From Deltaproteobacteria bacterium (lineage in GTDB: Bacteria > Bdellovibrionota > Bdellovibrionia > Bdellovibrionales > Bdellovibrionaceae), in contig JAFLCC010000001.1 of NCBI GenBank assembly GCA_017302835.1, forward strand, positions 124,001 to 188,000: a DNA stretch of 64,000 nt, written 5' to 3'. The position numbers and the translations under genes are program-made. Every line of letters starts with the position of its first letter. The first letter of the stretch is position 1. Below the pieces are notes generated by a model. That model was not told where the DNA came from. It saw only the letters and a program-made list of their open reading frames with translations, and did no database searches. Positions 1 to 64,000 of this stretch are shown here, one piece after another.

Positions 1-861
1 TTGACTCTGCATGCTCATAATCATTTGGTATGTCACTATTGTGATTACCATGAAAGTTTTAAAAAAAAATGCCCCGACTGCAAAGAAGGAGAGCTAGAAC
101 CTTTAGGCATTGGAACAGAGGCCATAGAACAAGAAATAAAAAAACTTTTTCCCCTCGCTCGCCTTGCCAGGGTGGATCGCGATGAAATTCAAACTCGCCA
201 AGATCTTGAAAGTGTTGTCGAGAAAATGGAAAAAAACGAAATTGATATTCTTATCGGAACACAAATGATTTCTAAGGGCTTAGATTTTGCGAATCTAAAA
301 CTGGTCGGGTTAATTATTGCCGATATCGGTTTAAATATGCCCGATTTCAGATCTGGCGAAAAAAGCTTCCAATTAATCACTCAAATGAGTGGCCGTGCCG
401 GCCGTCATGTCAAAGAAAACGAAAAACCCGGAAAGGTAATCTTACAAACTTTTAATCCAGAAAATCAAAGTGTGCTTTATGCTCTTAACTCAAATTTTGA
501 GGGATTTGCTGAATTCGACCTTGCTAATCGAAAATCCCTTAACTACCCTCCTTTTGGTAAAATCATTTCATTTCGCATTCAATCCAATAAAATGGACAAG
601 GCTCATCAAACCGCCAAAAAACTGGCTTACCGCTGTCTGAGTCTAAAAATACAAAATGAAAAATATCAAGAAATGGAAATTCTCGGTCCCGCAGAATCTC
701 CGATATTCAAAATTCGAGGAGACTTCCGATATCAACTACTCATCAAATCTACAAATAAAATATTGATAAATCAATTCGTAAAACACGTTCTCCACGACGA
801 AAAATGGGTCCCGTCAGCTGTAAGAATTATCACCGACGTAGACCCACAAAGTTTATTGTAA
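1..861 (+). CDS. priA: Primosomal helicase PriA, C-terminal part (5' end outside window)
   Basis: The reading frame is open at the left edge, so this is the C-terminal 286 or so residues of a protein that is usually over 700 residues. The PriA zinc-binding cysteines are visible (CHYC and CPDC near residues 11-27). The second helicase lobe follows, with GTQMISKGLDF and QMSGRAGR (helicase motifs V and VI), then the PriA C-terminal domain with NYPPFG. PriA reloads the replicative helicase at stalled forks. The first codon happens to be TTG but is not the real start. The gene ends at a TAA stop, with no clear terminator hairpin in the 74 bases before the convergent neighbour. Confidence 0.95.
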   Translation: MTLHAHNHLVCHYCDYHESFKKKCPDCKEGELEPLGIGTEAIEQEIKKLFPLARLARVDRDEIQTRQDLESVVEKMEKNEIDILIGTQMISKGLDFANLKLVGLIIADIGLNMPDFRSGEKSFQLITQMSGRAGRHVKENEKPGKVILQTFNPENQSVLYALNSNFEGFAEFDLANRKSLNYPPFGKIISFRIQSNKMDKAHQTAKKLAYRCLSLKIQNEKYQEMEILGPAESPIFKIRGDFRYQLLIKSTNKILINQFVKHVLHDEKWVPSAVRIITDVDPQSLL

Positions 862-935
862 CCTAATCAAATACATTTCAACAGATCACAGGCATTTCAA
901 TTAATTAACTTAAGAATAAATCTGACGACTTAGTA

Positions 936-1487
936 TTAATTTTGAATTTTTGCTTTTGGATTGTTAACTTTTTCTAATACTTCCATCAAAGAATAGTCAT
1001 TTGTTTGACCATTTTCAAAAGTTAGATATAATTTATCGTTAGGTTGATCAATTTTAATATCCTTTACACTAGAATATGGTTTATTTTTTGCGTTTAACAA
1101 ATAAGCAAATTCGTTTGTTCTCGTTACGACAATCACCTCTCCAGATTGAGTTAAAGCAAACAACCGACCTTCCAATTGTTTAGTTTCCTTAAATTTTCCA
1201 AAAATATTTATTTTATTGTATTCACAAGCACGTGTGGTTGATCCAAAATCTGTTGTTAATGAAACTAAAGTATCATTATCTTTAAAAACAACTTTAGTTG
1301 AATATTTTGTTCCATCTTCTCTTTTTCCACCCTGTACAACAGAACAATCATGTCCAGCAGTTTGATAATTTGCCAAATTTGCTGCATAAGTTCCGCAAGC
1401 TTTGCTTACTTCTTTCATGCAAGTTTCAAACTTTGCAGCATTTGAAGAAGCTGCTACTAATAATAAAAGGGCCAACGTTTTTTTCAT
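936..1487 (-). CDS. Hypothetical secreted protein
   Basis: This is a 183-residue protein with a clear Sec signal peptide: MKK, then a Leu/Ala-rich core ending in an SSNAA-type cleavage region near residue 18. Three cysteines lie in the first 50 residues (CMKE, CGTY, DCSV) and one near residue 88, which would suit disulfides in the periplasm or outside the cell. An AGGAG Shine-Dalgarno sequence sits seven bases before the ATG, supporting the start. I do not recognise a family. It is convergent with priA and divergent from the next gene, so it is probably monocistronic. Confidence 0.7.
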   Translation of the reverse strand: MKKTLALLLLVAASSNAAKFETCMKEVSKACGTYAANLANYQTAGHDCSVVQGGKREDGTKYSTKVVFKDNDTLVSLTTDFGSTTRACEYNKINIFGKFKETKQLEGRLFALTQSGEVIVVTRTNEFAYLLNAKNKPYSSVKDIKIDQPNDKLYLTFENGQTNDYSLMEVLEKVNNPKAKIQN

Positions 1488-1664
1488 ATTAAATTCTCCT
1501 TTGAATAATAAATAATTAAATTATTATTGTTGTTTGTTTTTTATTGTTTCAATGGGGGCATAATAGTTTTGAGTATAAAAAATTCCTACTGTAGACTTTT
1601 AGACAGTAATTTTTGCAAAATCGCTAAGTTTTATTATGACTTGATCTCTTAAGTATTAATAGAG

Positions 1665-2519
1665 ATGATGGTTTTTATGATTCAATGCCCTAAATGTGGT
1701 CTTCAAGTTACAGAGCTACAAACACTTGATCCTGAAACCATTTCTCAATTAAGTGCTGTTGGGGAAACGGTGACAACGTCCATTTGTATGGTTTGCGCCT
1801 CTGATCTGAGAAAAACCTTATCCTTAAGCAAGGGGGGTGTTCTTTTGGCCCAAGAGCGAGCCAAAGAACAATACCGCTTAGACTTATGGAAAAACAGAGT
1901 GACTCTCATTAAAAACGCCAGAATTTTATTAAATAATAAAAACTATTCACAGGCTGCAATCACTTATGAAAAGTATTTGAAAATTTTAGATATTGTTTTT
2001 GCCCTAAAAAAGGGTGATCTTCTTGCTCCTAATCACTTTAAAGACTCGGCACGTACCAGTGAAATCACCGTTCTCACTTCAGTCTATTGGGACCTTCTTC
2101 GTATCTACGATACCAACGAGAAATATGCACAAAGGCAAATAGCTGCCGCTAGACAGTTAGCGATTTTTGTCCAATATTCCCCGATTTTTCCAGATATCAT
2201 GAAAAGGGCCCAGTCTTTTGTAAAATCTGCCAAAAGACCCCAGGCAATTAAACTCTTTATTAAAGAATCTTCGATGCAAAGACCACGATGTTTTATTGCT
2301 AGTTCCTGCTTTGAAAGCTCTTTTGCGCCAGAAGTTATTTACTTGCGACTCTTTCGCGACTATTTTTTAAATTCAAGCAGACTAGGCTCCTTTTTAGTTC
2401 AAGTTTACTACACTCTTTCTCCAAGCATCGCAAAGGCCATCGATCATTCGAGAGTTTTAAAAGCTATTTTTAAAGTGCTCATTAAATTTCTCATCAGTTT
2501 TATAAGGCTCATTTATTAA
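1665..2519 (+). CDS. Zinc-ribbon protein with CFI-box C-terminal domain
   Basis: The N-terminus has a CPKC...CMVC pattern spaced like a zinc ribbon (residues about 8-46). A helical middle part with a TPR-like stretch (NYSQAAITYEKYLKI) follows. From about residue 208 the protein reads CFIASSCFES, then a Leu/Arg-rich region and a hydrophobic end. That resembles the CFI-box C-terminal domain (consensus CFIATAAYGS, followed by LR.FRD..L) found in many bacterial proteins of unknown function. ATG codons at 1665, 1668 and 1677 compete; the last puts MIQCPKCG at the N-terminus and is plausible. Function is unknown. The domain call is from pattern recognition. Confidence 0.7.
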   Translation: MMVFMIQCPKCGLQVTELQTLDPETISQLSAVGETVTTSICMVCASDLRKTLSLSKGGVLLAQERAKEQYRLDLWKNRVTLIKNARILLNNKNYSQAAITYEKYLKILDIVFALKKGDLLAPNHFKDSARTSEITVLTSVYWDLLRIYDTNEKYAQRQIAAARQLAIFVQYSPIFPDIMKRAQSFVKSAKRPQAIKLFIKESSMQRPRCFIASSCFESSFAPEVIYLRLFRDYFLNSSRLGSFLVQVYYTLSPSIAKAIDHSRVLKAIFKVLIKFLISFIRLIY

Positions 2520-2544
2520 TTGCCCCTATAACCCCTATAAAGAG

Positions 2545-2667
2545 CCTGTCCCCAAAAGGTCAGATACAAGGCGTGATTCCGTCAAAAAACTCGTTGAAGC
2601 TTACTTTATGTAAGTTGGAACGAATTTTTTGACGGGCCAACGAAGTAGATGACCTTTTGGGGACAGG
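2545..2667. repeat. Long imperfect palindromic element (about 123 bp)
   Basis: The left end CCTGTCCCCAAAAGGTCA is matched by its exact reverse complement at the right end. The inner arms also pair: CCGTCAAAAAA with TTTTTTGACGG, and CTTAC with GTAAG around an AT-rich centre near 2607. Unlike a terminator it has no U-tract. A half copy of the left arm lies upstream of asnS at 58699-58757. No transposase is present, so it looks like a non-autonomous dispersed element (MITE or REP-like). Confidence 0.85.
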
Positions 2668-2763
2668 TTCATTAATTGAAAAATAAGGTTCTCACTGAGA
2701 CAAGAAAGTGTTATGACTTTATTGTGTTATTTAACTCAGTTTAAAACAGATTGGAATTGTTCG

Positions 2764-3933
2764 ATGAGTTCTCAGCCCTATGATTATGCTATTGTTGGCA
2801 GTGGTCTTCCTGGAATGATTTTAGCTTCCGTATTGAGCCGGTTGACTTCAAATATTGTATTGATTGATGGACTCGACACCTACGGTGGTTGCCATAAAAA
2901 AATCACGACACCACTAGGTCCCATGGAAAATGGTTTTCGTTTTTTTCCTCAAGCCCAGAGCACTCAAAAGGCTCTTGCTTTTATGGAATCAATTTTAAAC
3001 TTGAAACTTATTTCTTCGCTCAGGGAAACCACCCCGTCTACCAATGAAAATGGTCATTTTAAACATTTTGTTGGCTTTGGTGAGCAACATGTTGAGTTTT
3101 ATGATGAGCTCTCTTATTTTCTTTCCTCAGAACAAGTTCTGCTTACCCTTCCTGTTTATGAATGGCCCACCCTCTTAATGAAACAATTCAAAGGACAATT
3201 TTTACCACGGTCGATTCTTACAAAGTTTGTATCTGAAGGAAATCACGTTAAACATGCAATCATCAATGGAACAAAAAATATTGAGGCCAAACAGTTTATA
3301 TTTGCTGGCTCTTTTAAAGACCTTGCTCTTCTTCTTCCCAATGATTATTTATCTAGCAAGGCCAAGAACAAACTAAATAAATCTGTTTATTGGACTGCCC
3401 TTTGTCTTGATCTTTGCCATAAAGAAATCATCACACAAAATAATTTTATTCATGTTTTAAATGGCACCACCCAAGATGAAATAGGGCCTTGTGTGGGGCA
3501 ATTTTTTAATTCTAAAGAAAAACCGGATTGTCAATACTCACAGTGGATTACTTTTGTTGATGAAGAGCTCACTGATGACAGCGAGGCTGCGGCCAACGCT
3601 CTTAAAAAAATGAAAAGACAAATTAAGAGAGCCTACCCTCACGCCTTGGAGGGATTACTTCTGGAACGTATTTTTGTTTATTCTAATTATGCCGGCGAGG
3701 CGATTATCAAAGTGAATCCTGACCAGACAATTCCAGGTCTGGATAATTTATCTATTGCTTGTGGAACACAAAATTCCCATAAGAATATAGTTGGTTCTAT
3801 TTTACAGGCTCAATTAATTCTAAATAATTTAGGCGTTGAATTGAGTCAATTAACTCATGTAACTCAAGAAGTTTTTGATCCAAAAGAAGAAATCGGTTCC
3901 CAATTTGAAACCAGTACGGAAGTGACCTTATGA
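2764..3933 (+). CDS. FAD/NAD(P)-binding oxidoreductase, amine-oxidase-like fold
   Basis: A dinucleotide-binding site opens the protein: DYAIVGSGLPGMILAS fits the GxGxxG Rossmann motif, followed by an acidic strand end (VLIDG). A YGGCH segment resembles the Gly-rich second FAD contact of amine oxidase or UDP-galactopyranose mutase-like flavoproteins. The substrate is unknown. I chose the ATG at 2764 because the Rossmann strand then begins within 10 residues; an in-frame ATG at 2713 would add 17 unremarkable residues. The stop overlaps the start of the next gene by four bases (ATGA), so the two are probably co-translated. Confidence 0.7.
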   Translation: MSSQPYDYAIVGSGLPGMILASVLSRLTSNIVLIDGLDTYGGCHKKITTPLGPMENGFRFFPQAQSTQKALAFMESILNLKLISSLRETTPSTNENGHFKHFVGFGEQHVEFYDELSYFLSSEQVLLTLPVYEWPTLLMKQFKGQFLPRSILTKFVSEGNHVKHAIINGTKNIEAKQFIFAGSFKDLALLLPNDYLSSKAKNKLNKSVYWTALCLDLCHKEIITQNNFIHVLNGTTQDEIGPCVGQFFNSKEKPDCQYSQWITFVDEELTDDSEAAANALKKMKRQIKRAYPHALEGLLLERIFVYSNYAGEAIIKVNPDQTIPGLDNLSIACGTQNSHKNIVGSILQAQLILNNLGVELSQLTHVTQEVFDPKEEIGSQFETSTEVTL

Positions 3934-4955
3934 AAAATTTATATTTTTTATTTGTTTTTCTATTTATTTTTGTCAGCAACTCTCCAAGCTATTCTGAAAC
4001 GATAGGCAAACTTCCAAAGCTTAATATTGATCAAACGAAAATCACGGCTTCAGGAGTTTCGGCGGGGGCCTATATGGCTGTTCAGCTGAATGTCGCCTTA
4101 TCCTCTGTTTTTACCGGCATTGCTTCCATTGCTGGGGGCATCTATTGGTGTTCCGAAGGAAATGTTTTTAAAGCTCAGGTGAATTGTATTAAAAATCCTT
4201 TTTTGATAAACGTTGACTCTAAAATAGAAAAAGCAAAAAGCGAAGAGGCAGCTCAAAACATTGACTCCTTACAAAATATTCAAAAATCCCGAATTTACGC
4301 CTATGCCAGTCCAAAAGATGGAATCATGAATCCTGATAATACTAAAAAATTAATCGAATTTTATTCGCATTTTACAGCTAAAGAAAATATTTTCTTAAGA
4401 AACACGGTGAATTCAGGGCATGGCTGGATCACCAATAATTATGGTAACGCTTGTGAAGACAGAAAACTTCCTTGGCTGAATAATTGTCATTTTGATTTGG
4501 CCGGAGATTTTTTAACTCACTTTTATGGACACCTTAATCCACCCATGGTTGAAAGAAAACGGTTTTCCTCCTCACCGACTGCGAATCTTTTTAAATTCGA
4601 TCAAACCGAATTTAATGATTCCAAAGCCCACCTCTATCCCTATGGCTGGGTCTATGTTCCCACTGGCTGCTCCTCTGCTGGAGGGCAAAAGTGTAAACTA
4701 CATGTGGCCTTACATGGTTGCCAAATGAACCCAGATTATATTCAAGATATTTTTGTTGTAAACTCTGGGATTAATGGTTGGGCTGAAACAAATAATATCG
4801 TTGTCCTCTATCCTCAAAATGAAAAATCACTATTGTCGAATCCCTATGACTGTTGGGACTGGTGGGGTTATTCTGATTCAAATTTTGCAAATCGCAAAGG
4901 ACCTCAAATAGTCGCCATTCAAAAAATGGTATATCGTCTGTTGGGTCTGTACTAA
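3930..4955 (+). CDS. Secreted PHB-depolymerase-like serine esterase
   Basis: A signal peptide (MKNLYFLFVFLFIFVSNS) is followed by GVSAGAYMA, the GxSxG nucleophile elbow around residue 44. An Asp in SPKDG and the GHG segment could complete the triad. The C-terminal half has paired cysteines and the motif YVPTGC...LHVALHGCQ, typical of short-chain-length polyhydroxyalkanoate depolymerases of the extracellular type 2 group. The likely role is hydrolysis of PHB or a similar polyester outside the cytoplasm. The ATGA overlap links it to the FAD protein upstream. The family call is good; the substrate is inferred. Confidence 0.8.
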   Translation: MKNLYFLFVFLFIFVSNSPSYSETIGKLPKLNIDQTKITASGVSAGAYMAVQLNVALSSVFTGIASIAGGIYWCSEGNVFKAQVNCIKNPFLINVDSKIEKAKSEEAAQNIDSLQNIQKSRIYAYASPKDGIMNPDNTKKLIEFYSHFTAKENIFLRNTVNSGHGWITNNYGNACEDRKLPWLNNCHFDLAGDFLTHFYGHLNPPMVERKRFSSSPTANLFKFDQTEFNDSKAHLYPYGWVYVPTGCSSAGGQKCKLHVALHGCQMNPDYIQDIFVVNSGINGWAETNNIVVLYPQNEKSLLSNPYDCWDWWGYSDSNFANRKGPQIVAIQKMVYRLLGLY

Positions 4956-4960
4956 ACTTT

Positions 4961-5056
4961 TCTGAGGCTTGGCTACGGCCAAGTCGCAGGGAGTCCGACC
5001 GACGAGAACGAAGAGTTGAGTCATAGGTGAGACCCCTGCTACCAAAAGACTTGCCA
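4961..5056 (+). other. GC-rich potentially structured RNA segment downstream of the esterase gene
   Basis: This stretch is visibly richer in G+C than its surroundings. It can form an 8-bp stem (4966-4973 with 4978-4985) capped by a C(UACG)G tetraloop, one of the most stable RNA loops. GCAGGG (4986-4991) can pair with CCCTGC (5034-5039). GACTTGCC near 5048-5055 could alternatively pair with GGCCAAGTC (one bulge) of the first hairpin, which would make two mutually exclusive folds. No U-tract follows. It may be an RNA element of the rpsB leader or a separate small RNA. An antisense reading frame also crosses it but shows no family features. Confidence 0.4.
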
Positions 5057-5130
5057 CTGAGCAACGAGCGTGTTACCTACTACTTCCAATACACACTTCC
5101 GGTTACTTACTGGTCCCTGAGAAAGGGGTA

Positions 5131-5185
5131 CTCTTTAGGTTTTCCAAGATAGCTCTGCTATCGCCCTAAAGCTCTGACTGGAAGG
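5131..5185 (+). promoter_or_regulatory. Candidate structured rpsB leader with pseudoknot
   Basis: CTTTAGG (5133-5139) pairs with CCTAAAG (5165-5171). Nested inside, GATAGC (5148-5153) pairs with GCTATC (5157-5162) around a three-base loop. The unpaired TTTTCCA (5140-5146) can pair with TGGAAGG (5179-5185) downstream, forming a pseudoknot with five Watson-Crick and two G-U pairs. rpsB-tsf operons in other bacteria are autoregulated by S2 through a structured 5' leader. The position suggests the same role here, but I infer it from pairing only. Confidence 0.5.
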
Positions 5186-5212
5186 AGGCATAACCAGAAA
5201 AAGGAGAATCAA

Positions 5213-6160
5213 ATGGCTCAAGTGACCATGAAAGAGATGCTTGACGCGGGAGTTCATTTTGGACATCAAACCCAGCGTTGGAACCCAAAAATGAAGAATT
5301 ATGTTTATACCGCTAGGGGTGGTATTCATATTATCGATCTTCAAAAAACCGTTTTAAAAGCTAATAGCGCGGCTGATTTTGTGAAAGAAATCGCGGCTAA
5401 CGGTGGTAAAATGATTTTGGTAGGAACTAAGAAGCAGGCTATTGAGCCCATCCAAGAAGCGGCTTATAGGTCTGGACAATATTTTGTCACAAAAAGATGG
5501 CTTGGTGGAATGTTGACTAATTTTGAAACCATCAAATCTTCCATTGATCGCCTCAGAAGAATCGATCAGATGAAAGAAAAGGGCGAGTTCAATTACTTAA
5601 CAAAAAAAGAACGAGCTAAATTAGAAAAAGAATACTTAAAACTTTCTGAGTACCTTACGGGTATTAAGGACATGAAAGAAAAACCAGCTGTAATGTTTGT
5701 TGTGGACTTACCTAAAGAGCACATCGCCGTTGCTGAGGCAAAAACTCTTGGTATTCCCGTTGTTGCTATCGCCGATACCAATTCCGATCCTGAAGGAGTG
5801 GAGTATCCTATCCCTGGAAATGATGATGCCATTAGGTCTATTAAATTATTTTCAAATTTAATTGCTGATTCTTTTATTGAAGGGGCTAAACTTTGGGAAC
5901 AAAAATTAAGAACCATGACTGATAAACAGTCTGATGTTGAGAAAACAGATAAGGCCGATAAAACAGAAAAAGTGGATAAAGATGTTCGACCTAGAAAAAC
6001 CAAAGCTGGTGGAAAACCTGAAGCTCCCAAAAAAGCTGCTGGTCCAGAAGTTGTTAAAGTTCAAAAACAAAGAAAACTGGTTGCTGCTGGTTTAGCGGAA
6101 GAAGTTGAAATTCAAGCTGAACTTGAAAATTCTGAAGTGCCTGCGCCCGAGGGCGAATAG
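5213..6160 (+). CDS. rpsB: 30S ribosomal protein S2 with extended Lys-rich tail
   Basis: The N-terminus [22 protein letters not shown] and the segment [14 protein letters not shown] are hallmarks of S2, which binds the 30S head-body junction near S1. AAGGAG precedes the ATG by six bases. At 315 residues it is longer than the usual 240 or so. The extra 75 residues after about position 235 are rich in Lys, Asp, Ala and Pro (repeated DK and KTEK runs) and look disordered. First gene of the translation/envelope operon, with a structured leader upstream. Confidence 0.98.
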
Positions 6161-6218
6161 CTCTTCAGTAATAATTTCATTTAACACAACTTTTTGAAAA
6201 TCAAATTTAGGAGATGTC

Positions 6219-7860
<1,642 letters not shown>

Positions 7861-7908
7861 ACTGCAATAAGCAGTTCAATAGACAGCTCAATAAACGAGG
7901 AGAAATTA

Positions 7909-8466
7909 ATGATTCAAAATGTTAAAAAAAACACTCAAGAGAAAATGGAAAAGTCATTAAAAGCATTGACCGAAGAGTTAAAAAAAGTTCGCACAGGAAA
8001 AGCTCAAGTTTCCATGCTTGATAATATTAAAGTTAATTACTATGGCTCTTTAGTTCCTCTTTCCCAAGTCGCTTCGATTTCTACCCCGGAACCACGTTCA
8101 TTTATGATTGCTCCCTGGGAAAGCACTGTCCTTAAAGATATTGAAATGAGTTTGATAAAAAGTGATCTTGGCATGGCCCCAATGAATGATGGTAAAGTGA
8201 TCCGCCTTAAGGTTCCCGATCTCACAGAAGAACGAAGAAAAGATCTTGTTAAACAAGTCAAAAAAACGGCCGAAGACATGCGCGTGGCCATTAGAATGTC
8301 TCGACGAGATGCTAACGATGAAGTAAAAAAAGCCTTAAAAGATAAGGCTATTTCTGAAGACGAGTCCAAAAAGTCAGAAACTGAAATTCAGAAAATGACG
8401 GATGATTATATCAAAAAAATCGATGTCTTAGCTGAAGAAAAAGAAAAATCACTATTAACAATTTAA
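7909..8466 (+). CDS. frr: Ribosome recycling factor
   Basis: It is 185 residues, the family length. It has the expected RTGKAQVSMLDNIKVNYYG and the C-terminal long helices (ISEDESKKSETEIQKMTD) that form the three-helix bundle. RRF splits post-termination ribosomes with EF-G. GAGGAG stands seven bases before the ATG, and the gene follows pyrH as is usual. Confidence 0.98.
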   Translation: MIQNVKKNTQEKMEKSLKALTEELKKVRTGKAQVSMLDNIKVNYYGSLVPLSQVASISTPEPRSFMIAPWESTVLKDIEMSLIKSDLGMAPMNDGKVIRLKVPDLTEERRKDLVKQVKKTAEDMRVAIRMSRRDANDEVKKALKDKAISEDESKKSETEIQKMTDDYIKKIDVLAEEKEKSLLTI

Positions 8467-8487
8467 TAACTATTCAATAGGTCTCAA

Positions 8488-9219
8488 GTGAACTTAAAAC
8501 TCCCTAAACACTTAGCAATAATTATGGATGGAAATGGCCGCTGGGCTAAGTTGAAAAACAAACCCAGGGTTGTTGGGCATGTCAAAGGAACAAAGGTTGC
8601 TAAACAAATAATTACTGATTGTTCAAGGTTAGGAATCCAAAATTTGACCCTCTATGCTTTCAGTACTGAAAACTGGTACCGTCCTCAAAATGAAGTTTCC
8701 TTTTTAATGAAAATACTTCGTCGCTACTTAAAAAAAGAAACGCAAAATCTGGTTAAAGAAAATATTCGGTTTTCAGTAATTGGAGATTTAAACAGACTAC
8801 CATCAGATGTTATTGAAACCATTAAGAATTCCATTCAAGCGACGGCTACGTGTACAGGTCTAAATTTGATATTTGCTATCAGCTACGGCTCTCAACAAGA
8901 AATTACAGATGCCATGAAGTCTATCGGAAGAAGTTTGCTCACTGGTGAGCTAAATCTTGAGGATATTGATACGGCACTAATATCAAAACGTCTTTCCACA
9001 TACCCAACTCCAGATCCTGATTTAATTTTACGAACCAGCGGTGAACAACGAATTTCTAATTTTTTGCTTTGGCAAGCGGCCTATGCTGAGTTTTATTTTA
9101 CCGATGTCCTTTGGCCAAACTTTACCAAAAGTGACCTCCTAACCGCATTGGAATCCTTTACAAAAAGACAACGACGTTTTGGTGCATTGTCTGAGGCACA
9201 TGAAAACCTTAATCACTAG
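8488..9219 (+). CDS. uppS: Undecaprenyl diphosphate synthase
   Basis: The signature IIMDGNGRWAK near residue 10 holds the catalytic Asp. LYAFSTENWYRP and RTSGEQRISNFLLWQAAYAE cover the substrate pocket of cis-prenyltransferases. It makes the C55 lipid carrier used for peptidoglycan and O-antigen. The start is GTG, preceded by AGGT. The end of the gene overlaps the start of cdsA in another frame. Confidence 0.97.
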   Translation: MNLKLPKHLAIIMDGNGRWAKLKNKPRVVGHVKGTKVAKQIITDCSRLGIQNLTLYAFSTENWYRPQNEVSFLMKILRRYLKKETQNLVKENIRFSVIGDLNRLPSDVIETIKNSIQATATCTGLNLIFAISYGSQQEITDAMKSIGRSLLTGELNLEDIDTALISKRLSTYPTPDPDLILRTSGEQRISNFLLWQAAYAEFYFTDVLWPNFTKSDLLTALESFTKRQRRFGALSEAHENLNH

Positions 9220-10033
9220 AGGAATTTCAGCTCTTATTGCTTTGGCCTCTATTGCCTCTCTTTACTATTTTTTTAAAAAAGATGGGTTTAAAATTTTAAT
9301 TTTTTTGGGAGTTTTAATTGGCAGTTATGAACTCATGACGATCTTATTTAAAGAGTCGGAGTCAAAATCTAATAAATTTGCTTTTTACCTTTTAGTCGTA
9401 AATGTTTTTGTTTTATCCAGCTTCTTTCCTCAATTTTCTGCAATTATTTTTGCATTTTTTAGTATTGTCTATTTACTTTTTAGTATTTTAATTTTGCACA
9501 AATTCGAAGACCTCAACGAATTAAATTTATTTCAAGCCAAAAGCATACTTGGATTTTTTTATCTCGGGTTGTTGCCCTCTTTTATGATCCAAATTCTTAA
9601 TTTGCCTCACGGGATGATCTGGTTTAATTCCTTACTGGCGATTGTTTTTGCCGGTGATGTGGGCGCCTATTTGACAGGGATATCTTTAGGCAAAAAGAAA
9701 ATAATGCCCCTCATATCGCCTAAGAAAACAATTGAAGGCTCTATTGGTGGCATTGTGTTTTCACTTTTAGCTAGCTTGGTTATCTCGTACCACTTCCTTC
9801 CCCAACTAAATTTGCTTTCCTTTTTGCTTTTAACTTTTGCAACTTCGGTAGTTGCCCAATTTGGTGATTTCTTTGAATCGGTACTAAAAAGAGTTGCCGA
9901 AGTAAAAGACTCTGGAAAAATTATGCCTGGACATGGAGGGATCCTAGATCGAATTGATGGAGTGCTATTTGGCGCCCCTATTGTTTTATTTGGGGCTATT
10001 CTTCTTGAGGGTTTATTAACTACCAGAGTCTAG
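9200..10033 (+). CDS. cdsA: Phosphatidate cytidylyltransferase
   Basis: An integral membrane protein of about 277 residues with some seven hydrophobic segments. GDVGAYLTG and the C-terminal signature (KRVAEVKDSGKIMPGHGGILDRIDG) identify CdsA, which converts phosphatidic acid to CDP-diacylglycerol. I chose the ATG at 9200 with GAGG close upstream; a TTG at 9179 is in frame too. It overlaps the last 20 bases of uppS, indicating translational coupling. Confidence 0.95.
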   Translation: MKTLITRGISALIALASIASLYYFFKKDGFKILIFLGVLIGSYELMTILFKESESKSNKFAFYLLVVNVFVLSSFFPQFSAIIFAFFSIVYLLFSILILHKFEDLNELNLFQAKSILGFFYLGLLPSFMIQILNLPHGMIWFNSLLAIVFAGDVGAYLTGISLGKKKIMPLISPKKTIEGSIGGIVFSLLASLVISYHFLPQLNLLSFLLLTFATSVVAQFGDFFESVLKRVAEVKDSGKIMPGHGGILDRIDGVLFGAPIVLFGAILLEGLLTTRV

Positions 10034-10070
10034 TTTGTATTATACTTTGAGTTAACTGCTGAATTCAATT

Positions 10071-10097
10071 TTAACATTAATACGAAATATATATAAT
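10071..10097 (+). promoter_or_regulatory. Candidate promoter giving a leaderless rseP mRNA
   Basis: TTAACA (10071-10076) and a perfect TATAAT (10092-10097) are separated by 15 bases. The rseP ATG begins seven bases after TATAAT, which is where transcription should start, and no Shine-Dalgarno sequence precedes it. This would let rseP-tsaB be transcribed apart from the upstream operon. Confidence 0.45.
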
Positions 10098-10103
10098 CTT
10101 TGA

Positions 10104-11810
10104 ATGGACATTTTATTAAATTATTTACATTCGGGTTTTACACAAATTTTCTCTTTTGTTGTTTTATTAGGAGTGCTTGTTTTTGTTCATGAACTTGGAC
10201 ATTTTCTAGTGGCACTCTGGTGTGGGGTCAGAGTCGAAGTCTTCAGCCTTGGCTTTGGTAAAAAAATCTTTCAATTTCAAAAAAATGATACTAACTATTG
10301 CATCTCCCTAATTCCACTTGGTGGTTATGTCAAAATGTATGGCGAGCAGCCTGGGGATGAAATTCCTGAGGATCAAAAAAAATATTCTTTTACTCATAAA
10401 AAAGTGAGTCAAAGATTGGCTGTTGTAATCGCCGGTCCATTGATGAATTTATTTTTTGCCTTTTTAGTTTTTATGTTAGTCGCTTTTTCTGGAGAAACAT
10501 ATAAAGCTCCCTTTGTCGGAGAAGTTAGCCCAGGGTCCCGTGCAGAGAGTTTAGGTTTTTCCTCGGGTGATCGAATTGTTTCAGTCAATGAAGCTCCGAT
10601 TACAACATGGGATCAATTTCAAGATCAATTAGACAAAAATTTGGATCAAAATATCTCCGTTAAAATTGAAAAGGAATCCGACAAAAAAGAACACATTATT
10701 CAAACTCAAGTGCTGCCTAAAAACAATCCCAATGTTGTATCCACTAAGAAATTTATTGGAGAAATCACCGGATTATCGATGCTCTCTTACGCACCTGCGG
10801 TTGCCGTTTCTACTACTTCTCCCCTTTACAAATTGGGCCTGCGCTCTGGTGATCGAATTGAATCTATAAATAGCATTAAGATCCCTAATTTTCGCGATTT
10901 GGAAGTCACCTTAAGATCTATCCTCATGTCTAAGAAAGATGACGAGCCCACCCAGAAAATTGTTTTTTCTGTCATTAGAAATGAAATCGATCCTAAAAAG
11001 ACCACTCATCATGATTTCGTTTTAGATAGCTCAGGGTTGACTCCAGAATCAAATAAGATGATTTTGTCTAGTTTAGGTCTTGAATCCACTCAGTTGTATA
11101 TCGATAAGATAATGCCTGATTCGCCAGCCGAAAAAGCCGGTTTAAGAAAAGGCGATAAAATTGTGTCCATTAATAAAAAACCAGTAAAAATCTGGGATGA
11201 TATCCTGAATTCTATCAAAAGTTTTTCTAATACGGAAAAAACTTTGAGTCTTGAGTTCTTAAGAAATAATGAACCTCTTTCTATCTCTCTAGCTCCCGAA
11301 ATGACAACTCACATGACTCTTCATGGAACCGAAGAAAAGCGTTTTACTATAGGAATCAGTCCATTGATTATTTATTCTCAACCTGAAGTTGTTGTGGTTT
11401 CAGAAAAAACATTTGGTGGCATCATCCACAGAGCTTTTGATAAAACTTGGGATATCAGTGTTATGACATTGCTCAGTTTTGTTAGATTAATTCAAAACCA
11501 AATCTCACCTAAAAATATTGGAGGAATATTTACCATTGCCCAAGCTGCTAACGAAACTTTTAAAATGGGCTTAAGTGCTTTTTTACAAATGATGGGGCTT
11601 ATCTCCATAAATCTTTTTATCCTGAATTTATTACCAATCCCTGTTTTAGACGGTGGACATATAGTTTTTTACTGTATAGAAGCTATCAAGGGATCGCCAT
11701 TAAGTCTAAGCAAGGTGGAAATAGCCCACAAGGTAGGAATGATTCTTTTATTCAGTTTAATGATATTTGCATTATTTAATGATTTTAAAAGAATGCTTGG
11801 ATTCATGTAG
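10104..11810 (+). CDS. rseP: Intramembrane site-2 metalloprotease RseP, probable three PDZ domains
   Basis: The zinc site HELGH is at residues 29-33, inside the first membrane segment. The third zinc ligand motif, LLPIPVLDGGH, is near residue 515. Between them I see three PDZ-like blocks, each with a loop like SPxxxAGLxxGD: about residues 130-200 (SRAESLGFSSGDRI), 235-300 (SPLYKLGLRSGDRI) and 330-400 (SPAEKAGLRKGDKI). E. coli RseP has two PDZ domains and about 450 residues; this one has 568. The family cuts anti-sigma factors and other membrane substrates. The gene follows cdsA as in most Proteobacteria. Confidence 0.95.
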   Translation: MDILLNYLHSGFTQIFSFVVLLGVLVFVHELGHFLVALWCGVRVEVFSLGFGKKIFQFQKNDTNYCISLIPLGGYVKMYGEQPGDEIPEDQKKYSFTHKKVSQRLAVVIAGPLMNLFFAFLVFMLVAFSGETYKAPFVGEVSPGSRAESLGFSSGDRIVSVNEAPITTWDQFQDQLDKNLDQNISVKIEKESDKKEHIIQTQVLPKNNPNVVSTKKFIGEITGLSMLSYAPAVAVSTTSPLYKLGLRSGDRIESINSIKIPNFRDLEVTLRSILMSKKDDEPTQKIVFSVIRNEIDPKKTTHHDFVLDSSGLTPESNKMILSSLGLESTQLYIDKIMPDSPAEKAGLRKGDKIVSINKKPVKIWDDILNSIKSFSNTEKTLSLEFLRNNEPLSISLAPEMTTHMTLHGTEEKRFTIGISPLIIYSQPEVVVVSEKTFGGIIHRAFDKTWDISVMTLLSFVRLIQNQISPKNIGGIFTIAQAANETFKMGLSAFLQMMGLISINLFILNLLPIPVLDGGHIVFYCIEAIKGSPLSLSKVEIAHKVGMILLFSLMIFALFNDFKRMLGFM

Positions 11811-11825
11811 CGTTAAAATTAAAAA

Positions 11826-12641
11826 ATGTTAGAAAAAAAATTAAAAATACTTGCCGTTGAGACCTCAACAAATCTGGGTGGAGTTTCTTTTTTAGAGAAT
11901 GACAGAATCCTTTATTTACAGACTTCTTCTGAACAGAAAAAGCACAGCGAACTTGTACATCACTTTATTGAGCGTGGTTTAATTGAAACAAATCTGAAAC
12001 TCGCTGATTTTGATATTTTTGCCGTTTCTTCTGGGCCGGGAAGCTTTACAGGAATCAGAGTGGCTGTAAATACAGGGAAAACTTTTTCATACATTCATAA
12101 AAAGCCACTTGTTGGAATTTCTTCATTGGCATGTCTTGCCTTTCAAAACATGGAAGAAATCGTGAAGGCTTCTCAGTCTCTTGATACCCCTATCTGTCAT
12201 ATTTTCTGCATGATTAATGCCTTTAAAAACATGATCTATTTTGCCAAATTTCATCTTAATATCCCTTATTTAATAGAAGTTAAATCTCTCTATCAAAAAA
12301 TTTCTAATTTGGATTTAATCAATTCTCTGACTGTTGAAACAACTCCTCAAGTTATTCCCGTTAAAGATCTAGGAAAAGTCCTAACTCGAACAAGTTGGAT
12401 CCTTGGAGATGGCTTTGCTACTTACAATAATTTTTTCCCACAAGAAACCATTCCCTTTTTAAAACGAATAGAATCTTCTTCAGATTACCCCCTGGCCTCA
12501 AGTCTAGGAATTCTCGCCTACCATCATTTTGCTAAAAACTATCCTTCTACGACCTTTGAATGGAATTTGTTTACACCCCTTTACTTAAGAGCTTCTGAAG
12601 CCGAGGAGAATAAAAAAGGAATTTTATACTCACCACTTTAA
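11826..12641 (+). CDS. tsaB: tRNA threonylcarbamoyladenosine biosynthesis protein TsaB
   Basis: The N-terminal ILAVETSTNLGGVSF and the block SSGPGSFTGIRVAVNTGKT are characteristic of TsaB, the non-catalytic partner of TsaD in t6A37 tRNA modification. At 271 residues it is slightly longer than E. coli TsaB. It starts 15 bases after rseP with no evident Shine-Dalgarno sequence, and ends nine bases before the MinD-like gene. Confidence 0.9.
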   Translation: MLEKKLKILAVETSTNLGGVSFLENDRILYLQTSSEQKKHSELVHHFIERGLIETNLKLADFDIFAVSSGPGSFTGIRVAVNTGKTFSYIHKKPLVGISSLACLAFQNMEEIVKASQSLDTPICHIFCMINAFKNMIYFAKFHLNIPYLIEVKSLYQKISNLDLINSLTVETTPQVIPVKDLGKVLTRTSWILGDGFATYNNFFPQETIPFLKRIESSSDYPLASSLGILAYHHFAKNYPSTTFEWNLFTPLYLRASEAEENKKGILYSPL

Positions 12642-12650
12642 GAGGTTCAC

Positions 12651-13595
12651 ATGGAATTAGTGAATAAAATAATGAGCTCTTCAAACAATGATTCCCCAAG
12701 TATTTGGGCCATCAACTCTGGTAAAGGTGGCGTGGGCAAAACCTTTATCACTTCAAGTTTAGCCTTAACCCTTTCTAAATTAAATCATACCGTTCTTGTA
12801 GTAGATCTTGATTTAAGCGGAGCAAACATTCATACAGCCCTGGGAATGAAACCCTCTCACATGAACTTGAGGCATTTTCTTGATGGTCAAAAAAAACTTT
12901 CAGAAATAATTATTCCTACTCCCTATCCAAAACTTTCCTACATTCAAGGAGTGTGGGACTCTTGGATTCCTTTTGATTTGTCTCAATTTGACGAGTATAG
13001 AATGAGTGCCGAACTAAAAAAATTGAAATATGATTATATACTTCTCGATTTTGGCGTAGGTTCTTTTGAAAAATTTTTTAATATTTACCTTGAATGCGAT
13101 CAAAGATTGCTTATCTCTACCCCCGAGCCAACTTCAATTGAAAAAAACTATCGTTTTATTGAAAGTTATATCTGTCAAAATTTAAAAACGAAATCGACTC
13201 CTGAGGCTTATCAAAAATTAATAGCGACTCTAAGAGATTTTCGTCACAATGTTTTGGCTCAACCATTTTCATTTAAAAGCTATCTGAAAGAAAATGATGG
13301 ATTAACTCTTGAACCATTTAACAAACTTAACAAGGAGCCCATCAGACTTATCATTAATGGAATCAGAAGTCCTGCTCTCTGCGATCTTGGATACTCAATT
13401 AAAAGCGTTTGCAAAAAATATTATGATTTGAATGTTGATTATATAGGGCATATCGATTTTGATAACTCTGTCTGGCAGTCAGTAAGTAATATGAAACCTG
13501 TTTTAATCGCCCAACCATTTACCCCTGTGGCAGGCCAATTTTTGACTTTATGTAAATATTTAACCGAAAATAGAAATCTTCAGATGGCTGCTTGA
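12651..13595 (+). CDS. MinD/ParA-family ATPase (FlhG-like)
   Basis: The deviant Walker A motif SGKGGVGKTFITSS is at about residues 23-36. A switch-like VVDLDLSGANIHTALG and ILLDFGVGS follow, typical of the MinD/FlhG/ParA group. Such ATPases position flagella, chemoreceptors, pili or division machinery by nucleotide-dependent dimerisation on the membrane. No C-terminal MinD amphipathic helix is obvious. GAGG precedes the ATG at 12651; an ATG at 12672 is an alternative. The following gene is a J-like/HTH protein, and their joint function is unknown. Confidence 0.8.
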   Translation: MELVNKIMSSSNNDSPSIWAINSGKGGVGKTFITSSLALTLSKLNHTVLVVDLDLSGANIHTALGMKPSHMNLRHFLDGQKKLSEIIIPTPYPKLSYIQGVWDSWIPFDLSQFDEYRMSAELKKLKYDYILLDFGVGSFEKFFNIYLECDQRLLISTPEPTSIEKNYRFIESYICQNLKTKSTPEAYQKLIATLRDFRHNVLAQPFSFKSYLKENDGLTLEPFNKLNKEPIRLIINGIRSPALCDLGYSIKSVCKKYYDLNVDYIGHIDFDNSVWQSVSNMKPVLIAQPFTPVAGQFLTLCKYLTENRNLQMAA

Positions 13596-13710
13596 TTTAT
13601 TCTCGACTTAAGCCTTGTCGATTTATGATTGAAAAATCAGTACTAAAATCTATATAATTAAATAAGGCCTACCATAAGTAGGATATAAAATAATTTATAG
13701 GATTTAAATT

Positions 13711-14340
13711 ATGATAGACATACACACGCGTTTTAATTTTTACGAAGTCTTAGAGCTTAACTCCAACTCAGCTCAACATGAAGTTTCGAAAGCCTATGAG
13801 CGGGCAAAATCCACTTACTCTGGGGAAAACCCCGCCATTTATACAATTTTTACAGATGGGGAAGCTCGAGAGTTGCTCACTTTAATTGAAGAAGCCTATT
13901 CGATTCTTGGCAACAAAACATTGCGAAATATTTATGATCAAAGGCTTCTTGGAAATACAAAAACAAATCCTGAAGATTTAACTTATGACTCTATCCTTAG
14001 TGCCAGTAAGCTCATTTTTAATGAACCTAAAAATGAAACTAAAAAAATTTCTTTTGAAAAAAATGAATCTTTTGAAAAAGAAATTTCGGATAACCATAAT
14101 TGGACCGGTCCATTTTTAAAAAAAATCCGCGAGTATAAAGGCATTAGCATTGAAAAATTAAGTGAAATAATTAAGGTGAATCCTTATTATATAAAAGCTA
14201 TCGAGTTAGAAGACGCAGCAAATTTACCTGCCGCAGTTTTTGTTAGAGGTTATGTCTCCCAGATAGCCAAAGAGCTCGGCCTAGTTCCTAAGTTAGTTGC
14301 TGATTCTTATATGAATAATTTTAAAAAAAATAAGAACTAA
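13711..14340 (+). CDS. Degenerate J-domain plus RodZ-type HTH protein
   Basis: Residues 7-80 (NFYEVLELNSNSAQ... then EEAYSILGNKTLRNIYDQRL) fit the helices of a DnaJ J domain, but the HPD tripeptide that stimulates DnaK is absent. Residues about 130-200 form a helix-turn-helix of the HTH_25/RodZ type (FLKKIREYKGISIEKLSEIIKV..., FVRGYVSQIAKELG). There is no membrane segment after the HTH, unlike true RodZ. A ribosome site (AGGATT) precedes the ATG. I infer a cytoplasmic DNA-binding or scaffold protein. Confidence 0.7.
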   Translation: MIDIHTRFNFYEVLELNSNSAQHEVSKAYERAKSTYSGENPAIYTIFTDGEARELLTLIEEAYSILGNKTLRNIYDQRLLGNTKTNPEDLTYDSILSASKLIFNEPKNETKKISFEKNESFEKEISDNHNWTGPFLKKIREYKGISIEKLSEIIKVNPYYIKAIELEDAANLPAAVFVRGYVSQIAKELGLVPKLVADSYMNNFKKNKN

Positions 14341-14348
14341 GCTCTACG

Positions 14349-15344
14349 ATGTCACCAAGGATCATTCACATCTCTGTTCCGGAAAATACCGAAAGTCTTA
14401 GAATTGATAAGTATTTATCAAGTCACCCTGAAATTTTAACTCGATCAAGAGCCGAATATCTGATTGAGAATCATTTTGTAACCGTCAATAAAACAAACAT
14501 TAAATCCTCTTATAAAATTAAAGCCCATGATCAAATTCAAATTTTAATCGCTGACTTGAAATTGGATCAACCTTTACAAAAACTGAACTTGGAATTAGAA
14601 ATAATTTTCGAAGATGCAGATCTGATTGTTCTTAACAAGCCCTCTGGTTTGGTTGTTCATCCCGCAGCCGGTCATCAAAATGACACTCTTGTTAATGCAC
14701 TCGTTAATCATACGGATCAGCTATCAATGAAATTTGGCGAAGACCGTCCGGGAATTGTTCACCGCATTGATAAAGAAACGAGTGGGCTTTTGGTCATAGC
14801 TAAAAATGATAAAAGTCATTTGCATTTATCTCAACAGTTTAAGGCAAGATCAATTCAAAGGAGGTACGAGGCTGTTGTTCTGGGCCTATTTCAACCACCC
14901 CAGGGTCAAATCATTTCCTATTTAGCTAGACACCCTAAGGAAAGAAAAAGATTTGCTTCTGTTAGGGATAAAAACCAAAAAATAGTTACCGACACCAAAA
15001 CGCCACCTTCCATTGGCAAATTGGCCATTACTAATTTCAACTTACTTAAAACTAGCTCGAAGTTAAGTTTGGTCGAATTAAAACTTGAAACAGGAAGAAC
15101 TCATCAAATTCGAATTCATTTAAGCGAAAAAGGCTTTCCTCTGCTTGGCGACCCCCTTTATGGAAATTCTTCCAGAGAAAAAATATTGAGTGCTGATATT
15201 AAAAAAGACTTTGCAGTTTTTAATCGTTTTTTCCTTCACGCAAAATGCATAGGATTTATTCATCCCAATACGGGTAAAGAGCTTTACTTTGAGCAAGATT
15301 GGCCAGATAAAGAAAAAGAATTTATTTTGAAATGGATTAAATAA
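14349..15344 (+). CDS. rluD: RluD-family 23S rRNA pseudouridine synthase
   Basis: An S4 RNA-binding domain occupies about residues 14-80 (RIDKYLSSHPEILTRSRAEYLI). The catalytic block GIVHRIDKETSGLLVIAKND carries the essential Asp, and ETGRTHQIRIHL follows. This is the RluA/RluC/RluD family; the S4 domain plus length of 331 residues favours RluD. It is separated by eight bases from the previous gene. Its TAA shares a base with an ATG at 15344 that may be the true start of the next gene. Confidence 0.88.
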   Translation: MSPRIIHISVPENTESLRIDKYLSSHPEILTRSRAEYLIENHFVTVNKTNIKSSYKIKAHDQIQILIADLKLDQPLQKLNLELEIIFEDADLIVLNKPSGLVVHPAAGHQNDTLVNALVNHTDQLSMKFGEDRPGIVHRIDKETSGLLVIAKNDKSHLHLSQQFKARSIQRRYEAVVLGLFQPPQGQIISYLARHPKERKRFASVRDKNQKIVTDTKTPPSIGKLAITNFNLLKTSSKLSLVELKLETGRTHQIRIHLSEKGFPLLGDPLYGNSSREKILSADIKKDFAVFNRFFLHAKCIGFIHPNTGKELYFEQDWPDKEKEFILKWIK

Positions 15345-15365
15345 TGATATTAAAAAGTTATCAAC

Positions 15366-16028
15366 ATGGCCACTGCTTTGAGGATGAGTCCTTTTTGGTA
15401 TTTTTTTGGCAATAGATTTTTGTCTAAAACTTCCCTACTCGATTTATATCCTTATCCCTTTACAGAACTAAGTCAAACCCATGGAGACACTCTTGTTGAA
15501 CAACATCTAAACGCTCCGATAAGTTCGACCCAAGCTGATGCCCACTATACTCATAGTAATAAATTCGGACTCTTGATAAAAACAGCTGATTGTGTACCCA
15601 TTTTTGTTTTTGATTCTTCCCTTAATACTTCTCTGGCCATTCACGCCGGCTGGAGAGGCATCGAAAATCAAATTGTTATTAAATCAATCCACCAACTTTT
15701 CCAGAAATCTACAAGTTTGACTTTACTTATAGGTCCATTCATTCATCAAGAATCCTTCGAAGTAGATACTGATGTAAAGGAAAGGCTTTTAAATACTCTC
15801 CCTGAGAACTTTAGAGAGCTCTGTTTTATAGAAAATAAGAACGACCATCAAAAATTTTTGATTGATCTTAAAATGATTTTACTTTTTCACCTAAAGATTG
15901 CTTTTCCAAAAAAAGAATTCAACTTTTTAGACTTACAAATAAATACTTACACGAATTTAAAATATAATTCTTTTCGAAGAGATAAAACTAAAACCGAAAG
16001 AAATTATTCTTTCATTATGAGAAAATGA
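15366..16028 (+). CDS. pgeF: Peptidoglycan editing factor PgeF (YfiH, multicopper-laccase fold), possible N-terminal frameshift
   Basis: The family motifs are present: QTHGD, KTADCVPIFVFD, HAGWRGIENQIV and IGPFIHQESFEV, supplying the His/Cys zinc site of YfiH proteins, which clear misincorporated residues from peptidoglycan precursors. The frame as read begins at ATG 15366 without a Shine-Dalgarno sequence. An ATG at 15344 overlaps the rluD stop (TAATG) and runs for 23 codons until it stops just after a T7 run at 15401-15407. Losing one T would join that frame to the PgeF frame. The N-terminus is therefore uncertain: assembly error, slippage or a genuine downstream start. Confidence 0.82.
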   Translation: MATALRMSPFWYFFGNRFLSKTSLLDLYPYPFTELSQTHGDTLVEQHLNAPISSTQADAHYTHSNKFGLLIKTADCVPIFVFDSSLNTSLAIHAGWRGIENQIVIKSIHQLFQKSTSLTLLIGPFIHQESFEVDTDVKERLLNTLPENFRELCFIENKNDHQKFLIDLKMILLFHLKIAFPKKEFNFLDLQINTYTNLKYNSFRRDKTKTERNYSFIMRK

Positions 16029-16044
16029 CAATAATGTTTTCCAA

Positions 16045-16851
16045 TTACTTTGCTATTGGTTTTTCAAATTCATTAATTATCTTCCAGGCAATGACAATAC
16101 TTTCGTCTTTTGGGTCAATTCTAACAACTTGAAATACAACGACGGCATCATACCTGTTTTCTGCTATGGAACGCAAAACATAGGACATTCCAACAACAAC
16201 TGATGTTCTCTCCTTATAAAGAATTCCATTGTTGCGGACACCAGAATTAGCCCACTTATTCCTTTCCGCTTTCCAAATATAATCGGGTTTATTATTTAAT
16301 GAGTTATACTCAATTGCATAAGAAATGGAAGTGACTTTCTCATTAAGATCACGAATATCTATCTTTCCAAGTTGGGCCATAAATCCAAAGTCCAAACCAC
16401 TAAAACCAACAGAAAATTCAGGCTTATTGTTTGTTTTAGAATACTGAACATCACTTCCTAAACCATATTCGTTGGTTTTATCTTTGAACTGATAATAAGA
16501 GCCTCCACCATTTACAAGGATTGGCTTTTTTTCATTATGCGAATCATTAGGAAACAATCTTGCAAGACCTGTATTTGAATCCTTTAGAAAATCGGCATAT
16601 TTATCGATGTCTTCTTTTGCGGGAGCGATAATCTTTCCCTCTAGAACAGCTATTTTTTTTCTTAATTCAACCAACTCATCCACCGCTTTGTTTCTTTCAT
16701 CATCTGAAACAGAATAAGGCGCCGGCGAGTCCTTTAAGAACGGAGATGGAATATCATAATTTTTTTTAACATTTGAATCAGAGGAATTCCCACAACTGGC
16801 CATAACCATTGAAAAGAAGGCCCCAAAAAGTACATATAAATATTTTTTCAT
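16045..16851 (-). CDS. Hypothetical lipoprotein
   Basis: The N-terminus has a signal sequence ending in MASC, a good lipobox with Cys19. A charged coiled-coil-prone stretch (ERNKAVDELVELRKKIAVLEGKI) is near residues 52-75. The remainder is soluble and beta-rich looking, with VVVGMSYVLRSIAENRYDAVVVFQVVRID near the end. I recognise no family. It begins four bases after the stop of the upstream lipoprotein gene, so the two form a two-gene operon on the minus strand. Confidence 0.7.
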   Translation of the reverse strand: MKKYLYVLFGAFFSMVMASCGNSSDSNVKKNYDIPSPFLKDSPAPYSVSDDERNKAVDELVELRKKIAVLEGKIIAPAKEDIDKYADFLKDSNTGLARLFPNDSHNEKKPILVNGGGSYYQFKDKTNEYGLGSDVQYSKTNNKPEFSVGFSGLDFGFMAQLGKIDIRDLNEKVTSISYAIEYNSLNNKPDYIWKAERNKWANSGVRNNGILYKERTSVVVGMSYVLRSIAENRYDAVVVFQVVRIDPKDESIVIAWKIINEFEKPIAK

Positions 16852-16855
16852 AAAA

Positions 16856-17272
16856 TTATAAACACTTAAATTTCATTTCAACATTGTAGGCTTTTCCCAA
16901 AGCAGCGTCTCCAACAATTCCACCAAGTCCCACGATTCCACCTGCTGTCGATTCATTTTTTCCACCAAAAACATGAACCATACCCCCAGCAGCAGTAGCA
17001 ACCTTGGACGCAGTCTTAGCCGTTTTGTAATCATTTTCGTTCATAGTTCCAGTATATTTTTTGTCCTCAGTAATAATAGCTGCAGATTTCCCGTTTTGTT
17101 CACAGAAATGATTTGCCTGAGCTATTGCGTTTTGAGCGCCCTCGTCATGATCATCAGACTTAATAACAACGCGATGAACCCCATCAACCCCAGGGCGAAC
17201 ATCTCTATGATGAGCACAAGAAACTAAGTTGATAACCACAAAGCTAAGAAGTACTAAAACATTTTTTTTCAT
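16856..17272 (-). CDS. Hypothetical small lipoprotein
   Basis: This 138-residue protein has a signal peptide with a LVSC lipobox (Cys19). A small-residue-rich centre (TAASKVATAAGGMVHVFGG...GGIVGLGGIVGDAALG) could be a glycine-zipper-like membrane-associating segment. A Cys in FCEQNG and the terminal FKCL could form a disulfide. The pattern NHFCEQNGK...YTGTMNENDYKTAK resembles short periplasmic lipoproteins of unknown function. GGAG precedes the ATG. It is first gene of a pair with the lipoprotein at 16045. Confidence 0.68.
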   Translation of the reverse strand: MKKNVLVLLSFVVINLVSCAHHRDVRPGVDGVHRVVIKSDDHDEGAQNAIAQANHFCEQNGKSAAIITEDKKYTGTMNENDYKTAKTASKVATAAGGMVHVFGGKNESTAGGIVGLGGIVGDAALGKAYNVEMKFKCL

Positions 17273-17416
17273 AAAGAAAACTCCTTATTAATAACAATAT
17301 CCCTATATAAATACTCAATTTTTATAATTATGTAATCATAAATTTATTGTCTTTTGTTTAGACAGTATAATTTACTAGCTTAGTTAGAGCTACAACAGAG
17401 TGAACAGAGAAGTTAA

Positions 17417-18196
17417 CTATTCAGTATGGGTTTTTCCATGAAAGTTTTTAAGTGTTTCTGACTGGTACTTTCCGTTTTCATAAGAATAGAGTTCTGATGG
17501 AATTGGCTTTGGTTTTCCCATGGAGTCTTCTTCGTAGCCTCTAAATAAAATTTGGATGTCGTGATGAGATTTAGTTGAATTTTTCAGTAAAGTGAATTGA
17601 CCAAAATACTCAAAACAGGGAAGTTTCTCCTTTTTGCACGTCAATAAATTGCTCGCAGATAATGGGATATTGCCAATTTCAATAATTTTATCTACACCGA
17701 GTGAAAACACTTTTAAGTCTTCTGAACAAAAATCATTTTCACATCTTTTTTTAACAAAAAATAAGGCTTCTTCCTGAGAAGAAATTTTTTTTAATTCAAA
17801 TTTTGGTTTTTGTTTTGAGTCCAATTGAAAAACCTCCATGTTTTTTGAAAGAATTTGACCTTCTTTTTGATTTACAATTGAAAATGAGTCTTTATTTTTA
17901 TCAACGTCTACTTTCGAGTCTTTTGAATCTGCCAAATCTTTCGAATCTTTTAAAGATAGCGGAGTCGATTTCAACACAAACCAAACAGAGTTTTTATTAA
18001 TTAAACTTTTTGCCTCATAATAAAATGTCCAAAGTTGATCTTGATGGGTCCATTCTTTTAATAAAGGAGCCTCTATGGAAAATAGATTTTTTAATAATAG
18101 CTCCCTTTGTGATGAAAAGTTTGAAAACTGATTTATATAAAAAGCTAAAAAAACCACAGAACAAAAAGTTAGAAATAACCGCCAATTTTTTCCCAT
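17417..18196 (-). CDS. Hypothetical membrane-anchored protein
   Basis: A single N-terminal hydrophobic segment (WRLFLTFCSVVFLAFYINQF) anchors a periplasmic domain of some 230 residues. That domain contains a Lys/Asp/Ser-rich low-complexity stretch (KDLADSKDSKVDVDKNKDS) and Cys pairs (RCENDFCSED, LTCKKEKLPCFEYF). I recognise no family. GGAG stands before the ATG. It is divergent from the glucoamylase gene and shares a 179-base intergenic region with it. Confidence 0.65.
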   Translation of the reverse strand: MGKNWRLFLTFCSVVFLAFYINQFSNFSSQRELLLKNLFSIEAPLLKEWTHQDQLWTFYYEAKSLINKNSVWFVLKSTPLSLKDSKDLADSKDSKVDVDKNKDSFSIVNQKEGQILSKNMEVFQLDSKQKPKFELKKISSQEEALFFVKKRCENDFCSEDLKVFSLGVDKIIEIGNIPLSASNLLTCKKEKLPCFEYFGQFTLLKNSTKSHHDIQILFRGYEEDSMGKPKPIPSELYSYENGKYQSETLKNFHGKTHTE

Positions 18197-18375
18197 TGCT
18201 TACGACTAAACTCCTTCAATTATATCGAGTCAAAGGCAAAACTAAGGATTCAATCCTCCTACCCGTTCAATTTTAAAATATACTTAAATGCTTTGCGTTA
18301 GAAAAAGTTAAAATTTCTTGAACTTAATCTTCATAACCTATTATTTAAATAGAACAAATTGTGAGGGGGTTTACA

Positions 18376-19878
18376 ATGAAGTTAACCGACTTGTTTTTTC
18401 TTATGTTTTCAATAATTGCTCTGATCCAGGATGCGAAGGCAATTAACAGAAATATTCCTTCTTTGGTTGCAAATAAAAATGCTCTCATTGAAGCACAATA
18501 TCAAAAATCGATTCAGCTTTTGTTTCATAATTTGTCTCCCTATGACGGCCTAAAGGGTGCTATCGTTGCCTCCCCCAGCAACGTTAACCCAAATTATTAT
18601 TTTAATTGGGTCAGAGATGCTGCCTTAACCGCTGAGAGCCTCATCGCTGTTTATAATGCCACGACATCTAGAAATACCTATTTAAGATCTTCAATCAAAA
18701 GCTTCCTTTTGGATTTTATCAATTTTAATATCCAAATTCAAAAAGATAGTCTTTTGCATGCTGGCCTAGGGGAACCTCGTTTTTTGGTTAATGGCAGAAC
18801 TGACACTCTCCCCTGGGGGCGACCTCAAAATGACGGTCCAGCCCTTCGAAGTGCTGTCAATATTGAAATTTTGTCCTTAGCCTCTAAAGAAAACTGGCCT
18901 GAGTTTGAGCCCTTGTTAAAAAAATTATATGATCCAAATACTAATAATGTTTCCCTCGTTAAAAGCGACCTCGAATATGTAGCTCATTATTGGATGAATC
19001 CCACTATTGATTTATGGGAAGAATTTTATGGCTATCATTTCTATACTCTTATGACGCAAAGAAAATCACTCTATTACGGCGCTGCCTTAGCTAAAGTTTT
19101 AAAGGACACCGAAAGTTCCAATTTTTATCTTAATGAGCTTAAAAAAGCTGAAAACCGGCTCCAGTCTTTTTGGAATCCAAATATTAATTACATTCTTGCT
19201 AGTTTTTACGCCAACCAATCTCCCTTTATTGAATCTAGTGCCAAAAGAAAATCTAGGGTCGTAAATAAATCTCAGTTAGATATTGCCGTATTACTTGGCG
19301 TTTTGCATGCTGAGGTAAATCAGCTTTCTTTTTCTGTCAGTGACCCTAGGGTTTTTTCGAGCTATCTCACATTAAAGAGAATGTTTTCTCAAATTTATTC
19401 CATTAACAACGAGTCTTCTCTAAATACTGCTTTTGGTCGTTATCCTGAAGATACTTATGACGGTTATTCTCCAAATTCACGCGGAAATCCATGGATTCTT
19501 ACAACCGCCGCAGCCGCGGAATACAATTATCGACTGGCTTTAGATTACTTAAATAATCAAAAAATTTTGATCAATTTTGCAAATGTTAATTATTTTTCAA
19601 GTGTGGTCAAATTTCAACTCATCGAGGGGCAAACTATAAATGTCAGCCAGCCTGAATTTAAACTGATCATCAATAGTTTAATTAATGAAGGCGACCTTTA
19701 CATGTTACGAATTTTATATCATGCAAATCCAGACGGATCCCTCTCAGAACAGTACAATCGTGAAAATGGTTACATGCAGGGAGCCCCCCACTTGACTTGG
19801 AGCTACGCTGCTTATATTACTGCAAAAATAAAAAGAGATCAGGTAATAGCTCGCGTTAGTAATAGAAAAAATTTATAA
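18376..19878 (+). CDS. Secreted glycoside hydrolase family 15 glucoamylase
   Basis: A signal peptide (MKLTDLFFLMFSIIALIQDAKA) precedes a 478-residue GH15 domain. NYYFNWVRDAALTAES, LGEPRFLVNGR, DLWEEFYGYHFYTL (general acid Glu) and LSEQYNRENG...HLTWSYAAYITA (general base Glu) line up with fungal and bacterial glucoamylases. These enzymes release glucose from the non-reducing ends of starch or glycogen-type glucans. I chose ATG 18376 because GAGGGGG precedes it by seven bases; a GTG at 18361 would overlap that site. The PTS genes follow directly. Confidence 0.9.
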   Translation: MKLTDLFFLMFSIIALIQDAKAINRNIPSLVANKNALIEAQYQKSIQLLFHNLSPYDGLKGAIVASPSNVNPNYYFNWVRDAALTAESLIAVYNATTSRNTYLRSSIKSFLLDFINFNIQIQKDSLLHAGLGEPRFLVNGRTDTLPWGRPQNDGPALRSAVNIEILSLASKENWPEFEPLLKKLYDPNTNNVSLVKSDLEYVAHYWMNPTIDLWEEFYGYHFYTLMTQRKSLYYGAALAKVLKDTESSNFYLNELKKAENRLQSFWNPNINYILASFYANQSPFIESSAKRKSRVVNKSQLDIAVLLGVLHAEVNQLSFSVSDPRVFSSYLTLKRMFSQIYSINNESSLNTAFGRYPEDTYDGYSPNSRGNPWILTTAAAAEYNYRLALDYLNNQKILINFANVNYFSSVVKFQLIEGQTINVSQPEFKLIINSLINEGDLYMLRILYHANPDGSLSEQYNRENGYMQGAPHLTWSYAAYITAKIKRDQVIARVSNRKNL

Positions 19879-19936
19879 TGTGTTTTAGATTGGCGATTAC
19901 GTTCATTTTTAAAAACACTTTTGATTGGATAAATGT

Positions 19937-20197
19937 ATGGAAATAAAAAAAACAATTTTAAATCCTGAAGGTTTGCATGCCAGACCCGCTGGACAACTAG
20001 CAAAGTTAGCTGCTTCATTTAAAAGCAAAATTGAAATTTCCTTCAATCAAAAAACAGTCAATGCCAAATCTTCCATGAGTTTGATGACATTAGGAATCTC
20101 CCATAATTCAGAAATCACGATTAAAGCAGATGGCCCGGATGCAGAAGAAGCTCTTAAAAAAGTGGCCTCTTTAGTTGATAATCATTTTGTTGTGTGA
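19937..20197 (+). CDS. ptsH: Phosphocarrier protein HPr
   Basis: This 86-residue protein has NPEGLHARPAG, with the phosphoacceptor His at residue 14, and KSSMSLMTLG, where a Ser sits at the HPr-kinase target position. HPr passes phosphate from enzyme I to EII components or regulators. The ATG at 19937 gives the family N-terminus; a TTG at 19925 would add four residues. It nearly abuts enzyme I. Confidence 0.93.
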   Translation: MEIKKTILNPEGLHARPAGQLAKLAASFKSKIEISFNQKTVNAKSSMSLMTLGISHNSEITIKADGPDAEEALKKVASLVDNHFVV

Positions 20198-20202
20198 TCT
20201 GC

Positions 20203-21858
20203 ATGAACAATCAATCCATTGCGCTTAAAGGTCAGAAAGCATCCCCAGGACTCGGATATGGTCCTGTTGTTTTTATCAATCATTTTGATGTTAAAAAAAA
20301 TCTTCCTCTTCTTGCAAAACAAGATTTTAATTCAAACGATCAAATTACTCTTCTTGAAAAAGCTCTTGCTAAATCTTTAGGTGATTTAGAAGATTTAAAA
20401 TCAAGGTTTGCCAAACAAGAAGCATCAAAAATTGAAATTTTGGAAGCCCATCAAGCCCTGATTAGCGATCCAGAAGTGTTTGATCAATCCGTCGAGAAAA
20501 TAAATACGGATAAAAAGTTTGCATTTGTTGCCTACCAAGAAGTGATTTCTTCTTTTAAAGACCTATTTTCTAGCGTGGATGATCCTTATATTAAGCAACG
20601 AGTACTCGACCTAGATGATATCTCTAATAGAGTTTTATTTTATATTGCAAATCCTAACCTAAAGTACTCTGAAATTTCAATCGAAAAACCCTCTATTGTT
20701 GTCGCCAAAGATATGACCCCTTCAGAAATTCTAAGCCTCGACAAAACCAAAATCTTAGGAATTGTTTTGTATGACGGAAGCCCTCAGTCACATACCTCTA
20801 TTATTGCAAGATCCATGGAAATTCCTTGCGTCGTCAATCTACATGAACTTGAGCGAGTAAATGTCGCCAATTTTAAAGATTTAATTTTGGATGGTGATTC
20901 CGGAAATGTAATTCTTAATCCTAACGAAAAGGATATTGTTAGTTTTCAAAATAAAATTTTAGTTTTAAATGCTCATAAAAAATATTTATCCACTTTTATT
21001 GGAAAACCAACCAAATCGAAATCAGGGCAGCTGATTCCTTTGGGGGCCAATATTTCGGGACCTCAGGATATCGATTCTGTTTTAAAAAATGATGCTGAAT
21101 TGGTAGGTCTTTACAGAACTGAGTTTTTATTTTTAGATAGGGCGGCAGCCCCCTCAGAAAATGAACAATATGAGACTTATTGTGAAGTATTTAAAAAATT
21201 AGGACACAAACGAATTATTTTAAGAACTCTAGATATTGGTGGCGATAAGGAAGCCCCTTATATTAATGTAGGACAGGAAGAAAATCCTTTCCTTGGCGTC
21301 AGGGGAATTCGTTTATGCTTGCGCAATAAAGAATTATTTTATGGGCAGCTTAAAGCTGTTTTACGAGCATCAAAATACTGTTCCGACTTGGGCATCATGT
21401 TTCCAATGGTTTCAACAATTAGTGAAATCAAAGAAGCAAAATCTTTATTCAATGAAATAAAAGTTGAGTTACAAAGTCAAAATATTGAAATCGGTAAGAA
21501 AATCAATCTGGGCGTTATGATGGAAGTCCCTTCCCTAGCATGGATTCTTTCTGAGGTTTCTAAAGAGGTTTCTTTTATAAGTATTGGCACTAACGATCTG
21601 TTTCAATATTCAAATGCCTGCGATCGAATGAATTCAAATTTGAAGTCGATCTCGTCACCTACCCATGAAGGCTTTTTAAGATTTATAAAATTTATTGTGA
21701 CTGAGGCAAAAACTTATAATTTACACGTAGGGGTTTGCGGTTCTATTGCTCATCATCCAGATATTATGCCCTTCTTAATTTCAACAGGAGTCCATGACTT
21801 AAGTATGACGGCTCAACATATTCTGGAGTCTAGAGCAAAAATCTCTGAACTGAATTAA
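20203..21858 (+). CDS. ptsI: Phosphoenolpyruvate-protein phosphotransferase (enzyme I)
   Basis: All EI parts are visible. The phosphohistidine loop DGSPQSHTSIIAR places His197, and the PEP-binding domain has GLYRTEFLFLDRAAAPSENEQ, RTLDIGGDKEAPY, NPFLGVRGIRL and a C-terminal GVCGSIAHHP. The catalytic Cys is in that last motif. The length of 551 residues is typical of a stand-alone EI without a GAF domain. ATG at 20203 is six bases after ptsH; an in-frame GTG at 20194 is also possible. No EII permease is in the window, so the target may be regulatory or elsewhere. Confidence 0.95.
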   Translation: MNNQSIALKGQKASPGLGYGPVVFINHFDVKKNLPLLAKQDFNSNDQITLLEKALAKSLGDLEDLKSRFAKQEASKIEILEAHQALISDPEVFDQSVEKINTDKKFAFVAYQEVISSFKDLFSSVDDPYIKQRVLDLDDISNRVLFYIANPNLKYSEISIEKPSIVVAKDMTPSEILSLDKTKILGIVLYDGSPQSHTSIIARSMEIPCVVNLHELERVNVANFKDLILDGDSGNVILNPNEKDIVSFQNKILVLNAHKKYLSTFIGKPTKSKSGQLIPLGANISGPQDIDSVLKNDAELVGLYRTEFLFLDRAAAPSENEQYETYCEVFKKLGHKRIILRTLDIGGDKEAPYINVGQEENPFLGVRGIRLCLRNKELFYGQLKAVLRASKYCSDLGIMFPMVSTISEIKEAKSLFNEIKVELQSQNIEIGKKINLGVMMEVPSLAWILSEVSKEVSFISIGTNDLFQYSNACDRMNSNLKSISSPTHEGFLRFIKFIVTEAKTYNLHVGVCGSIAHHPDIMPFLISTGVHDLSMTAQHILESRAKISELN

Positions 21859-21939
21859 TTTAGTGCCAGTTAAAGCTAATTTAGAGCTAATTTACAAATT
21901 CATCATCGTCGACATCCAAACGAAAATGGCGGACGAAAA

Positions 21940-22015
<76 letters not shown>

Positions 22016-22065
22016 AACGGAATTAAAAGCGTGAAAAAAATAGTTACCGATCTGAGCTCGGATTG

Positions 22066-23226
22066 TCAAGAATTAAAAGCGTTATCTAAATCTCGAATTA
22101 AATCTTTGATGTCCTCAACTCCAACAGACAAGCGAATCAAGGTATCACTTATTCCCAATATTTTTCTTTTCTCAATAGGAACACTGGCGTGAGTCATGAT
22201 TGCAGGATGCTCAATTAAAGATTCAACTCCACCAAGACTTTCGGCAAGAGAAAAAATTTCTACTTTTTCTAAAAACCTTCTAGCTGAGGATAAATCTCCT
22301 TTGATATAAAAAGTGATCATTCCCCCAAAGCCTAGCATTTGTTTTTTCGCCAACTCGTGCTGGGGATGGCTTTTTAAACCAGGATAAATAACCCTTTCGA
22401 CCTTGGAATGGTTTTCTAAATAATTTGCAATCTGAATGGCATTTTGTTCGTGAGCTTTCATCCTCAAGGGCAGAGTTTTCAAACTTCGTAAGGCCAGAAA
22501 AGAATCAAATGGAGACTGAATGGCACCCATTGAGTTACTTAAAAATGCCAATTTCTCTGCCAGATCTGGCCTGTTTGTTACGGCGATGCCGCCAATCATA
22601 TCTGAATGACCCCCTAAATATTTAGTGGCCGAGTGAACAACTATATCAGCACCAAGATCAAGAGGACGTTGAAAAACGGGACTCATGAATGTGTTATCAA
22701 CAACAGAAATAATGTTTTTGCTTTTTGCCAATTCTGAAATAGCTTGGATATCTGCTAATTTCATTGTCGGATTTGTTGGTGATTCTAACCAGACCATTTT
22801 AGTTTCAGAGGTTACTGATTTCAAAAAATTTTGTGTGTCAGTCAAATCAACAAAAGTAAAGTTTAAACCTAAGGGCCTCAAAACTTTGTCAAACAATCTA
22901 AAGGTTCCTCCATAAAGATCATCCATCACGATGATATGATCGTTATTTTTAAGCATGCTCAAAATCGTCGTAGTTGCCGCACAGCCAGAAGCAAATGCAA
23001 AACCAAATTTTCCATTTTCTAAACTTGCCAAACAGTTTTCATAGGCTTTTCTTGTAGGGTTATGAGTTCTTGAATATTCCCAACCTTTATGAACTCCCGG
23101 AGACTCTTGAACATAGGTGGAAGTCAGATAAACAGGAGTCATAATGGCTCCCGTGGTAGGATCCGGTTGTTGTCCAGCGTGAATAGCTCTGGTAGCCAGG
23201 CCCAGCTCAAGATTATTTTTTTTCAT
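22066..23226 (-). CDS. Cystathionine gamma-lyase/synthase-type PLP enzyme
   Basis: A Cys/Met-metabolism PLP enzyme of 386 residues. It has PVYLTSTYVQESPG, YSRTHNPTRKAYENCLA, and the lysine that binds PLP in HSATKYLGGHSDMIGG near residue 203. The C-terminal LAESLGGVESLIEHPAIMTHASV is also typical. The family includes cystathionine gamma-synthase (metB) and gamma-lyase (mccB); sequence alone does not separate them. Its four-base overlap with a cystathionine beta-synthase gene favours the lyase of reverse transsulfuration, converting homocysteine to cysteine. Confidence 0.9.
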   Translation of the reverse strand: MKKNNLELGLATRAIHAGQQPDPTTGAIMTPVYLTSTYVQESPGVHKGWEYSRTHNPTRKAYENCLASLENGKFGFAFASGCAATTTILSMLKNNDHIIVMDDLYGGTFRLFDKVLRPLGLNFTFVDLTDTQNFLKSVTSETKMVWLESPTNPTMKLADIQAISELAKSKNIISVVDNTFMSPVFQRPLDLGADIVVHSATKYLGGHSDMIGGIAVTNRPDLAEKLAFLSNSMGAIQSPFDSFLALRSLKTLPLRMKAHEQNAIQIANYLENHSKVERVIYPGLKSHPQHELAKKQMLGFGGMITFYIKGDLSSARRFLEKVEIFSLAESLGGVESLIEHPAIMTHASVPIEKRKILGISDTLIRLSVGVEDIKDLIRDLDNAFNS

Positions 23227-24272
23227 AAACCAAGCTCCTTAAAATATTCTTCAAAAGTCGTAATTTTATTAAATACAGCCCCAAGATCATTAGGTTTTAA
23301 AAACCCATTTTCAATCATCCATTGATCGTTGAAGACCTTACTAAGATAGGCTTTACCATTATCGGGCATTAAAACCAAAATATCCTTTGGTTCATTGAAT
23401 TTTTGTGAATAGGCTATGGCACCCACCAAGGCCATAGAACTTGAGGGTCCTACACACAAGGCTTCTTTTTGGATTAATTCTCGAGTCATCAAAAATGAAT
23501 CCTTATCTGTTACATTTACAAAATCATCTATGAACTGTAATTGAACATTCTCAGGTAAAAAATCTTCCCCAACGCCCTCTACTTTATAGCTGTGTGCAGG
23601 AGTCACAACTTTTTTATGATAAAATAAATCACTTAAAATACTTCCATAGGGGTCAGCACAAACAATTTTAATCTGTGGATTTTTTTCTTTCAAAAATCGA
23701 CCCACACCAGAAATAGTTCCACCTGTACCAGCGCCTGCAACAAAGATATCTAACTTGCCATTCATTTGTTCCCAAATTTCTGGCCCTGTCATTTGATAAT
23801 GACGTTCTCGGTTATCTTTATTGTGATATTGATTAGCGTAAAAACAATTTGTGGTATTTTCAGCAAGTCTCTTAGCTACATTGACATAATATCTTGGATC
23901 TTGAGGATCTACTCCCATGGGGGTTATTAATACCTTGGCCCCATAGGCCGACAAAATGGCTCTTTTTTCTGAACTAATTTTGTCAGGCATTACGAAAATA
24001 CATTTATATCCTTTCGTCGCAGCTATAAAAGCTAAGCCTAACCCCGTGTTCCCAGAGGTGGCTTCAATAATTGTTCCTCCCGGTTTTAGTTCGCCCCTTT
24101 TTTCAGCTCCCTCAATCAAGGCTAAAGCGATTCGATCTTTTACACTTCCGCCTGGATTAAAATATTCAACTTTAACAAAGAAATTATGAATAGAGCTCTT
24201 TGTAATATTGTTGAGTTTAATAATGGGAGTGTTCCCAATTGTTTCTGCTATGTTTTGATATATTTTTTGCAT
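23223..24272 (-). CDS. Cystathionine beta-synthase (catalytic-domain form)
   Basis: A fold-type II PLP enzyme of 349 residues. The PLP lysine is in NPGGSVKDRIA, with TSGNTGLGLAFIAATKGYKC and the phosphate-binding GTGGTISGVGRFLKE. The SVKDRIALALIEGAEKRGEL and PYGSILSDLFYHK segments are more like cystathionine beta-synthase than O-acetylserine sulfhydrylase. The regulatory CBS pair is missing, as in bacterial MccA-type enzymes. It is co-transcribed with the cystathionine lyase-type gene. Substrate assignment partly rests on that neighbour. Confidence 0.85.
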   Translation of the reverse strand: MQKIYQNIAETIGNTPIIKLNNITKSSIHNFFVKVEYFNPGGSVKDRIALALIEGAEKRGELKPGGTIIEATSGNTGLGLAFIAATKGYKCIFVMPDKISSEKRAILSAYGAKVLITPMGVDPQDPRYYVNVAKRLAENTTNCFYANQYHNKDNRERHYQMTGPEIWEQMNGKLDIFVAGAGTGGTISGVGRFLKEKNPQIKIVCADPYGSILSDLFYHKKVVTPAHSYKVEGVGEDFLPENVQLQFIDDFVNVTDKDSFLMTRELIQKEALCVGPSSSMALVGAIAYSQKFNEPKDILVLMPDNGKAYLSKVFNDQWMIENGFLKPNDLGAVFNKITTFEEYFKELGL

Positions 24273-24481
24273 TATTTAGTCATAGCCTGAGCTTTTATTG
24301 TCTGCAACTTATTAAAAACATTACCTATTTGAGTCGAAACATTACCAGAATAAGTTATTTTAAGTTCGATACAAAGTTTCCGTACATAAAGTAAATCGGG
24401 AGCCTCTTTCATTAGCTCTTCAACTAATTTCTCATATTTGCTAATTTTTTCGTTAGCTACTTCAGCTGATTTTATTGACAT
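24272..24481 (-). CDS. Small hypothetical protein in the transsulfuration operon
   Basis: A 69-residue, soluble, helical-looking protein rich in Glu/Lys with no membrane segment (KISKYEKLVEELMKEAPDL, then KLCIELKITYSG). Its TAA stop overlaps the ATG of the cystathionine beta-synthase gene by one base, so the two are tightly coupled. GAGAGG lies before the ATG. No family recognised. Confidence 0.6.
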   Translation of the reverse strand: MSIKSAEVANEKISKYEKLVEELMKEAPDLLYVRKLCIELKITYSGNVSTQIGNVFNKLQTIKAQAMTK

Positions 24482-24511
24482 ATACCTCTCTGAATTTCAT
24501 TTCAGCATTAA

Positions 24512-24943
24512 TTACTTTAAGGATTCAATAAAATTCTGAATCAATGGGCCAAGAATTAACAACAATAGCGCAGGGAATTGAAAAAAAAGGACCGGTATCA
24601 TCATGATGTAAGGCAGTTTAGTAAGCTTTTCCTCAATTTCAGCTTGGCAAGCCTGAATTGTTTCTTGTTCCAAAAGAAGCAGTTGATTGTAAATAGATTC
24701 TTTTTTAAGTCCTCTTTCCAAAAGCTTTAATAATCCCCTTCTTTGAGGCGATTTTAGCTCACCCAAGATAACCGCTGTGTCCTTCTCGCGATCCATATCT
24801 AATAACCATGATCGAACCTGCAGTGAAAATGGATCCTTTATCTCTGATAAGTACGAAAATATTCCTTCGCGGATCGAAGAGCCTCCTTCAATTGATTTTT
24901 TGATGAAAGCAATCAAAGTTAATGGGGGCGCTAAGTCTTCCAT
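24512..24943 (-). CDS. TadC-like type II secretion F-domain protein, shortened
   Basis: A 143-residue protein. A soluble helical part is followed by a hydrophobic C-terminal end (PYIMMIPVLFFQFPALLLLILGPLI). The helical repeat arrangement and position behind a TadB-like gene suggest a TadC/T2SSF domain, of which only one copy is kept. TadB and TadC proteins are inner-membrane parts of the Flp/Tad pilus machine. Its start overlaps the upstream gene by 13 bases. No Tad ATPase or secretin is nearby, so it may be orphan. Confidence 0.5.
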   Translation of the reverse strand: MEDLAPPLTLIAFIKKSIEGGSSIREGIFSYLSEIKDPFSLQVRSWLLDMDREKDTAVILGELKSPQRRGLLKLLERGLKKESIYNQLLLLEQETIQACQAEIEEKLTKLPYIMMIPVLFFQFPALLLLILGPLIQNFIESLK

Positions 24944-25668
24944 CTAAAACTCCTTCCAACAAAAAAAACTAACCCTTGGCCAAGGCCGAACAAAATTACT
25001 GAAATCAAAAGCAACGTTTTAGAATGAGACGTCTCAAAATTAGAAAAAATAAAAAATCCGATTAATATATACATCACTGTCATCACGAAGGACTGAATTT
25101 TCAAATTCAAAGTTACTTGTCTCGACCTATGTCTCAAGTTTTGTTCTATTTTGAGCTGCTGTCGATAGCTTTTTAATTGCTCCAAAACATTTGTTTTTGA
25201 ACTTTCAATTCGCGCCACTGATTGGTGAAATTTTCGTAGCGTTTTTGATTGAAAAATTTCGTTTTTTTGGCCTAAAAGTAGACTGTTTATTAGCAATTTA
25301 AACTGAGTATTTTTCCAACCACTAAAATCGTCAATTGCCTTTACTAGAGAGGTTCTTAGAGGACATCCAGATTGAACGTTTAAAATTGTATTGTCTAAAA
25401 AAATAATAATTTCATCTTTCATTTCAATTTCTAATTTTTTTCTAATTAAAACCGGCAAAAAAAACACAAATAAATACAGTATGACTATAAAAAACCAAAG
25501 ATAAATTGGCTCATAATAAAATATTTTGAGAACAAATAACTGCAAAAGAGATAACAATAATATTGTCGGAAAATAAAACAGATTTCTAAGACTAAAATCA
25601 CGAAAGATTTCTATAAATTCGTATTTGATAATCAAAAATCCGAGTATTGAAACTGAAATTGAAAACAT
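24931..25668 (-). CDS. TadB-like type II secretion F-domain membrane protein
   Basis: The 245-residue protein has three hydrophobic segments near the N-terminus and two at the C-terminus (VMTVMYILIGFFIFSNF and LLLISVILFGLGQGLVFFVG). The cytoplasmic segment between them, with DNTILNVQSGCPLRTSLVKA, resembles the T2SSF region of TadB. A GGAG-like site (AAGGAGCG) precedes the ATG. This is the first gene of a minus-strand operon that also carries transsulfuration genes. The family call is moderate. Confidence 0.55.
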   Translation of the reverse strand: MFSISVSILGFLIIKYEFIEIFRDFSLRNLFYFPTILLLSLLQLFVLKIFYYEPIYLWFFIVILYLFVFFLPVLIRKKLEIEMKDEIIIFLDNTILNVQSGCPLRTSLVKAIDDFSGWKNTQFKLLINSLLLGQKNEIFQSKTLRKFHQSVARIESSKTNVLEQLKSYRQQLKIEQNLRHRSRQVTLNLKIQSFVMTVMYILIGFFIFSNFETSHSKTLLLISVILFGLGQGLVFFVGRSFRWKT

Positions 25669-25773
25669 TCATCGCTCCTTTGAGAAAAAAAATTGTATCA
25701 AAAAATATGCAAGTGATTTTTTTGTTGACGAGAGATGTCGTTCGGTGAACACTGTTATTAAGGAAACAAAAAA

Positions 25774-25793
25774 TGTCGCGAATGAGCGCGACA
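25774..25793 (+). promoter_or_regulatory. 5' leader hairpin of the Lys/Ala peptide gene
   Basis: TGTCGCG (25774-25780) pairs exactly with CGCGACA (25787-25793) around a six-base loop, 27 bases upstream of the small ORF start. It is followed by AAAAATTA, not a T-tract, so it is more likely an mRNA-stabilising or regulatory stem than a terminator. A possible -35 TTGACG lies near 25722, but the -10 box is not convincing. Confidence 0.4.
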
Positions 25794-25820
25794 AAAATTA
25801 ACTCTAATTAGGAGGAGCAC

Positions 25821-25895
25821 ATGGCAAAGAAGAAAGCTGCAAAAAAAGCTACTAAGAAAAAAGCAACTAAGAAAAAGGCTGCTAAAAAAAGATAG
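25821..25895 (+). CDS. 24-residue Lys/Ala-rich basic peptide
   Basis: ATG to TAG gives 24 residues made only of Met, Ala, Lys, Thr and Arg, starting MAKKKAAKKA and ending AAKKR. A strong GGAGGAG ribosome site lies five bases upstream, a stem-loop lies in the 5' leader, and an intrinsic terminator follows 21 bases after the stop. That arrangement indicates a real gene. The composition resembles histone H1-like C-terminal tails such as those of Hc1/AlgP proteins. A nucleic-acid-binding role is inferred. It is too short for most gene finders. Confidence 0.7.
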   Translation: MAKKKAAKKATKKKATKKKAAKKR

Positions 25896-25916
25896 TTGGT
25901 AGAGCCAATTATCTGG

Positions 25917-25946
25917 AACCCTCAGCATTGCTGGGGGTTTTTTTTT
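25917..25946 (+). terminator. Intrinsic terminator after the Lys/Ala peptide gene
   Basis: AACCCTCAGC pairs with GCTGGGGGTT (10 bp, one G-U) around a three-base loop, followed immediately by seven or more T residues. It is a textbook rho-independent terminator on the plus strand, and lies at the end of a convergent minus-strand gene. Confidence 0.9.
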
Positions 25947-25955
25947 GTTTTTTAA

Positions 25956-26537
25956 TTAGAAATAATAGATGGTGCCAACAGAAGCTGCTGGAATAACAAG
26001 GCTCCTTGCCAAGCTGAATAAGAAATTAAATTCTAAATAAAATGTATTTCCCATTAAATCCCCATCCAACTGATTGTATTGCATTCCGAAATGCGTGTTT
26101 AAAAAATCAATTCCGAACTGCCCTTGCTTTAATTCGCTTTTTGATAACACCTGATCCAAAACATAAGAGTTTCCCTGCAAATCCTGCACAACAGAACTAT
26201 AAAATCTGGAGTAGCCAAGGGTAAAATAAGGAGTGAAATACTTTCCTCTAAATGATTTTTTCCACCCTAAAAAAAATGAATTAAATCCATAACCCTTGCC
26301 AAAGCCTAGCTGACTTGAATTATCTTCATTAAAATTAATATCAACAACACCACCAAGGTAGCCAAAAATTCCCAACAGCCCTATGCCAGCTCCTAATTTA
26401 CGATCATTTCTTAGCTCGAAATTAGAAAAGTATTCAGATTTTTCAAATACAGGCGATTGTCTGGCTTGAACTTTGATATTAATTCCAATCAAAAGAAACA
26501 CGATAAAAAGCCGTAAAGAATCTTTATTAAGACTCAT
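25956..26537 (-). CDS. Hypothetical outer-membrane protein
   Basis: A 193-residue protein with a signal peptide ending around VQARQ. Alternating strands rich in Phe, Tyr and Gly (KGYGFNSFFLGWKKSF, YFTPYFTLGYSRFYS, NTFYLEFNFLF) suggest a small beta-barrel. The last residue is Phe, as in many outer-membrane proteins recognised by Bam. No specific family recognised. Its 3' end is convergent with the Lys/Ala peptide gene and its terminator. Upstream lies the MCE transporter operon, 73 bases away. Confidence 0.65.
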   Translation of the reverse strand: MSLNKDSLRLFIVFLLIGINIKVQARQSPVFEKSEYFSNFELRNDRKLGAGIGLLGIFGYLGGVVDINFNEDNSSQLGFGKGYGFNSFFLGWKKSFRGKYFTPYFTLGYSRFYSSVVQDLQGNSYVLDQVLSKSELKQGQFGIDFLNTHFGMQYNQLDGDLMGNTFYLEFNFLFSLARSLVIPAASVGTIYYF

Positions 26538-26610
26538 GATACCCTCATTCTCCTAATGATGAACGTTGTTATGATATTTATATTCCAGCTGCGAACTGCA
26601 AACAACTAAT

Positions 26611-27387
26611 TTAGAATATTTTTGCTTTAATTCCTTCCGCTTGCAGAAACTTACGAATGGCGGGACCATCTAAAGGTTCCAATCGAAACAACAACTTGTG
26701 TAACAAATCATAACTGTCCTCAGCTTTTTTTGATCTTAAGCCCGTAGTTATGACTGCCAGATCGTCACTGATTTTTATGGCATTATCTATCAATCTGACC
26801 ATGTCTTTATTTTTCGAAACTTTATCCATTAACACTAGGGTTTTATTAAAATTTGTCGTCAACTTATCTAGCTGAAGAATCACGTTCGAGACAGAACCTT
26901 CATTTTTATTTAACATTTCGATCACTTTTCCTGCTAATCCATAACTTTGAGATATAATTTGATCAATTCTTGGAGGATCCTCGCCACGCACAAAATCACC
27001 AGACTTTAACTCTTCTTGATTAAGAGATCCTGGTGATATTTCTAAAAATTTTTCACCAATTACACCTGCTAAATTAATGAAATATTTTGAGTCTTTCCTC
27101 ACGCTGGTCCAAGCTTTTTTGTCTACGGTTATTTTTATTTTTAACTTAACTTCTTCTCCTGAAGAATTCTTAAAATCAGGGGTAAACGTAATGCTTTTCA
27201 CCTTCCCGACTTTGATACCCATAACTCTTACTGGAGACCCTTCCTCTATGCCACCAGCATAGTTGAACATGACATTAATGGTGTTGGTATCGCTTAACGG
27301 CGAAATAAGTCCCACCAAATATGCAAAAACAACTATTAATACAATTGAAAACACACCCAATATGCCAACTTTTAATTCAACCTTCAT
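26611..27387 (-). CDS. mlaD: MCE-domain lipid transport protein (MlaD-like)
   Basis: One N-terminal membrane segment (VGILGVFSIVLIVVFAYLVGL) is followed by a single MCE domain with YAGGIEEGSPVRVMGIKVGKVKSI, the family signature. A helical tail follows. MCE proteins form hexameric rings that carry phospholipids between the membranes and attach to MlaE-type permeases and MlaF-type ATPases. The C-terminal tail runs to 258 residues, longer than E. coli MlaD (183). It is last in an operon with two MlaE and two MlaF genes. Confidence 0.9.
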   Translation of the reverse strand: MKVELKVGILGVFSIVLIVVFAYLVGLISPLSDTNTINVMFNYAGGIEEGSPVRVMGIKVGKVKSITFTPDFKNSSGEEVKLKIKITVDKKAWTSVRKDSKYFINLAGVIGEKFLEISPGSLNQEELKSGDFVRGEDPPRIDQIISQSYGLAGKVIEMLNKNEGSVSNVILQLDKLTTNFNKTLVLMDKVSKNKDMVRLIDNAIKISDDLAVITTGLRSKKAEDSYDLLHKLLFRLEPLDGPAIRKFLQAEGIKAKIF

Positions 27388-27395
27388 TCTTACCC

Positions 27396-28088
27396 CTAAT
27401 AAAAATATGAAAACGTATACGACAATACAAAATCAAGAACTATAATAGCTATAGATGCAAAGACTACACTTTGGGTGGTAGCATTCCCCACCCCATCGGC
27501 GCCTGACTTACATCTGAAACCAAAAAAACAACTAATCAATGGAATAACCATCCCAAAAAACATGGCTTTTATAATCGCAAAAATAATATCTTGAAAGTTC
27601 ACAAATCGATTCATGGCGGTTAAAAACATAGATGTGGTGTAACCAAGAATTTGCTCAGAAACGAGCATCGCGGCAAAAATACACACCATATTGGCAATCA
27701 CACATAAAATCATACACCCAATTGTCGTAGCAAATAACCTTGGAATCACAATAAAATTTACGGGATCAATGCCGAGCATTTTTAATGCATCGATTTGCTC
27801 TGTTACTTTCATAGATCCAACCTCTGCCGCAATCCCTGCTCCTACTCGTGAAGTGAGTAGCAAAGCTGTCACTACGGCTCCCAGTTCTCTAAGGATTAAT
27901 AATGAGGCAAAGCCTGGAACCATAGAATCATTTTGAATAACCAGTTTCATATGAAATGAAGACTCAAGAATGGTCACAACTGCAGCGAAACAAACACAAA
28001 ATACGATAATCCATAAGCTTCCATTGGCAACAAAATAGAGTTGTTGGATAGTTTCTTTAAATCGAAACGGTTTAGTTAACAGATTCAT
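27396..28088 (-). CDS. mlaE: MlaE-family permease (second copy)
   Basis: This integral membrane protein of 230 residues has several hydrophobic segments. It carries the MlaE signatures LILRELGAVVTALLLTSRVGAGIAAEVGSMKVTEQIDAL and RCKSGADGVGNATTQSVV. It should form the transmembrane part of a phospholipid ABC transporter. GGGA precedes the ATG. It lies 24 bases after the first permease copy, where a 16-bp tandem duplication overlaps the upstream stop codon. Confidence 0.9.
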   Translation of the reverse strand: MNLLTKPFRFKETIQQLYFVANGSLWIIVFCVCFAAVVTILESSFHMKLVIQNDSMVPGFASLLILRELGAVVTALLLTSRVGAGIAAEVGSMKVTEQIDALKMLGIDPVNFIVIPRLFATTIGCMILCVIANMVCIFAAMLVSEQILGYTTSMFLTAMNRFVNFQDIIFAIIKAMFFGMVIPLISCFFGFRCKSGADGVGNATTQSVVFASIAIIVLDFVLSYTFSYFY

Positions 28089-28094
28089 ATTTCC

Positions 28095-28126
28095 CTTTAG
28101 CTATACATTTCTTTAGCTATACATTT
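28095..28126. repeat. 16-bp tandem duplication at an MlaE gene boundary
   Basis: CTTTAGCTATACATTT occurs twice in a row, followed by another CTTT. On the minus strand it duplicates the last codons and stop of the upstream MlaE gene, so that a second copy of its KEMYS-stop end lies just beyond the first. Confidence 0.9.
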
Positions 28127-28892
28127 CTTTAAAAACGGTTAAAGCAATTTCTCCAATAAAACTAGTCACCCAATCGACGACAACAATTGAAACCATCGTT
28201 GTTACCGCCGTTGAAACTACGGCTTTGCCAACTCCTTTGGCTCCTCCTGAAGTGTAAAATCCTTTGTACGTGCAAATGGTGGCTAAAACCAATGCAAAGG
28301 CTAAACATTTAACTAAACCCATAACTAAAGACGGCCAGGCCAAAATGGTAGGAATATGGCGAACGTATTCTTCTGGATTAATTCCAGCAAATACTACTCC
28401 TAAAATTACACCTCCAAGTACTGACATCATAAGACCACTGGTCAATAGAAAAAATGAAGCAATGATAATTCCAATAAACCTAGGTAAAATGATTTCTTGA
28501 ATAGGGTCTGAGCCCAAACATCTTACGGCATCGATCTGTTCTGTAACTCTCATCGTTCCTAACTCTGCAGAGGTATAGGCTCCTACTTTTCCAGACAACA
28601 TAAACGCAATCAATAAGGGTCCAATTTCCCTGATAGTTCCACTTGTAGCAAGCCCTCCCAAATAAGCCATGGCTCCAAATTCATTTACCTGAAGAGCAAA
28701 CTGCACCGTCATGATGGCACCAACAAAAAAACCGGCCATTGCCGTTGTCGGTAAGCTTTGTAAGGTGACATTCCAAATTTGTTCATAAATTAATTTTCTG
28801 GTGCAAGGACGTAAGAATAAGGTCTTAATGATATCCAACAAAAACAAAATGGATTTTCCGAAATCTTCTAAAAACAATTTCAGATCTTTCAA
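28113..28892 (-). CDS. mlaE: MlaE-family permease (first copy)
   Basis: 259 residues, polytopic. MlaE signatures are GPLLIAFMLSGKVGAYTSAELGTMRVTEQIDAVRCLGSDPI and TSGGAKGVGKAVVST. It begins by overlapping the last four bases of the ATPase gene upstream, so it is probably its cognate. It is followed by a second, diverged permease. The two could form a heterodimeric transmembrane core. Confidence 0.92.
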   Translation of the reverse strand: MKDLKLFLEDFGKSILFLLDIIKTLFLRPCTRKLIYEQIWNVTLQSLPTTAMAGFFVGAIMTVQFALQVNEFGAMAYLGGLATSGTIREIGPLLIAFMLSGKVGAYTSAELGTMRVTEQIDAVRCLGSDPIQEIILPRFIGIIIASFFLLTSGLMMSVLGGVILGVVFAGINPEEYVRHIPTILAWPSLVMGLVKCLAFALVLATICTYKGFYTSGGAKGVGKAVVSTAVTTMVSIVVVDWVTSFIGEIALTVFKEMYS

Positions 28893-29656
28893 TTAAGCTC
28901 TCCATTTTTAGAATTTTGATTCAGCGACCTGGCTTCGCTTAAAAAATCAATTACCAATTGCTTTTCGGACTTTAAAAGTTCCTCTGGCGTTCCCTGATCG
29001 ACAACTTGACCCTGGTCAAGTACCACAATCCTGTCGGCAATCTTAAGAGCACAGGGCATGTCATGGCTGACGACCACTGAAGTTGTATTTAACTTTTGTG
29101 ATAGGTCTTTAATTAAGTTATTCACCGCATTTGTCGTCACCGGATCTAGGCCCGTTGTGGGCTCGTCGAAAAGTAATATTTTTGGTTCCAAGGCGATGGT
29201 TCGAGCAAGACTAACTCTTTTTTGCATCCCATATGATATTTCTGATGGTTTTTTTTGTTGAATACCAATGATGTTAACCAAACGTAAGGCTTTATCTACT
29301 TTTTCAGCGATTTGATTTTCAGTTAAAGTATAATGTTTTCTGAGGCCAAATGCCACATTCTCGAAAATGGTTAATGAATCAAAAAGCGCTGGGTGCTGAA
29401 AAACCATTCCACATTTTTTTCTTACATTTAAAAACTGAATTTCTGAAAATTTCGAAACTTCCTGGTTATCGATCCAAATTTCCCCAGCATCAGGTTTTAA
29501 AAGCCCGACCGTATTTTTTAGCAACACTGATTTTCCAGTGCCAGATGTTCCCAAAATAAATATAATTTCACCCTGCTTAATTTTTAAATTAATGCCTTTT
29601 AAAATTTTTCTATCACCAAAACTCTTTTCAAGGTTTTTATATTCCAACATTAGCAT
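28889..29656 (-). CDS. mlaF: MlaF-like ABC ATPase with intact catalytic Glu and deviant signature motif
   Basis: An ABC ATPase of 255 residues. Walker A is GTSGTGKS (36-43), Walker B is LLFDEPTTGLD with Glu165, and the H-loop is VVSHDM with His198. The signature is ISYGM (140-144), where family members have ISGGM or LSGGM; Tyr142 replaces a Gly that contacts ATP in the partner. I use the ATG at 29656 (another at 29650; a TTG at 29680). It overlaps the first MlaE gene. Its partner ATPase is encoded 100 bases upstream and shows the complementary changes. Confidence 0.88.
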   Translation of the reverse strand: MLMLEYKNLEKSFGDRKILKGINLKIKQGEIIFILGTSGTGKSVLLKNTVGLLKPDAGEIWIDNQEVSKFSEIQFLNVRKKCGMVFQHPALFDSLTIFENVAFGLRKHYTLTENQIAEKVDKALRLVNIIGIQQKKPSEISYGMQKRVSLARTIALEPKILLFDEPTTGLDPVTTNAVNNLIKDLSQKLNTTSVVVSHDMPCALKIADRIVVLDQGQVVDQGTPEELLKSEKQLVIDFLSEARSLNQNSKNGELN

Positions 29657-29757
29657 AATATCTAATAGGATATTAAACAAAAGACTAAGGGGTCAAAATC
29701 GATTTAGGCTAAACATAGTTTTAATCACTTTCGTCTAGAGAGCTTGCAAAAAAAAGA

Positions 29758-30516
29758 TTATTGTAAGGATAAAAGCGGACCTTCCAACGCTCCACGAATG
29801 AACTGTTTCACAGCGGGATGATTATGGGCTTTTGTCTCTGATTCATTGCCTGTAATAATTAATTCTTTGTTATAAACCATGGCAATTTTATCTGCCATTT
29901 GATAAGCGCGATTCATGTCGTTTGTTATCGTTACGACCGTTGAATTGTTTTTGTTTTTTAAATCTAAAATTAATTCGATTATTTTTTTGGAAGTTATAGG
30001 ATCAAGGCCTGCTGTTGGATCATCATAAAAAATAAGTTCTGGCTTCAAAGCTAAGGCTCTGGCAATTCCAAGTCTTTTTTGCATCCCTCCACTTATTTCA
30101 TCTGGAAAGAGGTTCTTTGCGTGTAAAATCCCAACGGCATTCAAATAAAATTCTACTATGGAAGAGATCTCACTTTCAGAATTAATCCCCGATTCCCTTA
30201 AGGGAAAGGCAATATTTTCAGAGCAAGACAGTGAATCGAAAAGAGCATTTTTTTGAAAAAGCATACCGATTTTTTTTAGAATTTCTAATTTCTCTGACCC
30301 CTTCATTTGCGACCAGTCTTTTTCGTAAACAAGGACCTGCCCCTGAGTGGGTTTAATCAATCCAGCTAAGGTCTTAAGCAAAACCGTTTTTCCATGACCA
30401 CTCGGGCCCACAATGACTAAAGACTGATTGCTTTCTACAAGGAGTTCTATGTTTTGAAGAACAATTTGTTTATCAAAAGCAACTTGTACATTTTTAGCTT
30501 CAATTACTTTTGCCAT
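29758..30516 (-). CDS. MlaF-like ABC ATPase with degenerate Walker B and H-loop
   Basis: An ABC ATPase of 252 residues. Walker A is GPSGHGKT (37-44) and the signature is the canonical ISGGM (141-145). Walker B reads IFYDDPTAGLD, with Asp166 in place of the catalytic Glu, and the H-loop reads ITNDM, with Asn199 in place of His. Loss of both residues predicts a site that binds but barely hydrolyses ATP. It is the first gene of the MCE locus and is likely to pair with the ATPase at 28889. Start ATG 30516 has GAGG upstream. Confidence 0.88.
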   Translation of the reverse strand: MAKVIEAKNVQVAFDKQIVLQNIELLVESNQSLVIVGPSGHGKTVLLKTLAGLIKPTQGQVLVYEKDWSQMKGSEKLEILKKIGMLFQKNALFDSLSCSENIAFPLRESGINSESEISSIVEFYLNAVGILHAKNLFPDEISGGMQKRLGIARALALKPELIFYDDPTAGLDPITSKKIIELILDLKNKNNSTVVTITNDMNRAYQMADKIAMVYNKELIITGNESETKAHNHPAVKQFIRGALEGPLLSLQ

Positions 30517-30607
30517 TATGACTCGCCTCAATCTTACTTGTATAAAACTTCAATATAAGTTTAGATAAAATTTCTGAAAATGCAAATCTAATAGGAGTTT
30601 TATATCC

Positions 30608-31768
30608 ATGAATATTCACGAGTATCAAGCCAAAGAAATTTTAAGAAAATACAATGTGACTATCCTTAAAGGCAAACTAGCCAATACCCCAGAAGAAGCG
30701 GTTCAAGCAGCTAAAGAAATTGGCGGTTCCGTCTGGGTCGTCAAGGCTCAAATTCATGCGGGTGGCCGCGGAAAAGGCGGTGGAGTCAAACTTGCTAAAT
30801 CTCTAGATGAAGTAAAAACTATTTCTCAACAAATTTTAGGCATGACTCTGGTGACTCACCAAACCGGCCCTGAGGGAAAAAAAGTACATAAGGTTTTTAT
30901 TGAACAAGGTTGCCATATCGCCAAAGAATATTATGTAGCTTGTTTGGTAGATAGAATTTCAGGTCGTGTTGCTATGATGGCCTCTAGCGAGGGGGGAATG
31001 GATATCGAAGAAGTCGCCGAAAAAAATCCTGAAGCAATTAAAAAAGTGATTATTGATCCCGCCGTTGGTCTTGCCCCATTTCAAGCTCGTTTATTAGCCT
31101 TTCAAATTGGCATGAGTCCTGAGGTAGTCAATAAATCAACAAAGTTTTTCATGGGTTTGTATAATGCTTTTATTCAAACTGATTGTTCCATTGCTGAAAT
31201 TAACCCTTTGGTGGTCACAAAGGAAAATGAGGTTATCGCTTTAGATGCGAAAATGAATTTTGATTCAAATGCTCTTTTTAAACATCCAGAAGTTGTCGCT
31301 TACCGAGATCTTTCTGAAGAGGAACCTGCTGAAATTGAAGCTTCTAAATATGAACTCGCTTTTATTAAGTTAAACGGCACTATTGGTTGTCTAGTTAACG
31401 GCGCTGGTTTAGCCATGTCAACTTTAGATATCATTCAATTGCATGGTGCCTATCCCGCTAATTTTTTAGATGTCGGTGGTGGCGCGAATAAGGAAAAAGT
31501 TACTGCGGCATTTAAGATTATTTTAAAAGATCCCAATGTTAAAGCGATTTTGGTGAATATTTTTGGCGGCATCATGAAGTGTGATGTGATTGCAGAGGGC
31601 GTGATGGCGGCATCTAGGGAAGTCGGCTTAAAAGTACCTCTGGTTGTTCGACTGGAAGGTACAAACGTAGAACTAGGTAAAAAACTTCTCAGGGAAAGCG
31701 GTTTAAACATTATTCCTGCCGATGATCTTACAGATGCGGCTAAAAAAGTAGTAGCTGCAGCTAAGTGA
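30608..31768 (+). CDS. sucC: Succinyl-CoA ligase, beta subunit
   Basis: 386 residues, family length. [17 protein letters not shown] opens the ATP-grasp domain. [19 protein letters not shown] and [26 protein letters not shown] follow, and the C-terminal domain has [17 protein letters not shown]. It catalyses the substrate-level phosphorylation step of the TCA cycle with SucD. A weak GGAG site (TAGGAG) lies before the ATG. It is followed by sucD and ndk. Confidence 0.97.
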
Positions 31769-31871
31769 TTACTATTAATTGCAGGTTCTAAGCAATTATG
31801 ACGGCTAAAAAAATTGAAATGAAAAATATAAATATAAATACAAAAAAATTTAATAATAAGGACTTAATACG

Positions 31872-32741
31872 ATGGCAATTTTAATAAATAAAGATACAAG
31901 AGTCATTTGTCAGGGAATAACCGGAGCCCAAGGTACTTTTCATAGTGAACAATGTGCCGCCTACGGAACAAAAATGGTTGGTGGCGTCACTCCCGGGAAG
32001 GGTGGTTCTACTCATATTGGAATTCCCGTTTTTAATACTGTTTTCGATGCGAAAAGCAAAACGGGTTGCAATGTTTCTATGATATTTGTTCCTCCCGCCT
32101 TTGCGGCTGACTCTATTATGGAGGCTGTTGATGCTGATCTAGATCTGGTTATTTGTATCACTGAGGGCATTCCTGTTCTTGATATGGTGAAGGTAAAACG
32201 ATTTATGGAGGGAAGAAAAACAAGACTCATTGGACCTAATTGTCCAGGGGTCATCACGCCAGGCCAGTGTAAAATTGGAATCATGCCAGGCCACATTCAT
32301 CAAGCTGGTAAAATCGGAGTGGTTTCAAGATCAGGCACACTGACCTACGAAGCTGTTTTTCAGCTATCTCAAGTTGGTCTTGGTCAGTCGACTTGTGTTG
32401 GAATTGGCGGCGATCCTGTCAATGGAACAAATTTTATTGATGTATTAAAAATGTTTAATTCTGATCCAGATACTGAAGCGATCATTATGATTGGCGAGAT
32501 TGGTGGCTCTGCTGAAGAAGAAGCTGCCGCCTATATTAAGAAAGAATTTAAAAAACCAGTTGCGGCCTTCATTGCTGGTGCCTCGGCCCCTGCTGGCAAG
32601 CGCATGGGTCATGCCGGTGCTATTATTAGTGGAGGAAAAGGAACTGCGGAAGCAAAATTTGCAGCACTTGAAGAGGCTGGTTGTAAAATTTCAAGAAGCC
32701 CTGCTGATCTTGGAGTTACATTAAAAAGTTTATTAAAATAA
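31872..32741 (+). CDS. sucD: Succinyl-CoA ligase, alpha subunit
   Basis: 289 residues. The Rossmann-type CoA-binding domain shows [17 protein letters not shown]. The catalytic phosphohistidine lies in [15 protein letters not shown]. It forms the ligase with SucC and is 103 bases downstream of it, in the usual order. TAAGGA precedes the ATG. Confidence 0.97.
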
Positions 32742-32809
32742 CTTTTATCTTGCAATCATGAAGCCTTTCATGAGAATTCATCTTGAAACTAAATTATTTG
32801 GAGGATTTT

Positions 32810-33232
32810 ATGGCGATAGAAAAAACATTTTCAATTATCAAACCAAATGCCGTTAAAAAAGGCGTTATTGGTGATATTGTTAAACACTTTGAAGACAACG
32901 GACTAAAAATTTCTGCAATGAAGATGGGAATTATTTCTAAAGACAAGTGCCAGTTATTTTACGAAGAACACAAAGAACGACCTTTCTTTGGAGAATTAGT
33001 ACAATTTATGACTTCTGGTCCAGTCGTCTTAATGTGCTTAACTGGTGAAAACGCCATTTTGAAAAATCGCGACCTTATGGGCGCCACAGATCCTAAAAAA
33101 GCGGCCGTTGGTTCTATCAGAGCTAAACACGGCGATAGCATGGGTGAAAATGCAGTTCATGGTTCTGATTCCTTGGCCTCAGCCACTAGAGAATTAGCCA
33201 TCTTTTTTGAAAAACACGAACTTTGTAACTAA
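32810..33232 (+). CDS. ndk: Nucleoside diphosphate kinase
   Basis: 140 residues with [15 protein letters not shown] at the N-terminus and the active-site His in [16 protein letters not shown] balances NTP and dNTP pools. ATG 32810 has GGAGG seven bases upstream, which decides against an ATG at 32783. A CATGAA/TTCATG stem (32757-32772) lies between sucD and ndk and could moderate read-through, though no U-tract follows. Confidence 0.96.
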
Positions 33233-33260
33233 TTAAAATATTTTATATCGGCCATTTTCT

Positions 33261-34415
33261 ATGTTGAATTTAAATGATCAAATTGAAATAACCATCGAGA
33301 AAATGGCCAATGAAGGTAAAGGGCTCGGCAGATTTAATAATCAAATTATCTTTGTCCCCTATTCAGCTCCTGGCGATCGTCTAAAAGTAACAATTACGAA
33401 ATTAGCAAAAAACTTTGCAGAAGCTAATATTATTGAAATTATTAATCCTTCCGCCAATCGCATTACTGCCCCCTGTCCCTATTACGGCGAATGTGGTGGG
33501 TGTAATTTTCAGCATTTGGATTACCCAAGCCAACTAGAACAAAAAACTTTTTTAGTTAAGGAAGCTCTTGAAAATTTTTTAAAACAAAAAGATCTTCCTT
33601 TCAAGAATTCAATACCTTCTCCAAAAATTTTCAATTACCGCAATCGAATTCAGATCCATAACAAGAACAATCAAATTGGCTTTTATAAAAGAAAAACCCA
33701 CGAGGTCTTACCCATAAAAAACTGCATGATAGCAGAAGATCCCTTAAATGAACATCTCTCAAAAATGGTTCCCTCTGAATTAGCGCCAATGGATAAGCTA
33801 GAACTCTATTTAGACACAAGTCTGCAAGTTCAGCAACGATTCATAGATAATAAAAAAAATACTTCCTTTTTTTCTCAAGTTAATAGGTTTCAAAACTCAA
33901 ACTTGGTTGCTGTTGTTGTCGATCTCAGCAATAAGAATCAAAATTTTAGCTCCATTGTTGATCTTTATGCTGGCGCAGGGAATTTTTCTTTTCCTTTGTC
34001 TGAGGCTCATCCTAATAAAAAAGTTTTTGCGGTCGAACTCAGCACTGATCTAATAAATGAAGGTCGGCGCTTGCAATCTAAGACAGCTAAGCCCAGGCTT
34101 GAAAAGCTTCATTTTGTTCAAAGCCCTGTGGAGTTATTTGTCCAAAATTTCAAGCTAGACTCAAATGATTTTATTTTATTGGACCCACCAAGAACAGGTT
34201 GCTCGCCTGAAGTCATTTATCTTCTTGGTGCCGCCAAGAGAAATCAAATTCTTTATATTAGCTGTAACTATTTAACCCTTGGCAGAGACTTGGCCCTTCT
34301 TAAGAACACCGCTCAAAACTGGGGCCTGAATTTATCCGTCGATTTTTTCCAATGCTTTGATATGTTTCCCCAGACGGATCACATCGAAGTTATGGCGAGC
34401 CTGTCCATTTCATGA
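33261..34415 (+). CDS. 23S rRNA (uracil-5)-methyltransferase, RlmD/TrmA family
   Basis: A TRAM domain opens the protein (residues 1-60). The Fe-S cysteines are CPYYGECGGC near residues 71-80. The SAM site is IVDLYAGAGNFSFPLS, then LLDPPRTGCSPEV and the catalytic Cys in LYISCNYLTLGRDL. This order fits the RlmD/RlmC group that makes m5U in 23S rRNA. At 384 residues it is a bit shorter than E. coli RlmD. It is 28 bases after ndk with no evident Shine-Dalgarno sequence. Which uracil it modifies cannot be told from the sequence. Confidence 0.88.
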   Translation: MLNLNDQIEITIEKMANEGKGLGRFNNQIIFVPYSAPGDRLKVTITKLAKNFAEANIIEIINPSANRITAPCPYYGECGGCNFQHLDYPSQLEQKTFLVKEALENFLKQKDLPFKNSIPSPKIFNYRNRIQIHNKNNQIGFYKRKTHEVLPIKNCMIAEDPLNEHLSKMVPSELAPMDKLELYLDTSLQVQQRFIDNKKNTSFFSQVNRFQNSNLVAVVVDLSNKNQNFSSIVDLYAGAGNFSFPLSEAHPNKKVFAVELSTDLINEGRRLQSKTAKPRLEKLHFVQSPVELFVQNFKLDSNDFILLDPPRTGCSPEVIYLLGAAKRNQILYISCNYLTLGRDLALLKNTAQNWGLNLSVDFFQCFDMFPQTDHIEVMASLSIS

Positions 34416-34418
34416 TTG

Positions 34419-34447
34419 TTGACACCCGATTCTTAAAACACTAACTT
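34419..34447 (+). promoter_or_regulatory. Candidate promoter giving a leaderless TPR-lipoprotein mRNA
   Basis: A perfect -35 box TTGACA (34419-34424), a 17-base spacer and TAACTT (34442-34447) are followed by seven bases and then the ATG at 34455. Transcription should start at or next to the ATG. No Shine-Dalgarno sequence is present. Confidence 0.5.
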
Positions 34448-34454
34448 TAATCTA

Positions 34455-35231
34455 ATGACAAAGTTATTTTCTTTTCAATGTAAGTGTTTGTTTCTTTTCA
34501 TTTTTTCATTTTTCCAGTATGGGTGCTCTACATTCAGAGCTAATCAAGAGAAAGCTATTCTTCATTATTCTATCGGTTCCTCTTACTATCAAAATGCCAG
34601 CTACCCACAGGCGTTGAAGGAACTGCTTCTTGCGGAAGAATACGACTCACAAAATATGAACATACAAAACAGTCTCGGCTTAACTTATTTTATGAGAGAA
34701 AAATATGAGCTTTCAATCAGACACTTTCGTAATGCGATTGCTATTAATTCCAAGTTCACCGACGCTAGAAATAATTTAGCTCGCGCTTACTCTGAAGTTG
34801 GCAAGTATTCTGAAGCCCAAAAAGAGTTGGATATTGTTCTTTCTGATTTGACTTACACTTCTGTTGAGCGTGCCTATAACAATCTTGGTTACAATTATTT
34901 TTTACAAGGTAATTATGAAGATGCCAAACAAGCCTTTGCCAAAGCCATTAGCAATCAGCAGGACAATTGTTATTCTCACACTTACTTTGGCAAATCGATT
35001 TTTGAATTAAAACAATATTCCGAAGCCGCTTCCGCACTTGATAGAGCCATTGAGTTTTGTCAGAAAAATTTAATCGATGAACCTCATTTCTATAGTGCTT
35101 TAGCTTATTACCGCTTGGGCGATAAGAATAAATCAATAGCTAGATTTGAAGAGGTCCTAAAACTTTATCCAAATGGGAAATACATTGAAAAATCAAAGGG
35201 TATGTTGGCTATCTTAAGAAAGGTAGAATAA
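34455..35231 (+). CDS. TPR-repeat lipoprotein (PilF/PilW/Tgl-like)
   Basis: A signal peptide with a YGCS lipobox (Cys24) is followed by five or six tetratricopeptide repeats: NSLGLTYFMREKYELSIRHFRNAIAI, NNLARAYSEVGKYSEAQKELD, NNLGYNYFLQGNYEDAKQAFAKAI and so on. TPR lipoproteins of this size in front of pilus genes act as outer-membrane pilotins for type IV pilus secretins (PilF, PilW, Tgl). The following RodZ-like gene starts directly after the stop. The pilotin role is inferred. Confidence 0.75.
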   Translation: MTKLFSFQCKCLFLFIFSFFQYGCSTFRANQEKAILHYSIGSSYYQNASYPQALKELLLAEEYDSQNMNIQNSLGLTYFMREKYELSIRHFRNAIAINSKFTDARNNLARAYSEVGKYSEAQKELDIVLSDLTYTSVERAYNNLGYNYFLQGNYEDAKQAFAKAISNQQDNCYSHTYFGKSIFELKQYSEAASALDRAIEFCQKNLIDEPHFYSALAYYRLGDKNKSIARFEEVLKLYPNGKYIEKSKGMLAILRKVE

Positions 35232-36401
35232 ATGAAAAAAACTGGAGCCTTGTTACGAAAAGTCCGCGAAGAGAAAGGACTTTCATTACATGAAATTGGT
35301 TTATCCTTAAAAATTAATCCTAAAATTTTAAAACAGATTGAAGACGGAGAACAAAACAACCTGCCGGCCAAAACTTTTTTACGGGGTTTTGTTCAATCCT
35401 ATTCTATTTTTTTAAAATTAGATTCCGACGAGGTTCTTCGAATTTTTTCTGAAGAAATGGGCTCAACAAAACCAAAAAAAATCCCCACCAGCCCTGGAGG
35501 CGATTCTAAGAATAGTTATTTGCCAGCATCCACTCCTGCTTCTTCTTCTGAAGATAAAGACGTTGGCAGCTCTCGCCCAGCTGCTTTAGAGAAAAAAGAA
35601 TTTGAACTTAAAAATTTTGGAATTGGGATTCTCGTCATATTTTTACTTCTAAGTCTCATTGGAATTCGAAAAATTGTTGAAAAATATCAAAAAGAACTAG
35701 AGGTTGAAGCTCCTAAGATAGAATCTGAGGATGTTGCTAACTCACCCCCCGAAACTGACGCAAATCCGAACCCAATTCCAATTTCAATCAACAATGTGAC
35801 TCTTCCCAAAGAAAATACAAAGCCGAATCAACCGACCACTGCGACGTTGCCCCCGGCAGTCGCCGTGTCTCCACCAACCTCACCGACACCTCCAGTTCCA
35901 ACTCCAACTCCAACTCCAGTCCCTGCTGCCAAAGTGACGTCCCCTGCCGCTACGACGGCGACCCACACGCCTCCAGCTCCGACTCCTACGACTAAATCCA
36001 TTCCGTCAGTTCGTTCGTCCAGCTCACCTCCCACCGCACCAGCTGCAGCAGTACCAGCTGCCACAGTACCAGCTTCCGCGGTATCCCAGGCTCCATCAAA
36101 ACCTGTATCTTCTCCTCCGACCTCCACTTCGACTCCCCCCGCAGCAGCACCCACTGAAATCAAAAAACCTACTAACGTGGATGTTTTCATTGAAGCTTTA
36201 GATAACGTGGATGTTGAAGTTATTTTGAGTTCAGGAAAGGCAGAGGTGTTTAAGCTTCTGCCATCTCAAACACAGAGAATCAAAACGTCGACGGGAGTTA
36301 AAATTAATTTTAGCAATGGCGGCGCCATCAACTTAATCGTCAATGGTAAAGATCTCGGAATTCCTGGCGACCTTGGCAAACCGAAAAGAGTTTCTTTCTA
36401 G
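35232..36401 (+). CDS. RodZ-like HTH membrane protein with Pro-rich linker
   Basis: An HTH_25 domain covers residues 5-75 (GALLRKVREEKGLSLHEIGLSLKINPKILKQIE... FLRGFVQSYSIFLKL). A single membrane segment (FGIGILVIFLLLSLIGI) follows, then a long Pro/Thr/Ala/Ser-rich linker (about 195-310), then a compact C-terminal beta domain of the DUF4115 type. RodZ links MreB to the cell wall machinery. An antisense reading frame through the Pro-rich part is a composition artefact. The gene starts with the base after the TPR lipoprotein stop. Confidence 0.85.
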   Translation: MKKTGALLRKVREEKGLSLHEIGLSLKINPKILKQIEDGEQNNLPAKTFLRGFVQSYSIFLKLDSDEVLRIFSEEMGSTKPKKIPTSPGGDSKNSYLPASTPASSSEDKDVGSSRPAALEKKEFELKNFGIGILVIFLLLSLIGIRKIVEKYQKELEVEAPKIESEDVANSPPETDANPNPIPISINNVTLPKENTKPNQPTTATLPPAVAVSPPTSPTPPVPTPTPTPVPAAKVTSPAATTATHTPPAPTPTTKSIPSVRSSSSPPTAPAAAVPAATVPASAVSQAPSKPVSSPPTSTSTPPAAAPTEIKKPTNVDVFIEALDNVDVEVILSSGKAEVFKLLPSQTQRIKTSTGVKINFSNGGAINLIVNGKDLGIPGDLGKPKRVSF

Positions 36402-37717
36402 TGTTTCTTTTTGTTATTTTTTTTACTTCCACACTTTTTATAAAACTCATCCTCGCTTATTTTTTACCCCTTCTGCCTGATGAGGCCTATTATTGGATGT
36501 GGTCTCACCATTTACAGCTAGGTTATTTTGACCACCCAGGAATGATCGCCTGGCTTTTTAGACTTGGGCATTTCCTTGAGCCCTTTGGCCATGCCGTAAG
36601 ATGGCCTGCTATATGTATCAATCATCTAAACTATATTTTTTGGTTTTATATCTTTAAAGAATTAAAAATATCTCCAACTCATTTTTACTCTTGGTTCCTA
36701 TTAACTTTTATATCTCCTATTTTAGGATTTGGTTCTATCCTTTTAACTCCTGATTTGCCTATTATGCTTTTTTGGAGCAGCAGTCTATATTTCTTTATTC
36801 GAATTCTAAAATCAAAAGATTTAATAAATTACTGTTTCTTAGGCATGTCTTTAGGACTAGGATTTCTATCTAAATATCATATTGTTTTATTTCTAATTAT
36901 CGGATTTTTTTATTTGTCTGTAGAGAAAAAGTGGCGATTTATCAGTTCCAAAGGGACTATCTTGACCTTTATATTTGGATTTATATTTTCCTTTCCCACA
37001 ATCTACTGGAATTATCAAAATGACTTTCAATCTTTTGCGTTCCAAATAAACCATGGCCTTCAAGCTTCTTCTTGGAAATGGCAATGGCCTATAGAATTTC
37101 TGATCGGACATTCTATTTTACTCTTTCCAGTTTTCGTTTTTTATTTTTTTAAATCACAACTTTCTGAGCAACAAAGAATTTTGAAATATTTTTCAGCTGG
37201 TGTTCTTATGTTCTTCTTTTTCACCAGCTTTCGGTCATCAGTAGAAATGAACTGGACAATACTGGCCTTTCCAGCTTTCTATAGCGTTGTTTTGTTGTCA
37301 GATATTTCATTCCTTTACCTACGAAGAATTAAACTCTTTTTTGTCTTTTTTAATCTTATTCTTCTAGCTCTCATGTTTAATGGCGTCTATCCCCATGGAA
37401 AAATATTTGAGCCTTTTTTCTTTTCTAGTCAGAAAAATGTTCATTCTGAATTTTCACCTCTTTATGGCATCAATTACCAAACCTCGGCTTCTCTTTGGTA
37501 TTTTTCTAAGATCAAAACATTAAAAGTTCCAAGAGCCAGTCGCTATGACTTCTTTGATACCTTTCCTATTGATTTTAAAAACTTTCCTAGTGTCTTTTAT
37601 GTCTTCAAAGAAATAACAAATGAATACCCGGACTGGTTATTAGAAATGAAACCTACCATTACTGTAGCCAAAAAATTAGAAAGAAATTATGTCATTGAAA
37701 AAGTAGTTATCAAATGA
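36401..37717 (+). CDS. GT39/ArnT-like membrane glycosyltransferase
   Basis: 438 residues with eight or more membrane segments. The catalytic acidic loop after the first segment, LPDEAYYWMWSHHLQLGYFDHPG, is the DE...HPP-like motif of GT-C enzymes of the PMT/ArnT group, which use lipid-linked sugars. The start is GTG overlapping the RodZ-like stop (TAGTG). Acceptor and sugar are unknown; lipid A, O-antigen or protein are all possible. It is followed by an overlapping PHP-like gene. Confidence 0.8.
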   Translation: MFLFVIFFTSTLFIKLILAYFLPLLPDEAYYWMWSHHLQLGYFDHPGMIAWLFRLGHFLEPFGHAVRWPAICINHLNYIFWFYIFKELKISPTHFYSWFLLTFISPILGFGSILLTPDLPIMLFWSSSLYFFIRILKSKDLINYCFLGMSLGLGFLSKYHIVLFLIIGFFYLSVEKKWRFISSKGTILTFIFGFIFSFPTIYWNYQNDFQSFAFQINHGLQASSWKWQWPIEFLIGHSILLFPVFVFYFFKSQLSEQQRILKYFSAGVLMFFFFTSFRSSVEMNWTILAFPAFYSVVLLSDISFLYLRRIKLFFVFFNLILLALMFNGVYPHGKIFEPFFFSSQKNVHSEFSPLYGINYQTSASLWYFSKIKTLKVPRASRYDFFDTFPIDFKNFPSVFYVFKEITNEYPDWLLEMKPTITVAKKLERNYVIEKVVIK

Positions 37718-38913
37718 AGGTTTTTATTTTTCTTACCTCTTTTTCACTTATTTATTTTGTTTATGGATTTTATATTTCACAAAATGACATTAGTATTGTT
37801 AATCCCTCTCTCAAAATCAAAAACAATGCTCTATTTTATGATTACAAAGGGATTCTTAATGTTCACTCAAATTTGAGTATAGGATCTAGCCCTATAACTC
37901 AAATTATTAAATCAGCACAGTTATCAAAACTTGATTTCATTATGTTTACTGATTTAAATTATTTTAATCCTCCCTATGGTTTTGAAGGTTACCATGACCA
38001 TACCTTAGTCCTTATCGGACAAAAAATAAGCTATCTAGACTCTCGATTTATTGTCTATTCGTTGAGTAAAGAACCTTTAGGAAACTCCCTTGGAGAGGCC
38101 CAAATAAAAATTGCAGATCTTTTGTCACAAAAAGAAAACAAAGACCATCTTATTATTCTAGCTCATCCCTCTGAAAAGGGCTTTATTTGGAACGGAGAGC
38201 TGCCCTCTGGGATCGATGGTATCGAGCTTATTAATCTTAAAAGTCTAACGAATAAATCTTGGGCCTCCTCTAAGTTATCAACTATTTGGAGCCTTCTTAT
38301 TTATCCATTTAATAACGGGCTAGCCTTCGGAAGAATTTTTAATGAGCCTACTGACGAATTAAATCTCTTTGATGCAAATCTACATTCACATTTTTTTGGT
38401 TATGCTGGCTCTGAAGCCTCTGCCAGAACCATTCCCATCGCTAACTACTTAATTAAGTTTCCTTCTTACCAAAGAACCTTTGATATTTTTTCAACCCATG
38501 TCGTTTTAAGGTCTGAACTAACTGGAAACTCGAAAACAGATCGCGCTAAAATTTTTCAAGCTTTAAAAAATGGAAACTTTTATTTAGCTTTTGATTTACT
38601 TGGAAATAGCACAGGCTTCCTATGCTATCTAGAAGATCTGACAAAAAATTTTTCTATTGGATCAAAAGTCAAAAAAAATAAAAACTTAGTCCTTAAAATA
38701 AAACTCCCCACTAAGCCACTCCATTTTTTTGAAATTGTGATCTATCGAAATGGACAAAGATACGCTACCTACAATGACGATTCAGTAGAATTCCCAATTA
38801 GAGAATCTGGAACCTACAGAGTACAGGTCCGAGTGAGTCCCTATCTCCCTCTTCCTGACGCGCGTACATGGATTTCATGGATTTATACCAACCCATTCTA
38901 TGTTATTGACTAA
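37714..38913 (+). CDS. Degenerate PHP-domain-like membrane-anchored protein
   Basis: An N-terminal membrane segment (FIFLTSFSLIYFVYGFYI) precedes a domain that follows the PHP phosphoesterase pattern. GILNVHSNLSIGSSPITQII corresponds to the DLHxHSxxSDG block, FIMFTDLN to the TDHD/N block, and LAHPSEK to AHP. Several metal ligands are lost: HxH becomes NVH, TDH becomes TDL, and the acidic residue in the third block is Lys. It may be an inactive or non-metal descendant. It overlaps the glycosyltransferase gene by ATGA. Confidence 0.6.
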   Translation: MKVFIFLTSFSLIYFVYGFYISQNDISIVNPSLKIKNNALFYDYKGILNVHSNLSIGSSPITQIIKSAQLSKLDFIMFTDLNYFNPPYGFEGYHDHTLVLIGQKISYLDSRFIVYSLSKEPLGNSLGEAQIKIADLLSQKENKDHLIILAHPSEKGFIWNGELPSGIDGIELINLKSLTNKSWASSKLSTIWSLLIYPFNNGLAFGRIFNEPTDELNLFDANLHSHFFGYAGSEASARTIPIANYLIKFPSYQRTFDIFSTHVVLRSELTGNSKTDRAKIFQALKNGNFYLAFDLLGNSTGFLCYLEDLTKNFSIGSKVKKNKNLVLKIKLPTKPLHFFEIVIYRNGQRYATYNDDSVEFPIRESGTYRVQVRVSPYLPLPDARTWISWIYTNPFYVID

Positions 38914-38966
38914 AAAAATCTATCTATATAAATTCGGCAATCATCTTCTTTTCAATAGGAGGACTT

Positions 38967-39584
38967 ATGAGATTTATTGCTTTTGACCTTGAAACTACGG
39001 GAATTTTACCTGGAGTTGATGGCATCGTTGAAATTGGCGCTGTTAGATTTGTAAATGCTCAAGTGGAGGCTATTTATTCTATCTTAGTTAATCCACAAAA
39101 ACCTATTCCCATAGGCGCCTCAAGAGTCAATGGGATTACAGATGATATGGTTAAGAACCAACCAACTATCGAAGAATTGCTTCCTTCTTTTTCAGAATTT
39201 TGCCAAGATGATTTATTAGTAGCTCACAACGCTGCCTTCGATGCTCAATTCCTTGTTTCTGATTATAAAAAATATGAAATCGCAACGCCCAAAGGGATTG
39301 TTCTAGATACTTTAAGTATAGCTCGAAAAATTTTCCCTGGTCTGCCCAATTATAAGTTGGGCACCCTGGTGCAACACCTAAAAATTCCAAATTCAGATTT
39401 TCACAGGGCCGAAGCCGATGCTACTTATTGTGGAAAACTTTTTGTGGAACTCTATCAAAGAATCTCTGTGGGTGGACAGCTTCCTAGAGTTGAAAATCTC
39501 GTTGCTTTGACCGGAAAACCAGAATTCAAATTTCCAGAAATCATTAGGCAGCCAAAACAGTTAGATTTACTTTCTTTGATGTAA
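38967..39584 (+). CDS. DEDDh 3'-5' exonuclease (DnaQ/PolC epsilon-like)
   Basis: The three exonuclease motifs are intact: FDLETTG (ExoI), HNAAFDAQFL (ExoII) and HRAEADATY (ExoIII, with the catalytic His). At 205 residues it is a stand-alone DnaQ-like nuclease, either proofreading subunit or repair/RNA-trimming enzyme. AGGAGG precedes the ATG. It is 53 bases after the PHP-like gene. Confidence 0.9.
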   Translation: MRFIAFDLETTGILPGVDGIVEIGAVRFVNAQVEAIYSILVNPQKPIPIGASRVNGITDDMVKNQPTIEELLPSFSEFCQDDLLVAHNAAFDAQFLVSDYKKYEIATPKGIVLDTLSIARKIFPGLPNYKLGTLVQHLKIPNSDFHRAEADATYCGKLFVELYQRISVGGQLPRVENLVALTGKPEFKFPEIIRQPKQLDLLSLM

Positions 39585-39606
39585 GGGCCTGTCTAGAAAG
39601 TCGCGT

Positions 39607-39999
39607 TTATAAGGGAATTGATTCTAATTGTTTTAACTCAATGCTTTTTCGACCTGAAAATCCTTCATTATAACCGTGAAAAAACTGAATTCTTGGTTCC
39701 GGATATTTCCAACAATAGTATCCAGAACCACTGTCAAAATCAGCTAACCACAGACCCTTTGGTTTAGCTCCCAATCTTTCTAGTTTATTTTGCCATTGAT
39801 CAATCAAAAAATTGATTAATTGTTCCACTTCTTTTGCGCGTTCACTTTGTTTATTTGGATATGCTTCTAATTGATTAATTAGTTTTTTTACTTTTCGACT
39901 ATACTCTTCCGTCAGTTTATAAATAAGCGGTAAAAGTTCTTGTGCCTCATTAAAGGTAAATATCTTTTTTGGGGAATTTATCTCAAATATATTTTTCAC
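39607..39999 (-). CDS. DUF2203-family protein
   Basis: The 130-residue protein has FTFNEAQELLPLIYKLTEEYS, GLWLADFDSGSGYYCWKYPEPRIQFFHGYNEGFSGRKSIE. These match the DUF2203 pattern (EANALLP..., DFP...CWKxGExxVxxWHxxxEGFAGR). Function is unknown. Its promoter region has TATAAT at 40012-40017 (minus strand) with the inverted repeat TCTTGA-GTT-TCAAGA beside it. It is convergent with the exonuclease gene, 23 bases from its stop. Confidence 0.8.
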   Translation of the reverse strand: MKNIFEINSPKKIFTFNEAQELLPLIYKLTEEYSRKVKKLINQLEAYPNKQSERAKEVEQLINFLIDQWQNKLERLGAKPKGLWLADFDSGSGYYCWKYPEPRIQFFHGYNEGFSGRKSIELKQLESIPL

Positions 40000-40021
40000 T
40001 TTTTGTTTATGTATTATAGTT

Positions 40022-40036
40022 TCTTGAGTTTCAAGA
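40022..40036. promoter_or_regulatory. Inverted repeat TCTTGA-N3-TCAAGA upstream of the DUF2203 gene
   Basis: Perfect six-base arms lie a few bases upstream of the TATAAT of the DUF2203 gene. This could be an operator for a dimeric regulator, or chance in an AT-rich region. Confidence 0.3.
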
Positions 40037-40093
40037 GTTTTAATAAAAGTTTAAGCTGTTTTGAATATTTTTTAAATGTCACAAGGCGTTGGG

Positions 40094-41002
40094 TTAATCA
40101 TAGCTTTTGGACATTTCAAACATTTGTCCACCTCCCAAAATCACAATTAACAAAATGATAACTGCAATCAGTAGATATTTTAGATAGGCACCCAAGGACA
40201 TTTCTTCATCTTTAGCTTCTATTTTTATAACCGTTGTTGGAGGTTTTATAGCGACTTTTTTTTGCGAAGTTTGCACCATTCCTTCGTCCAATCTTGCAAC
40301 AACCCTGGCTTCAGATTGTATTTTTCTTTCTTGTTTGTCGCTCATTTCTTCAGTGTAACCAAAAACAGCAATTCCCCTACCGTTGGATGATGTGGCTTGT
40401 CTTTGATTGCTCGAATTAATAAAACGATCTTCTTTTTTATTTAGACCGTTAACATATCGTTTTTTTCCACCGGCACCGGCATCTCCGTCAAGTCCACTGC
40501 CTGAGTCTGTGGAACCAGACCCCTTCCTGCCAAACAGAGAATTTCTACTTGGAGATCCGGCAAAACTGTTTGCGCTTTGGGATCCACCAGAACTATCTGA
40601 ACTCCCAGAACCTTTTCCTGAATCCTTTTTTGAATTATTATTTGCGCTATTTTTGTTATTACTTTGATTGCCTCCGGCATTGCTGTCTGTTAGTGAATTT
40701 TTTCCATTTTTGGTAGATTCTCCAACTGCCGAGCCACCACCGCTCGATCCATTATTAGCAAGAGAACCACTGCCTTCAAATTTAAATGAACACTGTGAAT
40801 CTACATCTTTTAATTTATTTTCAGAATGAATGCTTGGAAGTTCACCAGAACTCAGCATGCAGGCAACATAAGTTCCCATAAAATCTTTCAAAAAACTTTG
40901 CATCGGTCTAAATATTTGTCCTAACGCCAGCAAAATCATAGATGTTGTAATAACGAGCAAAAGAATATACTCGACGGTTCCCTGACCTCTATTTGACATC
41001 AT
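40094..41002 (-). CDS. Pilin-like (Flp/TadE-type N-terminus) membrane protein with Gly/Ser-rich middle
   Basis: The N-terminus NRGQGTVEYILLLVITTSMILLALG has a Gly followed by Glu at +5 of a hydrophobic stretch, the pattern of Flp/TadE prepilins. A long Gly/Ser/Asn-rich segment follows (about residues 85-200), then a Lys-rich part, then a second membrane segment at the C-terminus (YLLIAVIILLIVILGGG). The two membrane ends and low-complexity middle are unusual for a pilin. Start ATG 41002 puts the pilin motif at the N-terminus; upstream ATG 41035 is also in frame. Confidence 0.55.
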   Translation of the reverse strand: MMSNRGQGTVEYILLLVITTSMILLALGQIFRPMQSFLKDFMGTYVACMLSSGELPSIHSENKLKDVDSQCSFKFEGSGSLANNGSSGGGSAVGESTKNGKNSLTDSNAGGNQSNNKNSANNNSKKDSGKGSGSSDSSGGSQSANSFAGSPSRNSLFGRKGSGSTDSGSGLDGDAGAGGKKRYVNGLNKKEDRFINSSNQRQATSSNGRGIAVFGYTEEMSDKQERKIQSEARVVARLDEGMVQTSQKKVAIKPPTTVIKIEAKDEEMSLGAYLKYLLIAVIILLIVILGGGQMFEMSKSYD

Positions 41003-41027
41003 TTTTAAATTTATCCATTTTCTAGAC

Positions 41028-41056
41028 TCGACCATAAATAATTTACCCAATACAAT
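41028..41056 (+). promoter_or_regulatory. Candidate promoter giving a leaderless TPR-protein mRNA
   Basis: TCGACC (41028-41033), a 17-base spacer and TACAAT (41051-41056) are followed six bases later by the ATG at 41063. As with rseP and the 34455 gene, transcription should begin at the start codon, and no ribosome binding site is present. Confidence 0.4.
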
Positions 41057-41062
41057 TCATTA

Positions 41063-42115
41063 ATGAGTAAAAAAATTACCCTCTTTTTAATCTTATCAAG
41101 TCTTTCGGTTTATTCAGAAGAAGAATTAACCCTTGACGAAGAAATCCCGCCAACTGCTATAAAAAAAGAAGAGAAATCTCAAAATAATACAGTACCAATA
41201 ATTAAACCAACTCCCTTCTTCCTTGAAATCAGCGCCTTGTTCCAAAAAAAAGAATACGCCAAAGTAACTTCACTTCTTTGGGGTAAAATTGAATCACTTT
41301 CACGTCCTGAAATGCTTTTATTGGTTAAAGCCCATTACCAAGCAAAGGAATATTCCGAGTCAATCAGGGCTGCCAACCTAATGATTGCAAAGGATGCTAA
41401 GGATGAAGAAGCACTTACCTATATTGGATTAAATCTATTAAAAAAAAATAAAGCCAGAGAAGCCAAAGAATATTTTAAGAAAGCTAACGATATAAATCCC
41501 GTATATTCGCCAGCCATAGAGGGTCTTGCAGAAATTTATCTAAAAAACAAAAACTTCTATGAATTAAGACTGATTTATTTGGATCTGATAAAAAAAATAG
41601 GAGAAAAGCCCCATTACTTGAATCAACTTTGCGATATAAACACAAAAGATGCCAGCAATGATGCCGCCATTGAGTTCTGCAATAAAGCCATCAATTTAGA
41701 TCCTTTGTTCCCAGACAACCATATCAATTTGGGCCTAATTTATAAAAATATAAATGATCTAGAGAAGGCTAAAAGCCAGTTACAAACGGCAGCAACTAAA
41801 TTTCCTTCTTCTGATATGGCTCAATATCAATACGCCCTCCTCTTAGAAGAGCAGAAAAATTATATCGAAGCCTATAAACACTATTCTCTTTGTAGTAAAT
41901 TAAAAGCGGATGAAGAACGATGTTGGGCGGGACTGGCAACCGCAGGGTATCAGCTTTCAAAATTTGATGAGTCCTATGCCTCTTTGAAAAAGGCATGTTT
42001 GTTTAATAAAAAAAATTCAATCATTGGCAGAAAGGCTGCCGTTCAGGCGAGAAATGCTAAACAGCTAGACTGGGCAAAAAAATTTGAAAAACTTTCTGAC
42101 ATCTGCGGCAACTAG
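41063..42115 (+). CDS. TPR-repeat protein, probably exported
   Basis: 350 residues. A short signal peptide (KKITLFLILSSLSVYSE) precedes at least six TPR units (YIGLNLLKKNKAREAKEYFKKANDI, NLGLIYKNINDLEKAKSQLQTAA, QYALLLEEQKNYIEAYKHYSLCS). Cys pairs occur in the repeats. No catalytic domain. The scaffold partner is unknown. It starts 12 bases from the divergent start of the upstream stretch of the pilin-like gene, and the two may be co-regulated. Confidence 0.75.
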   Translation: MSKKITLFLILSSLSVYSEEELTLDEEIPPTAIKKEEKSQNNTVPIIKPTPFFLEISALFQKKEYAKVTSLLWGKIESLSRPEMLLLVKAHYQAKEYSESIRAANLMIAKDAKDEEALTYIGLNLLKKNKAREAKEYFKKANDINPVYSPAIEGLAEIYLKNKNFYELRLIYLDLIKKIGEKPHYLNQLCDINTKDASNDAAIEFCNKAINLDPLFPDNHINLGLIYKNINDLEKAKSQLQTAATKFPSSDMAQYQYALLLEEQKNYIEAYKHYSLCSKLKADEERCWAGLATAGYQLSKFDESYASLKKACLFNKKNSIIGRKAAVQARNAKQLDWAKKFEKLSDICGN

Positions 42116-42167
42116 GAGACTTTTTTCGTGGCCAAGAAGGTGTTCACGTTAGTTTCGGTTGATTTTA

Positions 42168-42704
42168 TCAATCTAAATGAAATAAATTTTTTATATGTGA
42201 ATTAACTTCTCTTATTACGGTCATACTCATTTTACTTTCCATTTGAGCCAAGTAATTTTGTGAAATTAATAACGCTTTGTCTAGTTGATTTTGATTACCC
42301 GTAAAAACAGTAATGGTCTTGGGAGTCTGAAATCTAAGCAACCTAAAATCCACTATTGCTAATTCTTCTTTTATCATTTTTTGTGAAAATTCTAAGCTAT
42401 CCCCAAGAAATTCGCTTTCAACAACAAAAATAAAGTCTTTTATTTTTTCGCCGGACAAACTTAAATAAGCATCAATAATTATTGGATCTATATCTTTCAA
42501 AATCTTTTTTTTGAAGGGTATCTTTTCTGATATTTCTAAAAAAATATTCTCTGCATCAATGACATTATCAGTTCTCACCAGGACCTGGGACCAAGTTCCA
42601 ATAATTGAACAATCGAGAAGCTCACCGCCCTTATTAGCAAAGAGATTAGCGATTTTCAAAGCCAAGCCATAGCTTTCAATCCAAACGATAACCAATTCTT
42701 TCAT
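42168..42704 (-). CDS. Tandem BMC-domain-like protein
   Basis: The 178 residues divide into two similar halves (about 3-83 and 90-175). The first reads KELVIVWIESYGLALKIAN... SIIGTWSQVLVRTDNV, close to the BMC shell pattern ALGxIETxGLxxAIxAAD... xIGSGLVTVIVRGDV. The second has VVESEFLGDSLEFSQKM... VFTGNQNQLDKAL and ends with VIREVNSHIKNLF, comparable to the VIPRPHxxL end. No other shell, encapsulated-enzyme or signature gene is nearby. It begins one base into the rimO stop (TAATG). I recognise the fold by pattern only. Confidence 0.5.
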   Translation of the reverse strand: MKELVIVWIESYGLALKIANLFANKGGELLDCSIIGTWSQVLVRTDNVIDAENIFLEISEKIPFKKKILKDIDPIIIDAYLSLSGEKIKDFIFVVESEFLGDSLEFSQKMIKEELAIVDFRLLRFQTPKTITVFTGNQNQLDKALLISQNYLAQMESKMSMTVIREVNSHIKNLFHLD

Positions 42705-44071
42705 TACACCATCTCGCCGATCAAATCGTATTCCATACTATCCGTAATTTTCACTTTTACAAGATCGCCAACCTTTGCATTTCCAGAATTAATATAAACA
42801 ACTCCATCAATATCTGGTGCCTGTTGTGAACTTCTTCCCTGTAATAACAAATCTGTTTCCTCACTAAATCCTTCAACTAAAACTTCAATCTCTTTTCCAA
42901 TAAAGCTTCTATGGGCATTTAAGGAAATTTTTTGCTGAAGTTTCATCAATTTATTGTATCTTTTCTTTTTAACAGAAGTCGAAATTTGATCGGGCATCTT
43001 GCCTCCAGGAGTATTCTCTTCTGGGGAGTACATAAAGCATCCAACCCGATCAAATTTTTGTTCAGAAATAAACTCTAACAACTCTTCGAATTGCTCTTCA
43101 GTTTCTCCTGGAAAACCAACAATAAACTGAGTTCTTATAACCGCATCAGGGATTTCAGATCTGATTAAGCTTAAGGCGTTAACAATTTCGGATCTGGTCA
43201 TTTTTCGATTCATTTTTTTAAGCATTTCATTATTAATATGCTGAAGTGGCATATCAAAGTACTTTACAATTTTAGTCGATTTTTTTATCACATTTATCAT
43301 TTCTGATGTGATCCCATCTGGATACAAATATAATAATCGAATCCACTTCAATCCATCTACTTGATCAAGGGCTTTTAAAAGTTCTAAGGGCGACTCTTTG
43401 GCGCTTGAGTCTTTTTTCCTTAAATCCCAACCATAATCCGTAAAATCATGGGAAATAATCATTACTTCTTTTACTCCCCCTGCTACTAGTAACTTTGCCT
43501 CATTTATAACATTCTTAATCGTTCGGGATTGGAGGTTTCCACGAATAAGAGGAATGGCACAAAAAGCACATCGTTTCAAACAGCCCTCAGAAATTTTCAA
43601 ATACGCCCGGTGTCTTGGCTGGGAATTGACTCTAGGTGTATTTTCCTCTTGAAGGTAGGTTGGCAAATTAAAAAATGTTTTCTGAGTGTTGCCAGTACTG
43701 TTATTCTTCAATATTTTATCAATGTTTTGAAACTCTCCAGAACCTACAAACAAATCTGCCTCTGGAAGGTCATCAACAAGATCTTTTTTATATCTTTGTG
43801 TCAAACAACCTGCCACGACGATCCTTTTGATCTTACCCTCTTTTTTTAGTTGACCCATTTCTATTATTTTTTGGAGAGACTCTTTTTTAGAATCTTCAAC
43901 AAAACCACAGGTGTTAATGATAACTGTATCTGCAAGATTTTCATCTCCGACCACTTCAAACCCATCGTTTATTAATGTTCCTGCCATAATTTCTGAATCA
44001 ACCAAATTTTTTGGACATCCCAAACTTATAAAATGAACTTTTTTATTTTTAGTTGTTTCTTCATTTTTCAT
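42704..44071 (-). CDS. rimO: Ribosomal protein S12 methylthiotransferase RimO
   Basis: 455 residues. The UPF0004 domain opens with FISLGCPKNLVDSE. The radical-SAM cluster is CLKRCAFC in EGCLKRCAFCAIP (about residues 170-180), and a TRAM domain ends the protein. The CPKNLVDSE motif separates RimO from MiaB. It adds a methylthio group to an Asp of S12. Its start overlaps the lolA stop (ATGA). Confidence 0.94.
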   Translation of the reverse strand: MKNEETTKNKKVHFISLGCPKNLVDSEIMAGTLINDGFEVVGDENLADTVIINTCGFVEDSKKESLQKIIEMGQLKKEGKIKRIVVAGCLTQRYKKDLVDDLPEADLFVGSGEFQNIDKILKNNSTGNTQKTFFNLPTYLQEENTPRVNSQPRHRAYLKISEGCLKRCAFCAIPLIRGNLQSRTIKNVINEAKLLVAGGVKEVMIISHDFTDYGWDLRKKDSSAKESPLELLKALDQVDGLKWIRLLYLYPDGITSEMINVIKKSTKIVKYFDMPLQHINNEMLKKMNRKMTRSEIVNALSLIRSEIPDAVIRTQFIVGFPGETEEQFEELLEFISEQKFDRVGCFMYSPEENTPGGKMPDQISTSVKKKRYNKLMKLQQKISLNAHRSFIGKEIEVLVEGFSEETDLLLQGRSSQQAPDIDGVVYINSGNAKVGDLVKVKITDSMEYDLIGEMV

Positions 44072-44742
44072 AAATTGGTTACCTGATCCTCTTTACTTGG
44101 TTTATATTTAAATATTTTAACGTTTGTTTTTGATGAAAACTCTGTTTTTTCAAAATCTAATTGTGTTAAATTTCCAACATCATCTTTATAGGTAAGTGAA
44201 ATAAATTTACTTTCTTTTACATTCACTTCTAAAGATTTAAGGTTAAGCTCAGGATTAAGAGGTGTTAAAAAATACTTTGTAGTAAAATCTTGTTTTTCTT
44301 CTTTGTTAATTTTAAAGTTTTTCTGCAACCCATCTTTTGAAATCAAAGTGGAAATGAGTATTTGTTTTTTAGAGTTCTTATCTAACTTGGCTTTTGCAAC
44401 TTGAACAGGACCTGGAAGCTCCTTGGGGGGAAATTGAACGTTCCAAATAGTACTTCCATCGAATATAATTTGATTTTTTTCTGGTTCCTCAACATTCATC
44501 CTGAACTTGCTAGCGCCCAGATAAATGGTTCCTTTAAACTTAGACTCCTTACCTAATAGGTTTGATTTCACCGTTTTTGTAAAATGAATAGTAACTAAAC
44601 CTGTTTTTCTATATTTAGAAGCAACCTCAAAAAGACTTGATTTGGTTGTGGCATAAGAACCAATGCCCTGAAATAACCCAATAAAAAAAACAAACAGACT
44701 AAACATACTGAACAGATTTTTTTGATACGACAACTTTTTCAT
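44068..44742 (-). CDS. lolA: Outer-membrane lipoprotein carrier protein LolA
   Basis: A signal peptide (LFSMFSLFVFFIGLFQGIGSYA) precedes about 200 residues with the LolA fold pattern: FKGTIYLGASKFRMNVEEPEKNQIIFDGSTIWNVQFP. The Lol proteins ferry lipoproteins across the periplasm. Weak similarity in the family makes the call by pattern and size (224 residues). It starts the lolA-rimO-BMC-like gene group. Confidence 0.8.
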   Translation of the reverse strand: MKKLSYQKNLFSMFSLFVFFIGLFQGIGSYATTKSSLFEVASKYRKTGLVTIHFTKTVKSNLLGKESKFKGTIYLGASKFRMNVEEPEKNQIIFDGSTIWNVQFPPKELPGPVQVAKAKLDKNSKKQILISTLISKDGLQKNFKINKEEKQDFTTKYFLTPLNPELNLKSLEVNVKESKFISLTYKDDVGNLTQLDFEKTEFSSKTNVKIFKYKPSKEDQVTNL

Positions 44743-44805
44743 AATTTACCAAGAGCCTTTTGAATATCTTAAGTTTGGAGATCATAGCAAATATTGATTT
44801 TTATT

Positions 44806-45459
44806 TCATCTTCTAAATGCAAGGGAGATACCTATAATTGATTGAAATTCTTTATAGAAATCACTCATGGCTAATAAAGTAGCTCCCGTTGTGATGACGT
44901 CATCTACAAACAAGATATTAATTTTATCTTTTCCCGTAATTTTTTCAATAATTTCGTTTTTAGCTTCAAAACGATCCTTTAGATTATTTAATCTTTCGAC
45001 CTTGGAAAGCTCCTTGCTTTTCAGTGAAGATTTTACATGGATCCCCCGGATCACTTCGCAATCTAAAAATCGAGATAGTCCTTTCGCCAATAAAGCCGAG
45101 TGATCATCTTTTTGTGAAAAATTGGGACAAGGAACAATGATTAGTTTATCTTGACGCTTTAATAAGTGAACTAGTTCGTAATACATAACCCTGGCATAAA
45201 AGAGCCAAGCATCTTTTTTTGCCGTCCCCTTAAGTTCTAGAATTAGTTTATTTAAAATTTTATTTTGATCTCTCTCCCATAAAAAAAGAGAATAGCAGGT
45301 TATATTGTTGATTTTATGAATATGAATCCCATTGGGGCAGGAGTATTTAAATAGATTTTCTTCACAGATATAGCAAAGCAAGGATTCTCTGGCTCGATAG
45401 GAACCACAATTTGCACAGTTTTTTATTCCATAATATAAATATGATTTTAGTTTTATCAT
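44806..45459 (-). CDS. comF: ComF-family phosphoribosyltransferase-like protein
   Basis: A four-cysteine zinc site opens the protein (CANCGSYRARESLLCYICEENL), and the PRPP-binding loop ILFVDDVITTGATL closes it. This is the ComF/GntX layout: about 217 residues, involved in DNA uptake or nucleic-acid salvage in competent bacteria. Function in this organism is inferred. The 235 bases between comF and rlmH show several AT-rich patches but no gene. Confidence 0.85.
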   Translation of the reverse strand: MIKLKSYLYYGIKNCANCGSYRARESLLCYICEENLFKYSCPNGIHIHKINNITCYSLFLWERDQNKILNKLILELKGTAKKDAWLFYARVMYYELVHLLKRQDKLIIVPCPNFSQKDDHSALLAKGLSRFLDCEVIRGIHVKSSLKSKELSKVERLNNLKDRFEAKNEIIEKITGKDKINILFVDDVITTGATLLAMSDFYKEFQSIIGISLAFRR

Positions 45460-45694
45460 TTTATGGGCACCCCAATCGCGATAATCGCGAAAGAAGTCTA
45501 TTCAAATCAAAGTCCTTTGTTCACTCAGTTTTAAAGATACCTAAACTGATTTGATTTCCGAAAATATGGCTGTGACTGAAACTATAACCACAAGTTCGAG
45601 AAAAAAATCGCGATAGGGTCTTTAGCAAAATAAGGCATGGACAAAAAGATTAAATTAAATTGTATACCTTGTTTTGTTACAGGCCCTTATAAGA

Positions 45695-46165
45695 CTATTC
45701 GTTATGATAGGGCAGATTGTTGAGTATTGAAAATGACCGATAAATTTGTTCAAGAACAATTAACTGAGCTATTAAATGATTAAATGTTAAATTTGATAAC
45801 GAAACATTAAGATTCGCTCTTTTTTTTAATTCATCACTAAGGCCAAACGCACCACCGATTAAAAACACAACTCTTTTTTTTCCTGAATTTAATATTAAAT
45901 TTATATTTTTAGAAAAATCCAAGCTATTTAAGGACTTTCCTTTTTCATCAAAGACAATTAAAAAATCGTCTTTTTCTAGAAAATCAAATATCTTTTGAGA
46001 TTCTTTTTCTACACGAGCCTCTTTAAAACTTCGATTAAAGTTTTCACCCTTTATTGTTTTCATTTCAAGTTTAACAAAATGACTTATTTTTTTTTGATAC
46101 AACTGAATAGCTTGATCAGACCATTCTTCTTTGGCAGACTGAAGATTTAAGAAAATAAACTTCAT
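45695..46165 (-). CDS. rlmH: 23S rRNA (pseudouridine1915-N3)-methyltransferase RlmH
   Basis: 156 residues, the family size. VVFLIGGAFGLSDELKKRA is the SPOUT knot SAM loop, and YHNE is the conserved C-terminus of RlmH. It methylates pseudouridine 1915 in the 50S. It overlaps the stop of the nadD-rsfS gene by ATGA. RsfS and RlmH neighbour each other in many bacteria. Confidence 0.96.
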   Translation of the reverse strand: MKFIFLNLQSAKEEWSDQAIQLYQKKISHFVKLEMKTIKGENFNRSFKEARVEKESQKIFDFLEKDDFLIVFDEKGKSLNSLDFSKNINLILNSGKKRVVFLIGGAFGLSDELKKRANLNVSLSNLTFNHLIAQLIVLEQIYRSFSILNNLPYHNE

Positions 46166-47166
46166 TCTTCTAAATTCATTGCCTTAGCATTTTTCCATAA
46201 TTTCTCTAGAGAATATTCTTGTCTCACATAATCATAAAAAACATGAACAATTAAAGACCCGTAATCAACAACCACCCAACGACCTTCACCCGTTCCCTCA
46301 ACACTCTGAGGCAATAGATTAAACTCTTCTTTTACTGCTTGGGTTAATCCTTCGGCCAAGGAAATGGCATGTCGAGTGGACGTCCCCGAAGCGATCAGCG
46401 TGTACTCTGAAGAGGATGATAAACTTGTTAAGTCGTAGGCTGCAATATTAACAGCCTTCTTCTCATTGAGCTGTTTAGAGCAAAACTGGGTAAACTGAGC
46501 ATAGTCTTTAACTTTGAGCCCTTGTTCACGATATATTTGATTTTCTTTAATATAATTCTCAACACCAAGTGGTAGGTATTTTATTACCGGACGTCCTGAT
46601 CTTAACTTTTTTCTTAACTCTGTAGAGGAAATTTCGACATCATTTAAGGAAACAAATTGAATACTTCTTCCATTTTTTAAGTCTAAAAAATTAAACTCAA
46701 TTTCGTTTGTTACAGGTTGTAAAAACTTAGGAAGATCAGAAAAGCTTTGTGGCAAATGATATCCAGACCTGGTCGTTACAACCAGATTTGTTTCGTTTAT
46801 TAAGGTTAAATAGTCCTTCCACTTATATAGATTTTCTAAATTATCAACTCCAATAATTAAATAAATCTCTTCTGGCTTATAAGTTTTTCTGTATTCCTTA
46901 ATAGTGTCTATTGTATAACTCAAGCCCCCTCTTCTGATTTCTTGATCATCGACTAAGAAATATTTGTCATAGCCTTCAATGGCTTTTGCTAACATTTCCA
47001 GTCTTTGCTTTGAACTAGGTCCTTCAACTGGGGTTTTAAGAGGGTTTTGATGATTGGGAACGATGGCAATTTTATCAAGGCCCAATTTCCTTCTTACTGT
47101 TTCCAAAGCATTAATATGTCCAAGGTGGGGTGGGTTAAATGAACCGCCAAAAATTCCAATTTTCAT
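46162..47166 (-). CDS. NadD-RsfS fusion: nicotinate-nucleotide adenylyltransferase plus ribosome silencing factor
   Basis: Residues 1-212 are NadD: GIFGGSFNPPHLGHINALE is the nucleotidyl-transferase site, and ISSTELRKKLRSGRPVIKYLP is its second signature. Residues about 215-334 are RsfS: YTLIASGTSTRHAISLAEGL, EGTGEGRWVVVDYGSLIVHVF, YSLEKLWKNA. NadD makes deamido-NAD; RsfS binds L14 and blocks subunit joining. In most genomes these are adjacent separate genes. The frame is continuous, with 4-base overlaps on both sides (obgE and rlmH). Confidence 0.92.
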   Translation of the reverse strand: MKIGIFGGSFNPPHLGHINALETVRRKLGLDKIAIVPNHQNPLKTPVEGPSSKQRLEMLAKAIEGYDKYFLVDDQEIRRGGLSYTIDTIKEYRKTYKPEEIYLIIGVDNLENLYKWKDYLTLINETNLVVTTRSGYHLPQSFSDLPKFLQPVTNEIEFNFLDLKNGRSIQFVSLNDVEISSTELRKKLRSGRPVIKYLPLGVENYIKENQIYREQGLKVKDYAQFTQFCSKQLNEKKAVNIAAYDLTSLSSSSEYTLIASGTSTRHAISLAEGLTQAVKEEFNLLPQSVEGTGEGRWVVVDYGSLIVHVFYDYVRQEYSLEKLWKNAKAMNLEE

Positions 47167-48194
47167 ATATTTTCCTGATTAAATAATTTATCGGTTAAGA
47201 ACTGAAGTAAATCTTTAATGTTTTTTCCTGTAAACGCAGATATCGCAATAACTTTGACATTAAACTGTTTATTAAATTTTGAAATTAAAATTGATAATTC
47301 CTCTTCTGAAAGAGTGTCAATTTTATTTAAAACGACAAACTGAGGTCTCCCTGTTAAAGGAAAAAAATCAACTTTGTCTTGATTTTTTTTATCATACATC
47401 TCTAGCTCGTAGATCAAATCCAAGTAATCCTGAAGGGGATCTCTACCTGACAACCCAGAAGCATCTATCAAATGAATAAAAAACTTGGTCCTTTCAATAT
47501 GCTTTAAAAACTGTATCCCGAGGCCAACTCCTTGATGAGCGCCCTTTACAAGTCCAGGAATATCTGCCACAACAAATGTCTTAAAATCAGCTGCTTTGAC
47601 AACTCCAAGATTAGGAGCCAGCGTCGTGAAGGGGTAATCTGCGATCTTTGGTTTCGCCGCTGAAATCCTAGAAATAAGCGTTGATTTTCCAGCATTAGGA
47701 AATCCAATGATTCCGACATCAGCAATGAGCTTGAGCTCAAGAGTCACTTCTCTCTCTTCACCTTCTTCTCCTGGTTGAGCGTGTTCAGGCGCTTGATTGA
47801 CGGAAGTTTTAAAAAAGTGGTTTCCTTTTCCCCCGCGTCCACCCTTTAATAAAACAAATTCATTGTGCTCTGCCATATCGACTAATACTTCAGAGTTTTC
47901 TGTTTTTACAATGGTTCCCTTAGGAACCAAAAGAACAAGATCCATTCCATTTGCTCCAGAACAACGAGCCCCTTCCCCTGGAGAACCATTGTTGGCAATA
48001 TATTTTTTGTTGGCTTTGAAATCGACTAAAGAATTTAAATGAGGACTGATTTTTAAAATGAGGTCCCCACCTCGACCGCCATCACCACCATCAGGTCCAC
48101 CGCGAGGGGTTCCAGATTCTCTTCTAAAACTGACGCAACCAGCACCTCCGTGCCCAGATCCAACTAATATTTTAATTTCATCAATAAATTTCAT
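47163..48194 (-). CDS. obgE: GTPase ObgE/CgtA
   Basis: The Obg glycine-rich domain is clear at the N-terminus: GGAGCVSFRRESGTPRGGPDGGDGG. The G domain has GFPNAGKSTLIS (P-loop), ADIPGLVKGAHQGVGLG and NKID. The length is 343 residues, without a long C-terminal OCT domain. It is needed for ribosome assembly and replication control. I used ATG 48194, which gives the family start MKFIDE; TTG 48209 is also in frame. It follows rpmA as in most bacteria. Confidence 0.96.
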   Translation of the reverse strand: MKFIDEIKILVGSGHGGAGCVSFRRESGTPRGGPDGGDGGRGGDLILKISPHLNSLVDFKANKKYIANNGSPGEGARCSGANGMDLVLLVPKGTIVKTENSEVLVDMAEHNEFVLLKGGRGGKGNHFFKTSVNQAPEHAQPGEEGEEREVTLELKLIADVGIIGFPNAGKSTLISRISAAKPKIADYPFTTLAPNLGVVKAADFKTFVVADIPGLVKGAHQGVGLGIQFLKHIERTKFFIHLIDASGLSGRDPLQDYLDLIYELEMYDKKNQDKVDFFPLTGRPQFVVLNKIDTLSEEELSILISKFNKQFNVKVIAISAFTGKNIKDLLQFLTDKLFNQENI

Positions 48195-48232
48195 GACCAA
48201 TACCGCCAATTTTTTTTAACCTATTTGTAAAG

Positions 48233-48259
48233 AAAAAGGGAGTATGAAACTCCCTTTTT
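48233..48259 (-). terminator. Terminator between rpmA and obgE
   Basis: AAAAAGGGAGT pairs perfectly with ACTCCCTTTTT (11 bp) around a five-base loop. On the minus strand the A/T arm ends in U residues, so it can stop transcription after rpmA. obgE may then rely on read-through or its own promoter. Confidence 0.75.
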
Positions 48260-48313
48260 AAAATTTTACAATTTTTATAGGCTTTTAGGTCTCTTCTAAA
48301 GATTACTCTATTT

Positions 48314-48574
48314 TTAAGCTGTTTTAGGATAAACTGAAACTTTTAATTTTTCCTTCGAAGCTCTTTCAAATTTTACAACTCCTTCGATAACAGAGTAAAT
48401 TGTCCAATCTCTTCCAACTTTAACATTATTACCAGCATTAAATCTTGTTCCACGCTGTCTTACAAGAATAGTACCTGGAAGAACTGATTGCCCTCCAAAC
48501 CTCTTAACACCTAGGTTTTTACACTGCGAATCGCGACCATTCTTGGTACTACCACCAGCTTTTTTCGATGCCAT
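48314..48574 (-). CDS. rpmA: 50S ribosomal protein L27
   Basis: 86 residues. [27 protein letters not shown] and the [18 protein letters not shown] stretch are L27, which reaches into the peptidyl-transferase centre. AGGAG stands seven bases before the ATG. It follows rplU by 47 bases. Confidence 0.98.
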
Positions 48575-48621
48575 TTCTCACTCCTATCAATAATTCCCAA
48601 TAATATTTTAAATATCTACTT

Positions 48622-49212
48622 TTATGTCGATTTTTTTGTAGCTTTTTTTACAGCCGATTTTTTCGCCTCTGTTTTTTTCGCAACTTTTTTTGGCGTCGCT
48701 TTCTTGGTTACTTTTTTAGCTGTCTTCTTTTTGGAAGACACTTTTTTTGTTTCATCTTCACCTAGAGCTGTTGCTTTGTTGGCCTTTAATCCAGCTTGCA
48801 CCTTTGCTTTTCTCGCCTCAACTTTATCTTGAATTCTTTGAGCTCTTAATGCCGCCATATCAGAAATCTTTGGTTGAGCTTCTGTTGTTTCTGTTTTTCC
48901 TTCTGGAGAAGTGATCGCTTTAACAAATAACTCAGTAAAAGGTTGCTTGTGACTTTTAAATTTTCTAAATGAATGTCTTCTTTTCTTTTTAAAAACAATG
49001 ACCTTTGGGCTCCTGGCTTGCTTAGTTACCACAACAGTTACAGAGGCATTTTTAACCACTGGCTGGCCTACATGAGTTACATCTCCACCTAATAGCAAAA
49101 TATCGCTAATGTTAAATTCTGATCCTAATTGCTGTTCAAGCTTCTCAACTTGCAAAACATCACCGGGTTTTACTGTATATTGTTTTCCACCAGTACGAAT
49201 AACTGCGTACAT
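48622..49212 (-). CDS. rplU: 50S ribosomal protein L21 with long Lys/Ala-rich tail
   Basis: The first 105 residues are normal L21 (YAVIRTGGKQYTVKPGD..., KVIVFKKKRRHSFRKFKSHKQPFTELFVKAI). The next 90 residues are an extra tail rich in Lys, Ala and Thr, ending in KKATKKST-type repeats much like the free 24-residue peptide at 25821. L21 is about 103 residues in E. coli. ATG 49212 has GGAGG seven bases upstream, which rejects the longer reading frame back to 49287. Confidence 0.95.
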   Translation of the reverse strand: MYAVIRTGGKQYTVKPGDVLQVEKLEQQLGSEFNISDILLLGGDVTHVGQPVVKNASVTVVVTKQARSPKVIVFKKKRRHSFRKFKSHKQPFTELFVKAITSPEGKTETTEAQPKISDMAALRAQRIQDKVEARKAKVQAGLKANKATALGEDETKKVSSKKKTAKKVTKKATPKKVAKKTEAKKSAVKKATKKST

Positions 49213-49329
49213 TTTTGTACCTCCAAGAACGGGATTAAGCTCGATGTTAATGCCACTAAGCTCATTAATTGTCAATAATTTAATCAAACTATTTCATATA
49301 AATATAGGGGTCAATGAATATTTAGATTT

Positions 49330-50862
49330 TTACATTATAAATAGTTCATATTGTTCAAGATGATAATTAGGCTCAATTTTAAAAGCGACTGATTTTTTTA
49401 ATTTTCGTTCTAATTGTTCAAGGGTCTCGCCCTCGAACTCATAAATCCAATCCACTATTTCACTCCGACAGTGAACAACGAAATTATTCTTCTGGTTTTC
49501 AACCATTCCAACTTCTCGCTCTAGTTCTCTGAAAATTTCATTTGCCACTGTTGATTTTCTTTTAATATAGCCCTTCCCATCACAGTAACTACAGGGTTCA
49601 CACAGTATTTTAATCAAGCTTGGGCGAATTCTTTTTCGAGTCATCTCTACCAGACCCAAAGAGGACATGGATAAAACATTGACTTTGGCTCTATCTTTAA
49701 TAATTTCTTCCTTTAAAGCTTCAATGATTTTTTCCCGATGACTGTCTTTTTCCATATCAATAAAGTCTATGATAATAATCCCGCCACAGTTTCGTATTCT
49801 TAATTGATGAGCAATCTCTTTAACAGATTCTAAATTCGTTTTTAAAATGGTGTCTTCCAAGTCTTTTTTCCCGACAAATCGACCCGTGTTCACATCAATA
49901 ACTACAAGTGCTTCCGCTTCATCAATAACAATATATCCACCCGATTTTAACCATATTTTTCGGTCCACCGATCGAGATATTTCTAACTCGACATTATACA
50001 AATCAAACAAAGGCTTTGGCTCTTCATAAAGAATAATATTTTGCTTATATTTAGGCATCAGTTGCGAAACAAATTTAGTTACTTTTTTGTGAACTTCCAC
50101 ATCATCAACCCAAACAGAAGTTACCACTTCACTCATTAAGTCCCTGAGGGCTCTTAATTCCACATCCATCTCTTGATGGATCTGCCCTGGGGTTTTTTTC
50201 TTTTCATAATTTTTAAGGATCTCTTTTGATAGCCTATCTAGATACTCAATATCTGATCTTAAATTTTCTGCAGTGGCACCTTCCCCGGCTGTCCTGACGA
50301 TGACCCCTCCGGTTGGGTTGATTTTTTGAACTAATTCCTTGAGCCTTTCACGCTCTTCTTCATTTTCAATTCTACGAGAAATTCCTAAATGCCTAATAGT
50401 TGGCAAGTAAACAATAAATCTTCCTGGTAAGGAAATATGGGTCGTAAGCCTCGCTCCCTTGGTGCCTAAGGGATCCTTCGCCACTTGAACCAAGATGGAC
50501 TGCCCTTCTTTGAGTAAATCTTGAATTGGTGTTTTGTTGTCATTCTTTTGCGGAATACCCTCTTCATCATAAATTGTCTCTGAAAGTGGTTCTTCCCTAT
50601 CTAAGTCTGAAAGGGGATAACTATCTGAGTCTAGGTCTTCCCTGATATCTCCAACATAAAGAAAAGCTGCCTTTTCTAGACCTATATCCACAAACGCTGC
50701 CTGCATGCCTGGCAAAACACGTAAAACAGTTCCTCGATGAATAGCTCCTACCAAAGTTGGAGATGTTTTTCTTTCAATTTTCAAATCCGTAAGGACCCCA
50801 GAGTCAACATAAGCCACCCTTGTCTCGTGTGGTCTTACATTAATCAAAATTTCAGCAGACAT
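49330..50862 (-). CDS. rng: Ribonuclease G
   Basis: 510 residues. An S1 domain (about 35-95) is followed by the DNase I-like catalytic core with IDVNTGRFVGKKDLEDTILKTN and GGIIIIDFIDM, whose Asp residues hold Mg. The zinc link CEPCSYCDGKG closes the core. RNase G/E enzymes process rRNA and mRNA. No long E-type scaffold tail is present. AGGAG precedes the ATG. It leads the rng-rplU-rpmA group. Confidence 0.93.
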   Translation of the reverse strand: MSAEILINVRPHETRVAYVDSGVLTDLKIERKTSPTLVGAIHRGTVLRVLPGMQAAFVDIGLEKAAFLYVGDIREDLDSDSYPLSDLDREEPLSETIYDEEGIPQKNDNKTPIQDLLKEGQSILVQVAKDPLGTKGARLTTHISLPGRFIVYLPTIRHLGISRRIENEEERERLKELVQKINPTGGVIVRTAGEGATAENLRSDIEYLDRLSKEILKNYEKKKTPGQIHQEMDVELRALRDLMSEVVTSVWVDDVEVHKKVTKFVSQLMPKYKQNIILYEEPKPLFDLYNVELEISRSVDRKIWLKSGGYIVIDEAEALVVIDVNTGRFVGKKDLEDTILKTNLESVKEIAHQLRIRNCGGIIIIDFIDMEKDSHREKIIEALKEEIIKDRAKVNVLSMSSLGLVEMTRKRIRPSLIKILCEPCSYCDGKGYIKRKSTVANEIFRELEREVGMVENQKNNFVVHCRSEIVDWIYEFEGETLEQLERKLKKSVAFKIEPNYHLEQYELFIM

Positions 50863-51001
50863 ATTGGCTCCTAAAAATTAGCAGTCCAGATTTGTTTTAA
50901 ATAAAACCCTAAAACACCCGTCGAGGTTTATTGTATTAAAATAATACCGATAAGTCATACATTAAAGATATTATGTATTCTACATTAACCGGGAGTTAGC
51001 T

Positions 51002-52075
51002 GTGGCAGCAATAGATGATTTATTCAAAATCATGGTTGAACAAAGAGCATCAGATTTACATATCACCAGTGGGGCACCTCCTTTTTTGCGACTACACGGA
51101 AGAATGATGCCTCTAAATTATAAAGAATTAAACAGCCAAGAAGTTCAAGGTTTGCTTTTTGAAATTTTAACTGAAAAGCAAAAAAAATCCTTTGTTGAAA
51201 AATGGGAGTTGGATTGCGCTTATACTCTACAGGGCGTGGCTAGATTTAGATGCAATGTTTTCATGCAGAGAAAAGGACTTGCTGGTGTTTTCAGGATTAT
51301 CCCAGAAAAAATCAAATCAGCTCAAGAGCTCAATATTCCCCAAGGGATTCTGGATTTGTTGGATTGTGATCGTGGTTTGATTCTTGTGACGGGTCCAACT
51401 GGTTCTGGAAAATCAACAACTCTAGCTGCCATGATTCACGAAATAAACTTAAGCTCTGAATCGCATATTATCACGGTTGAAGATCCCATCGAATTTGTGC
51501 ATCAAAATATCAAGTGCATCGTGAACCAAAGAGAAGTCGGCTCCCACACCAAATCTTTTGCCAATGCCCTCAAAGCAGCGCTGCGAGAAGATCCAGATAT
51601 TATCTTAGTGGGAGAGTTGCGAGACCTTGAAACCATTTCATTAGCTCTGACTGCCGCAGAAACGGGTCATATTGTTTTTGGAACTTTACATACGAATAAT
51701 TCTGCAAAAACGATTGATCGAATTATCGATGTTTTTCCTTCTGGACAGCAATCTCAAATCAGAACCATGCTTTCTGAAAGCTTACGTGGAATTGTGGCTC
51801 AAACTCTTTTTTCTCGAGCTGACGGACAGGGACGAATTGCCGCCTACGAGATTTTAAGAAACTCAAAGGCCATTGCCAATCTCATCAGGGAGGGCAAAAT
51901 TCACCAAATCCCATCAGCTCTTCAAACAGGAACTTCTCTGGGCATGATTACTTTTGAAAAATATATCGAAGATCTAGTAAAAAAAGGAAAGGTATCCAGT
52001 GCTGATGCTAAGACCTTTTTAGGAAAAGAAAGTGAATCTTCGTCCTCAGTAGCGTCCGTCAAAAAATCAAGCTAG
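51002..52075 (+). CDS. pilT: Twitching motility retraction ATPase PilT
   Basis: 357 residues. Walker A is TGPTGSGKSTT, the Asp box ITVEDPIEFVH, Walker B-type IILVGELRD and the His box GHIVFGTLHTNNSAKTIDRIID. PAS-like N-terminal domain as usual. PilT powers pilus retraction. Start is GTG with GGGAG upstream. The last 15 residues are Ser-rich. No other pil gene sits beside it. Confidence 0.96.
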   Translation: MAAIDDLFKIMVEQRASDLHITSGAPPFLRLHGRMMPLNYKELNSQEVQGLLFEILTEKQKKSFVEKWELDCAYTLQGVARFRCNVFMQRKGLAGVFRIIPEKIKSAQELNIPQGILDLLDCDRGLILVTGPTGSGKSTTLAAMIHEINLSSESHIITVEDPIEFVHQNIKCIVNQREVGSHTKSFANALKAALREDPDIILVGELRDLETISLALTAAETGHIVFGTLHTNNSAKTIDRIIDVFPSGQQSQIRTMLSESLRGIVAQTLFSRADGQGRIAAYEILRNSKAIANLIREGKIHQIPSALQTGTSLGMITFEKYIEDLVKKGKVSSADAKTFLGKESESSSSVASVKKSS

Positions 52076-52215
52076 TAAAAGCATTCTAAAATGGGTTGTA
52101 AAAAATACTATCATGTGAAATTTCCTTTTTGTTGAACTATTTATAATTTCGATTTAAACACTTGAATCTAGTCTTTCAATTATGATTCGGGATTCCCTAT
52201 AAAAAAGGAGAACCC

Positions 52216-52626
52216 ATGAGCAAATTTTTACGAATACGAACCATTTTAGCTCTGGCAACATTTTTATTTTCTATGATTTCCAGTGCGAGCAATAAACTTA
52301 CCTGTTTGAATCAAGCCACCGGAGCAGCTTTAGAAGTTAGCTATTTTGGTGCCCCTTCCTATTACAATACTAACGGCGAACTACGTTTAAATCATATTCT
52401 GGTTGGTTTCTTTAGATCACAAGGCCTCAACATAGAAGCGCCTTATCTTTTTGAAGGTTATACTAATTGGAGTTATAATAATTTTTCTTTTACTGCCGGA
52501 ACGCCAAAAGCATTTTCACTTAATTTTTCTGCCGACTCTGGTGGCTTAAAACTTTACTATGTTCAATATTCTAGAACGACTCCTTCAACTTTTTTCTTTA
52601 ACTCAGGAGAATGCCGCTTTAATTAA
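52216..52626 (+). CDS. Hypothetical secreted protein
   Basis: 136 residues with a signal peptide (RTILALATFLFSMISSASN). Two cysteines (LTCLN near the N-terminus and GECRF at the C-terminus) suggest a disulfide linking the ends. Rich in aromatic and polar residues, probably beta. A strong AAAGGAG precedes the ATG. No family recognised. Confidence 0.65.
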   Translation: MSKFLRIRTILALATFLFSMISSASNKLTCLNQATGAALEVSYFGAPSYYNTNGELRLNHILVGFFRSQGLNIEAPYLFEGYTNWSYNNFSFTAGTPKAFSLNFSADSGGLKLYYVQYSRTTPSTFFFNSGECRFN

Positions 52627-52643
52627 TACACAAAAAAGAAAGT

Positions 52644-52952
52644 CTACCAATTGTGTTGCCACAAGGTAACCATGGCTGTTGGTTGACGGTTGTTATCATA
52701 AACAACATAACCGACTCCGGTTATAAGCCCTAAGAGAACGCCTATAGTGATATTATCAGTGTGCTCTTGGGGTTTTCCATAAAAACTCAATGTACTTAAT
52801 CCCAAAACTCCGCCACCAATACTTGTAAATAAGACGGTTGCGGTGGTTCTTTTAACAGTTGAAGAGTTTAATCCGCTCTGCGCTAAACTGTTTTGTGACC
52901 AAAGAAACAAAATGGTACTAAAAAAAAGAATCCTTAGAATGACGTTTTTCAT
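52644..52952 (-). CDS. Hypothetical membrane protein
   Basis: 102 residues. An N-terminal hydrophobic stretch ending in NSLAQSG looks like a signal peptide, followed by two short Gly-rich hydrophobic stretches (TSIGGGVLGLSTLSFYG and ITIGVLLGLITGVGYVVYD). Convergent with the previous gene; no family recognised. Confidence 0.55.
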   Translation of the reverse strand: MKNVILRILFFSTILFLWSQNSLAQSGLNSSTVKRTTATVLFTSIGGGVLGLSTLSFYGKPQEHTDNITIGVLLGLITGVGYVVYDNNRQPTAMVTLWQHNW

Positions 52953-53082
52953 TTCACCAACCTATCATTGAACATTCAATTTTGACAATTCCTTTTACCC
53001 AGGGGTAAATTAAGAGCTGTCCAACTTATTTTTAGATAGATTCTTAACCCCAATCAGAGAAAATTCGGAGACCCAGCAGAAT

Positions 53083-53772
53083 ATGGATACAAATTTCAGT
53101 AAAACTAATTATGATATAGCAAAATATATCGATCACACCATGCTCAAACCAGAAGCAACTGAATCACAAATTAAAAATTTATGTATGGAGGCTGTAGATA
53201 ATCGTTTCTACTCTGTTTGCGTCAACTCTGTCTGGGTTCCTTTGTGTTCGTCTTTACTTAAAAATTCGGAGGTTAAAGTTTGTAGCGTTATTGGATTTCC
53301 CCTTGGCGCCATGTCAAGTCAAAGCAAGGCTTTTGAAACCTCTTGGTGTGTTGAAAATGGTGCAAGTGAAATAGATATGGTCTTACAGCTTGGTTTTTTG
53401 AAGAACAATCAATTTGAATTTGTTGTCTCAGATATTCAAACGGTTGTCGCCGCTGCCAAGGGAAAAACCGTAAAGGTCATTTTTGAAACCTGCTTACTCT
53501 CCCATGATGAAAAAATCAAAGCCTGCGAGGCCTCTCTTGCTGGGGGAGCTCAGTTTGTAAAAACCTCAACTGGATTTTCAACTGCGGGAGCTACCATAGA
53601 AGACGTTCAATTGATGAAACGTATTGTTGGAAATAATGCAAAAGTAAAAGCCAGCGGTGGAATTAAAAACCTTGCCCAAGCCATGGCTTTTATTTCCGCT
53701 GGTGCGGAAAGGCTTGGTACTAGCTCTGGGGTTGAAATACTTAAAGGTCTTGAATCAAAACAAGGTTACTAA
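53083..53772 (+). CDS. deoC: Deoxyribose-phosphate aldolase
   Basis: 229 residues. YIDHTMLKPEATESQI, VCSVIGFPLGAM, and the Schiff-base lysine region FVKTSTGFSTAGAT are DeoC. It cleaves deoxyribose-5-phosphate to glyceraldehyde-3-phosphate and acetaldehyde. First gene of the deo group, 40 bases ahead of deoA. Confidence 0.97.
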   Translation: MDTNFSKTNYDIAKYIDHTMLKPEATESQIKNLCMEAVDNRFYSVCVNSVWVPLCSSLLKNSEVKVCSVIGFPLGAMSSQSKAFETSWCVENGASEIDMVLQLGFLKNNQFEFVVSDIQTVVAAAKGKTVKVIFETCLLSHDEKIKACEASLAGGAQFVKTSTGFSTAGATIEDVQLMKRIVGNNAKVKASGGIKNLAQAMAFISAGAERLGTSSGVEILKGLESKQGY

Positions 53773-53811
53773 TTCCATTTTAGAAATAAAAAAGAACAGC
53801 AGGGGTTTTTA

Positions 53812-55137
53812 ATGACTTATTTACCATCAGAGTTAATCAAGAAAAAAAGAAATGGCTTCTGTCATTCAGAATCTGAAATAGATTTTCTAATTCAAGCTTA
53901 CACTCGAAATGAAATTCCCGATTATCAAATGTCGGCATGGTTGATGGCGGTCTATTTTCAGGGCTTAAGTGATGAAGAAATTTTATACTTAACAAAATCA
54001 ATGATTCATTCTGGTCAAGTTGTTAATTTTAAAAGTATAGACACCTTTAGAGTCGATAAACATTCTACCGGAGGAGTGGGAGATAAAACAAGTTTGATTC
54101 TTGGTCCTATTGTTGCTGCGGCAGGAATTCTCGTTCCTATGATTTCTGGCAGAGGCTTGGGACATACCGGTGGAACCTTAGATAAACTTGAATCTATTCC
54201 TGGCTTTAATACGCAGCTAACTTTGAAACAATTTGTTGAGAATGTAGAAAAACATCATATTTGTTTTATTGGACAAACCAGAGAAATTTGCCCTGCTGAT
54301 AAAAAAATATACGCCTTAAGAGACGTCACTTCCACCGTAGAAAGCATCCCTCTGATTTGCGCTAGTATCATGTCGAAAAAACTAGCAGAAGGCATAAATG
54401 GTTTAGTTTTGGATGTAAAAGTTGGCTCTGGTGCTTTTATGAAAGATTTATCAAAAGCTGAAGAATTAGCTCGCCAATTAATGAATATTGGAACGGGTTA
54501 TGGAAAGAAGGTGACAGCTGTGTTGACAAATATGAATCAACCACTTGGAAGATTTGCAGGAAATGCATTAGAGGTATTTGAATGCATTGAAATCCTTAAA
54601 GGAAATAGGTCCCAAAATAGCTTAGGAGTTGATTTATTTCAAGATACGAGGGAACTAAGTCTTGTTCTTTCAGCACACATGATACTTTTATCAGGAAAAT
54701 ATAAAAACTATGAAGCTGCCTATCAAAAAGCTACAGAGCTTTTATCTTCTGGAAAGGCATTAAAAAAATTTGAAGAGCTCTGTGAACTTCACTCTGGAAA
54801 TCTAAATCAATTCAAAATTCTACCCCCTGCTTATGAAATAAAATCCCCCTCTTCAGGCTTTTTTTCCTTTGTTAATACTGAAAAAGTGGGCGTTGCCTTG
54901 ATCCAATTAAAGGCAGGACGAAATCAAAAAGAAGATATTTTGGATCTTCATTCGGGGATTGAATTTCATTTTAAAACTGGCGACCACGTAACCGAAGGTG
55001 ATACCCTTTTTACTCTTTATGGCTCAAATAAAAGCTTATTCCCACTTGCTGAAAAGCTGCTAATTGAATGCTTTAAAATTTCCTTGCAAAGATCTTCAAA
55101 AGAAGATCTTATCTATAAAGTGATGTTGTCCTCTTAA
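53812..55137 (+). CDS. deoA: Pyrimidine-nucleoside/thymidine phosphorylase
   Basis: 441 residues. VDKHSTGGVGDKTSLILGP is the phosphate/Gly-rich loop, and SGRGLGHTGGTLDKLESIPGF is the family signature. It releases deoxyribose-1-phosphate or ribose-1-phosphate from pyrimidine nucleosides. AGGGG precedes the ATG. With deoC and punA it forms a pathway that degrades nucleosides from external or prey nucleic acids. Confidence 0.93.
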   Translation: MTYLPSELIKKKRNGFCHSESEIDFLIQAYTRNEIPDYQMSAWLMAVYFQGLSDEEILYLTKSMIHSGQVVNFKSIDTFRVDKHSTGGVGDKTSLILGPIVAAAGILVPMISGRGLGHTGGTLDKLESIPGFNTQLTLKQFVENVEKHHICFIGQTREICPADKKIYALRDVTSTVESIPLICASIMSKKLAEGINGLVLDVKVGSGAFMKDLSKAEELARQLMNIGTGYGKKVTAVLTNMNQPLGRFAGNALEVFECIEILKGNRSQNSLGVDLFQDTRELSLVLSAHMILLSGKYKNYEAAYQKATELLSSGKALKKFEELCELHSGNLNQFKILPPAYEIKSPSSGFFSFVNTEKVGVALIQLKAGRNQKEDILDLHSGIEFHFKTGDHVTEGDTLFTLYGSNKSLFPLAEKLLIECFKISLQRSSKEDLIYKVMLSS

Positions 55138-55158
55138 AGAAAAAAGTTGGGAGTCCTT

Positions 55159-55986
55159 TTGGTAAAAACGGCGATAGAAAAATTAACTGAAACTGTTGGT
55201 TATATTCGAAGCCAATCTCCTGTAAAACCAAAAATAGGAATTATTCTTGGCTCTGGACTTGGTGCTTTTGTCGACCAGGTCCAAGTAAGCACAAAAATTC
55301 GCTACGATGATATTCCTCATTTTATGCCCCCAACAGTAGATGGGCATCAAGGTAATTTAATTCTTGGTCATGTGGGCATCAATCCTGTGGCAATTCTTCA
55401 GGGGAGAAATCATTATTACGAAGGTCACAGCATGGAAACCGTTGTTTTCCCAACTAGAACTTTAGCTATTTTAGGAATAGAATATTTAATTTTGACTAAT
55501 TCTGCTGGTGGTTTCGGCGAAACCATGCAACCGGGTGATTTCATGTTGATAGAAGATCATATTAATTTAATGGGAAATAACCCATTGATGGGTCCAAACA
55601 TCAAAGAACTGGGACCTCGATTTCCTGATATGACTGAAGCCTATGATAAAAAATTGTTAGAACAAATGGAAAAAATTCTCCAACAACAATCTACAAAATA
55701 TCATAAAGGCATTTATTGTGCAGTCAGCGGCCCTACCTATGAAACCCCAGCAGAGGTAAGATATTTAAAGCAAATCGGGGGTAAAGCTGTTGGCATGTCA
55801 ACCGTTCCAGAAGTCATTGCCGCCAATCACCTTGGCTTAAGAGTCGCAGCACTAAGCTGCATCACCAATTTGGCTGCTGGCCTGTCGAGGCAAAAACTCT
55901 CTCACCAAGAAGTCACCGACACAGCAAAAAAAGTAGAACAAAAATTCACTCACTTTATGAAAGAATTTGTCGAAAATATAGCTTAG
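55159..55986 (+). CDS. punA: Purine-nucleoside phosphorylase, class II
   Basis: IGIILGSGLGAFVDQV at the N-terminus, GHQGNLILG, GRNHYYEGHSMETVVFPTR and the LTNSAGGF active-site loop are the PNP/MTAP family. The class II (trimeric) length is about 275 residues. I chose TTG 55159 because GGGAG precedes it by five bases; TTG 55147 is in frame too. It is last in the deo group. Confidence 0.92.
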   Translation: MVKTAIEKLTETVGYIRSQSPVKPKIGIILGSGLGAFVDQVQVSTKIRYDDIPHFMPPTVDGHQGNLILGHVGINPVAILQGRNHYYEGHSMETVVFPTRTLAILGIEYLILTNSAGGFGETMQPGDFMLIEDHINLMGNNPLMGPNIKELGPRFPDMTEAYDKKLLEQMEKILQQQSTKYHKGIYCAVSGPTYETPAEVRYLKQIGGKAVGMSTVPEVIAANHLGLRVAALSCITNLAAGLSRQKLSHQEVTDTAKKVEQKFTHFMKEFVENIA

Positions 55987-56065
55987 GTTATAATGACTTT
56001 TGAATAAAACCTCTTTAACTCTTCCTCCGAAAATTTCATCCAAGTCTTATATGTTTTTCTGTAAA

Positions 56066-56557
56066 TTAATTTTCGGTTTCGCAGAGCCATTTCTTGGTTG
56101 GCACAAAAGTATCAATATGTAAAAATAAAATATTGCCTTCCATGTCTAGAAAGTAGGTGGCTTCTTCCGTACTTAAATCCCAACTTTGAACCACGACCTT
56201 GTAACCAAGTGAAACGTTAGTTTGAGATTCAAATTTATAGGCAGAGACTCTCATGGGATTAGACTGACCTTGTATAACTAAAGATGTATTCATTTCTTTC
56301 ATATAGGCATTAATGGCCTTTTGTTCTGCTATTGTTAAACTTAAAATATTATTCACTGAGATTTGATATTTTTCTTTCAGGGTATAAGGTTTTCCTGAAT
56401 TTATTTTCCTGACATTTTCTTGACAAGAAATAAGTCCTTGAAAGGCTTTTTCTTCAGAACTGGCATGACCGGATGTTTCAATAGAAACTATGTAAAACAA
56501 CAAAGACCCGGTCGTAAAAAAATAGAATAACTTTTTTAAAAAAATAGAACTAATCAT
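56066..56557 (-). CDS. Hypothetical exported protein
   Basis: 163 residues with an N-terminal hydrophobic segment that could be a signal peptide or anchor (LFYFFTTGSLLFYIVSIETSGHASS). Two cysteines (SCQEN and WLCETE) bracket the domain. No family recognised. The 294 bases upstream, to the subtilase gene, contain only AT-rich sequence without evident genes. Confidence 0.6.
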   Translation of the reverse strand: MISSIFLKKLFYFFTTGSLLFYIVSIETSGHASSEEKAFQGLISCQENVRKINSGKPYTLKEKYQISVNNILSLTIAEQKAINAYMKEMNTSLVIQGQSNPMRVSAYKFESQTNVSLGYKVVVQSWDLSTEEATYFLDMEGNILFLHIDTFVPTKKWLCETEN

Positions 56558-56851
56558 TTTACGATTCCCCTAAAAAATCTCGAAACAATTAAGAAATTTT
56601 TCCCTGTCAATTTGGAGCCCACCCCTGTAATAATTTCTAAAAAAAATTCCTATCTACATTTAAGTGGAAGTATACAGGCCCCAAATTTTCAATTCCTTTA
56701 ACCAGCAATAACAGTGCCTATTTTAAAGACTTGGACCTTCAGCTAGATTTTTATTTTTAGACTCCCTAAATAAGGAAATGACTCCGATCTGTTTACCCGG
56801 AAGGACTTTCAGTTAGTCACATCATTGAAAGACCACCTAATGGGAGATTAC

Positions 56852-58129
56852 ATGGAAGTAAAAAAAATCATCGGGGTTCTTTCGTTTTCGCTATTTCTTA
56901 TCTCTTGCGCAAACGAAACTGGCAAAACGCCAAAGAGTGTTTTTGAAAAAAAGAACTCTCAATCAAGCTCTACTGACAATTCTAGTTGTCAGTCAGAAAT
57001 GCTAGAAAATAAATATGTGGTTTTGTGGGAAGATGGAAGTTTTACCTACGAACAAGGCTCTGATGAAGATACCTTTAGAGAAGGTTTTGTTAAAAACAAT
57101 TTACCTCGCATTAAAAAAGTTTTTTATGACAAAAAAATGAAGTTTCTGAATGATTCCGAAGTTTCCTCAGTAAAGGTTCATTCGGAAACCTCAACGGCGC
57201 AAGCTACAAGCGCTCCAGAGCAACTATGGGGACAGCGAATGATTAAGGCCGATGAGGCTTGGAATCAAAATTTTTATGGTGATGGTGTTTTAGTGGGTGT
57301 TGTTGATTCCTATGTGGACATATCTCATTCCCAATTAAAAAGTCAAATTTACACTAATGAATTAGAAATTCCAGATAATGGTATCGATGATGACAAAAAT
57401 GGATTTATTGATGATTACCGCGGGATGAGTTTTACCGGTGAAGAAAAATACACCATCAGCAATCCTCACGGTACCCATGTCAGTGGGATTATTGCCTCTA
57501 ATCATGATGGTTTGATGAAGGGAATCGCTCCTCATGCTAAAATTATTCCTGCACCTTTTATTACCAACAATGGCTCCGGCTCCCTTGGTGATGCCATCAG
57601 GGCGATGAATTATGTTGTGGATAGAGGTGCCAAAATAATCAATGCTAGCTGGGGGGACAGCTCTTGTGCTAAATCTTTGAAAGAAGCATTTCAAGCTATT
57701 TCTAATCAAGGAGTTTTAATTGTCGTCGCTGCAGGAAATAGTGGAAATGATTTGGACTATTCTCCTTCTTTCCCTGCCTCTTTTAGTTTTCCAGGGCAAA
57801 TCACCGTGGGGGCTTCGAACGAAAATGATTATATGTCTTCCTTTTCCAATAGCAGTTTTAACTTAGTGCATTTGGCCGCGCCTGGAGATTTAATTTTTAG
57901 CACCACCCCATCAGAAAAGTATGATTATTTAAAAGGAACGAGCATGGCGACACCTTTTGTTTCAGGTGCCGCGGCTGTTCTTTGGGGAGCTTTTCCAAAG
58001 GCCTCTTCTGTACAAATCAAGGAAGCGCTGGTCCAATCTGTAGAAGTAACTCCAAATCATGAGTTTAGAGTGGTATCAAAAGGCAGATTAAACCTATCTA
58101 AAGCCATTAGCTTTATGAAGCGGTTTTAA
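56852..58129 (+). CDS. Subtilisin-like serine protease lipoprotein (S8)
   Basis: A signal peptide with LISC lipobox (Cys20) begins the protein. The catalytic triad is visible: Asp in VGVVDSYVDISH, His in NPHGTHVSGIIAS and Ser in KGTSMATPFVSGAA, with the oxyanion Asn in AAGNSG. A pro-region lies before the catalytic domain. ATG 56852 has GGGAG just upstream, so the ATG at 56825 is less likely. It probably acts outside the cytoplasmic membrane. Followed at 33 bases by the DUF1456 gene. Confidence 0.9.
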   Translation: MEVKKIIGVLSFSLFLISCANETGKTPKSVFEKKNSQSSSTDNSSCQSEMLENKYVVLWEDGSFTYEQGSDEDTFREGFVKNNLPRIKKVFYDKKMKFLNDSEVSSVKVHSETSTAQATSAPEQLWGQRMIKADEAWNQNFYGDGVLVGVVDSYVDISHSQLKSQIYTNELEIPDNGIDDDKNGFIDDYRGMSFTGEEKYTISNPHGTHVSGIIASNHDGLMKGIAPHAKIIPAPFITNNGSGSLGDAIRAMNYVVDRGAKIINASWGDSSCAKSLKEAFQAISNQGVLIVVAAGNSGNDLDYSPSFPASFSFPGQITVGASNENDYMSSFSNSSFNLVHLAAPGDLIFSTTPSEKYDYLKGTSMATPFVSGAAAVLWGAFPKASSVQIKEALVQSVEVTPNHEFRVVSKGRLNLSKAISFMKRF

Positions 58130-58162
58130 TCTTTAATCTGAATTAAGGAAACCGAGGCCACC

Positions 58163-58651
58163 TTGTTAAACAATGATATCCTGCGAAGTGTTCGAAATAT
58201 TTTAGACATAAGAGATCCTAAAATTATTGAAATCGCAAAACTAACAAATTACGATGTTAGCCTTGACGACGTCGTTTCATTTTTAAAAAAGGAAGAGGAT
58301 CCTGGTTTTAAAAAATGTGATGATATTTTTATGTCTCATTTTTTGGATGGACTCATTATTTATAAACGAGGAAAAAAGGAACCGCAGGCTCTCTCCCCCA
58401 CTCCGGCGCCCCCTGTCAGTCATGTTATTACGAATAATTTAGTTCTTAAAAAATTACGAGTCGCCTTTGAGCTTAAAGAAGAAGATATTCTTTCTTTGCT
58501 TGAAAATGCAGGGTTTAAGGCTTCAAAGCCCGAAATCAGCGCTATTTTCAGAAATGAACAGCATCGAAACTTTCGACCCAGTGGAGATCAATTTCTAAGA
58601 AACTTTCTTAAGGGTTTAACGCACAAAATTCGTGGTATAAAAAAAAGCTAA
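58163..58651 (+). CDS. DUF1456 (YehS-like) protein
   Basis: 162 residues built from two related blocks: NNDILRSVRNILDIRDPKIIEIAKLTNY and NNLVLKKLRVAFELKEEDILSLLENAGF, with DDIFMSHFLDGLIIYKRG and GDQFLRNFLKGLTHKIRG. This is the duplicated DUF1456 arrangement of E. coli YehS. Function unknown. Start is TTG with GAGG upstream. It precedes the repeat fragment and asnS. Confidence 0.8.
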   Translation: MLNNDILRSVRNILDIRDPKIIEIAKLTNYDVSLDDVVSFLKKEEDPGFKKCDDIFMSHFLDGLIIYKRGKKEPQALSPTPAPPVSHVITNNLVLKKLRVAFELKEEDILSLLENAGFKASKPEISAIFRNEQHRNFRPSGDQFLRNFLKGLTHKIRGIKKS

Positions 58652-58698
58652 ACTTTTCACAATATATTTAATAGAGTTACACGTTCTTCATTTAATGA

Positions 58699-58757
58699 GT
58701 CTGTCCCCAAAAGGTCAGATACAAGGCGTGATTCCGTTAAAAAATTCGTGGAGGCTT
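58699..58757. repeat. Half copy of the palindromic element, supplying the asnS ribosome site
   Basis: The left arm of the element at 2545-2667 reappears, with an exact run of about 35 bases from TGTCCCC through GATTCCGT and near-identity to the end. The right arm is missing. GGAGG at 58750-58754, within the repeat, is five bases ahead of the asnS GTG start. Confidence 0.85.
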
Positions 58758-58759
58758 AA

Positions 58760-60049
58760 GTGCGCTACTATATTATTGAATTAAAAAATTATGTTGGGCA
58801 AAAAATTGAGCTCAAAGGTTGGGCTTATCAAACCAGATCCTCTGGCAAAGTGAAATTTATGGAATTGCGCGATGGAACGGGAATTGTTCCTTGCGTGTTC
58901 TTTAAAGGTGAATGCGATGATCAAGCACTTGAGCTCTTTGATAAAATAACTCAAGAAACCACGGTAAAATTAATTGGCACCGTCAGAAAGCATCCAAAAC
59001 ATGAAAATGTTTATGAAATGGGTGCTCAATCCATTGAGATTTTGGCTCCTTCTGAAAATTATCCCATTTCTCCAAAAGACCATGGGACAGATTTTCTTAT
59101 GGAAAATCGTCATCTTTGGCTTCGTTCTAAAAGACAACATGCAATCATGAGGCTCCGGCATGAAATCATTTATGCCATAAGAGATTTTTTTGATGGCCGC
59201 GGCTTTACTTTAACTGACGCACCTATTTTCACTCCAAGTGCTTGTGAAGGAACAACTAATCTTTTTGAAACCAAATACTTTGATGAAAAAATGTATTTAT
59301 CTCAATCGGGTCAATTGTATATGGAGGCTACGGCCGCAGCTTTTGGTAAGGTTTATTGCTTTGGTCCAACTTTTCGAGCCGAAAAATCAAAAACACGCAG
59401 GCATTTGATTGAATTTTGGATGGTTGAACCAGAAGTTGCCTTTAATGACATGTACGATAATATGGAGTTGGCTGAACAATTCATAGAGTACATTGTTCAG
59501 CGTGTGCTTAAAAATCGCCCTGATGAGTTCAAGATTTTAGAAAGAAACACCGCCAAACTTGAAGTGATCAAAGGATCTTTCCCACGCCTTCACTACAAAG
59601 AAGCCGCAGACCTGGTAAAAAAAGAAAATCCAGAATTTAATGTCGGTGATGATTTCGGAGCCACCGATGAAACGATCATTTCTTCCAAATTTGAAAAACC
59701 TGTTTTTGTTCACCATTACCCTCAAGCCATCAAAGCCTTTTATATGAAGGAAGACCCCAAAGAACCAGGATATGCCATGGGTTGTGATCTACTCGCTACG
59801 GAGGGCTATGGCGAAATTATCGGTGGTGGTCAGCGTGAAGAAAGTATTGAAAAATTATTAACTAAAATTAAGGAACATAAATTAGACGAAAAAGATTTCC
59901 AATGGTACTTAGATTTAAGACGCTATGGTTCCTTCCCTCATAGTGGCTTTGGTCTTGGTGTTGAGAGGGCTGTCGCATGGATTTGCGGGCTGCCTCATGT
60001 GCGGGAAACCATCCCCTTTCCAAGGCTGTATGGTCGAAGTTACCCTTAA
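58760..60049 (+). CDS. asnS: Asparaginyl-tRNA synthetase
   Basis: 429 residues. An OB-fold anticodon-binding domain (about 1-100) is followed by class II motifs: [43 protein letters not shown] (motif 2) and [27 protein letters not shown] (motif 3). That last block and [11 protein letters not shown] are AsnRS. The start is GTG and the Shine-Dalgarno sequence lies inside the repeat fragment. It is a bit shorter than E. coli AsnRS (466). Confidence 0.95.
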
Positions 60050-60142
60050 AAAATTGTATTTTTGATTTACGTTTTTAGATTATGTATTTTTAAAATGATG
60101 CAAATTATACTAATTATACTTTAACTCTATTTAGGAGAACTG

Positions 60143-61705
60143 ATGGAAACAGAAAATTTAAACATTCAAAAGCTTCAAGAACTTGAAAGACGAAATGAAG
60201 AAGCTATGCGTGGCGGTGGAGAAGCTCGAGTCTCTAAACATAAACAAGGTGGACGCCTCACTGCCAGAGAACGCTTGGATGTTTTGCTAGATCCTGGAAG
60301 TTTTGTAGAAACGGATCGATTCGTCACGCACCGGTGTACTAATTTTGGCATGGAAAAAAATGTAGTAATGGGTGATGGAATCATCACTGGTTATGGGCGC
60401 GTCAATGGAAAATTAGTTTATGTTTCTAGCCAGGATTTCACGGTTATTGGTGGTTCCATGTCGCGAACTCAATCAAATAAAATTTGTAAGGTTATGGATT
60501 TGGCGGCTAAAAATGGTGCTCCTTTTATTTCCATCAATGACTCTGGAGGAGCACGAATTCAAGAAGGTATCGAATCCCTTGGGGGTTATGCGGATATTTT
60601 TACTCGAAACGTGACTTCCAGCGGAGTGATTCCTCAGATTACGGCCATCATGGGCCCTTGTGCGGGTGGAGCGGTTTATTCACCCAGTATTACGGATTTT
60701 GTCTTTATGGTTCAAGATTCAAGTTACATGTTTGTCACTGGTCCCGACGTTATTAAAACAGTCACTCATGAAGATGTGACCAAAGAGGATTTGGGCGGAG
60801 CAACGACACATTCGCAAAAATCGGGAGTGGCCCATTTCGCTGTAGAAAATGATAAAAATTGTTTGTTAATGATTCGTGAATTGCTTAATTTTTTGCCTGC
60901 TAATAATCTAGACGATGCGCCCATTTTACCTTCGGCGGATCGGCCTGATCGCATTGTTGAAAAACTAAATACTTTGATTCCCGATAACCCTAAAAAACCC
61001 TATAACATGATTCAGGTAATTACAGAGTGTGCTGACGAAGGTTATTTTTTAGAAGTTCATAAAAATTTTGCACAAAATATTGTTGTTGGTTTTTCTCGAT
61101 TTAATGGCCGTCCCGTAGGGATTGTTGCGAATCAACCTCAAGTACTTGCTGGTTGTTTAAATATTGAAGCTTCAAGAAAGGCCGCTCGTTTCATTCGCTT
61201 CTGCGATGCTTTTAATATACCAATTGTGAGCTTTGTTGATGTTCCTGGGTTTTTGCCCGGTCGAGATCAGGAATGGAATGGGATCATCACTCATGGAGCG
61301 AAATTGCTTTATGCCTACGCTGAAGCTACTGTTCCCAAAATCACTGTGATCACCAGGAAAGCCTATGGTGGAGCTTACATCGTTATGGGGTCAAAGCTTT
61401 TAAGGTCCGATGTGAATCTGGCTTATCCTTCTGCTGAAATTGCTGTGATGGGTGCCGAGGGCGCTGTGAGTATTATTTCTCGTGCAGAGATTGAAAAGGC
61501 CAAAGATCCTGTTGCTGAAAAAGCTCGTTTGATTGAAGAATATGAAAAGAAATTTTCAAATCCCTATATCAGCGCTGAACTGGGATATACAGATGAAATC
61601 ATCGAGCCTGCAATGACTCGAAAAAGAATCATCGATTCGTTAGAGATGTTGAAAAACAAAAAAGAAGTCAATCCCCCCAAAAAACATGGAAATATTCCTC
61701 TTTAA
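60143..61705 (+). CDS. Acyl-CoA carboxylase, carboxyltransferase (beta) subunit
   Basis: 520 residues with both carboxyltransferase lobes. [46 protein letters not shown], and the C-terminal [16 protein letters not shown] match PccB-type subunits of propionyl-CoA, acetyl-CoA or methylcrotonyl-CoA carboxylases. The substrate cannot be fixed from sequence; the order with biotin carboxylase and BCCP fits a propionyl-CoA type. TAGGAG precedes the ATG. Confidence 0.92.
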
Positions 61706-61741
61706 AAACAGATTAACTTCACTTGAAGGAAAAAGTAAAAA

Positions 61742-63259
61742 ATGAAAAATAATAAGCTCCCTTTTAAGAAAATTTTAATCGCAAATCGCGGAGAAATTGC
61801 CATCCGAATCACACGAGCTTGTCGCGAGCTTGGCATTTCTGCAGTCGCAGTATTTAGTGATGCGGACAGAGACAGTCTTCATGTTTTTTTGGCCGATCAG
61901 GCTTACAATATAGGACCAGCACCATCTAAAGAGTCCTATCTGAATATTCCTAAAATTATCAGTGTGGCCAAGGAGGCTGGCGTTGATGCCATTCACCCTG
62001 GCTATGGTTTTCTCTCTGAAAACACCCATTTTGCTCGAGCTTGTAAAGAAGCCGGGATCGTTTTTATCGGCCCAACATCAGAAAATATCGAAGCCATGGG
62101 CGATAAACTTTCCGCAAAGGCCTTAATGAAAAAAGCCAAGGTGCCCACCGTACCTGGAAGCGATGGCGGAGTTGAAACCTTAGAGCAGGCTAAGCTGATA
62201 GCTGCAGAGATTGGTTTTCCTGTTATTATAAAAGCTTCTGCGGGGGGTGGTGGAAAAGGCATGCGAGTCGTCCGCCAGGAAAGTGAGTTAGAGAGTGGAT
62301 TTCGCGCTTGCAAGTCAGAAGGGCAAAATTATTTTTCTGATCCGACAGTCTATATTGAAAGATTTATTAACGATCCAAAGCATATTGAAATTCAAGTTTT
62401 TGGCGACCAACATGGAAATGTTTGCCACTTATATGAAAGAGAATGTTCTGTCCAACGACGACATCAAAAAATTATTGAGGAAGCTCCGTCTCCCTCTGTT
62501 CCTCCAGAGGTCCGCTTACGAATGGGTGAATCGGCTGTTAGAGCTGCCAAGCAAATTAATTACGAAGGCGCGGGAACTATTGAGTTTATTTTTGATAACT
62601 CAACCAAAGAATTTTTTTTCATGGAAATGAATACTCGTCTTCAAGTGGAACATCCCATTACCGAAGCCATCACCGGGATTGATTTAGTAAAAGAACAAAT
62701 CTTTGTCGCGGCAGGAAGGCCCCTAAGCTTCAAACAAGAAGATGTAAAAATAAAAGGTCATGCTATTGAGGCCAGAATCTGCGCCGAAGATCCCGTAACC
62801 TACAAGCCTTCCCCTGGAATGATTCGCGCCTGTCGACATCCACAAGGGCCATTTATGCGAGTTGATTCCTATGCCTATCCTGGCTACGAAGTTCCAATTT
62901 ACTATGACCCCATGATTGCTAAGCTCATTACCTGGGGTGATTCTAGGGAAGATGCCATTCGTAGAATGCAACGGGCTTTAAGTGAGTTTGTTTTAACTGG
63001 AATTAAAACAAACATCGTGCTTCATAAAACTATTTTAGATCACCCTAAATTTCTAGATGGTAGCTATACCACTCAATTCATCGAAAAAAACTTTGAAGTG
63101 ATCGAACCCCTTTTGTTTAAACAAATTGAAGATCCCATGTTTCTTATCGCCGCAGCCATCACGGCTTACAATGATCGCAAGTCAAAAGATGTTCGACATT
63201 TAAACATAACTTCTAACTGGAAACGAATTGGCAGAAAAATGTCAATGCGATTAGCCTAA
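61742..63259 (+). CDS. accC: Biotin carboxylase subunit
   Basis: 505 residues. KKILIANRGEIAIRITRACRELGI opens the biotin-carboxylase domain. ATP-grasp features are KASAGGGGKGMRVV, RECSVQRRHQKIIEEAPSP and EMNTRLQVEHPITEAITGIDLV. It carboxylates biotin on the BCCP encoded next. Its C-terminal 30 residues run beyond the usual AccC length. Confidence 0.93.
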   Translation: MKNNKLPFKKILIANRGEIAIRITRACRELGISAVAVFSDADRDSLHVFLADQAYNIGPAPSKESYLNIPKIISVAKEAGVDAIHPGYGFLSENTHFARACKEAGIVFIGPTSENIEAMGDKLSAKALMKKAKVPTVPGSDGGVETLEQAKLIAAEIGFPVIIKASAGGGGKGMRVVRQESELESGFRACKSEGQNYFSDPTVYIERFINDPKHIEIQVFGDQHGNVCHLYERECSVQRRHQKIIEEAPSPSVPPEVRLRMGESAVRAAKQINYEGAGTIEFIFDNSTKEFFFMEMNTRLQVEHPITEAITGIDLVKEQIFVAAGRPLSFKQEDVKIKGHAIEARICAEDPVTYKPSPGMIRACRHPQGPFMRVDSYAYPGYEVPIYYDPMIAKLITWGDSREDAIRRMQRALSEFVLTGIKTNIVLHKTILDHPKFLDGSYTTQFIEKNFEVIEPLLFKQIEDPMFLIAAAITAYNDRKSKDVRHLNITSNWKRIGRKMSMRLA

Positions 63260-63276
63260 GAACGCTGAGGTAAAAA

Positions 63277-63807
63277 ATGTATTTTGAAGCAGACCTTAAA
63301 GGACGAAAATATAAACTAGATGTGACAGAGCTTCGACATAGCTGGAAAGTTTCCATACAACCTGAAAAGGGGGAATGGCAACACTATGACGTTTCGAAAA
63401 ATGATTTCAAACAAGCTGAAGAATATATAAGTTTTTTATTTCAAGGGCAGTCCTATTTAGTGGATGTCATTGGCAAAGATACTAAATACACCGTTTTCGC
63501 AAGGAACTCATTTCGAAACATTAAAATTTTTAACGATGAGATGCTTTTGCATGAATCTCTTAAAAAAGGAGGCTCCATTGGTGGCGCTAACGAGCTTCGT
63601 GCCGGAATGCCTGGCAAAGTTATTGAAATTTTTGCCAAACAAGGTGAGATCATCAAAGCGAATAAATCTTTACTCATTATGGAAGCTATGAAAATGGAAA
63701 ATGAAATGCGCTCCGACCGAGATGTAAAGATTAAAGAAGTTTGTGTTAAACAAGGCGACAGTGTCGAAGCTGGCGCCCTCTTGCTAAAATTTGAAGAAAT
63801 TGGATAG
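63277..63807 (+). CDS. Biotin carboxyl carrier protein-like subunit
   Basis: The last 75 residues are the biotinyl domain with MEAMKMENEM, the biotin lysine in AMKME. The first 100 residues are not a known fold to me (YFEADLKGRKYKLDVTELRHSWKV). 176 residues. It starts 17 bases after the biotin carboxylase gene with GAGG upstream, so it likely serves the same enzyme. No AccB-type PA linker. Confidence 0.88.
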   Translation: MYFEADLKGRKYKLDVTELRHSWKVSIQPEKGEWQHYDVSKNDFKQAEEYISFLFQGQSYLVDVIGKDTKYTVFARNSFRNIKIFNDEMLLHESLKKGGSIGGANELRAGMPGKVIEIFAKQGEIIKANKSLLIMEAMKMENEMRSDRDVKIKEVCVKQGDSVEAGALLLKFEEIG

Positions 63808-63863
63808 AGCGCTAAGAAGGACCTTGTTAAGTTTACTAAAAATTCCAGATAAAACTTGCATTT

Positions 63864-64000
63864 TTATTCTTTGCTACTTGGTGAGCCATCAATGCCAGTT
63901 GATTTTCTTTGAACAAATCCCACCAAAATAACTCCAATATAATAAAGAACGACTAAGGGTACGAGCATTATCATCATGCTCATCACATCTGGGGGCGTTA
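63864..64000 (-). CDS. tatC: Sec-independent translocase TatC, C-terminal end (5' end outside window)
   Basis: The minus-strand frame open at the right edge encodes 44 residues: TPPDV, then a hydrophobic segment (MLVPLVVLYYIGVILVGF) and a polar tail ending SSKE. The TPPDV...xPxxxLYxIGxxL arrangement is the conserved final segment of TatC, the receptor of the twin-arginine export system. It is too short to be called by length. Convergent with the BCCP gene. Confidence 0.8.
   Translation of the reverse strand, partial: TPPDVMSMMIMLVPLVVLYYIGVILVGFVQRKSTGIDGSPSSKE

Follow-up and report, generated by a model that had tools for sequence, protein, structure and literature searches.

Two MlaF-like ATPases of a conserved MCE operon in Bdellovibrionota are predicted to form a heterodimer with one degenerate ATP site

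The window that we analyzed is a 64,000-nucleotide stretch of a Bdellovibrionaceae genome (assembly GCA_017302835.1, contig JAFLCC010000001.1, positions 124,001 to 188,000); the genome itself is 3.6 Mb in size and 99.98% complete, and its relatives are the Bdellovibrionales and the wider Bdellovibrionota. An operon of six genes occupies window positions 25956–30531 on the minus strand and is transcribed from 30531 down to 25956. Its first gene encodes an MlaF-like ABC ATPase, here called B (29758–30531), and this is followed on the same strand by a second MlaF-like ABC ATPase, A (28889–29680), two MlaE-family permeases, E1 (28113–28892, with its start overlapping the end of A) and E2 (27396–28088), the only MCE/MlaD protein of the operon, D (26611–27387), and a signal-peptide protein, ORF6 (25956–26537). 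Pfam assigned ABC_tran to A and B, MlaE to E1 and E2 (PF02405, E = 2e-61 and 5e-62, respectively, which meets the test for the MlaE family) and MlaD to D (PF02470, E = 1.4e-19), in agreement with the initial annotation, which had placed two MlaE permeases and one MlaD at this locus but had missed ORF6. Divergent from the operon, beyond B, lie two genes that from their sequences we take to be sucC and sucD. A scan of the operon for promoters and terminators performed no better than on shuffled sequence. A short direct repeat (AAAGAAATGTATAGCTAAAG...) at 28094–28128 lies partly in the last bases of E1 and partly in the interval that precedes E2. A shortened N-terminus of E2 was also considered as a feature of the family, but in relatives the distance from E1 to the E2 core has a median that would accommodate ~27 more residues, and the idea was abandoned.

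D consists of an N-terminal transmembrane helix, an MCE domain and a helical C-terminal part. Its AlphaFold model, at pLDDT 72 only moderately confident and used for the domain outline only, shows a helix at 3–25 together with the MCE strands, as expected of an MCE protein with an N-terminal transmembrane helix. Two stretches of D stand out for their conservation across the phylum, namely the C-terminal tail FLQ.EGI.A.IF (window 26611–26650) and a near-invariant RGEDPPRIDQLISQ motif that follows the MCE domain. ORF6 is predicted to be an eight-stranded outer-membrane beta-barrel: modelling (pLDDT 92.5) gave a small barrel that matches those of OprF and OmpA. The single sequence from the window had no Pfam match, and a weak match to OMP_b-brl was obtained for 8/46 members of the ORF6 family. 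In many relatives, too, the sixth operon gene is an ORF6.

The two ATPases depart from the canonical ATP-site motifs at different places. Using the solved A. baumannii MlaF (7d06: LSGGM, DEP, SHD) as the reference for alignment, we found that each residue under discussion falls at the motif claimed for it. B (motifs GPSGHGKT, LFQ, EISGGM, YDDP and ITND) has a normal signature, with Gly148 of SGG in place, and is degenerate at Walker B and the H-loop: its second Asp, Asp171 (codon GAT, 30019–30021, minus strand), takes the position of the catalytic Glu, and Asn204 (AAC, 29920–29922, minus strand) that of the H-loop His. A (GTSGTGKS, VFQ, EISYGM, FDEP and VSHD) is canonical at Walker A, the Q-loop, Glu173 (29162–29164, minus strand) and His206 (29063–29065, minus strand), and its signature reads SYG, with Tyr150 (TAT, 29231–29233, minus strand) replacing the first Gly. 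The alignment thus bears out what had initially been read from the two proteins, namely Asp for Glu, Asn for the H-loop His and a normal ISGGM in B, and normal Glu and His with an ISYGM signature in A; the numbers used there (165/198 in A and 166/199 in B) denote these residues as numbered from in-frame ATGs. MlaF-like ATPases that have their own MlaE elsewhere in the source genome (contig C3, at 146 kb and 294 kb) are canonical, as are about 20 ordinary MlaF paralogues from the surveyed genomes, at all three positions.

The closest solved MCE ATPases to A and B are 7d06, 6xbd and relatives, MlaF being the best PDB match of both, so that the operon does contain the MlaF-like ATPases expected of an MCE system. 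It resembles the MlaFEDB complexes of E. coli, A. baumannii and P. aeruginosa in its MlaE-family permeases, its single-TM MCE protein and its MlaF-like ATPases. MlaFEDB has the composition MlaF2E2D6B2, from one ATPase gene and one permease gene (PMC7790496), whereas the operon described here has two ATPases, two permeases and a degenerate site. Matches to the NCBIfam models fell short of equivalog level for MlaF (A 207 and B 181 against a cut-off of 441) and for MlaD (D 64.5 against 135). We detected no match to MlaA (PF04333) or MlaC (PF05494) in the source genome, with E. coli and Caulobacter controls positive for both, and no MlaB/STAS-like gene among the six genes of the operon. Going by these sequence comparisons, the operon encodes a transporter of the MCE/Mla class and not a canonical E. 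coli-type Mla system.

Three more MCE loci are present elsewhere in the source genome. The third MCE locus (G000:C23:18873-21429; L017 5874-8430) comprises an MlaE, an ATPase and an MlaD; this ATPase, the only one linked to the locus, is degenerate in almost all of its motifs (SEQGAGKS, Q-loop Gln to Asp, IPGRI, DDPSVGLGQ and SYDE). Of 60 relatives, 44 have an orthologue of this ATPase, and the orthologues that were fetched lie beside their MlaE and MlaD; the Walker A Lys has changed to Arg in several, and the replacement of Q and of E by D is for the most part retained. This locus would be an apparent case of a conserved pseudo-ATPase MCE system. There is also an orphan MlaF-like ATPase without a permease beside it (G000:C9:47589-48410; L016 6590-7411), which is 48% identical to B, reads DDP and LSGGM, keeps its His and nests inside B in the ATPase tree; a second copy is found in one relative (G021), and this protein may substitute for B as a partner of A. 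In that tree, A forms a single clade (support 100/97), and B is not one clade when the midpoint root falls on the C23 ATPases, which are very divergent. The long branches and lower identities of B indicate faster evolution than in A.

Orthologues of E1 were found in 46 of 60 relatives (54–79% identity, with the next best MlaE at ≤36%), in 83 of the 119 genomes of the class and, at about 40–51% identity, in other classes of the phylum. Phyla beyond the Bdellovibrionota were reached solely by a scan for E1 peptide patterns in one genome per GTDB species, from which distant homologues can escape and whose coverage is thin. The scan yielded 79 loci, almost all of them in genomes titled as Bdellovibrionota, including one in the Bdellovibrio bacteriovorus kdesi genome (L136), which shows the site pattern set out below, and one ordinary outsider locus (L150). 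Across the class, and in further classes of Bdellovibrionota, the genes run in the order B-A-E1-E2-D, ORF6 often being present as well, and the loci of relatives have one MCE gene per operon. In nearly all loci A and E1 overlap or adjoin within a few bases, and in one they are fused into a single reading frame of 580 aa (L121:3930-5669, the same as L188:3609-5348) that leaves SYG, DEP and SHD intact and has B upstream; on account of this fusion, we place A with E1.

Six genomes (G001, G020, G021, G025, G042 and G061) had no B in the fetched neighborhood of A, and in each a B bearing those same N and D residues was located at another place in the genome, on another contig than A in G042, G021 and G020; in G135, a B-like ATPase is in place beside A. 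The sole exception among the A-bearing genomes searched was G004 (89% complete), in which no B was found. Twelve genomes without E1 have no B and possess only ordinary, canonical MlaF. A and B co-occur and are lost together, and B is retained even where it is unlinked from A; evidence that each ATPase forms a homodimer with a separate permease, which the initial annotation named as a refutation, was not encountered. One genus of relatives with small genomes (g3; G007, G026, G031, G034, G036 and others, 2.4–3.3 Mb) lacks both E1 and B, and in it the C23 pseudo-ATPase was also absent where tested.

We surveyed the ATP-site residues in 94 non-redundant A/B pairs (<80% identity) from independent genomes. 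Following the definition of a composite ATP site in PMC7756269, site 1 was taken as the Walker A, Q-loop, Walker B and H-loop of A plus the signature of B, and site 2 as the same parts of B plus the signature of A. Site 1 was canonical without deviation in every pair (n = 94): A had its Glu in 94/94, His in 93/93, Walker A Lys in 94/94 and Q-loop Gln in 94/94, and the signature of B had GG in 94/94. No readable pair had a canonical site 2, and its deviations came in about 20 different combinations. The signature residue of A was Y in 78 pairs, F in 13, H in 1 and L in 1, and never G (93/93 readable). The H-loop position of B was N in 74, S in 16, G in 1, T in 1 and H in 2, the His being replaced in 92 of 94, and its catalytic-Glu position was D in 73, E in 20 and S in 1 (n = 94). 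Both B proteins that keep the H-loop His (L066 and L168) lack the catalytic Glu, and every readable pair joins a B with D/S at the Glu position and/or N/S/T/G at the His position to an A with a Y, F, L or H signature. B kept its Walker A Lys in 91/91, and its SGGM signature and the LD of its D-loop were invariant.

The initial annotation had anticipated that the degenerate residues of one ATPase would be paired in relatives with a degenerate signature in its partner, and this was upheld in every readable pair of the 94. The part of that pattern made up of H-loop loss in B and signature loss in A proved near-universal, but its Walker B Asp could not be retained as an essential element, given that 20 of the 94 pairs, outside the order, have Glu; judged from these sequences, the Asp is order-specific and a feature of only part of the phylum. 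Relatives without the substitutions, which would have refuted the pairing, were looked for and were not met among the 94 pairs. The 94 pairs share ancestry and so are not 94 independent events; the site 2 substitutions probably arose once and were then retained. The weight of the argument lies in the long conservation of the split pattern, in which, as far as residues can tell, site 1 is held fixed while site 2 drifts.

An ABC transporter with a degenerate site should have two different NBDs with all deviations in one composite site and the other site canonical, and should combine a signature change in one half with a Walker B and/or H-loop change in its partner; the pairs fulfil both expectations. 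The observed pattern is what would be expected if A and B formed an obligate heterodimer with a single degenerate ATP site, although such a heterodimer is inferred and not shown. We consider it very likely that the operon encodes an MCE/Mla-type ABC transporter with A/B and E1/E2 heterodimers, a ring of D, a catalytic site 1 and probably ORF6 as a partner, its physical heterodimerization and asymmetric hydrolysis being inferences. The ATPase core of this transporter would be the A/B heterodimer and its permease core an E1/E2 heterodimer under a ring formed by D, the single MCE protein, and the most likely docking would seat A on E1 and B on E2. Site 1 would hydrolyze ATP. Retention of the Walker A Lys by B points to ATP binding at site 2 as well, with hydrolysis there presumably slow or absent; as in ABC exporters that have a degenerate site, the ATP held there could maintain the dimer in a partly closed state through the cycles of site 1. 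The substrates are inferred to be lipids, and ORF6 would be the candidate outer-membrane partner; with neither MlaA nor MlaC detected in the genome, the system must end at the outer membrane in another way than E. coli Mla does.

The operon, with its two permeases and two ATPases, could instead specify two transporters, each with its own ATPase homodimer (A2 on E1 and B2 on E2), that have a common MCE protein or act in sequence. The ATPases of the solved MCE complexes consulted here are indeed homodimers, both MlaF (PMC7790496) and MceG (PMC9882608), and co-conservation of the operon alone would also fit two transporters used together. However, A2 would carry an aromatic signature at both sites and B2 would lack the H-loop His at both. 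Neither homodimer would then have a canonical site, and the invariance of the Glu and His of A and of the SGG of B in the 94 pairs is understandable only if these residues meet in one site; the co-loss of B and E1 and the single MCE gene per operon also weigh against this explanation, which we regard as improbable.

A further possibility is that A forms a homodimer that tolerates a Tyr or Phe signature, and that B, as a regulatory subunit or one in decay, takes no part in the catalytic dimer and stands in for MlaB. The faster evolution of B and the lack of an MlaB-like gene among the six operon genes would suit such a role, and the three additional MCE loci in the genome might supply partners. 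Yet the SGGM, Walker A Lys and D-loop LD of B are invariant, a decaying or regulatory protein would not retain exactly the signature that A is missing, and an A homodimer would be without a canonical signature at both sites; we give this explanation very little credence. Neutral variation or assembly and sequencing artefacts, to which the D/E variation at Walker B among B proteins might be credited, can be set aside almost entirely, as chance or sequencing error at these codons is excluded by recurrence of the pattern in 94 non-redundant pairs from independent assemblies, that of B. bacteriovorus kdesi included, and the ordinary MlaF paralogues that these genomes also encode are canonical.

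An A/B heterodimer with a single canonical site would have counterparts outside the MCE class, such asymmetry being known in exporters of drugs and peptides. In TAP/ABCB2-B3, TM287/288, TmrAB, BmrCD and, as a full-length case, CFTR, all defects likewise fall in one composite site, with a signature change in one half and Glu-to-Asp and H-loop changes in the other (PMC7756269). Among human degenerate sites, signature changes are universal and Glu-to-Asp is the next commonest change, often accompanied by H-loop changes (PMC7756269). These exporters are type I, with fused TMD-NBD chains, whereas the operon here encodes separate subunits and MlaE permeases. Within the MCE class, mycobacterial Mce1 places a YrbE1A/YrbE1B permease heterodimer over an MceG homodimer and has six different MCE proteins (PMC9882608); it shares with our operon two different MlaE-type permeases in one transporter, but the operon has two different ATPases and one MCE protein, and is thus not of the Mce1 type. 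The distinct architecture proposed in the initial annotation accordingly stands for the mixed ATPase pair and not for the mixed permease pair, for which Mce1 is a precedent (PMC9882608). In the open-access literature, subscription papers being outside our scope, no previous description of an MCE system with two different, paired ATPases came to light, nor did any pertinent work on MlaE in Bdellovibrio. The novelty lies in the mixed ATPase pair in the MCE/Mla class, the pairing being inferred.

The functional advantages of a crippled ATP site in ABC transporters have been called unclear (PMC7756269). If the pairing is true, it would represent a second origin of ATP-site asymmetry, in a class with unrelated permeases and beyond the exporters studied for it so far, and hence an independent test; because the origins would be independent, features common to both transporter classes would likely be essential. 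We judge the evidence evenly balanced on the broader proposal of a one-site hetero-oligomeric MCE transporter (A-E1/B-E2) that originated independently of the exporters and that, taken with a second MCE system of this lineage, whose sole linked ATPase is degenerate almost throughout, would make loss of ATP-site symmetry recurrent in the envelope lipid transport of the Bdellovibrionota. For predatory bacteria without recognizable MlaA and MlaC (in the source genome at least), the operon would supply a candidate envelope lipid transporter, and it defines this candidate as six genes in a culturable species, Bdellovibrio bacteriovorus.
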